From IMG/VR virus record IMGVR_UViG_3300005663_000127, positions 1 to 36,583 of that record: a DNA stretch of 36,583 nucleotides, one strand, 5' to 3'. A program made the position numbers and the translations under genes. Source of the DNA: a virus. Below the pieces are notes generated by a model. It did no database searches. It was given only the letters and a program-made list of their open reading frames with translations, and was not told where the DNA came from. This document shows, piece by piece, positions 1-36,583 of this stretch (positions are counted from its first letter, which is position 1; the number at the start of each line of letters is the position of its first letter).

Positions 1-3000
1 GCTACAGAGAAGATAGGTTTTGATAGACTACTTAAACCTGGCAAACGTACTATCATGGCTGCTCTTAAAAAGGGTGGGTGGGAAGGGGCACAGGAAGTAA
101 TCGAGACAATGGGCCACAATCTTCTGGAATATTTTGGATATGATTATCGTAAACCGAGCGACATTCCAACCGCTGTCAAAGCAGCGTTTGATCATATAAT
201 GGATGGTTGGCAAGATGCTTTGGTCGGTGGTATCGGTGCCGGTGGTATAGTCAGTGTTGTTATGCCGGGTGTGCGGGGCAAAGAACTCAATGAACCAGAC
301 ATAATCCCACCCACCGTAGAAGAACTCACCAAGAAACCGATTGAAGAAATCGAACCGCAAACAGAAGATCATGCCATAGGATATCAGTATGGCCTTACTA
401 ACGAACAAGTGGATAGCAGACTTAATGAAGCAGAACTGAGGTATCGAGAACTACAACTCAAAGATAAGCGAACCCAGGAAGAATTTGAAGAGTTCGTTCA
501 CCTTAAAGAAAACAGAACTAACATCGAAGCTCTAATAGAACAAGAAACAAAACCTATAACTCCACCTAAAATCAAAAGGACACAGAAGAATCTTTTGGCA
601 TTAGGTCACAAGATAGCACGCGAGGCTGAACTCAGTGATGAAGAATATCGTGACTTCGCTGAGATAGTGACTGGTAAGCGTTCTATGAAAGATATGTCTA
701 AGGCAGAACGGAATGAATTTGTATCAGCCCTTGAAGAATCTTATGGTACACCGAAAGAACTGACTCCTGAAGATTATGATATGCCTATTACTGTTGCCGG
801 TAGAGCAACTTCAATGCGTAAGATTTTTAACGAAGTTGGCAAAACTTTAGAAACACTTGCACCCAGGCGTGAAATACCAGCTGTTATCAAAATAGGTTTC
901 GGTGAAGATAGCATATGGCAACGGGCAAAAAACTTTGCTACTGGTATTGATAATACACCACCTTATCATCTTGCGAGAATACTTGATAGCGGCATGGAAG
1001 GAATTTTTTCAGAAGTGCTTGATAAAGGTATTCAGCATGGTGTAGAAATTGCGGCAGGCCATGGGCGGCAAGTTACCGAAGTTCTCCTTAATAGATTACA
1101 AGAATTAGGCGTAACCGATAATGATTTAGCCAAAATGGGAAGATCTGTAAATCCAAGATTTCGGACTCATCAAATGATTAGCGAAGGTGCGGCTACTGAA
1201 ACTTTTACTGAAACAATAAACAATCAAAACTATGAAATGACTTGGGCTAATTTAATACATATTTATCTATATAGCAATCAGGAAGCAGGAATGCGGCACA
1301 TTAAAGGCGGTGGTCTGGTAATACATGGAAACATGACGGGTAAAATATCAGAAGAACGTATAAACAACATACGGCAGAAAGTAGAAGAGAACCCAAAAGC
1401 TAAAGCAGTCGCTGATACAATATTAGAAATTGGAGAAAAAATTTGGAAGCCATCAATAAATATGGTTTCGCAACGAACGGAAGGAAAAGATATAGCTACT
1501 GAGCCTAACTGGTTTGGTCTTAGGGTTTTTATGCCGCCGAGATTAGCTGGTAAAATTAGAATAGGAAAAATGGGTCAATTCGGTGTCAATTTCATCGAAG
1601 ATAAAGGCATATTTCACGATAGAACTAAAAATACATTGCCATTAATTGTAAGTGATGTTTTTAGTGAATTTAGTTCTTTTGAAAATGCTACGGCTGAATA
1701 TGTTGGTTTGGCTGAAGCTACGCGAACATCGAGAACTTTACTTAACAATTCTAATATAGCTACGACACTTGATCAAAAAGGATATGGTCGGGTGCGTCAT
1801 AACATTCTTGCAATTCACAAACAAGCACAAAGTTTACCGGTATCAGAAGGTAATTTTTCAGCATTTTTTGCAAGGCGTTTACCAGCATTATACCGTGCAG
1901 TTTTGCACGCTAATCCAGGACTCGTGGCCAGTCAGAAAACATCAACTTCTAATTACGGTGCTTATGTCTCGCCGAAATATATGAAAAATGTAGTGGCTGG
2001 CTTAAGCTGGAAAAACATACAGAGAACATTAAGGTTATCAAACATCGCCTGGGATAGATTCCATATGGCCCACAGCAGTCTCGCATTAGGGGAAATGGCC
2101 CAGTCTGATGCAGTATTACGAATGTGGACTGGTGGCAAAAGCTCTGATATAAATAAAATGGGATGGGCGATAAAAATGGCTGATGGCAGTGCCCTGGCTG
2201 ATGGTATGGTCATGGCCTGGGAAGAATATCAAGACGCACGAAATGATACAATAGAAGGATTTTCTGCCGAATGGTGGGCTAACAAAGACGTAGATAATAT
2301 GCCTGAAATGAATATTGAAATGTGGGAAGAAATTCAAACCAAAAAGGAAGATGCAACACCGGAAGAAAGACAAATAGCTGAACAATGGAAAAACCTTGTT
2401 ACAAAACGTGCTGAATATCTTTGGCAAAGGACGCAGCCATCATGGGATAAACATAATAGGTCATATCTTACATCCCAAAAAGGTTTAAGGCGGGTATATT
2501 TACTTTTCCGTTCTTTCCATGAGAAATCACTTACAATATTTAATGAAGCTAAATTAGATTACGAACATAGTTCAAAAAGCCTTGATGATAAAGCAAAGTT
2601 TGTCCAGAAGGGCGGTGCCGTTCTCACAGGTTATGCTGTCAATAAATTTATACGCCTTGCTATGGCAGCACTTTTATATAGAGAGCGTAAAAGTATTGTT
2701 AAGATTGGCGAAGAGTTTTTAACTTCTTGGATGGATATGTTTCCTGTATTTGGCAAAGCCCTTAAAATAACAGTCAATAGATTTATAGATACCTTAGCAG
2801 GAGAAAAAACAAGTTATATTGGTGAAGCATTAGAATCGTTTCCTGTTAGAGTAGTTAATATGGCATTAAAAGCTCCACCAGATATGGCAGAAGCAATAGC
2901 CCACCTTCTCAAAGGTGAAACTGAAGAAGCCGAAGAAGCTTTTATGCGTGGTATCGGCAGACTTGGCGAAAATGTTGGAATGTTATATGGTTATCCTGTT

Positions 3001-3111
3001 CCCAGAGTAAAACGCCTTGGGGCATGGTTAGAAGAGGAAAAAGAAGGAAAACCAACAGGGAGACGTGCTCCGGCTAAACGGACTGCACCAAGTAGAAGGA
3101 GTCCGAGATGA
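1..3111 (+). CDS. Large virion/ejection-type protein, C-terminal 1036 residues (5' end outside window)
   Basis: The reading frame is open from the first base, so the gene begins upstream; the first ATG at 55 is internal (the codons before it read ATEKIGFDRLL). Near the visible start is a 'GWEGAQE' segment followed by a glycine-rich hydrophobic stretch (DALVGGIGAGGIVSVV), a combination common in very large phage internal or polyvalent-type proteins. The middle is a long soluble region without a motif I recognise. Toward the C-terminus come helical segments and a basic Arg/Pro/Lys tail (TGRRAPAKRTAPSRRSPR). Size, position at the end of the virion operon and the membrane-like glycine segment suggest a protein carried in the particle and ejected with DNA, but this is inferred from context. 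The stop overlaps the next start (ATGA). Confidence 0.55.
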   Translation, partial: ATEKIGFDRLLKPGKRTIMAALKKGGWEGAQEVIETMGHNLLEYFGYDYRKPSDIPTAVKAAFDHIMDGWQDALVGGIGAGGIVSVVMPGVRGKELNEPDIIPPTVEELTKKPIEEIEPQTEDHAIGYQYGLTNEQVDSRLNEAELRYRELQLKDKRTQEEFEEFVHLKENRTNIEALIEQETKPITPPKIKRTQKNLLALGHKIAREAELSDEEYRDFAEIVTGKRSMKDMSKAERNEFVSALEESYGTPKELTPEDYDMPITVAGRATSMRKIFNEVGKTLETLAPRREIPAVIKIGFGEDSIWQRAKNFATGIDNTPPYHLARILDSGMEGIFSEVLDKGIQHGVEIAAGHGRQVTEVLLNRLQELGVTDNDLAKMGRSVNPRFRTHQMISEGAATETFTETINNQNYEMTWANLIHIYLYSNQEAGMRHIKGGGLVIHGNMTGKISEERINNIRQKVEENPKAKAVADTILEIGEKIWKPSINMVSQRTEGKDIATEPNWFGLRVFMPPRLAGKIRIGKMGQFGVNFIEDKGIFHDRTKNTLPLIVSDVFSEFSSFENATAEYVGLAEATRTSRTLLNNSNIATTLDQKGYGRVRHNILAIHKQAQSLPVSEGNFSAFFARRLPALYRAVLHANPGLVASQKTSTSNYGAYVSPKYMKNVVAGLSWKNIQRTLRLSNIAWDRFHMAHSSLALGEMAQSDAVLRMWTGGKSSDINKMGWAIKMADGSALADGMVMAWEEYQDARNDTIEGFSAEWWANKDVDNMPEMNIEMWEEIQTKKEDATPEERQIAEQWKNLVTKRAEYLWQRTQPSWDKHNRSYLTSQKGLRRVYLLFRSFHEKSLTIFNEAKLDYEHSSKSLDDKAKFVQKGGAVLTGYAVNKFIRLAMAALLYRERKSIVKIGEEFLTSWMDMFPVFGKALKITVNRFIDTLAGEKTSYIGEALESFPVRVVNMALKAPPDMAEAIAHLLKGETEEAEEAFMRGIGRLGENVGMLYGYPVPRVKRLGAWLEEEKEGKPTGRRAPAKRTAPSRRSPR

Positions 3112-3257
3112 ATGACCATGATTTGCTTGTGAGGATTGATGAACGTACTAAAACGATGTCTAAACAGTTTAGCAACCATATCAAACATCATTGGATGGTG
3201 ACTATCCCTGTACTCGCAATAGCATTAGGGTTGTTGGTTGCTCTGTTGACTAAGTAA
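3108..3257 (+). CDS. Holin-like small membrane protein, 49 residues
   Basis: ATG at 3108 overlaps the stop of the large virion gene (ATGA). The product has a charged N-terminal half (NDHDLLVRIDERTKTMSKQF) and one C-terminal membrane span, about residues 31-47 (TIPVLAIALGLLVALL). An 'LVRIDERTK' helix followed by a single span resembles phage haemolysin XhlA/holin-like proteins. It is the last rightward gene and its 3' end overlaps the opposing leftward gene by 8 bases. No endolysin is visible next to it, so a lysis role is an inference from size, topology and position at the end of the late operon. Confidence 0.65.
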   Translation: MNDHDLLVRIDERTKTMSKQFSNHIKHHWMVTIPVLAIALGLLVALLTK

Positions 3258-3513
3258 GTTCTCTTCTGGTATTTCTTATATCGTCAATGGCCTTGTTCAG
3301 TAATCCTAATTTTAGGTATAGCATATCTTCAAGGCAATATAATAACTCATGTTTAACCCTATCATCAAATTCTGATATTAAATGAATTGAAACTCGTACA
3401 TCTGTTTTTAACCCCACAACATATTTTCGCGGCCTATCAATGCTCAGCTGTACCATTAATTTTAATTCTGGAAATTTTTTGTCTAAATAATTTTGTATTT
3501 TGTTTTTATCCAT
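3250..3513 (-). CDS. Hypothetical protein, 87 residues
   Basis: Good Shine-Dalgarno (AGGAG, 8 bases before the ATG). The N-terminus is basic (MDKNKIQNYLDKKFPELKL), followed by an alternating strand region and a helical C-terminus (ELLYCLEDMLYLKLGLLNKAIDDI). I do not recognise the family. It is the last gene of the leftward transcription unit and converges with the holin-like gene without a visible terminator between them. Confidence 0.6.
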   Translation of the reverse strand: MDKNKIQNYLDKKFPELKLMVQLSIDRPRKYVVGLKTDVRVSIHLISEFDDRVKHELLYCLEDMLYLKLGLLNKAIDDIRNTRRELT

Positions 3514-3515
3514 CT

Positions 3516-3788
3516 TTATTCTCCTATTAGGGCACGCCCTGCTGCATTATTTATTGGGATGCCTTGACTCCATAGAATGATTGTTGCGGGTATTTTAACT
3601 TTAACTTCTTGCTGTCGAAGTGTCTCATATAAATTTACAGCATTTTGAATTACTTCTTTCGGCACTAAACGAAATTGCCCATCGCGGCACCATAACACAG
3701 GATTAATTTCTCCACCAGTTAATGCATCGAGAAGGACTTCGGCAAGAAAAATTGTATCACCTGATTCTTTAATTGTGTCTATATTCAT
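3516..3788 (-). CDS. Hypothetical protein, 90 residues
   Basis: Strong ribosome site (AAGGAG, 8 bases before ATG). Mixed alpha/beta composition with no signal peptide and no metal motif; family not recognised. It overlaps the end of the upstream gene by 20 bases and lies 2 bases before the downstream gene, so it is cotranscribed and probably translationally coupled. Confidence 0.6.
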   Translation of the reverse strand: MNIDTIKESGDTIFLAEVLLDALTGGEINPVLWCRDGQFRLVPKEVIQNAVNLYETLRQQEVKVKIPATIILWSQGIPINNAAGRALIGE

Positions 3789-4137
3789 CCCATATTCTCC
3801 TTAATTTACAATATGAAGTGGGGTCGTCCCCACTGAATAACTGATCCCTGGGTGTGCCCTGGGAAAATGTGCCAATCCAATTCCCCCAACATACGTCCCG
3901 CAAAATCCTGATACCGTAATGGTCCCGGTACGCGATTACAGCAACGTACCGGGTCTTACCATGTGCAGATGTAACTCGTATAATCCAACCAGGATGCTCG
4001 GTGGGGGAAACAGGATTGAACCCCCCGAAGAACTCAACCTGGCCCTCGTACAGTGCCCGGACTATGGCTGGCCTTGGACAGTTGTTTTCCAGCCATAGGA
4101 TAATGTGTGTGCGTGATTGGAAGTGGACTTGTTTCAT
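3769..4137 (-). CDS. Hypothetical protein, 122 residues
   Basis: The start overlaps the upstream stop as ATGA, and no independent ribosome site is obvious, so translation probably depends on coupling. The protein opens with a short helix (SRTHIILWLENN) and continues with a beta-rich, Trp/Tyr/Arg-rich region (PGWIIRVTSAHGKTRYVAVIAYRDHYGIRIL). I do not recognise a family; the rich aromatic/basic content would suit nucleic-acid or glycan contact, but that is only an impression. Confidence 0.6.
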   Translation of the reverse strand: MKQVHFQSRTHIILWLENNCPRPAIVRALYEGQVEFFGGFNPVSPTEHPGWIIRVTSAHGKTRYVAVIAYRDHYGIRILRDVCWGNWIGTFSQGTPRDQLFSGDDPTSYCKLRRIWDEYRHN

Positions 4138-4565
4138 AGTGGTTTTACGTTCTTATATATATTCATATTCCCCCAATGCACGATCCCGCCAGTTTTCAGA
4201 TCTATGACGATCACAGGCTTATCATTATTTCCAATGACAAAATCCCTAAACGCATTATCTATTCTTAAAATCAATCGATCATTATCATAACAATGGGTAG
4301 CCAACCTCGCCACCGGCACCGGAATTTCCTTCGGTTTCTCCAACGCCTTAATCGCCTCAAACGATTCTGTGCTGATAGTATTTAACGGCACTATCTTGCC
4401 GTCTACTTCTGCTGTGATTTTAATGTTTGGCATAGTTTTCCTTTCTGAACATTTTTGACATATAAATTGACCATAGCCATTGTCAGTGTAAAATATCATG
4501 TCATCTGCACAAAATAATCCTTCACACTGTACACAATGTTTATGTAATGCGTATTCACTTATCAA
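4134..4565 (-). CDS. Zinc-ribbon N-terminus plus conserved phage domain; possible second start at 4433
   Basis: The longest product (143 residues) starts at TTG 4565, with AAGGAG six bases upstream and a TTGA overlap with the preceding stop. Residues 1-42 carry two Cys pairs (CVQC and CQKC) like a small zinc ribbon. An in-frame ATG at 4433 (MPNIKITAEVDG) has its own strong site (AGAAAGGA, about 7 bases before), so a shorter 99-residue product is also likely. The remainder (PVARLATHCYDNDRLILRIDNAFRDF...) is an alpha/beta domain of unknown function. Either two products come from one frame, or a zinc-ribbon ORF has fused to a downstream gene while keeping its start. Confidence 0.6.
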   Translation of the reverse strand: MISEYALHKHCVQCEGLFCADDMIFYTDNGYGQFICQKCSERKTMPNIKITAEVDGKIVPLNTISTESFEAIKALEKPKEIPVPVARLATHCYDNDRLILRIDNAFRDFVIGNNDKPVIVIDLKTGGIVHWGNMNIYKNVKPL

Positions 4566-5038
4566 TCCACTCTCCTTTTAGCCTTAGCCACAACAGCCTC
4601 GACCTCTTCAGGACTATAATCACCCTTACGTTTCAGAGCACGACCAATAGCGGCACCACCTGTGAATCCCGCAAGAATACCGATCAAACTTAACGGTTGA
4701 TCTTCGCTACCCACAATGATGCCTTGGAGATATTCAGCTTCTTTAATGTTGGCATTGATGAAGCCAATAGCATCACTGTTAGCATGATCGTCATCTTCAG
4801 CTGCCCGCAGATAACCAATCTGTTCTGTTCGATGCTTGATGATAATCTTGGTACGGAGTTTCTTCACGTTATGCAATGAATCAATTTCCTTGAAGCCATC
4901 GAGTGATCCTTCGACATATTCATAAGATTGTTCCGTTACTGTAGTTGGTGTCACCCGGTCCATCATGGATCGACAACTGATGACAGCGAGGGATGTGATA
5001 CATGCTATTACTAATAGTAAGTTTGTCTTGTTTTTCAT
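4562..5038 (-). CDS. Predicted lipoprotein, 158 residues
   Basis: I choose ATG 5038 because AAAGGA lies six bases upstream; a TTG five codons earlier would bury that site in the coding sequence. The N-terminus is a classic lipoprotein signal: MKNKTN, a hydrophobic core (LLLVIACITSLAVIS) and a lipobox-like VISC at residues 19-22. The mature part is helical, with a second hydrophobic/glycine segment near the C-terminus (LIGILAGFTGGAAIGRALK). It should be exported and lipidated at the bacterial membrane. An outer spanin, a superinfection-exclusion or a host-surface role are all possible; nothing here decides between them. Confidence 0.65.
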   Translation of the reverse strand: MKNKTNLLLVIACITSLAVISCRSMMDRVTPTTVTEQSYEYVEGSLDGFKEIDSLHNVKKLRTKIIIKHRTEQIGYLRAAEDDDHANSDAIGFINANIKEAEYLQGIIVGSEDQPLSLIGILAGFTGGAAIGRALKRKGDYSPEEVEAVVAKAKRRVD

Positions 5039-5049
5039 TTCTGTTCCTT

Positions 5050-5310
5050 TCAATTATTTTTGGTAGGACATTCTTTACATTCCCAAGGCTTACCATGACC
5101 TGTAGACCATTTATGGATAGTTATCAAGAATCTAAAACATAGAATTTTTACCCATAAATCATAGTCCCTACTATCATGGTCTTCACGAGAATCATAGCGA
5201 AAATGCCAACCCACATAAACAGGCAATGCTATAAAACCATCAAGAACACGACAGCGTCTTACCCCTATACATATTTCTTGTTTATCATTGCTGACTAATA
5301 CTTTATACAT
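5050..5310 (-). CDS. Hypothetical protein, 86 residues
   Basis: AGGAG lies eight bases before ATG. The protein has a beta-like N-terminal half and a C-terminal CKEC motif that could contribute to a metal site. Family not recognised. It sits between the primase-helicase (15 bases upstream of its start) and the lipoprotein gene. Confidence 0.55.
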   Translation of the reverse strand: MYKVLVSNDKQEICIGVRRCRVLDGFIALPVYVGWHFRYDSREDHDSRDYDLWVKILCFRFLITIHKWSTGHGKPWECKECPTKNN

Positions 5311-5325
5311 CTCATTCTCTCCTAA

Positions 5326-7611
5326 CTAACTTTTAGGCCGACCCAAGTACACTGAGTAAACCCAGTCCTGTAATTCCAGACCCTTATATGTATATTGTCT
5401 CCTGTCACCAATCTTAGCACGGAAATCTATAATGGTTGGACAGGCTTGTTTTAACCAACGACCGAAGTAAATATTATTGCCAGCTTTGTGCCCTGTCTTG
5501 ACACACCACATCTCCCATGCTTCGTATAACTGACTTTTGGTTGTATAAGCATCTGCACTTTTAACGCAACACTCTTTTACAAATGCTGTCACAGGTGCAG
5601 TTATTTCTGTTAGCTGTTGTAAGAGTGGTTCAGAAGATTTGGGCATGGTGAATCGACCCTGTTCCCTAAGATCTTTCAAACCTTGTAAAGCAAAGTTAAT
5701 GAGTTTACCACCACGGGCCTCTTGGCGTAACCGATCTTTCAAAGTGAAATCTTCTCTGCCAATATATGAATTGGGAAAATTAAGAATTATAGATCTGGCC
5801 ACAAGTGCTTTAGCCGGGTCTGAAAAACCAGGAAGATCATTCATAGCGATAGTAAATCGACAAGTCAGATAAAGATCAAACGGCTGTATATATTTGGGAT
5901 TCACCGTGATTGAATCTCTACCAGTTACTTGTAATATCGTTTGCAACGCAGCATCAGCTTCACCTCTTCTCGGTGTTCTTGCGTCACCAAGTGTGGCGGC
6001 AAGTTTACCTATAAGCGAATACAGTCCATGTGTATTAGCCAACGCCTGAAAGCTTGTAGCATTATACTGATTTTTACCGAGCATACTATGTAGTGTTTCA
6101 AGTATTGTACTTTTGCCTGATCTTGCATCACCGATGAAAATCATTAATTTCTCTTGTGTCATATCCGGCACGAGGTTATAACCGAACCACTGAGCCAATG
6201 CCTGAATACATTCAGTATCTTCATTGAATATCTGATTACAGGTATCTGTATATAGACTGGACCAGGCGTTCTCATCGAAGGCGTAGGGGAAAACATTATA
6301 AGTGAATAATCGTGGGTCGGGATTATGCAATACAATATTATCCTTCATATACTCATTTACATCAAGCATACCGTTCTTGAAAATTATAAGGTTATTTGGG
6401 TGCGGGTGTTCTTCTTTATCGAGCCATACAGGGGGATCTTTTTCTATCGGGCACCATCTATTCATAGCATCGATGATGTCGTTTACTTTAGATCTGGTAG
6501 GTTTATAAGGAACTATATTCTTCACACCCATAACATTTGTTTTTACAAATTGTTTACCCTCAAGAAATTTATATAATTCCCCTTTGAATAATGCTACAGA
6601 TAACTCTTCATAGTGATCTTTAACCCACTGCATCCACTGACCACGATAATTACGAAGTATTGGTATGCCATTAAGCATATGTGATTCATTCATAAACCGT
6701 TCAGCAATAAGAAAAGCCACATCATTTTCAAACACATCAGGATCTATCTCTTTATTTTCGTCACCGTGTTCACCAACATATTCAAACAGTGAAGCTTGGG
6801 TAAGGCCATGCTGTACCCACTGTCGCGTGTCTTTAATATCTTTTGGCGGGAGTATACATTTAATATCTTCAACTGCATCTTTGATGTTAAGAAAGGTTTT
6901 CTGCATTCCTTTCTTACCAGCACCAGCGTCATTGTCACCTATGATCCATACTTCGTGACTCGTAAGAGGCATTTCTTTAAGGATGTCCATACCCCCTTCA
7001 GCAGAAGGCCGACCAATAGCAACGAAACCGAGTGACGCGGCGGCACATACATCACTTGCACCTTCGACAATGATGATGGGAAGTTCAGTTTTGGCAATAA
7101 CTGCTCGGCCTGTTTCCAGTCTTTGACGGCTCGCATCAAGGATATGGAGCCAACCGGAACCCGGCAATTCTTTAACAGCTTTGTTGCTAATACGACTACA
7201 AAGAACCGCAGAAGGATTCTCTGGATCATCGGATGAAACCATACACCAGTCCGGTTTTCCACATATAGGACATATAACACCCGCGTCTGCGATCCGCACC
7301 CAATGGAATTTCCCTGCTTCATATTTTTTATCTCCTATCGCATGGTCTGAATTGTAGGCGTAAATCAGACCACGTTTAGATCCGTGTTCCATAAATTTCT
7401 TGCCGCTGTGGTATCGCTTGAGCAAACCGATGATGTCACCTTTGGCATCACGCTCGGCGAACACCCAAGCATACTCACCAGGATAATAACCGACACCGAG
7501 TGTTTCTAAAGAAGTTACAGTGACACCAAGTTCTTCGGCAAAGTGCTCTAACATGCCAGTGATGACATTATTTTTGAATACTTCAAATTGTTCGGCGAAG
7601 GTTAAATTCAC
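5326..7611 (-). CDS. DNA primase-helicase (Toprim plus D5/P4-type SF3 helicase), 761 residues
   Basis: Three parts can be read. Residues about 114-138 hold four Cys (C114, C117, C123, C138), a probable zinc site. A Toprim domain follows, with E183 in VEGASD and D226/D228 in GDNDAG. The C-terminal third is an SF3-type helicase: Walker A GDARSGKST (494-502), a beta-strand ending at D543 (LGDAR), and sensor-like N591 in IAMNDLPGFSD, as in D5/P4-type primases. The start is GTG 7611, preceded by AGGTGAT and overlapping the stop of a 24-residue membrane peptide (GTGA). Inferred role: unwinding and primer synthesis at the phage fork, working with the family A polymerase encoded in the same leftward unit. 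Confidence 0.93.
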   Translation of the reverse strand: MNLTFAEQFEVFKNNVITGMLEHFAEELGVTVTSLETLGVGYYPGEYAWVFAERDAKGDIIGLLKRYHSGKKFMEHGSKRGLIYAYNSDHAIGDKKYEAGKFHWVRIADAGVICPICGKPDWCMVSSDDPENPSAVLCSRISNKAVKELPGSGWLHILDASRQRLETGRAVIAKTELPIIIVEGASDVCAAASLGFVAIGRPSAEGGMDILKEMPLTSHEVWIIGDNDAGAGKKGMQKTFLNIKDAVEDIKCILPPKDIKDTRQWVQHGLTQASLFEYVGEHGDENKEIDPDVFENDVAFLIAERFMNESHMLNGIPILRNYRGQWMQWVKDHYEELSVALFKGELYKFLEGKQFVKTNVMGVKNIVPYKPTRSKVNDIIDAMNRWCPIEKDPPVWLDKEEHPHPNNLIIFKNGMLDVNEYMKDNIVLHNPDPRLFTYNVFPYAFDENAWSSLYTDTCNQIFNEDTECIQALAQWFGYNLVPDMTQEKLMIFIGDARSGKSTILETLHSMLGKNQYNATSFQALANTHGLYSLIGKLAATLGDARTPRRGEADAALQTILQVTGRDSITVNPKYIQPFDLYLTCRFTIAMNDLPGFSDPAKALVARSIILNFPNSYIGREDFTLKDRLRQEARGGKLINFALQGLKDLREQGRFTMPKSSEPLLQQLTEITAPVTAFVKECCVKSADAYTTKSQLYEAWEMWCVKTGHKAGNNIYFGRWLKQACPTIIDFRAKIGDRRQYTYKGLELQDWVYSVYLGRPKS

Positions 7612-7682
7612 AGTTTATCACCTGCTACCATAAGAAGGACTATCCATAAAATTATAGCCATCGCTATTAACATATAACCCAT
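7608..7682 (-). CDS. 24-residue membrane micro-protein
   Basis: ATG 7682 is preceded by GAGGTGTGAT, an excellent ribosome site in a gap otherwise without genes. The peptide is nearly all hydrophobic (MGYMLIAMAIILWIVLLMVAGDKL), one membrane span with a short charged tail. Its stop overlaps the GTG start of the primase-helicase (GTGA), so its translation may set primase expression. It could be a true membrane peptide or a leader whose main job is coupling. It lies just downstream of the structured RNA at 7700-7802. Confidence 0.6.
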   Translation of the reverse strand: MGYMLIAMAIILWIVLLMVAGDKL

Positions 7683-7699
7683 ATCACACCTCAAAAATA

Positions 7700-7802
7700 G
7701 ATGCTGGCGGGCAGGGCACCAAGGTCACGAACCTTGTGACGGTCTTATCTCGTATGAGCGTTCCGCAGTATGCCCTAAAGCATTCCAGCCGCCGCCAGCA
7801 TC
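7700..7802 (-). ncRNA. Candidate structured RNA with tRNA-like acceptor/T-arm core
   Basis: A 103-base non-coding block in a genome that otherwise packs genes end to end. The ends form a perfect 11-bp stem (7792-7802 with 7700-7710). Inside, on the minus strand, AGGGCAT (7776-7770) pairs with GTGCCCT (7719-7713). Directly abutting the second strand is a 5-bp arm, CAAGG/CCTTG, with the 7-base loop TTCGTGA (7736-7720). That is the geometry of a tRNA acceptor stem stacked on a T arm, but there is no anticodon arm, no CCA, and T-loop position 58 is T instead of A. The outer stem is followed by TATTTTT, so it might also act as an attenuator before the micro-protein and primase-helicase. No named RNA family is recognised. 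Confidence 0.5.
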
Positions 7803-7815
7803 ACACATACATATC

Positions 7816-8769
7816 TTAAAACTTAGCAACACTCTCCAACGTCTTATCCCTAATCATCACCCACTGTTCCGGGGTGACATCTTCTGATACAACATCAGGA
7901 CCAGCAATCTCGGCAATAGCACCATGCCACACTTTACCGATCACTTTATCATTGATAGAAGGATCACGCAGTTCTACAATAGTATTCCACGCTTCGTTCA
8001 TAGTACACGCAGTTTCATCTGGCTTAGCCGGTGGCACTACAGCATCTTTTGATTCTGGTTTCGGTGGTGGACCAGCAGGTGGTGCTGTTACAGCATCAGT
8101 CTTGGCCTTAACCTTAGCCACAGCAGCTTTATTCTTTGCTGACTTAGCAGCCATCTTTTGTGCCTTTACTTCAGGTGAATCAGGTGCGGTATCATCGGCA
8201 GGTACTCGTGCTGGATGTGTCTTAGCCGGAGCTTTGGCAGCAGTAGCTACGGGTTTCGCTGTTGCATTCTTTGCACCCATAGCAGCAAATTGTTTATCTA
8301 AGCTCTTTAACTCAGCAGCATCAAGTTTACGAAGCTGCGTTCCTGGCTCAGCATCATACATATCAATCCAGTTGACCTGATATGGATAGGTGGCCTCTTC
8401 ATAAGTATTCTCACCAATCCTGACCTGAAACTCAAGATCGTCATACTTGCCGTTAGCAAGTTGTATCAATGATCTGCCATCCCAGTTGAATACTTTCTTG
8501 ACCTGATCCATACTAAGCGTGGGTCCAATCTCTCCACCCTTCTTTTTAATGGCACCATAGAGGCACAAGAATGCAGTGATCTCAGCTTCACCGACACCCT
8601 CTATGCCAGTATAGTCAAACCACTTTCCTTCTTTTACATCGTAGACTTCTGTAAGGAGAACTCTTGCATTGAACCACGGTAATTCTATGTCAGTACCTTT
8701 CTTCTTTCTTTTATCAACGCCGTGTTCAAGAAGTTTACATCTGAATGTTCCGATTCTGTCAAGTCCCAT
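7816..8769 (-). CDS. Replication-module protein, possible ssDNA-binding type, 317 residues
   Basis: AAAGGG precedes ATG 8769. The N-terminal 145 residues look folded and beta-rich (IGTFRCKLLEHGVDKRKKKG, FNARVLLTEVYD, LEFQVRIGENTYEEATYPYQVNWID). A long Ala/Lys/Pro linker, about 165-255, follows, then a helical C-terminal segment (CTMNEAWNTIVELRDPSINDKVIGKVWHGAI). A single folded domain with a flexible tail, encoded between the Sak4-like ATPase and primase-helicase genes, is the usual setting of a phage single-strand binding or recombination partner protein. That role is inferred from context; I see no OB-fold signature I can name. Confidence 0.5.
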   Translation of the reverse strand: MGLDRIGTFRCKLLEHGVDKRKKKGTDIELPWFNARVLLTEVYDVKEGKWFDYTGIEGVGEAEITAFLCLYGAIKKKGGEIGPTLSMDQVKKVFNWDGRSLIQLANGKYDDLEFQVRIGENTYEEATYPYQVNWIDMYDAEPGTQLRKLDAAELKSLDKQFAAMGAKNATAKPVATAAKAPAKTHPARVPADDTAPDSPEVKAQKMAAKSAKNKAAVAKVKAKTDAVTAPPAGPPPKPESKDAVVPPAKPDETACTMNEAWNTIVELRDPSINDKVIGKVWHGAIAEIAGPDVVSEDVTPEQWVMIRDKTLESVAKF

Positions 8770-8772
8770 GTT

Positions 8773-8940
8773 TTACCCTTTCATTAAATTGTTGATTTCC
8801 AAAGTATTATTTTCTATATCCTTTTTAGTTTTTTCTAATCTTGTACATAATTTTTCTGTCGGGCGTTTAGTGATTCGATAACATACAAGTAATTGTTCTA
8901 AAACGTCTACCCGTTCCCAAAGTAATTTAACTATATTCAT
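8773..8940 (-). CDS. Small coiled-coil-like protein, 55 residues
   Basis: ATG 8940 has GAAAGGGTGATG upstream. The product has heptad-like leucine spacing (LLWERVDVLEQLL) and a charged C-terminal helix (EKLCTRLEKTKKDIENN), so it is probably a short coiled coil. Its 3' end carries the AAAGGG that serves the next gene at 8769. No family recognised. Confidence 0.55.
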   Translation of the reverse strand: MNIVKLLWERVDVLEQLLVCYRITKRPTEKLCTRLEKTKKDIENNTLEINNLMKG

Positions 8941-8944
8941 CTCA

Positions 8945-9304
8945 TCACCCTTTCAATAAATTTTTACACTTAATACATACTGTACAGTCAGACGGTATCG
9001 GTGTACCACAAGCACACCGTGTTAATCCGGCAGCATCTAACAGTTGGTTCACATCTTTATTCGTGACTGATTCTGGTACAGCATCAGGTTTGTATTTCGC
9101 CATGAATGCTTTGAACTGTTCGTCTGATAAGATCTTACGCTTATGCTGTTCTCTTGCTATTAGTATCGACATATGTTCAAACGCAACACGGTCACAGGCT
9201 GCTGCTTTGCCGGAGTCTAAGTGGCAGTATTTCGCTTTAAGCCCACTGTTACAAGGACACAAACTGTTTCTTTTAGGCTCTGGCCCTTTGAACTTTATAC
9301 CCAT
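8945..9304 (-). CDS. SEC-C motif zinc-binding protein, 119 residues
   Basis: The N-terminus holds a SEC-C type motif, CPCNSGLKAKYCH, about residues 16-28, and the C-terminus a second cysteine cluster (RCACGTPIPSDCTVCIKC). ATG 9304 is chosen because GGAG lies nine bases upstream; a TTG 15 bases further up has no site. Its ribosome site and first bases lie inside the 3' end of the HNH gene. The first eight codons (MGIKFKGP) occur a second time at 9736-9759, just upstream of the HNH gene, so this gene's start was evidently duplicated when the endonuclease gene arrived. Probable nucleic-acid or protein-binding accessory factor. Confidence 0.75.
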   Translation of the reverse strand: MGIKFKGPEPKRNSLCPCNSGLKAKYCHLDSGKAAACDRVAFEHMSILIAREQHKRKILSDEQFKAFMAKYKPDAVPESVTNKDVNQLLDAAGLTRCACGTPIPSDCTVCIKCKNLLKG

Positions 9305-9734
9305 GAGCAAATTCTCCAAAATATTTTATCTCTGCTTTTCGCCGGGCTTGCTTAGCTTCTTGTCTTGTTTTGAATCTTCCAAGATGAATTGATTTATTAT
9401 TAAATCTAATATGAGCTATCCACCCGCCATTATAAAAACCGTATCCTTTGCCGCCATTATTAAAATGGTTTTGTTGAGGTGTGCAAATTCGCAAGTTGTT
9501 TCGTTGATTATTAAGTCCATTACGATTTATATGATCTCCTTGCCGTTTATCACCAAAATCAAGACCTAAAATTAAACGATGCATTTTGAGAAGTCCTCTT
9601 GGTTTCCATATGCTACGACAAGCGTACCAGATATTTCGTTCTTTATGAGCGTGCCATTTCCACTGATTTAACCATTCAAAATCAGCATCATCAACTAAAG
9701 CATATTTACCTTGTGTGAGTTTAATTTTCCTCAT
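9273..9734 (-). CDS. HNH homing endonuclease with AP2-like domain, 153 residues
   Basis: The central part is an HNH core (MHRLILGL, GDHINRNGLNNQRNNLRIC) and the C-terminal part an AP2-type DNA-binding domain (YNGGWIAHIRFNNKSIHLGRFKT, EIKYFGEFA). This is the common free-standing homing-endonuclease layout of phages. The gene sits exactly between two copies of the first codons of the SEC-C gene, and its last 32 bases overlap the working copy out of frame, adding a read-through tail (HGYKVQRARA) beyond the usual YFGEFA ending. Its own ATG (9734) lies just downstream of the upstream copy. It should cut unoccupied alleles and spread by repair. Confidence 0.9.
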   Translation of the reverse strand: MRKIKLTQGKYALVDDADFEWLNQWKWHAHKERNIWYACRSIWKPRGLLKMHRLILGLDFGDKRQGDHINRNGLNNQRNNLRICTPQQNHFNNGGKGYGFYNGGWIAHIRFNNKSIHLGRFKTRQEAKQARRKAEIKYFGEFAHGYKVQRARA

Positions 9735-9759
9735 CTGGTCCTTTGAATTTTATGCCCAT
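9721..9759 (-). pseudogene. Truncated duplicate start of the SEC-C gene (12-codon remnant)
   Basis: The frame begins MGIKFKGP, the same as the SEC-C gene start at 9304, then runs into the HNH gene and stops after four more codons (DEEN). The first 26 bases match the functional copy except at three third-codon positions, all synonymous. It still overlaps the preceding stop as TAATG and still has AAGGTGG upstream, so this was probably the original start before the HNH insertion. Confidence 0.75.
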
Positions 9760-9905
9760 TAGTCACCACCTTCCTGAGCTTGTTTGGGACAATCGTCTTT
9801 CTCGCAATAGTCATTATAGCGAGTAGGAACTTTTATTTTGCATTTACCAGAATCAGCAATATGTTCTTTACATTTTTTATGCAACCATTTTTTATATTCT
9901 TTCAT
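9759..9905 (-). CDS. Small cysteine-containing protein, 48 residues
   Basis: Very basic N-terminus (MKEYKKWLHKKCKEH), then four further polar turns with Cys at 12, 22, 34 and 39, which could bind one zinc. It overlaps the stop of the AAA ATPase gene (start ATG 9905, where ATGA is shared) and the next start as TAATG. Too short for a family assignment; spacing and overlaps support it being translated. Confidence 0.6.
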   Translation of the reverse strand: MKEYKKWLHKKCKEHIADSGKCKIKVPTRYNDYCEKDDCPKQAQEGGD

Positions 9906-10855
9906 CACTCACCACCCCCTTCCTTTGGAATATCACGCCATGCCTCATCGAACAGGAACTTCCAAATTGAATCATCCGCAGGATTGTCAAATGATACTAC
10001 AGGAAATCGATACGGAATAGTCCGTGACTTGGCTTTATAATGAACCTCTGGTGCGTGAACATGAATAATCCTATTGCCGGTTGATGTAGCCTTGGCCACC
10101 TTAGCCTTTTCACTATCTTTAGCAGCTACCACGCCCTCATTACTAATCTTGAGCACATGATCTGCCCACTCACACCACAGGCCCCAGATCGCAGGAGTGG
10201 CACCATGCTTAGGTTGTAATTTGGGTACATCACAGAGATAATCTTCACCACCGGCGTTAGCAATGGAGATCTGATTCATCTGGCAAAGAATACATACGTT
10301 TTTGCCACGCCTGATCAGTGCATCGAAATCTGCAAGAGGCAAACGCATGGTGTCATACAGATGGCGATAGCCTTTACCCCACCCATATTGTTCGATGTTC
10401 TTCATCAGAGTACCCTTGTCACCCGTGACATTCTCCAACATCCAAACAAGTACCCAATCTTCAAGTATATTACCAGTATCAACGACAAGTGTTTCATAAT
10501 CATCAAGAAGATCAGGTTGTTGTGCAGCCATTCTGAAATCATCGAATGTTTCTATACCGGGAATGTATTTTAGTTTTTCACCAGTGACGGGGTGCCGAAT
10601 TTCACGGCCACCATCGTCAAGGCCAGCAAATACAGGTGTGGGCAGCATTGAGGCAAGTGTGGTTTTACCCATACCTGAATCGGCATACTTAATAATCTTC
10701 TTGCCCCCATTATCATCACCCCAAACAGCTACTTGGAATGTCTTATTGACCGTTTTCTGCTGCTGTTGTTTGGCGGCTTTCGGTTTTGCAGACATCACAG
10801 GGGCAAGAGGGGCTTTTGCTAAAGGTTTCTTTGGCGGGGCTTTCGATAATGTCAT
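9905..10855 (-). CDS. Phage AAA (AAA_24, Sak4-like) ATPase, 316 residues
   Basis: ATG 10855 is used because AAGGAG stands six bases upstream; the longer frame from 10906 has no site. After a Lys/Pro/Ala/Gln-rich leader of about 35 residues comes a RecA-like core: strand IIKYADSGMGKTTLA (Walker A), strand ETLVVDTGNI (Walker B) and strand NVCILCQMNQ, the order seen in AAA_24 phage nucleotide-binding proteins of the Sak4 group. These assist single-strand annealing recombination and replication in other phages. The neighbouring putative ssDNA-binding protein and Cas4/RecB-like nuclease fit that use. Its first 113 bases overlap the end of the HD gene in another frame. Confidence 0.85.
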   Translation of the reverse strand: MTLSKAPPKKPLAKAPLAPVMSAKPKAAKQQQQKTVNKTFQVAVWGDDNGGKKIIKYADSGMGKTTLASMLPTPVFAGLDDGGREIRHPVTGEKLKYIPGIETFDDFRMAAQQPDLLDDYETLVVDTGNILEDWVLVWMLENVTGDKGTLMKNIEQYGWGKGYRHLYDTMRLPLADFDALIRRGKNVCILCQMNQISIANAGGEDYLCDVPKLQPKHGATPAIWGLWCEWADHVLKISNEGVVAAKDSEKAKVAKATSTGNRIIHVHAPEVHYKAKSRTIPYRFPVVSFDNPADDSIWKFLFDEAWRDIPKEGGGE

Positions 10856-11462
10856 CTCGTTCTCCTTGTAATTTATGGTATATTTCATCAACTTTACGGC
10901 TGGCACAGTAGTCGACCAGGTGGATTAATTGTGCGAAGGCTTTTCGGTCTGGGGATGGTATATTGTCTGGTCTGTATGCGGGATCAGTTGTCCATATCCC
11001 CATGTGGCCAGCGATTCCTGCAAGTATTCTGGTGCTTACACCCTCACCAGCATCGAGATCTAACATCTTCTTAACCAACGTCACTCCATGCGTCCCTGTC
11101 ACACCTTGTTCAAGTGAATAGCCTTGTGCGTTTAAGCCTTTGCCATTCTTGAGCATGTCATGTAACAGGAGTGTTGCGATAGCCTCATCATACAATAAGT
11201 GATCAGGGATATTATACAATTCCGGTGAGTTACCTAATGCTCTTAACAATTCAAGTCCCCACCACACAGCGAGCTTGGTGTGTCGTACCAGACCACCTAC
11301 ACCAAGTGATACCTGCGGATGGTATTTGCCTGTTGTGCTGCACGGACAGGTCCAGAAGTAATCAGGGCAGAGTTTGTCGAAGCAGTCGATGACAAATTGT
11401 TTGATTTCTTTGGTGTGTATCTGGCTTAGTTCATGTGCAAATATGGTTTCAGCTTTGGTCAT
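10743..11462 (-). CDS. HD-domain phosphohydrolase, 239 residues
   Basis: The metal-binding residues of an HD domain are in order: H61 (GGLVRHTK), H101-D102 (LLLHDMLKNG), H125, H153 (IAGHMG) and D184 (HLVDYCASRK). Family members hydrolyse phosphate esters of nucleotides, so degradation or remodelling of the nucleotide pool or of a nucleotide signal is the likely job. GAGG lies nine bases before ATG 11462, and the start overlaps the upstream stop as ATGA. The C-terminal 38 residues (about 200-239, with CPCDVC) are read over the start of the AAA gene, an unusually long overlap for this genome. Confidence 0.85.
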   Translation of the reverse strand: MTKAETIFAHELSQIHTKEIKQFVIDCFDKLCPDYFWTCPCSTTGKYHPQVSLGVGGLVRHTKLAVWWGLELLRALGNSPELYNIPDHLLYDEAIATLLLHDMLKNGKGLNAQGYSLEQGVTGTHGVTLVKKMLDLDAGEGVSTRILAGIAGHMGIWTTDPAYRPDNIPSPDRKAFAQLIHLVDYCASRKVDEIYHKLQGERDDIIESPAKETFSKSPSCPCDVCKTESRQTTAAENGQ

Positions 11463-11641
11463 GATTTTAATTCCTCTTCAAGTTCATCATGTGCTATTTC
11501 GCCGCCACAATTAGCCAATGTCATAGCCCACTTCAAAGCTGCTCGCCAACCTTTTTTATATTTTTCCTGGGTATCGAAGGAAAAATCTTCTGCATCTTCT
11601 CGCATTGGTAATTCGATATACCACTTCTCAAACTGTTCCAT
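11459..11641 (-). CDS. Hypothetical protein, 60 residues
   Basis: ATG 11641 lies in a TGATG overlap with the end of the nuclease gene and has AAGGATGG upstream. The sequence (YIELPMREDAEDFSFDTQEKYKKGWRAALKWAMTL) contains the pattern of small phage proteins whose C-terminal helix carries 'GWRAALKWA'. Function unknown. It is coupled to the HD gene by ATGA. Confidence 0.6.
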   Translation of the reverse strand: MEQFEKWYIELPMREDAEDFSFDTQEKYKKGWRAALKWAMTLANCGGEIAHDELEEELKS

Positions 11642-12894
11642 CACTCACCATCCTTCCTAAATATACATTTCATACCATCAGGCACATGATCCTGATCGAC
11701 AACCTCTCGGTTATAGCACTGTTCTATATAATCACATCGGAATGTAGCTTCACACTGATGTTCATTAGTATAGAACCTACCTGACCTAATCATAAACTGC
11801 ATGTTCTGAGCTATATCATAAAGCTCCTGTTCAAACGCTTTCAGTTCAGCATCAGTTCTGGTAAGCTCTACACACCGGAAGTAAAACTCAGGGCGTTCAG
11901 TGATGTCTTTGAGTAATCGAGCACCGAACATATCAGGTGTTTCACGGATGGTGAAAGTGCCTTCTTTGGCACCGGGTTCAATAACTGTTGACACACCATT
12001 TACTTTTCCACCTGCTTCTAATTTTCCTATTCCTGTTTCTCTTTGGTTCCAATCCCCAAAAATTTCAAACTCTTGCCCACAATACATCCCATCAGCCACA
12101 AACTTCTTACTGTCACCCTGAGTGAGTTTCTTCGGTCTGATTGTCGGCTTATGATATACATCGTACTTAACTGTGTTAATGAGTGGACCACCTTTTCCAC
12201 AATTTTCACAAGGGTGTGACAAATGATTAAGACAACCGGGATGTTCACATGGTATTTCTTTTTGTTGCATCCTTCTGGCAGCATAGATATACATAGTAGT
12301 CTGAACATCGAGGTTCAAGTGACCCCAATAAGTCGAATCAGGATCAATAGACTTACTGGTTGACTTGTGTTCCTTGACAGCAATACCGTTGGCAACTTCA
12401 ATCAATTTATCTATCCGGCCTTTGATAAATACATCAGGTACAGGATGTCCAGTCTGGGGATTGAGTAGTGGTAGGCTGAAATATTGCTCAGTAGCGACAA
12501 CTGGTTCGAGTGCGTCACCGTAATGCCAACGATAACCGGCAAGTGCATGAAGTAATGTCACTCGCTCGGCCTCTTTAGCTTCAGGATCGTTGAACTCTAT
12601 GCCCTCATAAGCCCTGTTCAGTACACGGGTTACGACAACCATGATGTCATCGGGGACTACGTTAGTGTCTTCACAGATTACACAAGGTTCCGGGTCCTCG
12701 TGACATGGTGCATTAGGACAGTCACTCCCCGGCACCAGGGCAACAGTTTCAAGTAGCAGATGCCAGTTGGTCCCGATGCGTTGTGACTCTTTATCTTCAA
12801 TCGGTCTGATGCCGTAGACATATGCATTCCTGAATCTTATTGGGCAAGCCTTAAATGCACCGATAGATGAAGCTGATAGGATTAATTTTTTCAT
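11641..12894 (-). CDS. PD-(D/E)XK nuclease, RecB/Cas4-like, 417 residues
   Basis: Motifs of the RecB-like nuclease fold are visible: LSASSIGAFKACPIRF at the start, H45, E136 (ATEQYFS), D162 (KGRIDKLIE), E175-x-K177 (VKEHKST) and the later QTTMYIYA helix. Paired cysteines at 60-75, in the middle and near the C-terminus (C17 plus CEATFRCDYIEQC) suggest a Cas4/AddB-type iron-sulphur cluster or zinc sites. Such enzymes resect DNA ends. Its place beside a Sak4-like ATPase and a VRR-NUC protein points to phage recombination or end processing. The start overlaps the upstream stop (ATGA). Confidence 0.85.
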   Translation of the reverse strand: MKKLILSASSIGAFKACPIRFRNAYVYGIRPIEDKESQRIGTNWHLLLETVALVPGSDCPNAPCHEDPEPCVICEDTNVVPDDIMVVVTRVLNRAYEGIEFNDPEAKEAERVTLLHALAGYRWHYGDALEPVVATEQYFSLPLLNPQTGHPVPDVFIKGRIDKLIEVANGIAVKEHKSTSKSIDPDSTYWGHLNLDVQTTMYIYAARRMQQKEIPCEHPGCLNHLSHPCENCGKGGPLINTVKYDVYHKPTIRPKKLTQGDSKKFVADGMYCGQEFEIFGDWNQRETGIGKLEAGGKVNGVSTVIEPGAKEGTFTIRETPDMFGARLLKDITERPEFYFRCVELTRTDAELKAFEQELYDIAQNMQFMIRSGRFYTNEHQCEATFRCDYIEQCYNREVVDQDHVPDGMKCIFRKDGE

Positions 12895-13025
12895 TCTGGT
12901 TTCTCCATATCAGTTTCCCATTTAGTGCACCTTAAACACCATCGCTGATAATACCTGTGGTTAATCATAACCCATGCTCCCCACTTGTGTTCTTTCTTTA
13001 GCCAACAAATAATTGTTCCGATCAT
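12891..13025 (-). CDS. Small Trp-rich protein, 44 residues
   Basis: Both ends overlap neighbours as ATGA (start 13025, stop 12891), which strongly supports translation. The peptide is rich in Trp, Lys, His and Tyr with a CLRC pair near the middle (KKEHKWGAWVM, YYQRWCLRC). No family is recognisable; one half of a zinc site or an RNA-binding peptide are possibilities. Confidence 0.55.
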   Translation of the reverse strand: MIGTIICWLKKEHKWGAWVMINHRYYQRWCLRCTKWETDMEKPE

Positions 13026-13366
13026 ACTTTCGCTCCTAAACTGCGTAAACTATCTTCAACTAAGTCTTGTATATCACGAAGTGAACTTATCAACCTTGTT
13101 CGTATAAGTCTGCGTAAATTTTTATAATTTTTTGTTGATTTCACATGACACCGTAATACTTCTCGACCACTTATATCGAAATGACTACTTGTATGTATGT
13201 CAACAAATGCAATAAAAAGTTCTTCAAGAGTCTCACGGGATTGTATTGGTTCGGATATGTTCAAACCTGCAACAATGCCAAAATTTTCACAAATTTTATC
13301 AAAACACCTTCTAACATTTTTGCCAATTATTGGCGATGGAGTTATTGGCCGCGTAATCATATCCAC
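13022..13366 (-). CDS. Hypothetical helical protein, 114 residues
   Basis: Mostly helical with a strongly basic C-terminal half (STKNYKNLRRLIRTRLISSLRDIQDLVEDSL). No cysteine cluster, signal or transmembrane segment. It overlaps the VRR-NUC gene's end by 10 bases. Family not recognised; the charge pattern would allow nucleic-acid contact. Confidence 0.6.
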   Translation of the reverse strand: MDMITRPITPSPIIGKNVRRCFDKICENFGIVAGLNISEPIQSRETLEELFIAFVDIHTSSHFDISGREVLRCHVKSTKNYKNLRRLIRTRLISSLRDIQDLVEDSLRSLGAKV

Positions 13367-13821
13367 TCTCCCATAAAATGCTCTAACTCTTCGACACCGT
13401 GCACCACAAAGTATAATGAATTATTAGCACGAACATCTCTCATGCGGTCTTGCTGCTTCTTACTTTGTATACCACCTGATCCACGCTTCGTTTCAATCTC
13501 GAAGTGTTTACCCCAATTATTTTTCAACATACCATGTATATCTCCCGATCCAAGTATTCCATACGTCCCCCATTGTCCACGCTCATTCTGAAACGTACCG
13601 GCATCATGGCGATTGCGGAACACATGATGCTTTTTCAACCAGTCTAAACAATCATCTAACACATCACACTCAAGCTTCTTAGGATCAACCGGCACTACTG
13701 GGTGTGTCCGTATGCTCCCGTCTTTAGCTCCGATACGTTTCACTTTCTCTCCCTTGCGTATCTGGTGATAGGCGTTGGCGAGGTCATTGAATTTTTGGAG
13801 TTTAGTCTGACGTTTCATCAT
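13357..13821 (-). CDS. VRR-NUC family nuclease, about 154 residues
   Basis: The C-terminal half reads as a VRR-NUC domain: GSGDIHGML (catalytic Asp near residue 94), then KHFEIETKRG (Glu-x-Lys near 110-112) and IQSKKQQDRM, closing with the NNSLYFVVHGVEEL helix-strand. Family members include Holliday-junction resolvases and structure-specific nucleases. The N-terminal 60 residues are basic and probably contact DNA. The first ATG is 13821; a TTG one codon earlier is possible. The gene overlaps its upstream neighbour by about 20 bases and has no clear ribosome site of its own, so it is probably coupled. Confidence 0.85.
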   Translation of the reverse strand: MMKRQTKLQKFNDLANAYHQIRKGEKVKRIGAKDGSIRTHPVVPVDPKKLECDVLDDCLDWLKKHHVFRNRHDAGTFQNERGQWGTYGILGSGDIHGMLKNNWGKHFEIETKRGSGGIQSKKQQDRMRDVRANNSLYFVVHGVEELEHFMGEWI

Positions 13822-14068
13822 CAATATTTTCTATACAAAGTTTACGTACAGCAACCTTAACAAGTCTAACTGCACAAGTTTTACAAATTTCTTGATTTAG
13901 AAAATTATGCTTGATCTGAATACGCACCCACCATGTAGTTCTTTCTTTACTGATGAGGCAAGGCACATCTACTGTCCGGTGCATTTCTAATTCATTTTTG
14001 CGATTTTCAATATCATAACCAGTAAAATCTTTGCCACAAACATCACATATTCTTTTTTTAATCGACAT
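13802..14068 (-). CDS. Zinc-ribbon protein, 88 residues
   Basis: Two pairs of cysteines frame the protein: ICDVCGKDF at residues 7-14 and EICKTCAVRL near 61-68, with another Cys at 36. This is the spacing of a treble-clef or zinc-ribbon fold split by a beta hairpin (TTWWVRIQIKHN). The start overlaps the upstream stop as TAATG. Probably a nucleic-acid-binding accessory; no closer assignment is justified. Confidence 0.65.
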   Translation of the reverse strand: MSIKKRICDVCGKDFTGYDIENRKNELEMHRTVDVPCLISKERTTWWVRIQIKHNFLNQEICKTCAVRLVKVAVRKLCIENIDDETSD

Positions 14069-14235
14069 TATCTCTCACCTCTGACTTTCTGACCAGTCCA
14101 CTGTAGCCAATTATGTTTCTTCATGTGCTCTTCGGCCTGCTCGATACGTGCTTCAGGTTCCAGAATATCAACCCGATGAATCGCACGCTTGACTGTATAG
14201 CGGATTAGGTCTATGTGTCGTTTGAATTGTTTCAT
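14068..14235 (-). CDS. Small helical protein, 55 residues
   Basis: Starts at ATG 14235, overlapping the end of the Tat-signal gene, and ends in a TAATG overlap with the zinc-ribbon gene. Basic and helical (MKQFKRHIDLIRYTVKRAIHR), then an acidic helix (EPEARIEQAEEHMKK). No recognisable family. The overlaps on both sides are the main evidence that it is a gene. Confidence 0.6.
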   Translation of the reverse strand: MKQFKRHIDLIRYTVKRAIHRVDILEPEARIEQAEEHMKKHNWLQWTGQKVRGER

Positions 14236-14507
14236 TTGATTCCCCTCATTAATGGTGATCTGAATTTAGTATCCCAAAACGCTCTTTCAAATGCTTCAGC
14301 AAGTTCTCTCGTATGTCTTTTGTGGCATTCAGCATAATATTTAGGCCATCGTTGTTCTCCAAGATCAGCGATAACAATATGCTTAGCTCGTTCTCCGCGT
14401 ATCCCTATGATCGGTGTGACTGGTCCACCCTTCAACAACTCACCAGGACACACAACAGCAGCCCCGCATACGGTGGCCAGAGATCTAAGGAAGGTTCGGC
14501 GGTTCAT
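14232..14507 (-). CDS. Twin-arginine (Tat) signal protein, 91 residues
   Basis: ATG 14507 is set by an ATGA overlap with the upstream gene. The protein opens with MNRRTFLRSL, a Tat motif, followed by a short hydrophobic core (ATVCGAAVVC) and then about 65 residues including WPKYYAECHKRHTRELAEAFERAFWDTK. Short proteins with a Tat-like N-terminus recur in environmental phage genomes, but their function is unknown. It should be exported folded, or simply be placed at the membrane. The Cys in the core (AAVVC) could allow lipidation. Confidence 0.65.
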   Translation of the reverse strand: MNRRTFLRSLATVCGAAVVCPGELLKGGPVTPIIGIRGERAKHIVIADLGEQRWPKYYAECHKRHTRELAEAFERAFWDTKFRSPLMRGIK

Positions 14508-14671
14508 AATCCTGTCCAATTTGGATCAGCGTGTTTTCTATGCATGATCCTCTTTATATAATGTTTAGTATAAGGTACAGAAGCATAGTAATGCAACCAC
14601 CTACTATGTCTGTACCTTATTCTATTAATTAAATATAATAACCACTTAAAAGGATTCAAACTATATTTCAT
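14504..14671 (-). CDS. Small basic protein, 55 residues
   Basis: ATGA overlaps at both ends, with the polymerase stop before it and the Tat-signal gene start after it. The product is rich in Tyr, His, Arg and Trp (WLLYLINRIRYRHSRWLHYYASVPYTKHYIKR), with one possible amphipathic helix. Family not recognised. Confidence 0.55.
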   Translation of the reverse strand: MKYSLNPFKWLLYLINRIRYRHSRWLHYYASVPYTKHYIKRIMHRKHADPNWTGL

Positions 14672-16674
14672 TTACAAAACCTTTCACTAATCTTGGCATC
14701 GATCCCCAAAGGCAGTCCCTCGGCCCAGGCCGGACCTTGTAGCATTATGTCACTCATAGTTTGCAAGTCTCTTTCAGCAGTTTCTTTCGGCACACAACCA
14801 ATCAATTCATCGTAGGTATGAATTACGATTCTTATTCCAGCATCTTCACACTTCAACAACCAATACCCTAATAAACAACGACACATTGCCTGAATCAAAT
14901 TCTCCGTGATAGATCCACCCCATAGGTGTCCGTGTAAATATTTAATATTGTTATCTTTAGGTGACACTGTAGCGTGACGATAGTTCATTACTCGTCCTGA
15001 TGGGAGTTTCATACAAGTGGTGGATCCCTTTCTATAAAACGATAATCTGGCCGTTGGTGAAATTTCATAGGTTGTTTTTTCGTTTGGATACTTGGTGGGC
15101 CATCGGAAACACTTTGCGATTTCTTCCCAGAAGGCAGGAATGTTAGAATACTTAGTTCGGTAAATCTTAATGAGCTTGTTAATGAAATCCCAATCATATT
15201 TTCCACTGTCGAAGAGGGGACGAAGAGCATCATTCTGTCGGCAACGGTCAAAAAAGGTGTTAGCCCCCATGCCATAGCCGCACCCAAGGATAGCATCTTT
15301 CCCAAAGCCTCTTCTAATATCAGCCGTTTGGCCTTCAGGAGTTTTCTTTTCTTCCTCTGTTGGCTTCCAAACTTTCGCTTGAAATAAGTCCGTAGCGAAC
15401 ATAGAGTAAATATCTTCACCATCTGCAAATCCTTTCAAAAGATCATCCTGGTGTGCTACCCAGGCTAATTCACGTGCTTCAATTTGGGCACTGTCAACAA
15501 TTATAAGTGTATAACCATCTGGTGCCATTAATGTTCCGCGTACTTGTGCTATCAGTGGATGAATAGGACGGCCACGACCTTTGCCGCCCAGATTCATCGG
15601 ATTCCAGCCGCCTGTTCCTGACCATCGCCCGGTATGTGCCCCATAGTATTTTAATGGCATACGGATTAAGCCACCGCAACACTTAGCTTGTGAAATCATG
15701 CGGTGGACTTTGCTCTGATGTAATGGCCAGCTTGAACAGGCGGCTTTAGCTCGGCACAAGTCACGTACTTTCTCGTCCTTGTGTGTCAACAGATACTGAA
15801 AAGCTACATCGTTTTGGGCAGTAGCCGGGATCATTTGGTTCTTACCCTGTTTCATCGGTACTACTTCACCATCAGGTAAAACATCTAAGAGAATAGATGG
15901 GAATATTTTCTTAGCACGCATTATCTTCGGGATATTTGGCTTCGCCTTAGTTCTGTATCTGAGGACCCAAGGGACTTTTGCGAGATCTTCAGATAATGCC
16001 CCTTCCATATTATTTGCGATCTCCTTAGCTTGCAATACATCAAGTTTAAGGGTTGGCTTAAGATATAAGTTAAGAGTATGCCGAGCCAAGTCAAGCTCTG
16101 TACCAGGATTATCAAGCATAGGCAAAAGAATTTCGAGTAGCGATTTTTCACCTTTAATATCCCCTAAACAATATTCTTTCATAGCTTGGCGTTGCTCTGG
16201 TGACATCGTTTCCCAGTATAATCCTTTGAACTGTTTGGTATTGCCCTTAGCCGGGAGTTTGAATAGCTTGCACAGATCTTTCAATCCTTGGCGCATACGA
16301 CTATCAAAGTATCGGCTAAGGTCCTCGATGTCGATAGTGTAGGGCGGGTAGATGTCGAATTTCTCTACCAGGATCAGACAATCGAACTTATTATTCTTGG
16401 CAACCACTGTACAGTTGTGTAATGCTTTTCCAAACTTTTCTTTCAGCCGCTCGATCATATAAGGCACGTAGGGGCCAGGAATGAACCGTGGTATGTTATC
16501 ATTAAACTGAATACCCAAACCGGTAAAAGCAAATCGGGGATCAGTGACGTACTCAATAATTGATAAAGCATTCTTGCCTGTGCCCAGGTGGTAATCGGCA
16601 CTGAAGTAACACTCAAAGTCGAGCAGCAGGGTGTCTGTTGGCCAGTTTATTTTGTTAAGGATTTGGGTTATCAT
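14668..16674 (-). CDS. Family A DNA polymerase with 3'-5' exonuclease, 668 residues
   Basis: The exonuclease domain has D19 and E21 (LLLDFECYF), D98 (AKNNKFD) and Y168/D172 (YCLGD). Polymerase motif A is VDSAQIEARELA with D394. The O-helix is RRGFGKDAILGCGYGMG with R455, K459 and Y467, matching E. coli Pol I R754, K758 and Y766. Motif C is HTYDEL with D622 and E623. Two variations stand out: the position equal to F762 is Leu463, and the usual His of the HDE motif is Tyr621. This is the replicative polymerase of the phage, without a 5' nuclease domain. It overlaps neighbours on both sides by ATGA. Confidence 0.95.
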   Translation of the reverse strand: MITQILNKINWPTDTLLLDFECYFSADYHLGTGKNALSIIEYVTDPRFAFTGLGIQFNDNIPRFIPGPYVPYMIERLKEKFGKALHNCTVVAKNNKFDCLILVEKFDIYPPYTIDIEDLSRYFDSRMRQGLKDLCKLFKLPAKGNTKQFKGLYWETMSPEQRQAMKEYCLGDIKGEKSLLEILLPMLDNPGTELDLARHTLNLYLKPTLKLDVLQAKEIANNMEGALSEDLAKVPWVLRYRTKAKPNIPKIMRAKKIFPSILLDVLPDGEVVPMKQGKNQMIPATAQNDVAFQYLLTHKDEKVRDLCRAKAACSSWPLHQSKVHRMISQAKCCGGLIRMPLKYYGAHTGRWSGTGGWNPMNLGGKGRGRPIHPLIAQVRGTLMAPDGYTLIIVDSAQIEARELAWVAHQDDLLKGFADGEDIYSMFATDLFQAKVWKPTEEEKKTPEGQTADIRRGFGKDAILGCGYGMGANTFFDRCRQNDALRPLFDSGKYDWDFINKLIKIYRTKYSNIPAFWEEIAKCFRWPTKYPNEKTTYEISPTARLSFYRKGSTTCMKLPSGRVMNYRHATVSPKDNNIKYLHGHLWGGSITENLIQAMCRCLLGYWLLKCEDAGIRIVIHTYDELIGCVPKETAERDLQTMSDIMLQGPAWAEGLPLGIDAKISERFCK

Positions 16675-17030
16675 TTGATCGCTTTCACTTCCACAGCCTC
16701 AGAATAATAACCATTCGATTCACCATACCACCGAATAGTCACAGTACCTTTTGTTGTGCTTAAAGTGTAAAATGTCCAAGTAAATGAATCCTGATATTCT
16801 TTGTCTATGCCTGGAGGATTTTCATCACTATTTGTCTTTTCAAATGCCTGCACGATAGGAGTATTCAATAAATCATTAAGATCTCCGCATATATCGTCCA
16901 CTGTAACTGATTCACAACAATCTTGATAGTGTGACATTTCATAGGTCACATCATCTGAAGTATGAAAAATAATTTCATCAGCACTTTTGTCAATTTTAAT
17001 AAGTGTCTTGCCAATTAGTTCTTCTATCAT
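16671..17030 (-). CDS. DUF7448-like phage protein, 119 residues
   Basis: The pattern is distinctive: a first strand with IIFHTSDDVTYEMSHYQDCCESV, then VDDICGDLNDLLNTPIVQAFE, then SFTWTFYTLSTTKGTVTIRWYGESNGYYSEAVE. This matches the conserved core of a small family widespread in phages, catalogued as DUF7448; function unknown. It is tied by ATGA overlaps to the small gene upstream and the polymerase downstream, so it is expressed with the replisome. The Cys-Cys and the GESNGYYSE strand are the most conserved-looking parts. Confidence 0.75.
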   Translation of the reverse strand: MIEELIGKTLIKIDKSADEIIFHTSDDVTYEMSHYQDCCESVTVDDICGDLNDLLNTPIVQAFEKTNSDENPPGIDKEYQDSFTWTFYTLSTTKGTVTIRWYGESNGYYSEAVEVKAIK

Positions 17031-17191
17031 TCTATCACTCTCCCATTTCTCTTAATCAAACCCTGTTTCATCAACTTATGATACGCCTTTTCAAACTCAC
17101 TGAACGTCATCTTCGTTGTAGCATATTTATCACGCAATGCTCGTTCTTCTTTCGTTGTACTATATGGCCTTGGTTTGCTGCCTTTACCCAT
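17027..17191 (-). CDS. Small conserved phage protein (MGKGSKPRPYS type), 54 residues
   Basis: Starts with MGKGSKPRPYSTTKEE, an N-terminus I have often seen in small phage genes near replication enzymes; function unknown. A C-terminal helix (MTFSEFEKAYHKLMKQG) follows. It overlaps the HNH stop as TAATG and the next start as ATGA. Before the HNH gene arrived it probably followed the metallophosphoesterase directly. Confidence 0.7.
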   Translation of the reverse strand: MGKGSKPRPYSTTKEERALRDKYATTKMTFSEFEKAYHKLMKQGLIKRNGRVIE

Positions 17192-17634
17192 TAGTTACCC
17201 CACCGTTTTGCTGCACCTATATGAGCAGCACACAAACGAGAACAGAATTTTTGATATTCACGCCGCCGTATAAAATGTATACCACAACGAGAACAATTAG
17301 TTTCAGTGCCACGACCCATACCAGTATATCTTTGTGTGTTTTTACTTTGTTCTTTATGTGTCGCCCACCTCAAGTTACCCGGCACATAACCTTTATCATT
17401 ATTTATACGGTCAATAGTGAGGGAATGATTCGTCCATCCCGGCAACGTGCACAGATAAGCAGCAAACCATTCAGGTTGTTTAATCCATTCTTCCCAAACC
17501 TTAATTCCTCTGCCGCCATAAGCATTATAATTTATTACTAATGGATTACCACACCTATCAATAGCATGATGTACGGCATTGATAATTTTTCTTAGGTGTT
17601 TGGCCGGAACCCAATATTTTTTATTTCTGCCCAT
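17191..17634 (-). CDS. HNH endonuclease with C-terminal zinc motif, 147 residues
   Basis: Central motifs are NAYGGRGIKVWEEW and LTIDRINNDKGYVPGNLRWATHKEQSKN, typical of phage HNH homing endonucleases. The C-terminus adds four cysteines (CSRC...FCSRLC) that fit a zinc finger used for DNA recognition. The gene overlaps the end of the metallophosphoesterase by 14 bases and the next start by one (TAATG). It is unrelated in layout to the AP2-type HNH at 9273-9734, so two independent invasions of this replication unit are likely. Confidence 0.9.
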   Translation of the reverse strand: MGRNKKYWVPAKHLRKIINAVHHAIDRCGNPLVINYNAYGGRGIKVWEEWIKQPEWFAAYLCTLPGWTNHSLTIDRINNDKGYVPGNLRWATHKEQSKNTQRYTGMGRGTETNCSRCGIHFIRRREYQKFCSRLCAAHIGAAKRWGN

Positions 17635-18340
17635 TCCAACCTCTGTTCTTAAACTTGGATTTATGGTAGCGTTCTAATGTTCCACACGGCATAATGAAAT
17701 GCTGAGGTACACCATCAATGATAACCGCTGCCGATAAAATAGGTCGTTTCCGCATATGTTTACCATAAGCAAACTGCCAAGCATCAACGTCAATTCCGCA
17801 GCCTACATCCATGCCAAATGTCCGCTGATCTGGGTTTGCTGACCACTTAACACCTGACGCTGTATGACAGTGTCCCATAGACACAGACATCAGATGATCC
17901 TTCATGGCATTATACGCCGGGTATAAGCCACTCCTGCCAATGCCATGAAAATGATATACTCTATCGATGATAATATCTTCAACCCATTTCCAAGTTGGTG
18001 TATTCCATACCGTGTTGAAGTTACGTAGATATTGAGGTGGGATATTGACTGATTCCGCGAGTCGGATAACTCGCATATCGTGATTTCCTATAGTGATAAT
18101 AGCGTTTGGGAAATCTTTATACCATAATCGCATTCTTTGTTTAGTCAACTGATACTCGTCATTGGGACCGGGACACATTGGATTTGCAGCATGGAAACTA
18201 ATCGCATGATGATCACAAATGTCACCCTTTATGATTGTTTTGGTCGTCTTATATTTCCGCCGCAGATCTCGACAGAACGCTCGATACCCAGGATGTGCTA
18301 CAGGTTCATGCGGATCGCCTATGTCGAGAACTCGGCTCAT
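17621..18340 (-). CDS. Calcineurin-like metallophosphoesterase, 239 residues
   Basis: The five metal motifs are present: D9-x-H11 (LDIGDPHEP), G-D40 with D43-H44 (KGDICDHH), G-N86-H87-D88 (TIGNHDMR), H132 (FHGIGRSG) and G-H157-x-H159 (MGHCHTASG). Family members hydrolyse phosphodiesters or phosphomonoesters. In a phage replication unit, trimming nucleic-acid ends or nucleotides is plausible, but the substrate cannot be read from sequence. The last residues (NRGWNGQK) are read over the start of the HNH gene and may not be original. Confidence 0.9.
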   Translation of the reverse strand: MSRVLDIGDPHEPVAHPGYRAFCRDLRRKYKTTKTIIKGDICDHHAISFHAANPMCPGPNDEYQLTKQRMRLWYKDFPNAIITIGNHDMRVIRLAESVNIPPQYLRNFNTVWNTPTWKWVEDIIIDRVYHFHGIGRSGLYPAYNAMKDHLMSVSMGHCHTASGVKWSANPDQRTFGMDVGCGIDVDAWQFAYGKHMRKRPILSAAVIIDGVPQHFIMPCGTLERYHKSKFKNRGWNGQK

Positions 18341-18341
18341 C

Positions 18342-18737
18342 TTAGCTCCTTAAAACAAACTGTGCAATCATTCCAACAGCAATTTCTGCATCTTTAAAGA
18401 TAAACACAGGTATATGGCATCGAACAGCATGATCAAGCTCAACTTTACAGCCTGACACCACATTACCAAACGGTGCATAAATTAGAACAGCATCACAACC
18501 TTCGATTATCTTACAATCAACAGCAAGAATATTATCCCTGGTTAATACATTCATTTTATAGGCAGTGAACACAAACTCTTCCATCTTAGCTGGAACATGG
18601 ATGTCTATATCAGGAGTAATATGTTCCCAAATATAATTCGCTACTGCCATCGCCGCTTCATTGTTTGTCTGCACATCTTCAGCAGTAGCTTTATCACCAG
18701 CTTCGCCTTGTATGGGATGTGATAAGTAAAATCTCAT
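18342..18737 (-). CDS. Nucleoside deoxyribosyltransferase-like protein, 131 residues
   Basis: ATG 18737 is chosen over the longer frame because AAAAGGAG lies about six bases upstream and it overlaps the preceding stop by ATGA. The product begins MRFYLSHPIQG, contains a Rossmann-like helix-strand set (NNEAAMAVANYI, IHVPA, IIEGCDAVLIYAP) and ends with SGCKVELDHA, where E100 fits the nucleophile of nucleoside 2-deoxyribosyltransferases. Together with the Nmad1-like gene next door it suggests handling of nucleotides or bases. Confidence 0.7.
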   Translation of the reverse strand: MRFYLSHPIQGEAGDKATAEDVQTNNEAAMAVANYIWEHITPDIDIHVPAKMEEFVFTAYKMNVLTRDNILAVDCKIIEGCDAVLIYAPFGNVVSGCKVELDHAVRCHIPVFIFKDAEIAVGMIAQFVLRS

Positions 18738-19279
18738 GTTTTCTCCTTTTCCAAATACGCAGCCAAAGCCGCTTTTGCTTCTTTTTCTGTTGGCCAGTAG
18801 CCAGGGGCTTCGTCGAAATTGTGATTGTTCCAACCTGTAGTGTCTTTATGGAGCTCATTATCTTTATACAAATATTCATTCATTTTAGTTTTAACTTGCC
18901 ACCCACACCATTCCCCAATATCAACAAAACTTATTCTCCACCCTTCAGGAACAACGAACGGCTTAAAATATTTCTCCATTAATAAAGCCTGAAGCAATAT
19001 ATTGTAATTACGATCATCAGTAAGCTTTTCAATCCACCATTTTTCAGGGCGACACTTGCCATCTATTAGTTCATCGAGTCCCTGCCGGAGAGAAGTTCGA
19101 TGTTTCAGCCACATGCCCCGCAAAGCTTCAATAGGTGATACACCATCCAATTTAGCTGCGAGTTTGAAATTGAACAGCTTATCATCATCAGCAGAATAAT
19201 CAGCCGATTTAGAACACATCACATCTTTCATTCGTTTGGTTTCTTGCTCTACTAATTTATCGAATGTTTTGGAATCCAT
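18734..19279 (-). CDS. Nmad1/DUF1599-like or MazG-like phage protein, 181 residues
   Basis: The second ATG (19279) is used because AAGGAG stands seven bases before it and only one base before the first. The central part (CSKSADYSADDDKLFNFKLAA, SPIEALRGMWLKHRTSLRQGLDEL, LTDDRNYNILLQALL) is helical and resembles DUF1599 (nucleotide-modification-associated domain 1) or MazG-type folds in the spacing of its acidic residues. The C-terminal 70 residues look like a separate domain (GWNNHNFDEAPGYWPTEKEAKAALAAYL). A nucleotide-related role is inferred, not shown. Confidence 0.55.
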   Translation of the reverse strand: MDSKTFDKLVEQETKRMKDVMCSKSADYSADDDKLFNFKLAAKLDGVSPIEALRGMWLKHRTSLRQGLDELIDGKCRPEKWWIEKLTDDRNYNILLQALLMEKYFKPFVVPEGWRISFVDIGEWCGWQVKTKMNEYLYKDNELHKDTTGWNNHNFDEAPGYWPTEKEAKAALAAYLEKEKT

Positions 19280-19381
19280 ATTCATTCTCCTTTTAAGTAA
19301 TCTAATTAGTCCGACTCTTTTTCATTCTTACTCCGTCTGTTGATGTGGCCGCAAGCGAAAGAGCCGGAGTAATAAGACTGA
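19280..19381 (-). promoter_or_regulatory. Leader with alternative hairpins between HTH and Nmad1-like genes
   Basis: About 100 bases with no substantial ORF. On the minus strand ACTCCG (19359-19354) can pair with CGGAGT, and the adjoining CCGGCTCTTT can instead pair with AAAGAGTCGG further down; the 5' arms adjoin, so the two pairings may exclude each other. Between them is a seven-codon ORF (MKKSRTN) with ACGGAG before it. This is the look of an attenuator or of a translation-controlled leader, but no ligand is suggested. Confidence 0.3.
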
Positions 19382-19759
19382 TTAAAATTTATGTATAACA
19401 TCTGCATCCATATCAGGACTATAACTCAACACTCTGCCTTTCGACTCGGTGAAACAAGCTCCCTTACCCTTCGCTCTTTGTAACGCTTTATATATCGAAT
19501 CGGGAGTTGCTTCAAAATGTTCTGCTATTTCTTCGACAGACCAACCCTCAACATAATACAGGTGGTGTCGCTCTGCTTCCAGCCTGGTTAATATCGGGAA
19601 AAAATGCGGGAAAGCTTCCTCAACACGCTTTAGTGCGTCCGATATTACCGATTGGCTAACGCCCAGTTTTTTTGCTGCTTCTGTTTGGCTTAGGCTATCA
19701 AAATCATGGTGTACTAATCTTAATATCTGCTCTTGTCTCTTTGTTATAACTCGTTTCAT
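19382..19759 (-). CDS. Sigma-region-4-like HTH regulator, 125 residues
   Basis: Two helix-turn-helix units are apparent: SLSQTEAAKKLGVSQSVISDALKRVEE (about 22-48) and WSVEEIAEHFEATPDSIYKALQRAK (about 73-97), both in the style of sigma-70 region 4. The rest is short: a basic start (KRVITKRQEQILRL) and an acidic end (YSPDMDADVIHKF). It has a paralogue at 20164-20556 with a matching start (RQEQI) and end (HKF). AGAGGG, part of the 36-base duplicated element, forms its ribosome site. A transcription factor for phage promoters is the likely role. Confidence 0.75.
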   Translation of the reverse strand: MKRVITKRQEQILRLVHHDFDSLSQTEAAKKLGVSQSVISDALKRVEEAFPHFFPILTRLEAERHHLYYVEGWSVEEIAEHFEATPDSIYKALQRAKGKGACFTESKGRVLSYSPDMDADVIHKF

Positions 19760-19764
19760 GTTAT

Positions 19765-19800
19765 CCCTCTATACTACAGTAGGATTAGCCCTTATTATCG
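19765..19800 (-). promoter_or_regulatory. 36-base duplicated element in front of the HTH gene (copy 1)
   Basis: Read on the minus strand this begins CGATAATAAGGGCTAAT and ends ACTGTAGTATAGAGGG. It matches the plus-strand stretch 26972-27007 at 34 of 36 positions; the only difference is an inverted dinucleotide in the middle. It lies 5 bases before the HTH start. It lacks a sigma-70 -35 box but ends in TATAGAGGG, reminiscent of single-subunit RNA polymerase promoters. Phage promoter or operator; see also copy 2. Confidence 0.65.
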
Positions 19801-19840
19801 ATTCCCCAAGAATAAATCTGAAAATTTTGTGGATATTCTT

Positions 19841-20035
19841 TTATCGGACATTTCTTGACCGTTTCCATTTTATTATTTCGGTTAATCGTTGTTCAATATC
19901 CTCTATTGGAAAAATCCATTCACGCGGATAGTATTCTAACAAATCTTGAACTGTAAATATGCCGAGTTTGTTAAACAATTTTACTCGGTTCGGCCCAATG
20001 CCTTTGGTATATTGTATTGGTGTATCCAAGTTCAT
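19841..20035 (-). CDS. RecG-wedge-like mini-protein, 64 residues
   Basis: Starting at ATG 20035 the product reads MNLDTPIQYTKGIGPNRVKLFNKLGIFTVQDLLEYYPREW, close in pattern to the N-terminal wedge region of bacterial RecG (LDTPIQ, KGVGPKRA-type helix-hairpin-helix, DLLxxxPR). All helicase motifs are absent; the protein ends 25 residues after the wedge match. An upstream ATG at 20065 would add ten residues, but these are read from a hairpin repeated elsewhere in the window. It may bind branched DNA, or it may be a captured host fragment. Confidence 0.65.
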   Translation of the reverse strand: MNLDTPIQYTKGIGPNRVKLFNKLGIFTVQDLLEYYPREWIFPIEDIEQRLTEIIKWKRSRNVR

Positions 20036-20071
20036 AAGCTCTGGCCAGCCAGATAAACTGGCCATCGCCTA
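20035..20071 (-). repeat. Hairpin with tandem G-A mismatches, copy 1
   Basis: On the minus strand: TAGGC, GA, TGGCCAG, a nine-base loop, CTGGCCA, GA, GCTTA. The two GA steps face each other and the outer stem contains a G-U pair. The second copy at 25132-25182 keeps both stems and the GA/GA step but changes the loop and replaces the G-U by A-U, which suggests that the RNA fold is conserved. The 3' arm ends on the first base of the RecG-wedge start codon, so it could mask initiation. Confidence 0.5.
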
Positions 20072-20163
20072 CACACTTGGGTGTTTTACAGTCAGAGATT
20101 TACCATAATATTTTAACGAAACCGCCTTTTAATTGCCTCTAATACAAACGTGAGGACTTGGTG

Positions 20164-20556
20164 TTAAAATTTATGTGTAACTTTAGAATCCATCCACGGA
20201 GAATATGTATCTACTCTATGAAGACAATTAGGTTGAAGATATATTCCCTTTTTACGCATATAATATACTGTACGAGCAGCGGTTTGCCATGTGACTCCCA
20301 GGTACTTACTGATCTTCGGATGTGTCATACCCATTACTTCGCGTAAAATATATATATCCATCTGTCGCGGTGTGAGAATAGGAAAAAGTTGTGGAGCTAT
20401 CCTCTGCATCTTACGCATATGACTGTTGATACATTTCAATGAGACACCGAGCATCGCCGCTACCTGCTTTGTAGTTAAGCCGCCGAAATCGTGATGCCGC
20501 ATCCGGTATATCTGTTCCTGGCGGTGTGATATGAGTCGTCTCAATGTACTACCCAT
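20164..20556 (-). CDS. Second sigma-region-4-like HTH regulator, 130 residues
   Basis: A paralogue of the protein at 19382-19759. Shared landmarks are RQEQI, HHDF, a first HTH (LTTKQVAAMLGVSLKCINSHMRKMQ), the FPILT linker, a second HTH (MTHPKISKYLGVTWQTAARTVYYM) and the terminal YSP-MD-HKF. It overlaps the end of the upstream gene by 16 bases and has no strong ribosome site of its own. The two proteins may act on different promoters or as partners. Confidence 0.75.
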   Translation of the reverse strand: MGSTLRRLISHRQEQIYRMRHHDFGGLTTKQVAAMLGVSLKCINSHMRKMQRIAPQLFPILTPRQMDIYILREVMGMTHPKISKYLGVTWQTAARTVYYMRKKGIYLQPNCLHRVDTYSPWMDSKVTHKF

Positions 20557-20804
20557 TGTATTTCTGATCGCGTTACCAGTATATGTGATGTGTTTAGAAT
20601 CTTCTTGAGTTTATCAACACACACCTTAACAGCAGTACCTATATGGAAAGAACTGTTAATCTCAATAATCTGGCACGGCCTGTAATTATTACCAAAATAT
20701 GCCATGCCGGTTAGAATTACGAAGTCACTCGCCAGTTCCTTAACAGCTTCGATCACAGCTTTCTGTTTGTTGAATCGTTGTTCGATCTGGATTCTGTATA
20801 GCAT
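20541..20804 (-). CDS. Hypothetical protein, 87 residues
   Basis: The ribosome site is the GAAAGTGAGGT cassette repeated in this belt of small genes. The product is alpha/beta (MLYRIQIEQRFNKQKAVIEAVKELASDFVILTGM, KLKKILNTSHILVTRSEIQW) without cysteines suited to metal. Family not recognised. Translation of the HTH gene below is probably coupled to it. Confidence 0.6.
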   Translation of the reverse strand: MLYRIQIEQRFNKQKAVIEAVKELASDFVILTGMAYFGNNYRPCQIIEINSSFHIGTAVKVCVDKLKKILNTSHILVTRSEIQWVVH

Positions 20805-20813
20805 TATGTTACC

Positions 20814-20981
20814 TCACTTTCCTAAAAATTCGTGTGTTCTTCGGCAATTCCCACAAGTAACCTCCTGCCTGGTTTTGGCAACTTCACCTTGATTGCCCAA
20901 AGCATAAAAATCTTTATTACAAGCTGCTGGCCCATTTTCAGGAACATTAGGTCTTGTTGGTACAAAATGTTTCTTTCTCAT
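20814..20981 (-). CDS. Small cysteine-bearing protein, 55 residues
   Basis: ATG 20981 is chosen because AAAGGA stands nine bases upstream and it partly overlaps the preceding stop; a TTG six codons earlier is less likely. The protein has Cys in AACNK and a CGNC pair near the C-terminus, consistent with a small zinc site. Function unknown. Confidence 0.6.
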   Translation of the reverse strand: MRKKHFVPTRPNVPENGPAACNKDFYALGNQGEVAKTRQEVTCGNCRRTHEFLGK

Positions 20982-20982
20982 A

Positions 20983-21372
20983 TCACACGTTCCTTTCAAT
21001 CTTAATCGTTACATTTTCAGTTGACTGATACGCATCGAGTGCTTGTTTGAATAGTTCATGCCATGAGTTATAGCTTGAATTAAGATATATCATGTTGTCA
21101 TCCAAGACTAATCCGTTCTCAATCTCATGTCCGAGATATGCCGCCAAATACTGAGCCAATGGTTTCGGCTTGTGTGGACAGTCAACGTTGTGCTTACATT
21201 CTTTGCAATCACCGTATTCGATCTCCGGTGTGCCTTGTCGTTCAGCTTCAATTATAGCTTCAGACATTATGGTTGCCATATCAGCAGACGGTTGTTCTTC
21301 CCAAACAAATTCATTGTTAGTCATTTTTTCAAACCAAGTTTGAGCTATTCTGCACGCATTTAATAAATCCAT
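20983..21372 (-). CDS. Hypothetical protein with cysteine knuckle, 129 residues
   Basis: The start at 21372 follows GAGGTGAAAAT; an in-frame ATG at 21438 would add 22 residues but sits beside an AT-rich hairpin and has no site. The central GDCKECKHNVDCPHKP motif gives four Cys and a His for a zinc site. An N-terminal helix (LLNACRIAQTWFEKM) and a C-terminal helix (SWHELFKQALDAYQS) flank it. Family not recognised. Confidence 0.6.
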   Translation of the reverse strand: MDLLNACRIAQTWFEKMTNNEFVWEEQPSADMATIMSEAIIEAERQGTPEIEYGDCKECKHNVDCPHKPKPLAQYLAAYLGHEIENGLVLDDNMIYLNSSYNSWHELFKQALDAYQSTENVTIKIERNV

Positions 21373-21435
21373 ATTTTCACCTCTACTTTCTTTTGTTTTT
21401 AATATGTTGTTCCCGTAATCCAATCTTTTACTAAA

Positions 21436-21475
21436 CATAAATGAGAATAATAATAATAATGAAGCGTATTCTCAC
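21436..21475 (-). terminator. AT-rich hairpin (weak terminator or processing site)
   Basis: TGAGAATA and TATTCTCA form a perfect eight-base stem around an AT-rich loop that includes a run of TAA/ATT triplets. There is no clear U-run after it, so it is a poor intrinsic terminator. It separates the 59-residue gene from the cysteine-knuckle gene. Confidence 0.3.
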
Positions 21476-21651
21476 TTCCCATATCTCCTTTCAAGTGATT
21501 TTCGAGAAGCCACGACTTTTTCATAGACCAGCTTCGCTACCTGCTCGGCATTCTTAATGCCATATGAAGCAATAAACCTATCAGCGAAGCTCTGTGCTAT
21601 TCCTGGTATCGGCTTATCGAGTTTGTTACTACGTTTGTTTCGTGTTCTCAT
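21472..21651 (-). CDS. Small basic protein, 59 residues
   Basis: Starts at ATG 21651, right after the stop of the 23-residue membrane peptide (TAACATG). Basic at both ends (MRTRNKRSNKLDK, SRKSLERRYGK) with a helix between (IKNAEQVAKLVYEKVVA). No family recognised; possibly nucleic-acid binding from charge alone. Confidence 0.55.
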   Translation of the reverse strand: MRTRNKRSNKLDKPIPGIAQSFADRFIASYGIKNAEQVAKLVYEKVVASRKSLERRYGK

Positions 21652-21652
21652 G

Positions 21653-21724
21653 TTATCGTTCCGCTATTCGTTTCATAACTTCTGCCATACACCACCCAAG
21701 TATAAATCCCATTACAAATTCCAT
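21653..21724 (-). CDS. 23-residue hydrophobic micro-protein
   Basis: GAGGTGG lies about seven bases before ATG 21724. The product MEFVMGFILGWCMAEVMKRIA has one short hydrophobic helix and a basic end, as in small membrane peptides. It is followed after one base by the 59-residue gene. A 14-codon ORF overlaps its start in another frame and I do not count it. Confidence 0.45.
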   Translation of the reverse strand: MEFVMGFILGWCMAEVMKRIAER

Positions 21725-21804
21725 AGTTCACCACCTCTACTTTCAATTAAACTCATAAGCTCCGACTGTCCGGTAATGATTGTAGACAGCCGTTGCTTGT
21801 GGGT

Positions 21805-22008
21805 TTAGTTGATGATCTGCACTTCGGCGTTGACTGGTGTTACCATATTTCCGCACATATCAGACCAAACGCTACCATCGCCTAAAGTAACTGCGTCTTG
21901 GTCAAATTCAGTCTTGATACATACTGTGCCTTCATACCGAAAGCAATCCCCCGCATCCAAATCTGCAAAATCTATCAAGTTCTTTTCGTTGTTCTCTCTT
22001 ACTCTCAT
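21805..22008 (-). CDS. Small conserved phage protein, 67 residues
   Basis: ATG 22008 follows GAGGTGATT. The pattern NLIDFADLDAGDCFRYEGTVCIKT, VTLGDGSVWSD and VTPVNAEVQI is one I know from many small phage proteins of unknown role: a compact beta-barrel-like domain in which 'LDAGDCFRY' is followed by a product ending in 'VTPVDAxV'. No enzyme motif is present. Confidence 0.6.
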   Translation of the reverse strand: MRVRENNEKNLIDFADLDAGDCFRYEGTVCIKTEFDQDAVTLGDGSVWSDMCGNMVTPVNAEVQIIN

Positions 22009-22040
22009 AATCACCTCATCTTTCCGCACCTGTGGTGGTG

Positions 22041-22226
22041 CTACCTTAATATGCTGACATCTATTTTTATAGTTTGGTCGTTATAGTCGAATGTTATCAA
22101 ACCACCTATTGCGTCCACTTCTTGATTTTCTACTTTCCTTAAATCAAGTCGGTCACTAAAAGATCCGTTATCCATTAACGTATCGTAAATCCTGTCTGTG
22201 ATGTCTGTAATTTCTCGTAGTGTCAT
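22041..22226 (-). CDS. Hypothetical protein, 61 residues
   Basis: GGGTGAG precedes ATG 22226, overlapping the end of the gene above. Acidic N-terminal helix (LREITDITDRIYDTLM), then two strands (DAIGGLITFDYNDQTIKIDVSIL). No family recognised. Confidence 0.55.
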   Translation of the reverse strand: MTLREITDITDRIYDTLMDNGSFSDRLDLRKVENQEVDAIGGLITFDYNDQTIKIDVSILR

Positions 22227-22229
22227 ATC

Positions 22230-22562
22230 TCACCCTGTCCTTTCCGGCTCATCGGCCTGTTCTGCTTTGTTGATAGTTGTTTCTAATTTTTTCTCGCATA
22301 TTTCAAAAAGATCAGCTAAATACTTTCCCAAATCATCATCTGGTGGAAACGCATCATTCTTTAACCGCTCACCACAAATCAAAGGCAAAGCATATTTACA
22401 CACATTCAGCAAAATCGCCTTATCAGCAGTATCTTTTGGGATTGTATAGCCGCAAGTCTCACAAACTACCCAGTCTGAAATAAATGGCGTATCGTAATTG
22501 ATGTCGATGTCCTGTTTACCTTGTATTTCGGCTTGTTCACCGCATTGTTGACACTTATACAT
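22230..22562 (-). CDS. Zinc-ribbon protein, 110 residues
   Basis: Cys pairs CQQC (residues 4-7) and CETC (34-37) frame a classic zinc ribbon. The rest is helical with further Cys (VCKYALPLICGERL). The upstream GTGAGGTAACG is one of the repeated ribosome-site cassettes in this region. Function unknown. Confidence 0.65.
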   Translation of the reverse strand: MYKCQQCGEQAEIQGKQDIDINYDTPFISDWVVCETCGYTIPKDTADKAILLNVCKYALPLICGERLKNDAFPPDDDLGKYLADLFEICEKKLETTINKAEQADEPERTG

Positions 22563-22749
22563 TCGTTACCTCACTTTCACTTTCTGTTACAATATCAGCA
22601 ACCCGTTCCTGTAATTCACATTCACCATCGGCTGCACAATCACTTGCACAATCACTGTGTTGTTGACAGTGTTCAATGCAGGTTAATTCCTGTTTTGTTA
22701 ATCGTGCTGATAACAATGCGTACTCGTTTGATTCGTATAGTCTGGTCAT
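22555..22749 (-). CDS. Small cysteine-rich protein, 64 residues
   Basis: The start at 22749 overlaps the upstream stop as ATGA. Contains CIEHCQQHSDCASDCAADGEC, six Cys in about 20 residues, which would suit one or two metal sites. The tail is acidic (ADIVTESESEV). No family recognised. Confidence 0.6.
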   Translation of the reverse strand: MTRLYESNEYALLSARLTKQELTCIEHCQQHSDCASDCAADGECELQERVADIVTESESEVTNV

Positions 22750-23042
22750 TTGATCTTCCCACAATCGCATTTATGCTTCCGGCCATTCATATCACAACCG
22801 ACTACGCGGCTACATTTGACACAACGTTGTTGATTTTTAATGTCCTGTTCTGGTTTTCTCATATTGCCCTCGTTTCTTTTTTTACGAGTTTCAGCTTCTT
22901 TACACTTTTTAGCTTTCCACTCTTTTTGAGTATAATTGACTTGTTTGTTAATTACAACGCGACCAAGCCTGCGTTCCCTCTTAGTTATCTTTTTATCATC
23001 TTTGCTAACTGGCCGATACATACCTACTTTTTTAAGCTGCAT
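22746..23042 (-). CDS. Basic protein with C-terminal zinc ribbon, 98 residues
   Basis: Lys/Arg-rich along its length (DDKKITKRERRLGRVVINK, QKEWKAKKCKEAETRKKR), then CVKC...CDMNGRKHKCDCG at the end. Probably a nucleic-acid-binding protein. AGAAAGTGAGGTGG precedes the start, and a consensus sigma-70-type promoter lies 25 bases further up, so this gene heads a transcript. Confidence 0.65.
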   Translation of the reverse strand: MQLKKVGMYRPVSKDDKKITKRERRLGRVVINKQVNYTQKEWKAKKCKEAETRKKRNEGNMRKPEQDIKNQQRCVKCSRVVGCDMNGRKHKCDCGKIK

Positions 23043-23066
23043 ATTACCACCTCACTTTCTATTACA

Positions 23067-23095
23067 ATCATATCATATTCGTTTCGGCTTGTCAA
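23067..23095 (-). promoter_or_regulatory. Sigma-70-type promoter, leftward
   Basis: TTGACA (23095-23090), a 17-base spacer, and TATGAT (23072-23067) on the minus strand. Both boxes are near consensus. It points at the gene starting at 23042. Confidence 0.75.
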
Positions 23096-23098
23096 GTG

Positions 23099-23338
23099 TT
23101 ATTTTTGGAATTTTTCAAATAATTCATACTTTAGCCGCATATCAAATTCTATTTTTAATGCCTGCATAGATATAATTATGGATTCTTGGTCTTTTTTATT
23201 AGTTGTTTTTACGTGCGTATAGACCATAACAAGACCACCAAATGCACCTATTTTTTGTTGAGGTGTATATTTTTTTGAGCACATAATCTCACGGAATTTC
23301 ACATACTCGCTTCTGTAATATTCCATTGTTATATCCAT
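23099..23338 (-). CDS. Hypothetical protein, 79 residues
   Basis: ATG 23338 (MDITMEYYRSEYVKFREIM) follows GGAAAGTGGGTAAA. The protein is helical and contains a hydrophobic middle (GAFGGLVMVYTHV) that is probably buried, not membrane. Family not recognised. The gene ends just before the promoter at 23067-23095. Confidence 0.55.
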   Translation of the reverse strand: MDITMEYYRSEYVKFREIMCSKKYTPQQKIGAFGGLVMVYTHVKTTNKKDQESIIISMQALKIEFDMRLKYELFEKFQK

Positions 23339-23407
23339 TTTACCCACTTTCCGGTTTATCGGCCAAAATCCGAAGTCCCTACGTTCGCTGTACTGGACGT
23401 TCTCCGG

Positions 23408-23824
23408 TTAGTTAGTCTTATTGTACTGCTCAAATACGCCACAACCATTACTGAACGTACCAAGCCTGTTAAGCCTCAGCACAAACTGGCCGATTATCTC
23501 TGATATTGTGTCCCATATTTGTAACAGCCAATGTTCGGCTAATTCAGGATACTCCGTGTTGTCTCGGACAAACACCGATACTGCTCCGCAACCGCAATAT
23601 TCTGCAATACTGATCTGTACATGGTCGTTTTCAAGCAGGATTTTGTTTTCCCGGTACGGACATTTCGCCCATTGATTCGGCGTACTGATAAAAGACTTGT
23701 ATTGTGATGTCAAGGCACAAATAATATTATCGCATAAGTCTTCCCAATCTATGTTATCTTCGCAAAACTCACTTGTGTCAAAATACACTATGTTATCGCC
23801 TATCGTTTCTACGCTTCGTCCCAT
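23408..23824 (-). CDS. Hypothetical protein, 138 residues
   Basis: ATG 23824 (MGRSVETIGDNIVYFDTSEF) has GGAGGG seven bases upstream and nearly touches the preceding stop. Acidic and mixed alpha/beta, with Cys at several places (CEDN, LCDN, KCPYRE, YCGCGAVSVFV) but no clear ribbon. Recognisable strands include HVQISIAEYCGCGAVSVF. Family not recognised; accessory role likely. Confidence 0.6.
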   Translation of the reverse strand: MGRSVETIGDNIVYFDTSEFCEDNIDWEDLCDNIICALTSQYKSFISTPNQWAKCPYRENKILLENDHVQISIAEYCGCGAVSVFVRDNTEYPELAEHWLLQIWDTISEIIGQFVLRLNRLGTFSNGCGVFEQYNKTN

Positions 23825-23825
23825 T

Positions 23826-24467
23826 TTACAACCCTCCGCTTGTTTGTAGTCTCTGTTCTCGTAATTCACCGCTAAACATATCCGGCGTTCCAGTACAGAA
23901 TGCTTGCCAGCGTATATCTTCGATATTATGTGCTTCGCGTTCGTCATCGTGGTATTCTTTACAATCAGTGCAAATCCATATATGGTCGTAATGTTCGTCT
24001 GGATTTACTCTAATAATACTTTCTTGACCTATATAAGACTCACAGCAGGGACATTCGCCCGCCATATAACAATCATAACAAAGTAAATCTTTGTCCTCTA
24101 TTGTCATATCATCGTGGTCCGATATTTGGCCATCACATACCGAACATACTACGAAAAAATCAATAAACGATTCTGCTTTATGGGCGTTGTAATCATTGAA
24201 CCATTGTAAAACGCCGGAAACGTGAACAGGATGAGTTTCTTTACTGAACGTCTCGATGTCTTGCTTGTTGCTTAAATTATAGATGTAGGTATGCGTTTCG
24301 TCTCGTTCAATAAGCTGCTCTGCATCCTGCCGATTATCAATTCCTGCTCTACCGGACGATTGTATATCGTGGAACGTTCCTTGTTTGTCGATGTAAAAGT
24401 AATTCCACTCCCAATAGCATCCATCATAGCCACCACCTTCATAACATACTAAAATGTTAGTTTTCAT
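23826..24467 (-). CDS. Protein with LIM-like multi-cysteine domain, 213 residues
   Basis: ATG 24467 (MKTNILVCYEGGGYDG) follows GGGGG and overlaps the upstream stop region. The N-terminal half is alpha/beta (WEWNYFYIDKQGTFHDIQSSG). From about residue 110 there are at least four Cys pairs (VCSVC, LCYDC, CPCC, ICTDC) spaced as in a LIM or treble-clef pair, so two zinc ions are likely. No catalytic motif is visible. It is the largest gene in the accessory belt. Confidence 0.65.
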   Translation of the reverse strand: MKTNILVCYEGGGYDGCYWEWNYFYIDKQGTFHDIQSSGRAGIDNRQDAEQLIERDETHTYIYNLSNKQDIETFSKETHPVHVSGVLQWFNDYNAHKAESFIDFFVVCSVCDGQISDHDDMTIEDKDLLCYDCYMAGECPCCESYIGQESIIRVNPDEHYDHIWICTDCKEYHDDEREAHNIEDIRWQAFCTGTPDMFSGELREQRLQTSGGL

Positions 24468-24468
24468 G

Positions 24469-24663
24469 TTAATCCCCCAATCCACAAGCTTTGAGAAACT
24501 TATCGCGATTAAAACGCGGGTCATCTGTTGCAAAGTAGTCGGCTAAATCCTCAACCAGCGAACGATGAAATAAACGGTCTGTTATATCCTCTAAATGTGG
24601 TGTTGATTCTTCGTTCTGGTAGATAGCTTTCGCAATCGCTTTGTAGTCTTTCTTTGTTACCAT
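24469..24663 (-). CDS. Small conserved phage protein, 64 residues
   Basis: Preceded by AGAAAGTGAGGAC. The sequence has a common phage pattern of unknown role: a first helix (KKDYKAIAKAIYQ), then LVEDLADYFATDDPRFNRDKFLKACG. The 'DPRFNRDKFLKAC' ending recurs in many phages. Function unknown. Confidence 0.65.
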   Translation of the reverse strand: MVTKKDYKAIAKAIYQNEESTPHLEDITDRLFHRSLVEDLADYFATDDPRFNRDKFLKACGLGD

Positions 24664-24679
24664 GTTATGTCCTCACTTT

Positions 24680-24946
24680 CTATAACAACCTGCTCTCAAC
24701 ATTCAAAACCTGTAATAATACTGCATCCTGCTCGTTATGCTTCTTAAACCAGTATGCCAGCCTGCCGATGTCTGATTCGATAGACGGTGCATCGGAGACA
24801 ATCTCGATAATCAGAGACTTCTCTCGAACGCCTTGCCAAGCTCCGTTTGCGTTGATAATCGTGTAGCCATCTGGGAAGTGAATATCGAGACGGTCGGTTA
24901 TATTCTCATAGTTTTTGTTTTCGGTGAATATTCTATATAGTTTCAT
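24680..24946 (-). CDS. Small conserved phage protein, 88 residues
   Basis: AAGTAAGGTAACG stands upstream of ATG 24946. The pattern MKLYRIFTENKNYENI, then DGYTIINANGAWQGVREKSLIIEIV, is a small alpha/beta domain common in phages, with a helix at the end. The 'GxW-GxxEKSLIIEI' core resembles proteins encoded next to accessory modules. No known function. Confidence 0.6.
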   Translation of the reverse strand: MKLYRIFTENKNYENITDRLDIHFPDGYTIINANGAWQGVREKSLIIEIVSDAPSIESDIGRLAYWFKKHNEQDAVLLQVLNVESRLL

Positions 24947-24955
24947 ATCGTTACC

Positions 24956-25096
24956 TTACTTTGATTTACATTTTATCCACTTACTTTGTTTGTTTTTCTG
25001 CACCATAATTACTTCGCCAGTATCTTCATCAATAGTTGGCAATGGGCCATTTAATATTATGCCGATGTAATTATCAATCCAGTTTTTCTCTTTCAT
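24956..25096 (-). CDS. Small protein, 46 residues
   Basis: GGAG stands seven bases before ATG 25096. Product: MKEKNWIDNYIGIILNG, then VIMVQKNKQSKWIKCKSK. Short, basic at the end, no recognised family. The hairpin repeat (copy 2) lies 36 bases upstream. Confidence 0.55.
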   Translation of the reverse strand: MKEKNWIDNYIGIILNGPLPTIDEDTGEVIMVQKNKQSKWIKCKSK

Positions 25097-25131
25097 AGTA
25101 TTACTCCATATACTGTTAGGCGGTAAACTCA

Positions 25132-25182
25132 ATAAGCTCTGGCCAGTATAATCATAAGATAGCTACACTGGCCATCGCTTAT
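25132..25182 (-). repeat. Hairpin with tandem G-A mismatches, copy 2
   Basis: On the minus strand: ATAAGC, GA, TGGCCAGT, loop of 19 bases, ACTGGCCA, GA, GCTTAT. It has the same architecture as copy 1 at 20035-20071 with an unrelated loop. It lies between the 105-residue gene (ending 25197) and the 46-residue gene. Confidence 0.5.
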
Positions 25183-25196
25183 GGAGTTCATAGTGG

Positions 25197-25511
25197 CTAA
25201 CTACAAACGGCTTCGATTAACATTTCTTCTTGATCTTCTGTCATACTGCCATAAGTTTTTAATTCGTATTCTTTGGCAATAAATGTTTTACCGTCAATTT
25301 TTCGACTGTCAATAGTCTCAATAGTCATAACAGCACCTATTAACGATTCATAACCCATTCCACTGTCAAGTGAACCGTCTTTGATTCCATTCAGTATTTG
25401 TTTGTGTAATCCTGTTATGCTGTTGTCTGTTAGTGTTTCGGCAGCATAACCATTAACTCCGTCGCCCCAACAATTACCCAACACTATGCCTGTTGCTTTG
25501 TGTGTAATCAT
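25197..25511 (-). CDS. Hypothetical protein, 104 residues
   Basis: ATG 25511 (MITHKATGIVLGNCWGDGVNGYAAETL) has TGAGG six bases upstream. The Gly-rich start and the segment LIGAVMTIETIDSRKIDGKTFIAKEYEL suggest a beta-rich fold. The N-terminal pattern seems conserved among small phage proteins, but I cannot name the family. It is transcribed from the promoter at 25552-25580. Confidence 0.6.
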   Translation of the reverse strand: MITHKATGIVLGNCWGDGVNGYAAETLTDNSITGLHKQILNGIKDGSLDSGMGYESLIGAVMTIETIDSRKIDGKTFIAKEYELKTYGSMTEDQEEMLIEAVCS

Positions 25512-25551
25512 TTTCATCCTCACTTTCTGTTAGCCACTATTGACTATGTAA

Positions 25552-25580
25552 AGTATAACACATCCCGATTAGTATTGCAA
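25552..25580 (-). promoter_or_regulatory. Sigma-70-type promoter, leftward
   Basis: TTGCAA (25580-25575), 17-base spacer and TATACT (25557-25552) on the minus strand. It lies 40 bases before the start at 25511. Confidence 0.6.
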
Positions 25581-25597
25581 GTTAAATCTTTTGATTA

Positions 25598-25739
25598 TGA
25601 TATTTTTTATACCATTTCGCTGTTAATTTTTTACGTTCAGTCAATGTCAAAGTCTCACGTTGAGAGTGAGTCAAGTATATTTTTCCCAATAATGAAACTT
25701 TGCATAGGCAGCACGTTCTTTTATAGTTAGTTTTTTCAT
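25598..25739 (-). other. Two tiny overlapping-pattern ORFs, 22 and 31 codons, doubtful
   Basis: On the minus strand an ATG at 25739 gives MKKLTIKERAAYAKFHYWEKYT; just after, in another frame, a TTG gives a 31-residue peptide with LTLTERKKLTAKWYKKYH. The two resemble each other in the LT-ER-AKW/AKF pattern, so they could be remnants of one frameshifted gene or tandem micro-genes. Neither has a convincing ribosome site. Confidence 0.2.
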
Positions 25740-25745
25740 ATTACC

Positions 25746-25774
25746 ATTGTATCATATCCGGTATTGGTTGTCAA
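25746..25774 (-). promoter_or_regulatory. Consensus sigma-70-type promoter, leftward
   Basis: TTGACA (25774-25769), 17 bases, TACAAT (25751-25746). It lies directly beside the first TACCCAGAC-type site (25787), so that array could modulate it. Confidence 0.75.
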
Positions 25775-25786
25775 GTCTTAAATTCG

Positions 25787-26147
25787 GTCTGGGTATAAAT
25801 AATCTACCCAGACGTGATAACTGTGATACTGGTCTAATATGGCGGTTGTGTCTATGTATGTCTGGGTATAAAATAGTTACCCAGACACTTGTAAACTCTT
25901 GATAGTGTTGGCCTTATGGCTGATTATGGTCTATATGTCTATATACTCTTTATAATTAGCTATTAGTAATATATAGGGATAGTAGGGTATAGGTAGCTAA
26001 CCGTTATAAGCGTTAAGTATATATATATAAGTCTCTGACCGATTCTACCCAGACTACCCAGACACGGGTTATAAGTCGTTGTGTTGTAAGGATTTATATG
26101 CGTCTGGGTACGAAAATCTACCCAGACTTATATAGACATACCCAGGC
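25787..26147. repeat. TACCCAGAC/GTCTGGGTA array, candidate origin or operator
   Basis: Eight exact nine-base sites plus one near-match (TACCCAGGC at 26139). They form inverted pairs at 25787-25813, 25860-25886 (both with nine-base spacers) and 26102-26127 (eight), and a direct tandem pair at 26046-26063. The stretch 25900-26040 between pairs is very rich in A and T (TATATATATA-type steps). No gene covers it. Repeated sites plus an AT-rich unwinding-like zone at the divergence of the two transcription arms are typical of a replication origin or of a multi-site regulator target. The binding protein is not identified. Confidence 0.7.
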
Positions 26148-26247
26148 AGGGTTACTCCCAAAGGTATACACCTAAAGTGGTACTACTAAAGGCATATGGT
26201 ACTAATTCTAAGAAATCCGCTCTCACCCTATCTGATCCGCATAAATG

Positions 26248-26289
26248 AACAGCCGGTCAGTTATCGTCCCTGATAACCAACCGGCTGTT
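26248..26289. terminator. Long hairpin, 18-bp stem, probable terminator
   Basis: AACAGCCGGT and ACCGGCTGTT form the base of an 18-bp stem (with two G-U pairs on the RNA), closed by a six-base loop. It follows the end of the leftward small genes at 26312 and separates them from the repeat array. A strong U-run is lacking on both strands, so factor-independent termination is plausible but not sure. Confidence 0.55.
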
Positions 26290-26311
26290 GGTGAAGTGAG
26301 TGATGGAGTGA

Positions 26312-26455
26312 TTAGTCGTATAAACTATACTCCGTTACAAACCCGTCTTTAGATTGTGCTTTTAGTGATTTTTCTGCACCTTCTTTTGTTTTATGTATTG
26401 ACCGGAGCATTGCTGTTTTAACTTTATAAATGTATAGTACCCATACTTGTTTCAT
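26312..26455 (-). CDS. Small protein, 47 residues
   Basis: Starts at ATG 26455 (MKQVWVLYIYKVKTAMLRSIHKTKEGAEKSLKA). The pattern of a strand, then HKTKEGAEK helix, resembles small phage proteins with a beta-alpha-beta fold. The upstream site (GTGAGAATAAG) is weak. It ends just before the 18-bp hairpin. Confidence 0.5.
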   Translation of the reverse strand: MKQVWVLYIYKVKTAMLRSIHKTKEGAEKSLKAQSKDGFVTEYSLYD

Positions 26456-26465
26456 TTTCTTATTC

Positions 26466-26597
26466 TCACTTTCTGTCTGGTCCTATTACCCGTTTGAACA
26501 ACCGAAGATAATCACGCCATAACTGATTCGCTTCTGGTTGCGTGATATATCCCCACGATACTAACTGTCTTAGTCTATTGCGTTTCATGGTCTTCAT
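26466..26597 (-). CDS. Small basic protein, 43 residues
   Basis: AGAGG stands seven bases before ATG 26597. Arg/Lys-rich (MKTMKRNRLRQLVSWGYITQ, LWRDYLRLFKRVIGPDRK). A helix-turn-helix-like pair is possible but too short to claim. First clear gene after the promoter at 26714-26742. A 13-codon hydrophobic ORF at 26630-26671 (MLILVVAAYLSLC) lies in the leader and may be a peptide; no site supports it. Confidence 0.5.
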   Translation of the reverse strand: MKTMKRNRLRQLVSWGYITQPEANQLWRDYLRLFKRVIGPDRK

Positions 26598-26713
26598 TTT
26601 AAGGCCTCTCACGTTCTCTCTATTGAACGTTAGCACAACGATAGGTATGCCGCTACTACGAGTATCAGCATATCATGCAACGTGATGTTGTTTAATATCT
26701 TGTTCATGCTTAT

Positions 26714-26742
26714 AGTATAACACACACAAGGCACAAGTGCAA
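26714..26742 (-). promoter_or_regulatory. Sigma-70-type promoter, leftward
   Basis: TTGCAC (26742-26737), 17 bases, TATACT (26719-26714) on the minus strand. It drives the two small genes ending at 26312. Confidence 0.6.
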
Positions 26743-26799
26743 GTATATTCTCAGATTATTCTCAAATTCTTTTATCGGACTGTGTGTGTGCTACTGGCA

Positions 26800-26895
26800 A
26801 GGATGCAAGGCTGATTCGCGAGTCCCCCGCCGCCACCCTTGTTATCGGTCGTTGGGAGTCCCTGGTCCCCCTTCCTACTCGGAATCGCCACCCCG
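26800..26895. other. GC-rich non-coding island with tRNA 3'-end-like stretch
   Basis: In the 26598-27053 gene-free gap, about 95 bases are C-rich on the plus strand, unlike the AT-rich surroundings. At 26813-26837 the plus strand reads GATTCGCGAGTCCCCCGCC then GCCACC, like the T-loop and acceptor 3' side of a tRNA or tmRNA, but no matching 5' acceptor lies upstream. CGCCACCC recurs at 26831 and 26886. A vestigial tRNA end or attachment-like sequence is possible; no integrase is seen. Confidence 0.3.
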
Positions 26896-26971
26896 TTTTC
26901 AGTGTTAGATAATCACTTAACAACTGCGGGACCTGGCCAGAAAAAATATTTTATATTTATTCCCGAAAAGG

Positions 26972-27007
26972 CGATAATAAGGGCTAATCTCACTGTAGTA
27001 TAGAGGG
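26972..27007 (+). promoter_or_regulatory. 36-base duplicated element before the virion operon (copy 2)
   Basis: Same element as 19765-19800 but on the plus strand, 34 of 36 positions identical, with a further upstream match ATTTATTC after nine unmatched bases. It lies 46 bases before the GroES-fusion start and is the last non-coding signal before the rightward genes. It is likely the promoter or operator of that operon. Confidence 0.65.
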
Positions 27008-27053
27008 CAGTGTTTTGTGTCCATAGATAACCCACGTTGAGAGAGGATATGAT

Positions 27054-27575
27054 ATGAAAATGCAAGAATACCGCGGGATCTTGAAGAAGTGCACCCCAGT
27101 CGAATATCAGTACAGTGATTGGATGGGTGATTGCCAACAAATGTTGGTCCAAACTTTACACCTTGGTGGCCTTGCGGTTTCTATAGATATAAAAGAGTTA
27201 GACGACAAAACAGATGATGAGATAAAGGAACTTATCAAGGATAGGATGCTTATTGCTTTACATAATGCCATAGTGAGATTATGCCCGACTTATTTCACAG
27301 GACAAAGAAAACACATGATCGAACCACTAAAAGACAATGTAGTAGTTAAACCTGCCAAAGCATCTGAAACAACTCCGGGCGGGATTATCATTCCTGATCG
27401 TGCACAAAAAGATCCTAAATTTGGTGTAGTTGAGTCTGTTGGTCCCGATGTTGAAGCTCTTAAACCAGGTGATACTGTATTGTTGCCAGGTTGGGATGAT
27501 GCGACATTAGAGATCGATGGCGAAAAATATATTGTACTCGCAGAGAAAGCTATAAGTGTGAGGATCTCTGAATGA
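27054..27575 (+). CDS. Co-chaperonin GroES domain with N-terminal extension, 173 residues
   Basis: Residues about 88-173 are a GroES/Cpn10 domain: EPLKDNVVVKPAKASE, a mobile loop with GGIIIP (the III triplet matching the IVL that binds GroEL), FGVVESVGPDVEALKPGDTVLLPGWDDATLEIDGEKYIVLAEKAISVRI. The first 87 residues (MKMQEYRGIL...KDRMLIALHNAIVRL) are unrelated and unknown. GAGAGG lies seven bases before ATG 27054, while the internal ATG before the GroES domain has no good site, so it is made as a fusion. Phage co-chaperonins (T4 gp31 is the model) pair with host GroEL to fold capsid protein, and this gene heads the capsid operon. Confidence 0.9.
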   Translation: MKMQEYRGILKKCTPVEYQYSDWMGDCQQMLVQTLHLGGLAVSIDIKELDDKTDDEIKELIKDRMLIALHNAIVRLCPTYFTGQRKHMIEPLKDNVVVKPAKASETTPGGIIIPDRAQKDPKFGVVESVGPDVEALKPGDTVLLPGWDDATLEIDGEKYIVLAEKAISVRISE

Positions 27576-27775
27576 ACCGCCATCAGATCGCAGACCTGTA
27601 TGACAGCTTCTCTGAGAATCAACAAAACATCCCCCGTGCTGAGTTCATCAAACGAGCGATGAATACTATGAATCCGGTCAGGTGCAAGAAAATCCTTAAC
27701 ATAATGGTCGAGAAGAAACACCAGGGCCGGATACAGCGAACAGTTATAGACAGTGCGATTACCAGGGGAGCGTGA
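27572..27775 (+). CDS. Hypothetical protein, 67 residues
   Basis: The start overlaps the GroES-fusion stop as ATGA. Helical, Met/Arg-rich (IADLYDSFSENQQNIPRAEFIKRAMNTM, CKKILNIMVEKKHQGRI). No family recognised. Confidence 0.6.
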   Translation: MNRHQIADLYDSFSENQQNIPRAEFIKRAMNTMNPVRCKKILNIMVEKKHQGRIQRTVIDSAITRGA

Positions 27776-27996
27776 TGGGTAAATACTATGTAGCTTATGA
27801 AGATAAAGGCCCATCGGGACCGTGTGGGCAATCAGTGGAATGCACAAGATCTCATCATGATCTGTATATATTTGATGATGAAGAAAGTGCCAGAGCGTTT
27901 ATAGTTAAAGCCAGACCCAATGCGAGTAGAGTGATGCCTAAGATTACAGGATTCTGGTCAGAAGATCATGGAAATGTTATTGCGATAACGAGATGA
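27775..27996 (+). CDS. Hypothetical protein, 73 residues
   Basis: ATG 27775 follows GGGGAGCGTG. Begins MGKYYVAYEDKGPSGPCGQSVE and contains a DEESARAFIVKARPNA helix, a layout of small alpha/beta phage proteins. Function unknown. It overlaps the next start as ATGA. Confidence 0.6.
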   Translation: MGKYYVAYEDKGPSGPCGQSVECTRSHHDLYIFDDEESARAFIVKARPNASRVMPKITGFWSEDHGNVIAITR

Positions 27997-28241
27997 AAGA
28001 CGAACTGCTCAGACATATCAAGCCAGGTGAGTTTACGTTTTGTAGCAGATGTGGTTCGGTATGCAAACAAGGGAGCGAAGCTTTTATGTGTGTGCGTTGT
28101 AGATGCTCTATGTTTAGTAGGGAAGAAGTTACTGAATTGGAAAAACAAATAATGCTTGCCGAACAATCACTTGAGCAGAGTATGAGTGGTTTATGTAAGG
28201 CCCATAGGAAAGATCTGGCTATGTTAAGGCAGGGAGCATGA
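27993..28241 (+). CDS. Zinc-ribbon protein, 82 residues
   Basis: CSRCGSVC and CVRCRC at the N-terminal half provide the two knuckles of a zinc ribbon, followed by a long helix (SREEVTELEKQIMLAEQSLEQSM). Possibly a DNA-binding accessory of packaging or late expression. Both ends overlap neighbours as ATGA. Confidence 0.65.
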   Translation: MKDELLRHIKPGEFTFCSRCGSVCKQGSEAFMCVRCRCSMFSREEVTELEKQIMLAEQSLEQSMSGLCKAHRKDLAMLRQGA

Positions 28242-28483
28242 AACTCAAACTGAATCAGATCATAGAAGTTGAGTGGGATGACATCGTTACCCATTCTGTG
28301 TGGATACCACAGGACGAAGCGAAAAATAAACCGATATGTAAATGCAAGTCAGTGGGATATTTTCTTAACCAGGATGATAGAATCATACGACTTAGTTGTA
28401 CTATTCAACTTGATGATAAACCGGAACGAGATTTGACCGTGATCCCGAAAGGTTGTATTACTAAAATTAGGAGATTAAAATAA
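28238..28483 (+). CDS. Small conserved phage protein, 81 residues
   Basis: Reads as one compact beta domain: VEWDDIVTHSVWIP, KCKSVGYFLNQDDRIIRLSCTI, TVIPKGCITKIRRL. The order 'DI-S-W ... VGxLxNxD ... IPKGxI--I--L' is widespread in phage genomes without known function. ATGA and TAATG overlaps link it to the neighbours. Confidence 0.7.
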   Translation: MKLKLNQIIEVEWDDIVTHSVWIPQDEAKNKPICKCKSVGYFLNQDDRIIRLSCTIQLDDKPERDLTVIPKGCITKIRRLK

Positions 28484-28824
28484 TGCCAGCAAATGAAACG
28501 TTTTCCTGTGATAACAGTGGAAACCGCACAGGACCACACCCAGATATTAGTGATCCGGTTCTTGGTACCGGACAGAGTGTTGTGGCGGGATCTAAGGATA
28601 TTGATGGGATAATTACTGTTATCGCCGGTAAGTCATACGCGGTTACATCATTGATCGGTTCTCATATATTTGGTATTGCAACACTTGCTACAGCAACGAA
28701 TATCGTGTGGGCTGTCGGTGCGGGGCGTACTATCGTAATCAGAGTTCCGTTTGGTTACACAACGTTGTATTATCAGACACCGGATAATTCGCGTAGGTTC
28801 ATTTTAAGGGAACTGGCAGGATGA
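28483..28824 (+). CDS. Putative virion-module protein, 113 residues
   Basis: TAATG overlap with the gene above. The protein is beta-rich and Gly/Thr/Ser-rich (HPDISDPVLGTGQSVVAGSKDI, GKSYAVTSLIGSHIFGIATLATATNIVWAVGAGRTIVIRVPFGYTTLYY), the composition of small head-decoration or head-tail proteins. No signature settles it. Confidence 0.5.
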   Translation: MPANETFSCDNSGNRTGPHPDISDPVLGTGQSVVAGSKDIDGIITVIAGKSYAVTSLIGSHIFGIATLATATNIVWAVGAGRTIVIRVPFGYTTLYYQTPDNSRRFILRELAG

Positions 28825-29219
28825 AAGACGATCACGGCAAAAAAGTAATAGCCGGTAAACTGCTCTCGAAATTCATCCGAGAGATTGCCAGCGAAGAATA
28901 TGATGATCCGATCATCAAAGCCAGAGGTGAAGAGGCTGTGATGGTGACTAAGGCTGAAGCCATTGCAAGGCATATATGGAATGTGGCTCTCGGTTATGTA
29001 GAGGAAGTTGATATACACAAGGATGGAGTTAAGACAGGCGTTAAACTGGAAACCCACAGACCGGATAAATGGGCGATTAATATTATCTGGGATCGAATGG
29101 AAGGCAGGGTAGGTCAGGCAGATGCTAAGGCGAGTAGTGACAAGGCGAGTCTTGCTGATAAAGTATCTGAACAGGGCAAGAAACGTCTGGCCCAGATAGC
29201 GAAACAGAGTATCAAATGA
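28821..29219 (+). CDS. Putative small terminase subunit, 132 residues
   Basis: Helical, with a possible HTH in VTKAEAIARHIWNVALGY (about 41-58) and a second segment, PDKWAINIIWDRMEGRVGQADA. It lies two small genes before TerL, the usual place of TerS. The WxxxxxWDRMEGRVGQ region resembles DUF5681-type phage proteins near terminases. It overlaps the gene above (ATGA) and the one below. Role from context, medium confidence. Confidence 0.6.
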   Translation: MKDDHGKKVIAGKLLSKFIREIASEEYDDPIIKARGEEAVMVTKAEAIARHIWNVALGYVEEVDIHKDGVKTGVKLETHRPDKWAINIIWDRMEGRVGQADAKASSDKASLADKVSEQGKKRLAQIAKQSIK

Positions 29220-29395
29220 AAGCGATAGCAAGATATATTATGTGTGATTTGTTTAACCAACATTGGTATGAACCAACAACCAAACAACGTTGGATTATAA
29301 CAGGTGAAAATTGGGTGTGTCGGCGTTGTGGTAACTCTGTTAAATCTATTAAAGAACTTTTAGGAACCAAAGGGAGATTAACTCTTGGAAGATGA
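29216..29395 (+). CDS. Small protein with CxxC, 59 residues
   Basis: ATG 29216 overlaps the TerS-like stop (ATGA). Contains WVCRRCGN, one half of a zinc knuckle, plus Cys10, and a C-terminal basic helix (SVKSIKELLGTKGRLTL). Its 3' end carries the AGGGAG that serves the next gene. Family not recognised. Confidence 0.6.
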   Translation: MKAIARYIMCDLFNQHWYEPTTKQRWIITGENWVCRRCGNSVKSIKELLGTKGRLTLGR

Positions 29396-29542
29396 TTATA
29401 TAGAAAAATTACTTGATCAGGTTGAGAAAGCAAAAAAAAAAAAAAAAAAAAATATTGTGTCGAGCATAACATTGATTGGGATGTGATTGATTGTGGTTAT
29501 AAACCTAAAGTAATGGAATATGCTGCTTTTGGATTGGCTTAA
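29385..29542 (+). CDS. Small protein interrupted by a 21-A homopolymer (frameshift)
   Basis: TTG 29385 follows AGGGAG by eight bases and gives MEDDYIEKLLDQVEKA, then Lys codons. The run of 21 A (29432-29452) leaves the first frame to end in a short tail (NIVSSITLIGM). In the +1-shifted frame the DNA reads on as YCVEHNIDWDVIDCGYKPKVMEYAAFGLA and stops at 29542, which looks like a real protein. One extra A, or two fewer, would join the halves. Either the count is a sequencing/assembly error, or slippage on the A-run by polymerase or ribosome makes two products. Confidence 0.5.
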
Positions 29543-29569
29543 ACATGTGTTCTTTGAAAAATTCATAGT

Positions 29570-31489
29570 ATGATTGATATAGCAGAAAAGTTGAAACCAG
29601 AACTTGCGACACCTTTTCCAAATATACCTGAGACGTGGAAGTGCACTGAAACAGGGTTAGTTGTTCCGAAACAAGAAATACCTAATCTTAAATATAGAGA
29701 AGGTATTTTACGTGATGCCGAATACGATAAAGGTTTTCAAACTGACTTGATGGCTGCGAGTAGAGAATCTCTTTTGTTTTGGCTTAATAGTTTCGTTTTT
29801 ACTTTTCATCAGTTCGATGTTGAAGGCAGCACCGGCGAGCGATATGAAGCCAAAGCAGTGCATTGTCCATTTATATCTTGGGAAATTCAGGATATTCTAT
29901 TTGAGCGTTTGATTTGGCACCTCGCCAATGCTAAAGATATTCTGATCAATAAGTCACGTGATATGGGTGCCTCATGGATGTGTACTATTTTCATGCACTG
30001 GCTCTGGTTGTTCAGACCTGATTCACAACTCCTTGAATTATCAAGGACTGAGCCGTATGTTGACCAGGCCGGGAACATGAAGGCACTTTTCCAGAAGCAT
30101 GATTATATTAATACATGGTTGCCCGAATGGATGTTGCCGCCGATGACTGCTGTGGGGCAGAAATATCGCACCAAGATGCACCTCTATAATATTCTCAATG
30201 GTGCTTGTATTGATGGCGAGTCCACTACAGAGCACGCGGCATCAGGTGACAGACGTTTGATTGCTTTATTGGATGAATTTGCTAAGGTTAAACATGGACG
30301 ACTGATGCGGAGTGCAACGCGAGATGCGGCACTGATGCGTATTGTCAATAGCACTGTAAGTGGCCCTGGTACTGAGTACAGCAAGTGGAAGAACGATAGA
30401 ACAATCATAGTATTTCCGTTGATGTGGTGGGATCATCCAGATAAAGGCAAGGGCCGTCACGTTACTCAAGATTCGGTGACAAACGCGTGGAAGATAAGAT
30501 CACCGTGGTACGATGCGGAATCGGAAGTTAGATCTCCACAGGAGATGGCAAGGGAAATTGATGCCAATGATCTCGAATCTGGTTCGACATTCTTCACTGT
30601 TACCAATATCGTTAAACACATAGCGATATTCGGTAAACCGCCTAAAACATGTTGGGACATTGATTTGGCCAAGGGTGTACCGAGTGATAGTATTCCAATG
30701 ATCCTGAAGAAAAAGGATTTGAAGAAGATAGTATGCAAGAGAGCAGCCAGGGGCAAACTCAAGATCTGGGTTAATCTGATAAATGGCAGGTTGGACCAGA
30801 ATCTCGATTACGTTATTGGTTTTGATCTGTCCAAGGGACAGGGTGCTTCTAATTCAGTCGGGTCGATCAAGTGTCGGCAGACCGGCGAGAAGGTTGGTGA
30901 GTGGGCTGATGCTAATACACCACCGTTTGAAATGGCTCGTGTCGGTGTGGCTTTGGCATTGTGGGTTGGCGGTAGGAAGAAATTACCGTTCCTCAAATGG
31001 GAGATGAATGGTGATCCAGGTTTTGATTTTGGTAAGCGAATTGTTAAAGAGTTTCATTATCCGTACTATTACCGTGATGTTAAAGTTGGGAATATTAGGG
31101 ATAAGAAAACTAAGAAATATGGTTGGCACAATAATCCAAAGTCTAAAGGCGAACTTCTTAATGCTTATGATCGTGCATTAGCTCATGGTGGTTATATTAA
31201 TCATTCTATAAAAGCACTTGAGGAAGCCAAGACTTATATTTATAACGATGATGGATCGATTGGGCCAGCATGTTTGGTGGAAGAGAGTTCTTCCGCTAAG
31301 AAAACACATGGTGACAGAACGATGGCTGATGCACTCACGATTGAGGATAAATATTATAAGATGAGAAATCGTGCGGAGACATCAGAAGCTCGCAATGATA
31401 TGAGAACTGCTGCGGGACGTAAAGTGGCGTTGAAGCAGAAGCGTGCCAAGCCGAAGGGGTGGCGATCTAAGTTTGATTTTAGAGGATAG
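29570..31489 (+). CDS. terL: Terminase large subunit, 639 residues
   Basis: The ATPase half has a Walker A-like KSRDMGAS (128-135) after strand DILIN, and Walker B LIALLDEFA with D235-E236. The nuclease half has IGFDLSKGQGASNSVGSIK with D419 and later acidic segments (EMNGDPGFDFG, DRTMADALTIEDKYY) of the RNase H-like fold. Length is typical of phages with a two-domain TerL. It packages DNA into the procapsid by ATP hydrolysis and cuts at the end. The ATG at 29570 lacks a strong ribosome site, and the gap before it is 27 bases, so translation may depend on the upstream small gene. Confidence 0.95.
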   Translation: MIDIAEKLKPELATPFPNIPETWKCTETGLVVPKQEIPNLKYREGILRDAEYDKGFQTDLMAASRESLLFWLNSFVFTFHQFDVEGSTGERYEAKAVHCPFISWEIQDILFERLIWHLANAKDILINKSRDMGASWMCTIFMHWLWLFRPDSQLLELSRTEPYVDQAGNMKALFQKHDYINTWLPEWMLPPMTAVGQKYRTKMHLYNILNGACIDGESTTEHAASGDRRLIALLDEFAKVKHGRLMRSATRDAALMRIVNSTVSGPGTEYSKWKNDRTIIVFPLMWWDHPDKGKGRHVTQDSVTNAWKIRSPWYDAESEVRSPQEMAREIDANDLESGSTFFTVTNIVKHIAIFGKPPKTCWDIDLAKGVPSDSIPMILKKKDLKKIVCKRAARGKLKIWVNLINGRLDQNLDYVIGFDLSKGQGASNSVGSIKCRQTGEKVGEWADANTPPFEMARVGVALALWVGGRKKLPFLKWEMNGDPGFDFGKRIVKEFHYPYYYRDVKVGNIRDKKTKKYGWHNNPKSKGELLNAYDRALAHGGYINHSIKALEEAKTYIYNDDGSIGPACLVEESSSAKKTHGDRTMADALTIEDKYYKMRNRAETSEARNDMRTAAGRKVALKQKRAKPKGWRSKFDFRG

Positions 31490-31491
31490 AG

Positions 31492-31752
31492 ATGGCCAAG
31501 TATAAAAAGAAACCAGTAGTGATTGAAGCATGGGAATTTGATGGTAGGTTGGATTTCAGCAAAACTCTCCCAAAAGAAATTAAGGATGATATAGACAACT
31601 TTCGACTTACACAAGACGGTAAGTTGAAAGTTAAAACATTAGAAGGCGACATGTTTGCTAATATAGGCGACATGATTATCAAAGGTATCCAAGGAGAATT
31701 TTATCCTTGTAAACCAGATATATTTGAAAAAACTTATGAATTGGTAGGATGA
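31492..31752 (+). CDS. PGDYG-type small phage protein, 86 residues
   Basis: Begins MAKYKKKPVVIEAWEFDG and ends GDMIIKGIQGEFYPCKPDIFEKTYELV, the signature of the widespread PGDYG family (PF14083). Function is unknown. It sits between TerL and portal and overlaps the portal leader. Confidence 0.85.
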   Translation: MAKYKKKPVVIEAWEFDGRLDFSKTLPKEIKDDIDNFRLTQDGKLKVKTLEGDMFANIGDMIIKGIQGEFYPCKPDIFEKTYELVG

Positions 31753-31754
31753 TA

Positions 31755-33539
31755 ATGCCAGAATACTTCACACCAAATAAATTTGCATTAGCTGTCCGTC
31801 AAGGATTTGAGCGTAATAAGCGACACAGGCGTGCTCGTGCTATGTTCATAAAGGAGTATGTTGGCCGGTACTACGTATCAGAGTATGGATTAACTGGTGA
31901 GGAACCGATCAACTTGATATTCAATACGATCCGTGCGACAGTGCCCAATCTCGTGATGAAATCTGGTATCAATAAAGTAGCAACAGAAATTGTTGAATAT
32001 GAACAATATGCTTACTTGCTCGGACTCGCATTAGATAAGGGTGACAAGCAAATAAAGATCAAAGATACATTACGTGCCGCTATTGTCGATGCGTTCTTTA
32101 TGATGGGCATAGCTAAAACTGGTTTAGCCGGTGGTGGCCAGATATTAAACTTCGGTGACATCTTCATTGACGAAGGCCAAGTATATACTGATCTTGTTGA
32201 CTTCGATGATTTCACTGCCGATCCATCATGTAAAGATTACCGCAAAGCAGCTTTTCTTGGTGACAGGAATCGAGTTCCGAGACAGATTTTGTTGGACGAT
32301 GATGAGTTTGATCACGATCTCGTGATGAGAATACCGAAGTCAGTCCATCCTAATGCCAAAGATAAAGTTGAATCTCTTAGTAAGAGAAATTTCAGCGATA
32401 GTGAGATGTATACGCTTCAGGATTTTGTAGATGTTGTGGAAGTATTTGTACCAGGAGCTAATGCATTACTCACTATACCAGATCCACATCAAATAATTCT
32501 TCCTGAATATCTTGCTGCACGAGATTACTATGGCCCGAAAGAAGGACCGTATTCTATACTTGCCTTGACACAGCCAGTACCAGGCAATCCATTTCCGGTA
32601 GCTCCGGTCGGGATTCATTATGATCTACATGTGATGGCCAACAAGATGATGGTCAAACAAATGAATCAGGCTGATCGCGAGAAGAGTCTTGGTATTGTAG
32701 ATCCGGCGGGTGCTGATGAAGCTGAGGATATAAGAACCACCGAAGATGGTGGAATGGTGATGGGCAATCCTGATACTGTTAAGGTAATTACTTTTGGCGG
32801 CAACAATGTTAAAAGCGAAGCTATGCTTCAGCAGTGTCAGATATGGCATAATTATATGTCAGGTAATCCAGATCAGATGTCTGGTTTAGTATCTAATGCT
32901 GAGTCAGCAACACAAGCTAATATTCTACAGGCTAATGCGACTATCACTATTGAAGATGCACGTGGTATGATTTATGATTTTGCCGCGGATACTGTTGAGA
33001 AGAGGGCTTGGTATATACACACTGATCCGTTTATGGACATCATGCTTTCCAGAAGGAAACCAGGTGGTGAGAATGTTCAGTTGCATCTGACACCGGAACA
33101 AAGAGATGGTGACTTTCTTGATTATACGTTTACTTTGAAAGCAAGATCGATGTCACGCCTTGATCCGGCTGTTAGAACTAAACGTATTGTAGAGTTCGGT
33201 ACTAATATTTTACAGAGTATAATGAACTCTGCTATGATAGCAATGAACATGGGGCTGCCATTTAATGTTCAGACAGCTTTAACAGACATTGCAGAGGAAC
33301 AAGGTATTCTTGAAGATGTTCGAGACTGGTTTGATGATCCACAGTTTATGCAGCGTATTCAGTTGCGGATGGCGATGAATCCTCAGCCAGTAGGTAAGGC
33401 TACACCAGGACAGAGTGGTGGTACTAAAGGTATCGCACAACAATCTAAAACACAGACTCCATTTCAGGAGAGAAAACAAACAGAACAGATAGGGGCCAAT
33501 GAAAGTCAGTCGGCCAGAACAAGTGAACCGGGAGTATGA
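31755..33539 (+). CDS. Portal protein, 594 residues
   Basis: The third Met (31755) is used because AGGA stands six bases upstream. The sequence has the long mixed helical/beta layout of podo/siphophage portals: an N-terminal helix set (FALAVRQGFERNKRHRRARAMFIKEYVGRYY), INLIFNTIRATVPNLV, an acidic middle (VYTDLVDFDDFTADPSCKDYRKA), HVMANKMMVKQMNQADREKS and a long stem helix with NAESATQANILQANA, typical of portal stem and crown. A Gln/Ser/Thr-rich tail ends it. Its neighbours (TerL before, scaffold and capsid after) agree. It forms the dodecameric ring for packaging and exit. Confidence 0.85.
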   Translation: MPEYFTPNKFALAVRQGFERNKRHRRARAMFIKEYVGRYYVSEYGLTGEEPINLIFNTIRATVPNLVMKSGINKVATEIVEYEQYAYLLGLALDKGDKQIKIKDTLRAAIVDAFFMMGIAKTGLAGGGQILNFGDIFIDEGQVYTDLVDFDDFTADPSCKDYRKAAFLGDRNRVPRQILLDDDEFDHDLVMRIPKSVHPNAKDKVESLSKRNFSDSEMYTLQDFVDVVEVFVPGANALLTIPDPHQIILPEYLAARDYYGPKEGPYSILALTQPVPGNPFPVAPVGIHYDLHVMANKMMVKQMNQADREKSLGIVDPAGADEAEDIRTTEDGGMVMGNPDTVKVITFGGNNVKSEAMLQQCQIWHNYMSGNPDQMSGLVSNAESATQANILQANATITIEDARGMIYDFAADTVEKRAWYIHTDPFMDIMLSRRKPGGENVQLHLTPEQRDGDFLDYTFTLKARSMSRLDPAVRTKRIVEFGTNILQSIMNSAMIAMNMGLPFNVQTALTDIAEEQGILEDVRDWFDDPQFMQRIQLRMAMNPQPVGKATPGQSGGTKGIAQQSKTQTPFQERKQTEQIGANESQSARTSEPGV

Positions 33540-33541
33540 TT

Positions 33542-33760
33542 ATGCCATACGATAAATACAATTCACCGAAAAAGAAAAAAAGTAACTGGGTTTCCAGGCT
33601 CAAGAAAAGTGTTGCTTCATTGTGGGGACCAGGCCATAGTCCAGCCGGTAAAAAATATATTGCTAAGAAAAAACAATATACATCTTTGGCTACTAAAGGT
33701 GTTGAAAGACGATTGAAAGCTGCTGGTCTTACAGATGCAGAAATAAAAAGGTTGAGGTAA
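33542..33760 (+). CDS. Small basic protein, 72 residues
   Basis: ATG 33542 follows GGGAG by seven bases. Very basic start (MPYDKYNSPKKKKSNWVSRLKKS) and a helix (ATKGVERRLKAAGLTDAEIKRLR). It could interact with DNA or with the capsid interior; not recognised. Confidence 0.6.
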   Translation: MPYDKYNSPKKKKSNWVSRLKKSVASLWGPGHSPAGKKYIAKKKQYTSLATKGVERRLKAAGLTDAEIKRLR

Positions 33761-33764
33761 CGAT

Positions 33765-34109
33765 ATGCAGTTATATAAATTTGCTTGTGACTGTGGACAC
33801 AGACAAGAAGTGACATGGCCGATGAATCGCTCTAAGGAACTTCTTGTGTGTGCGTGTGGTAAGAAAATGTATCGAGAGTATAATTTCCATAATAAGAATA
33901 TGAGTTATAGCCGCCCTATACATTCAGATTCACTTGCCATCGCACCAAGTCAACGGGTAGAACACGAGCAAAGATTTCCTGATATAAAACTTGATGCGGC
34001 TTGTCGTCCTATTTTTGATAACGTCCAGACGCATCAAAAGTATTTGAATGATTGTAATCTGGTGAAGGATCGCCAGAAACTAAAAGTTAAGGGAGTTAGA
34101 ATAGTTTAG
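33765..34109 (+). CDS. FmdB-like zinc-ribbon protein, 114 residues
   Basis: The N-terminal pattern YKFACDCGHRQEV...LLVCACGKKMYREYNF gives four Cys in two knuckles, as in FmdB-type zinc ribbons. The C-terminal half is extended and charged. FmdB-like proteins are often encoded in phage head modules, where their role is not known. A 58-base gap follows, containing a possible hairpin before the scaffold gene. Confidence 0.75.
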   Translation: MQLYKFACDCGHRQEVTWPMNRSKELLVCACGKKMYREYNFHNKNMSYSRPIHSDSLAIAPSQRVEHEQRFPDIKLDAACRPIFDNVQTHQKYLNDCNLVKDRQKLKVKGVRIV

Positions 34110-34111
34110 TA

Positions 34112-34143
34112 AATTATCTTACCCTCTGAGAATTATCTTAGAG
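34112..34143 (+). promoter_or_regulatory. Direct repeat and hairpin before scaffold gene
   Basis: AATTATCTTA occurs at 34112-34121 and 34131-34140. CTCTGAG (34124-34130) and CTTAGAG (34137-34143) form a seven-base stem with one G-U pair. No sigma-70 promoter is evident. It may tune expression or mRNA processing between the head genes and the scaffold/capsid pair. Confidence 0.3.
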
Positions 34144-34167
34144 CAACTTAATTGAAAGGGTGAAGTT

Positions 34168-35307
34168 ATGCGTAAGTTTATGGAAACTACAGAAGTGAGT
34201 GAGACAAATGAAACTGAACATGAGCAGCAGCCTTTGAAAGAAGTAGATGCGGCTGTTGATAATCCGGTGTTGGTGAATACTGTTCAGGAGAGATTAGATA
34301 ATCTCAATAGGCTCACAAAAGAAGAAACGACAGTTTCAGATGAAGAGGTTGATGATTCTACCTCTGAAGTTAAGGATGGTAGTGACGCACAGGAGAGCGA
34401 TCAGACAGAATCTCAAACTGAATCAACTGAATCTACCTCGGAAGCGGAAGTTAAAGAGGATGGCAGTATCAAAATACCGGATGCTTATATGCGGGCTGCT
34501 GTTCATCACGGATTGAATAAAGAAGATGTTGGTGACATGGTTAAGGCTAACCCTGAATCAGCTATGAAGTTGCTTGAGAGTTGCTACTTGAGCGTTAATA
34601 ACGCATCGCGCGAATGGTCAGAATTAGGTCGTGCAAAGATTGAAGTGGAACGTGCAAAGACTATAGAGCAGACTGTTACTGAAGTAGTTGAGCAGGTAGA
34701 CCCAACTATGGCGGCTAAAGTCGCTAAGTTGAGGAAAGAGTACCCAGATGATCCGCTGATTGAAGTTATCATCACTGATCTGGAAAAGAAACCTAAACCT
34801 GTTCAGCAAGTACAACCTGTTCCACAGGCACGGCAGAATTACGAAACTGCGACTGCACGAGCCAATGTAGCAGGTAACCTTGCTATTGACCAAAGGGTTA
34901 ATGCTTTCTTTGGTGCCGACACTATGACACCCTATGATAAGTTCTATGGCAAACTTGAACTTGGCCAGATTCCAGAAGATCTTACTAATGGTCAGCAACT
35001 TAACAGAATCACTGTTCTTCAGGAAGCTGAATTTATAATGGCCGGGCACAATAGTAGGGGCCAAAAGATCGAAGTAGAACAAGCTCTTGAGAAAGCACAC
35101 TTCATTGTCACTGAACCTATTAGAAAGCAAGTGATACGTGATGGCATAAAGGCAACTGCGACAAAGCGTAAGAATAGTATGACGCTCAGACCGTCTGAGA
35201 GCAGACGTACAGGTGATAGTCTTAATACTGGGTCATCTAAACCAAGAAACAGAAGTGAATTGGAATTGTCGGTCCAACAGAATTTAGACCGTGTATTTAA
35301 GAATTAA
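34168..35307 (+). CDS. Scaffold-like protein, 379 residues
   Basis: GAAAGGG stands before ATG 34168. The first 100 residues are acidic and low-complexity (SDEEVDDSTSEVKD, ESDQTESQTESTESTS), then a helical, coiled-coil-prone body (REWSELGRAKIEVERAKTIEQTVTEVVEQV), a Pro/Gln linker (KPKPVQQVQPVPQARQ) and a basic C-terminus (ATATKRKNSMTLRPSESRR) that could contact the capsid. It lies directly before the major capsid gene, as phage scaffolds do. No protease motif is visible. Confidence 0.8.
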   Translation: MRKFMETTEVSETNETEHEQQPLKEVDAAVDNPVLVNTVQERLDNLNRLTKEETTVSDEEVDDSTSEVKDGSDAQESDQTESQTESTESTSEAEVKEDGSIKIPDAYMRAAVHHGLNKEDVGDMVKANPESAMKLLESCYLSVNNASREWSELGRAKIEVERAKTIEQTVTEVVEQVDPTMAAKVAKLRKEYPDDPLIEVIITDLEKKPKPVQQVQPVPQARQNYETATARANVAGNLAIDQRVNAFFGADTMTPYDKFYGKLELGQIPEDLTNGQQLNRITVLQEAEFIMAGHNSRGQKIEVEQALEKAHFIVTEPIRKQVIRDGIKATATKRKNSMTLRPSESRRTGDSLNTGSSKPRNRSELELSVQQNLDRVFKN

Positions 35308-35320
35308 AAAGGAGTAAGAA

Positions 35321-36442
35321 ATGGCTGGAACAAAGAATGCAGATTTGATTGACTTGATTGCAACTACTCTGCCAAATCTCCCTGAGCAATACTTTGAGGT
35401 AACGTGGACGAACAACGACTACGAAGCCTGCCGTATCTATCAGAGAGAACGGATGGAAATTGACGGCGGGACTTCAATCAAACGTAAAGTTATGTTTAGC
35501 CCGACCGGAAATGCTCGGTATCGCAGACTTTTCGATACTGATGATCCTGCTGTGTCGGATGTGATGGTTGAAATTGATGTACCCTGGACTCAGATAGGTA
35601 CACATTATTCTTGGGATATTCTTGAGATTAAGCGTAATGCTAATTCCGCAAGGGGATTCATTCGTTTACTCGAAACCAGACGGATCGATGGCCTGTGGAG
35701 TCTTGCAGATTTGATCGAAGAGCGTTTCTGGAAAACCCCGGATAGTTCAACCGATGATTTGAATCCATATGGTGTGCCGTACTACCTCAATATGTTAGAT
35801 GTAGGTGGGACAACTGCTGGTTTCAATGGAAAAAATGTTGTTTTCGGAGATAGGAGTCTAAGTGTTACTTGTGCAGGTATTAGTACAACCACTGAGCCGA
35901 GATGGGCTAACTGGGCGGCTGTTTATACGAAGGTGGACAATGCTTTACTTGAGGCTTTTCGTTTAGCTTTTACGAGAACCAAATTCAAAGCTCCGTTGAT
36001 TATCAACGATCCGTCACAGGCACGTAATGCTGCCAAGAGAGTTTATTGTAACAGTGATACTATCGTGAAGTTACAGGTATTAGCTGATGCAAGAGATGAT
36101 TTCCATCGTGGTAAAGATGTACTTGGCAATATTCGTATCGATGATGGTGCTACAGTGTATCTGAATCGTTTGCCGGTTGTCTATATTACTCAGCTTGATG
36201 ATGCACAAGTTGCACCCACAGGTGCCGCTTCTGCAACCATGGAAGTAGATCCGATCTATTGTGTGGACTTCGAGAAGTTCATCCCTTATGTTCAGGATGG
36301 TTACTGGATGGAAGAGGGTGAGCCGATGACTGATAGACTTCAGCATACGACTTTCACTATCTTCCTGGATGGCTCTCATAATAACCTGTGCGTCAATCGT
36401 AGACAAGCGGGCTTTGTCCTCCATAAACCCATTGTGGCTTAA
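35321..36442 (+). CDS. Major capsid protein (HK97-like), 373 residues
   Basis: The strong ribosome site AAAGGAG lies six bases before ATG 35321. The product has the mixed alpha/beta organisation expected of HK97-fold capsid proteins: an N-terminal arm (PEQYFEVTWTNNDYEACRIYQRE), RIDGLWSLADLIEERFWKTP, a central spine-helix-like segment (YTKVDNALLEAFRLAFTRTKFKAPLII), GKDVLGNIRIDDGATVYLNRLPVVY and a Phe/Leu-rich end (FTIFLDGSHNNLCVNRRQAGFVLHKPI). Length and position after the scaffold are typical. No delta-domain propeptide is visible, in keeping with a separate scaffold. Confidence 0.85.
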   Translation: MAGTKNADLIDLIATTLPNLPEQYFEVTWTNNDYEACRIYQRERMEIDGGTSIKRKVMFSPTGNARYRRLFDTDDPAVSDVMVEIDVPWTQIGTHYSWDILEIKRNANSARGFIRLLETRRIDGLWSLADLIEERFWKTPDSSTDDLNPYGVPYYLNMLDVGGTTAGFNGKNVVFGDRSLSVTCAGISTTTEPRWANWAAVYTKVDNALLEAFRLAFTRTKFKAPLIINDPSQARNAAKRVYCNSDTIVKLQVLADARDDFHRGKDVLGNIRIDDGATVYLNRLPVVYITQLDDAQVAPTGAASATMEVDPIYCVDFEKFIPYVQDGYWMEEGEPMTDRLQHTTFTIFLDGSHNNLCVNRRQAGFVLHKPIVA

Positions 36443-36445
36443 CCA

Positions 36446-36464
36446 ACACCAATCATGTTGGTGT
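36446..36464 (+). terminator. Short hairpin after capsid gene
   Basis: ACACCAA and TTGGTGT flank five bases, four bases past the capsid stop. Without a U-run it is a weak terminator; it may protect the 3' end of capsid mRNA or reduce read-through. A second small hairpin (TAGGG/CCCTA) follows near 36483-36501. Confidence 0.4.
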
Positions 36465-36520
36465 AACTGAAATATTAACCTGGTAGGGTATGATAGCCCT
36501 ATTGACAACAGGAGAATAAA

Positions 36521-36583
36521 ATGAGTAGAATACAAAATATGGGTGTGGGTGCCTATGATGTTGGTTGCCGCACTAAACGAGTT
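36521..36583 (+). CDS. Start of next virion gene (partial, 21 residues)
   Basis: AGGAG stands before ATG 36521. Only MSRIQNMGVGAYDVGCRTKR and one more residue are in the window; the gene runs off the end. Being after the capsid gene it is probably a head-to-tail or head-decoration gene, but the fragment is too short to name. Confidence 0.6.
   Translation, partial: MSRIQNMGVGAYDVGCRTKRV

Follow-up and report, generated by a model that had tools for sequence, protein, structure and literature searches.

Two outward-facing copies of one element precede the gene of a small helix-turn-helix protein, HTH1, and the GroES/virion operon in the DNA analysed here, the 36,583-nucleotide IMG/VR virus record IMGVR_UViG_3300005663_000127 (the window), and such pairs recur at the same two positions in uncultured relatives. 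Inside each phage the two copies match one another, and between phages their sequence covaries with that of HTH1. We conclude that the elements are probably sigma70-type promoters in which HTH1, a dual-HTH protein resembling sigma region 4, would bind the -35/spacer region and activate both the virion operon and its own. The element thus resembles an on-switch private to each phage, with an activator of phage origin as its reader.

The element pair in the window

The two 36-mers, CGATAATAAGGGCTAATCCTACTGTAGTATAGAGGG on the left and CGATAATAAGGGCTAATCTCACTGTAGTATAGAGGG on the right, are identical at 34 of 36 bases, the sole difference being a CT/TC swap, and ATTTATTC lies nine bases upstream of each. 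The initial annotation had described the pair in these terms, and the sequence bears it out. The pair belongs to I1, an inverted repeat of 64 nt at 80% that no other in the window exceeds in length (the second longest has 34 nt at 74%). By chance one would expect about 2e-9 inverted 36-mers matching at 34 or more positions. The whole record holds two copies only, and none of a reversed control pattern. The TATAGAGGG with which the element ends is, with at most one mismatch, at chance level in the window (6 found, 6.7 expected), so that the signal is the whole element and not its end. The principal features are as follows.

19765..19824, minus: left element (L), a 60-nt profile match before HTH1 (leave-one-out nhmmer E = 3.6e-10), including the 36-mer at 19765-19800
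19777..19802, minus: matched segment of L, 26 nt, the -35 position plus 18-bp spacer (permutation and Mantel tests)
19785-19802, minus: proposed HTH1 site in L, the upstream 18 nt of the matched segment
19765..19776, minus: -10-like TAGTAT and purine-rich AGAGGG of L (discriminator or ribosome site)
26949..27007, plus: right element (R), before the GroES/virion operon (leave-one-out nhmmer E = 3.6e-14), including the 36-mer at 26972-27007
26970..26995, plus: matched segment of R, the corresponding 26 nt (permutation tests)
26970-26987, plus: proposed HTH1 site in R
26996..27007, plus: -10-like TAGTAT and AGAGGG of R
27054..27575, plus: first gene of the right arm; its 173-aa product carries a GroES-like (Cpn10) domain C-terminally (Pfam PF00166, E = 7e-19)
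19382..19759, minus: HTH1, 125 aa, with a tandem of HTH domains like sigma region 4 (Pfam Sigma70_r4_2 in two stretches, E = 9e-12)
20164..20556, minus: HTH2, 130 aa, a paralogue of HTH1 in the upstream part of the HTH1 operon (Pfam Sigma70_r4_2, E = 2.5e-11)

Recurrence in relatives

Is the pair peculiar to the window? In uncultured relatives that span both places, leave-one-out profiles find the element once ahead of the HTH gene and once ahead of the virion arm. Scans of the window, G001, G003, G006, G010 and G011 returned exactly two strong matches per contig (E ≤ 1.5e-3), and in these six contigs the matches always precede the right arm and HTH1, or ORFs inserted before HTH1. The copies of G005 and G009 occupy the same places, but are too divergent for the profile. 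Four additional genomes (G024, G015, G016 and G026) fit the pairing. Twelve matched pairs are thus known, at terminase identities to the window as low as 46%. The initial annotation had named absence before the equivalent genes of relatives as evidence against its reading; the element is found there. The orientation of L and R is constant across all pairs. Several pairs are identical at only 16–17 of 26 positions, while that of G015 is identical at 43 of 43 and quite unlike the window's in sequence.

G004 has a probable extra copy, arranged as a direct repeat. In G017 and G018 an HTH1-like protein is present and a clear site was not found. The first HTH match in the locus of L124 proved to be of the HTH2 type; in G024 the true HTH1 lies further on. 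A tblastn search with HTH1 for relatives among cultured phages gave no match in 50,697 phage records, and a search of genome contigs gave one weak match, to Gimesia (29% over 70 residues).

Matching within genomes and covariation with HTH1

Which part of the element is matched? The 18–26 bp upstream of the -10-like box vary between phages and match inside each phage. With segment boundaries set after the alignment was seen, the true pairing of L and R over -36 to -11 in eight genomes was the best of 40,320 permutations (p = 2.5e-5), and the same test detected no within-genome effect in the upstream 22 nt (p = 0.81) or in the -10/AGAGG (p = 0.13). Copying of the whole segment, or gene conversion of the pair, was rejected on the first of these two results, the upstream 22 nt having no within-genome excess.

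What do the sites follow from phage to phage? By Mantel tests, which correct for phylogeny only in part, R sites covary with HTH1 distance in seven genomes (r = 0.65, p = 0.0006) and in twelve (r = 0.63, p = 0.0004; with TerL distance partialled out, r = 0.52). The 12-genome test is biased because the right sites of G015, G016 and G026 were located via their likeness to the left site; the 8-genome test is cleaner. Among close genomes the R sites do not follow TerL, p28821, p27572, polA, p17621 or p18734. Since p27572 adjoins the R site, linkage does not account for the covariation of R with HTH1. Linkage of HTH1 to its neighbouring left site was likewise rejected as the cause: the R sites, 7 kb from the HTH1 gene, covary and the neighbours of R do not. 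The initial annotation had suggested that the two HTH paralogues perhaps bind the element; this covariation supports recognition by the adjacent one, HTH1, and evidence for HTH2 as a second binder was not found. A weak Mantel hint assigns -36 to -29 to the N-terminal HTH and -28 to -19 to the C-terminal HTH.

HTH1 and its paralogue

HTH1 matches best to sigma region 4 and to HTHs of the YlxM-like kind. It resembles invertase HTHs (phrog_125, E = 2.5e-4) and has a weak partial match, under the cut-off, to the antitermination Q family (PF06530, E = 0.005). The AlphaFold model, of moderate confidence (pLDDT 75.7), has two three-helix units; a fold search with it returned nothing at E ≤ 0.001. A sigma factor would be recognized by regions 2 and 4, and HTH1 has region-4-like HTHs only. 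HTH2 has an HTH and a C-terminal tail in common with HTH1, and is a single-HTH protein in G001, G003, G006 and G008.

Promoter-like features

The left copy lies within the leftward operon, ahead of HTH1; the early arm has elsewhere an ordinary sigma70-like promoter sequence of its own, kept in G001, G003, G005, G009, G010, G011 and L019.

26714..26742, minus: PL, TTGCAC-17-TATACT, a sigma70-like promoter for the early arm, which runs leftward (from sequence)
19841..19849, minus: GTCCGATAA box upstream of L, with a second occurrence at PL, 26772-26780 (minus)

The box begins 38 bp ahead of the -35 in PL; at L its start is 49 bp ahead of the -35 position. The initial annotation took the element for a phage-specific promoter/operator that stands before both transcription arms and couples early to late. 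The coupling of two units is supported and R does precede the virion arm, but the early arm has its own promoter-like PL, and L would drive HTH1 and the downstream genes.

In 19 sites the -10 hexamer has T at position 1 in 19 (1.00) and A at position 2 in 17 (0.89); most copies fit at 4–5 of 6 positions, and those of G005L, G009R and G016 fit poorly. At 18-bp spacing the -35 hexamer agrees with TTGACA, the sigma70 consensus, at 1–4 of 6 positions and varies with HTH1; in the window it is CGATAA, 1 of 6. The elements thus lack the TTGACA at 16–18 bp of a sigma70 -35. An AT-rich, UP-like tract lies upstream of them.

How is the AGAGG to be read? If it serves the left copy as ribosome site, the role first given to it, the start would lie further upstream, in conflict with a -10 directly before AGAGG; if it does not, the left mRNA would be nearly leaderless. 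A ribosome site is possible on the left. A purely ribosomal role was rejected, since AGAGG persists at right copies with an additional SD-like sequence downstream for the first gene; in the window the GroES gene carries its own, GAGAGAGG, at ~27040, and R nevertheless keeps AGAGGG.

A proposed regulator and its two matched promoters

Each element would be a promoter of the host RNA polymerase (sigma70-type) with a weak or absent -35, and HTH1 would bind the -35/spacer region, -36 to -19. We infer binding, activation, transcription starts and temporal order. Host polymerase would initiate at PL and read leftward across the early genes as far as HTH1. The HTH1 protein would then switch on L and so, in positive feedback, its own gene together with the replication genes that follow, and would switch on R and the virion operon. 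Activation is preferred over repression on one ground, the weak -35. The site, non-palindromic and spanning two successive major grooves, would suit a monomer that carries two unlike HTHs. Regulator and sites would drift jointly, leaving each phage a private matched pair. More tentatively, HTH1 may found a new class of phage activator, a two-HTH polypeptide that replaces sigma region 4 at the -35/spacer of host-polymerase promoters and has diverged to the point where every phage of the group has a regulator/promoter-pair specificity of its own.

Could HTH1 instead be a Q-like antiterminator, binding between -35 and -10, loading on the start-proximal paused polymerase and promoting terminator readthrough in the virion operon? 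The matched segment at -36 to -19 does overlap the position of a Q site, and a T-run lies within 16 nt of the element in 13 of 19 right sites, against a background of 7–9%. However, the covariation with HTH1 extends to the -35 position itself, only 46 nt without a terminator-like site separate R from the GroES gene in the window, and HTH1 is short, with two HTHs rather than one and its PF06530 match below the cut-off. We consider this unlikely. Slightly less likely still is that HTH1 is a repressor that silences its own operon and keeps the virion operon off until later relieved. Autorepressing HTH proteins beside their operators are common, and repressor and operator co-diversify in heteroimmunity groups. 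But sigma70 would require a conserved -35, and that position varies with HTH1; nor is there a sign of lysogeny, since integrase and resolvase (PF00589, PF00239) are absent from 12 records in which the controls were positive. The phage group is apparently virulent.

It is improbable that the cognate factor is some other, unseen protein of similar divergence history, HTH2 included: covariation is correlation, and HTH2 shares features with HTH1, but the six control proteins show no covariation among close genomes and HTH2 has a single HTH in the four genomes named. A T7-type single-subunit RNA polymerase promoter, proposed initially from the TATAGAGGG ending and in keeping with the matched private promoters of T7-like phages, is very improbable, there being no PF00940 in 13 records (contigs may be incomplete; the T7 record was positive), only two main copies per genome, and a matched segment that, counted as in T7, would fall at about -33 to -16, beyond the T7 promoter (-17 to +6). 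Equally improbable is a site of recombination, inversion or replication, to which inverted repeats around 7 kb, identical inside a genome, and the invertase-like HTHs might point, because no recombinase was detected in the 12 records searched for integrase and resolvase, the pairs keep one orientation and are in part poorly conserved, the probable extra copy of G004 is a direct repeat, and the -10-like end and pre-gene position are conserved.

On the preferred reading, that HTH1 activates both promoters, the late switch of an uncultured phage group becomes testable directly from sequence, as a 125-aa protein and two sites of ~45 bp, and the dozen variants that nature supplies predict which protein pairs with which site. 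If true, the variants would form a natural set of orthogonal small activators or switches, and regulator and promoter would have co-diverged rapidly in phages without detected integrases, for which lysogenic immunity is not easily the reason.

Comparison with known systems

The class of mechanism is already known, from T4 MotA and lambdoid Q; the protein family and its diversified matched pairs appear to be new. ArpU/RinA-type late activators, from phages of Gram-positive hosts, are like the proposed HTH1 in being small HTH proteins by which a phage activates its late genes, but those families are absent from the HTH1 matches listed (NCBIfam, PHROGs). T7-like phages likewise have promoters of private specificity, in covariation with one of their own proteins; unlike them, the present group shows no such polymerase, a matched region too far upstream and two main copies only.

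The Q sites of phage 21 and lambda fall between the -35 and the -10, and 21Q has an HTH resembling sigma region 4 (PMC6606751). The likeness is in the site embedded in the late promoter's -35/-10 interval and in the sigma-region-4-like HTH (PMC6606751). The Q site is at the late promoter, whereas here the regulator's own operon bears the identical type of site too; no terminator-like leader site was found in the window between R and the first right-arm gene, and HTH1 matches no Q family above the cut-off.

A close architecture is that of T4 middle promoters, in which MotA/AsiA work with host polymerase, the activator site replacing the -35 and the sigma70 -10 being kept (PMC2988021), and MotA acts as a monomer (PMC2988021). 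The window's elements share this arrangement, a proposed activator site in the -35 place with -10 retained, in architecture only. HTH1 differs from MotA in being dual-HTH and sigma-region-4-like. The MotA box is ~10 bp and common to nearly 60 T4 promoters, whereas the element described here has a site of ~18–26 bp, stands in two main copies per genome and differs in sequence in every phage.

The element pair and its surroundings

The initial annotation described two 36-mers, and these are indeed present (34/36 identity, the difference being a CT/TC swap), each with ATTTATTC nine bases upstream. The chance expectation for such a pair is ~2e-9. A 64-nt inverted repeat (80%), the longest of the window, houses both. 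The 9-mer TATAGAGGG by itself, with one mismatch allowed, occurs at chance frequency. The leftward arm carries small genes, HTH2, HTH1, polA and primase; the rightward arm carries the GroES-like gene, terminase, portal and further virion genes. The left copy had been taken to head the early arm. However, the leftward arm has its own promoter-like start (PL), which seven relatives retain, mostly with a TCCGATAA box ahead of it. Therefore the left element lies inside the early arm, immediately before HTH1, rather than at its start.

Features of the window:
19382–19759 (-): HTH1, 125 aa
19765–19800 (-): 36-mer of the left element
19841–20065 (-): 74-aa ORF just ahead of the left element, with a match to the RecG wedge domain (PF17191, E=3e-8); helicase part absent
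~20036–20065: TGGCCAG...CTGGCCA, an inverted repeat ahead of the left element and shared by relatives; TGGCCAG is seen again upstream of the right element
20164–20556 (-): HTH2, 130-aa paralogue; dual-HTH in some relatives, single-HTH in others
25787–25813 and 25860–25886: two copies, 85% alike, of the largely self-complementary 27-mer GTCTGGGTATAAATAATCTACCCAGAC, 73 nt start to start
26742 (-): PL, TTGCAC-17-TATACT
26772–26780 (-) and 19841–19849 (-): GTCCGATAA box upstream of PL and of the left element, one helical turn more distant at the latter; kept in most relatives
~26905–26924: TGTTAGATAATCACTTAACA, an imperfect palindrome ahead of the right element and a possible operator or origin; kept in L019, G005 and G011
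26972–27007 (+): 36-mer of the right element, before the GroES-like gene
27008–27024: T-run, often RTGTTTT; here and at relatives' right sites it lies <=16 nt after the element in 13/19 (background 7–9%), including sites with no obvious gene start there

Recurrence in relatives

Does the element stand ahead of the equivalent genes in other phages? A polA search gave 15 loci, whose contigs were then read. Nine of these loci yielded an HTH1 for alignment (49–86% identity to that of the window). One element precedes HTH1 and a second, divergent from it, precedes the first right-arm gene, in the geometry of the window. Using profiles built without the genome under test, exactly two strong matches were obtained in each of the window, G001, G003, G006, G010 and G011; G005 and G009 have the element at both places, though too diverged for the profile. 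In G011, small inserted ORFs (11077–11740), the last in frame with HTH1, separate HTH1 from its element. A terminase search (80 loci) placed right-arm elements upstream of terminase in ~10 further contigs, some near-duplicates, and four contigs (G024, G015, G016, G026) gave new pairs. Probable third copies, faint in the profile scan (E=0.02 and 0.1), occur in the leftward arm at G004:517–554, a close match to that genome's own left site, and G005:29122–29158 (-).

Matching of the two copies within each phage

When the sites are aligned at their -10-like end, the preceding 26 nt (-36..-11) vary greatly among phages, e.g. GGCGATAATAAGGGCTAATC, CCTTGCAAATAGTTCCAATT, CCTTCTAAATACCTTCGTAT and GTTCGTAAAGGGAGTAGCTG, yet the two copies of any one phage match each other. 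For eight genomes the copies as actually paired share 151 identities, where permuted pairings average 101; none of the 40,320 permutations does better (p=2.5e-5). It is -36..-19 that carries this excess (p=2.5e-5). The -18..-11 segment (p=0.07) and the -10/AGAGG block (p=0.13) show it weakly, and the upstream 22 nt (p=0.81) do not show it. With twelve genomes, a test biased upward because the right copies of G015, G016 and G026 were located by similarity to left copies, the observed value was reached by 0 of a million permutations, and every left copy has its own partner among its three best-scoring right copies. These three right copies scored 43, 30 and 30 against next best matches of 25, 26 and 23, respectively. 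In G015 and G026 the match lies upstream of terminase and is oriented towards it. The G016 contig has its right copy at its end and terminase close to its start, an arrangement that would imply a circularly permuted genome. We conclude that the element is real and conserved; the comparative evidence indicates selection on it as a pair.

Which factor reads the sites?

With phylogeny only partly corrected, left-site distances follow HTH1 protein distances (r=0.57 over 11 genomes; r=0.51, p=0.0009, when polA is controlled for), and so do the right sites, ~7 kb from HTH1 (7 genomes, r=0.65, p=0.0006). Among close genomes the right sites do not follow terminase, p28821, polA, p17621, p18734 or p27572, a close neighbour of the right site. 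When distant genomes are added, and again with phylogeny only partly corrected, terminase correlates with the sites too (r=0.47); given terminase, the partial for HTH1 is 0.52, while the reverse partial is negative.

HTH1 gives two matches to sigma region 4, and its AlphaFold2 model has two three-helix units (pLDDT 75.7). No HTH1 relative was found in the cultured phage records searched. HTH2, a single HTH in G001, G003, G006 and G008, shares with HTH1 the C-terminal tail Y.P.MD..I..KF.

Promoter type and mechanism

Few bases of the element are better conserved than the T and A that open the -10-like hexamer. Purine-rich AGAGG follows, and an AT-rich UP-like tract lies upstream. The -35 hexamer is poor (1–4/6) and covaries with HTH1. 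If AGAGG is the HTH1 ribosome site, transcription must start upstream, at odds with a -10 directly before AGAGG. As the likeliest mechanism, HTH1 would activate host polymerase at two promoters, the left and the right, a scheme whose binding, activation and timing we infer.

The main mechanistic rival is a Q-like mode of HTH1 action, since lambdoid Q, whose HTH is also sigma-region-4-like, has its site between -35 and -10 (PMC6606751); however, in the window no terminator-like site was detected between the right element and the first right-arm gene, which speaks against it. The promoter for a single-subunit phage polymerase, suggested initially, loses ground, as no T7-type polymerase was found by a search whose control worked. 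A lysogeny repressor or a recombination site fits poorly with the absence of integrase and resolvase. HTH1-dependent activation has a parallel in the T4 middle promoters, where a phage activator box replaces the -35 and the sigma70 -10 is kept (PMC2988021), a plan like that of the element here.

Follow-up and report, generated by a model that had tools for sequence, protein, structure and literature searches.

Published PICI origins have an AT-rich region with an iteron set on either side (PMC6092414). SaPI Rep and Cch2 bind their iterons via the C-terminal domain (PMC7581432), and, as related in PMC4234260 with reference to Yeo 2002, P4 alpha binds short origin repeats through a C-terminal winged helix. 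For most uncultured phages, the origin has not been mapped. Here we describe a locus at which both a probable origin and its likely initiator can be named from sequence. It lies on a 36,583-bp IMG/VR contig (the window, meaning the whole stretch analyzed), which belongs to an uncultured phage family. Taken together, the data make it probable that the repeat array of this phage is an iteron origin of the P4/SaPI type, bound by the phage's own primase-helicase via an RFX-like winged helix.

Results

The phage genome and its relatives

The window encodes a family-A DNA polymerase (PolA), a D5/P4-type primase-helicase, a Sak4-like protein, a GroES-like protein, a terminase and a portal protein; the major capsid gene had no family match and was assigned by position. 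No near relatives were found among deposited phages, and neither the island nor 24 kb of the window had a match in phage records searched at the nucleotide level. The relatives are uncultured contigs, together with a small number of contigs from MAG bins, and the family comprises hundreds of contigs.

Some further features of these genomes were noted. The GroES-like gene opens the rightward unit, and its co-chaperonin domain follows an extra N-terminal region of approximately 86 residues. Two HNH endonuclease genes, possibly of the homing type, are present in some relatives only. PolA matches fall in two adjacent pieces in G003 (9365-11417), G031 (39218-41965), G034 (7701-9669) and G035 (35306-38104), which suggests that the gene is split or interrupted there. 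Finally, the window (ends at 1-55 and 36442-36583) and G002 both begin just ahead of the gene for a 1018-aa protein and both end just past the capsid-position gene, as if a tail module common to coexisting strains lay between the ends and broke the assembly of both.

Two sets of 9-bp sites flank an AT-rich segment

Of all repeat clusters in the window, the strongest is an array of the 9-bp site TACCCAGAC. The eight exact copies reported in the initial annotation were confirmed by count: 0.18 are expected, and no shuffle reached eight. All of them lie within 25787-26127, and the rest of the window has none. They form a left and a right set (Table 1). The inverted pairs of the left set (25787-25813 and 25860-25886) are separated by 73 bp. 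Spacers of 8 to 9 bases had been described throughout; this holds for the three inverted pairs (9, 9 and, in the right set, 8 bp) but not for the tandem pair, which is contiguous (spacer 0). The near-match noted previously is TACCCAGGC, a copy with one mismatch. Furthermore, two degenerate sites absent from the earlier description were found, GTCTATGTA 1 bp before the next site and GTCTATATA inside the AT-rich segment. The latter is conserved in 7 of the 9 aligned relatives, and the other two have GTCTAGGTA and GTCTACATA.

Between the left set and the right lies the 100-bp stretch with the highest AT content of the region. Two short-repeat sets flanking an AT-rich region, as in P4/SaPI-type origins, are thus present in the window and likewise in relatives.

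Table 1. Positions of the array, its flanks and the genes considered in the window
Feature	Position	Strand	Remarks
TACCCAGAC sites	25787(-), 25805(+), 25860(-), 25878(+), 26046(+), 26055(+), 26102(-), 26119(+)		exact match
Left iteron set	25787-25886		two inverted pairs GTCTGGGTA-N9-TACCCAGAC; degenerate GTCTATGTA at 25850
AT-rich segment, proposed unwinding element	25930-26029		74% AT (window, 59%); holds GTCTATATA at 25937
Right iteron set	26046-26147		tandem pair 26046-26063; inverted pair 26102-26127; near-match TACCCAGGC 26139-26147
Leftward sigma-70-type promoter, TTGACA-17-TACAAT	25746-25774	-	consensus match only, 11/12 positions
GC-rich hairpin AGCCGG...CCGGCT	26248-26289	-	~100 bp past the last site; form conserved in most relatives
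D5/P4-type primase-helicase, proposed initiator	5326-7611	-	present in every relative long enough to show it
C-terminal winged helix, residues 690-748, proposed iteron-binding domain	5368-5544	-	Pfam, model, Foldseek
HNH endonuclease genes	9273-9734, 17191-17634	-	
Tandem-HTH protein	19382-19759		
Paralogue of tandem-HTH protein	20164-20556		
GroES-like gene	27054-27575	+	
TerS-like gene (putative small terminase subunit)	28821-29219		

Promoter, hairpin and GC skew around the array

The -35 element of the leftward promoter starts 13 bp from the first TACCCAGAC site, and in several relatives, similar promoters (by consensus match only) were found near the left end of the array. We speculate that the primase-helicase may also control this promoter in the window. 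The genes to the right of the array are small leftward ORFs up to approximately 27 kb, not rightward genes; the array is therefore a non-coding island within leftward transcription and is not exactly at the divergence point. The hairpin is terminator-like with respect to the small leftward ORFs on its right. In most relatives, a hairpin of this type with a variable loop is located 67-181 bp to the right of the array; its stem letters differ between genomes, and the pairing is preserved.

A GC-skew signal had been suggested as a check for an origin. Along the window, GC skew did not single out the array; its sign flips at approximately 27 kb, where transcription switches, and this speaks against an origin at the array. 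In the segment on the right side of the array, the skew has the sign of the leftward genes, and for this reason we rejected it as origin evidence; since it follows transcription, we regard the check as uninformative.

The array keeps its place in relatives while its motif changes

More than 15 relatives, which span 91% to 53% terminase identity, carry an array at the equivalent place, 3-6 kb upstream of the terminase. Where the homologous island is present ahead of the terminase module, it usually contains an array, and in most of the arrays read, an AT-rich stretch lies between two site sets. The layout is kept while the site sequence changes in concert and differs by lineage (TACCCAGAC, TACCTAGAC, TACATAGAC, TAGGTGGAT, CTATGGACA, TTACCTAG and TTGTGGCAT). 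TACCCAGAC was found in the window, G002/L012, G003/L016 and L018; TACCTAGAC in G001/L011; TACATAGAC in G014/L057; and mixed TATATAGAC/GAGGTAGAC-like sites in G005/L023, L013, L014 and L022. The other motifs were TTAGGTGGATA (G015/L063), TTTGTGGCAT, also given as TTGTGGCAT (L021), TGTCTGGAC (L029), TACTGTACTAA (L043), CTATGGACA (G034), CYGGGACA (G035), TTATAGGAC and CCTGGAC (G012), TTACCTAG (L271), GCATAGAACA (L278) and TGTGCCAT (L280). In G012, where the array is at 2269-2820, further repeat clusters of TTATCGGAC and AACGTGGGA were seen at 3516-3956 and 3993-4550.

In an alignment of nine sequences, the sites are in register and their letters vary in concert, with the GAC end most constant. 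Invariant columns were enriched in the exact sites (16/72, versus 40/429 outside; P = 0.004), as were invariant G/C columns (P = 0.0004); the invariance is mainly at the GAC end. The stronger P value obtained when degenerate sites are included should be discounted, because these sites were picked after the alignment had been seen. A lack of conservation in relatives had been named as a result that would refute the interpretation, and the comparison did not refute it: the positions are kept and the letters drift in concert. A clear array was not seen in the relatives G009, G011 and G031, which counts against an origin function. When all viral contigs were scanned for the inverted pair, it occurred at more than one place only in the already known relatives, and the remaining matches were single and chance-like.

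Two candidate arrays were rejected. The strongest clusters of Salmonella phage 9NA, which has a related helicase domain, are coding repeats, and the cluster of G037 is an Ala/Tyr/Asp-rich coding repeat, so G037 was left out of the array count. Such a coding repeat is present in both 9NA gp10 (L227:3128-3736) and G037 (25250-25540), and, although these phages are distant, it is located in both in the gene region adjoining the terminase module.

The drift of the motif inside one phage family suggests a phage-encoded binder drifting alongside, and its turnover between close phages makes it less likely that a host protein recognizes the sites. We therefore give very little credence to a host-encoded binding protein, and as little to a partition or centromere-like site. 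A parS-like locus would be consistent with inverted sites clustered in a non-coding island, but there are no partition genes among the window products read.

The winged helix of the primase-helicase and the motif

Pfam analysis of the primase-helicase revealed a Pox_D5 match and a sub-threshold RFX match. The AlphaFold model (mean pLDDT, 82) has a C-terminal winged helix, the best Foldseek matches of which are the DNA-binding domains of RFX5 (E = 2.7e-4) and RFX1 (E = 9.7e-4). Thus, as in P4/SaPI-type systems, a cognate primase-helicase is encoded on the same element, and it has a C-terminal winged-helix DNA-binding domain, as predicted by AlphaFold and Foldseek.

The winged helices of the window, G002 and G003, which all have TACCCAGAC, are 93-100% identical, while those of the TACCCAGAC genomes are 57-84% identical to those of G001, G014 and G005, which have other motifs. 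The primase half shows a flat 70-82% identity, with no step matching the motif groups. G003 and the window have the motif and the winged helix in common, but their PolA, metallophosphoesterase and HTH125 proteins are only 73%, 55% and 56% identical. An array on L019/L020 could not be assigned to the G022 primase-helicase from the same sample: the contigs do not overlap.

When 927 sequence windows of the shared proteins were scanned, the TerS-like protein ranked first and the winged helix second; high-scoring TerL windows were an artefact of the G005 record, which is split in two pieces. In a partial Mantel test with seven genomes, significance was reached for no protein. The winged helix was second of 18 (r = 0.32, P = 0.17), and this P value weighs against the origin. 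The covariation of motif and winged helix is accordingly suggestive, not proven.

The first rank of the TerS-like protein bears on the possibility that the array is a packaging site. In cosB, repeated sites mark DNA for packaging. Here, the small terminase subunit would bind the array, which is 2.7 kb upstream of its gene, and mark the DNA in this way. Among the three TACCCAGAC genomes, identity of the TerS-like protein is 88-94%, versus 65-73% to others, and the protein fits this grouping at least as well as the winged helix; its model weakly resembles the SPP1-type small terminase core. However, the motif tracks this protein only within the three-genome group and fails to do so for L021: the L021 motif (TTGTGGCAT) is wholly different, yet its TerS-like protein is ordinary (60-77% identical, as any pair) and has a conserved N terminus. 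Furthermore, the model is without a recognized DNA-binding domain, and two sets around an AT-rich segment are not expected for a packaging site. We consider packaging unlikely.

The array could also be a multi-operator switch. The tandem-HTH protein, its paralogue or another phage regulator would then bind it and so regulate the adjacent leftward early promoter. Both tandem-HTH proteins have sigma-70 region-4-like HTH domains, and a copy is present in nearly every relative. Nevertheless, the motif does not follow the recognition helices of the regulator: G003 has the motif of the window, but the recognition helices of its HTH125 protein differ, and this protein is no closer to that of the window than are those of relatives with other motifs. 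We therefore rejected the tandem-HTH protein as the carrier of specificity. In line with this, HTH125 was close to the bottom of the partial Mantel ranking, and a 360-bp array with at least nine sites around an AT-rich core exceeds the need of one promoter. Such a switch seems to us quite improbable.

Among the binders suggested in the initial annotation, the primase-helicase is the best supported, while the HTH proteins and the 317-residue protein are not. From these comparisons, it is the best candidate for binding the sites, probably via its C-terminal winged helix.

Discussion

The initial annotation had offered an origin or operators. The origin is better supported, by the conserved two-set layout, the motif turnover in place and the P4/SaPI-type primase-helicase with its winged helix. 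Beyond what was seen directly in the sequences and the model, we infer binding, melting and initiation at the array. The primase-helicase would bind the 9-bp sites with its RFX-like C-terminal winged helix, assemble on both site sets flanking the AT-rich segment and then melt this segment. It would load as a helicase, encircling and unwinding the DNA, and prime synthesis, which the family-A DNA polymerase could extend.

We also put forward, more tentatively and with somewhat less than even confidence, that the origin architecture is kept while iteron and winged helix change together, giving rise to coexisting relatives with mutually exclusive origins. If true, this would provide a natural series for reading the DNA-recognition code of RFX-type winged helices. 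With its variants of motif and winged helix, the series allows a direct test of specificity in D5/P4-type initiators, and it could explain replication exclusion between coexisting relatives.

It had been stated that no known phage origin matches this locus. This is correct for the sequence but not for the layout, which fits origins of the P4/SaPI/PICI type. Like the window, SaPIs and PICIs (Pri-Rep and ori) have two iteron sets around an AT-rich region. Their helicase, in many cases joined to a primase, recognizes the iterons through its C terminus, as is predicted here. As in the phage family, their iteron sequences vary between elements (PMC6092414, PMC7581432). However, they are satellites, whereas the window represents a tailed-phage family, and the sites of the window are largely inverted pairs with 8- to 9-bp spacers. 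Moreover, their ori is directly downstream of the initiator gene, while the array is approximately 18 kb away from the primase-helicase gene. This distance counts against the origin, since SaPI origins adjoin their initiator genes, and we claim membership in the mechanism class only, not in the PICI replicon family.

P4 alpha is likewise a primase-helicase with a C-terminal winged helix (predicted in the window protein), although P4, too, is a satellite. In a solved-structure search, P4 alpha gave no sequence match to the window primase-helicase, and 1KA8 was absent among the listed fold matches of the winged helix. SCCmec Cch2 is, like the window protein, a D5-type helicase, and its isolated C-terminal domain binds direct repeats (PMC7581432); its iterons are three short direct repeats, whereas the sites of the window are longer, largely inverted and number about nine to eleven. 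In summary, the probable origin is ordinary in its mechanism class; what is unusual is its distance from the initiator gene and the visible turnover of its iterons.
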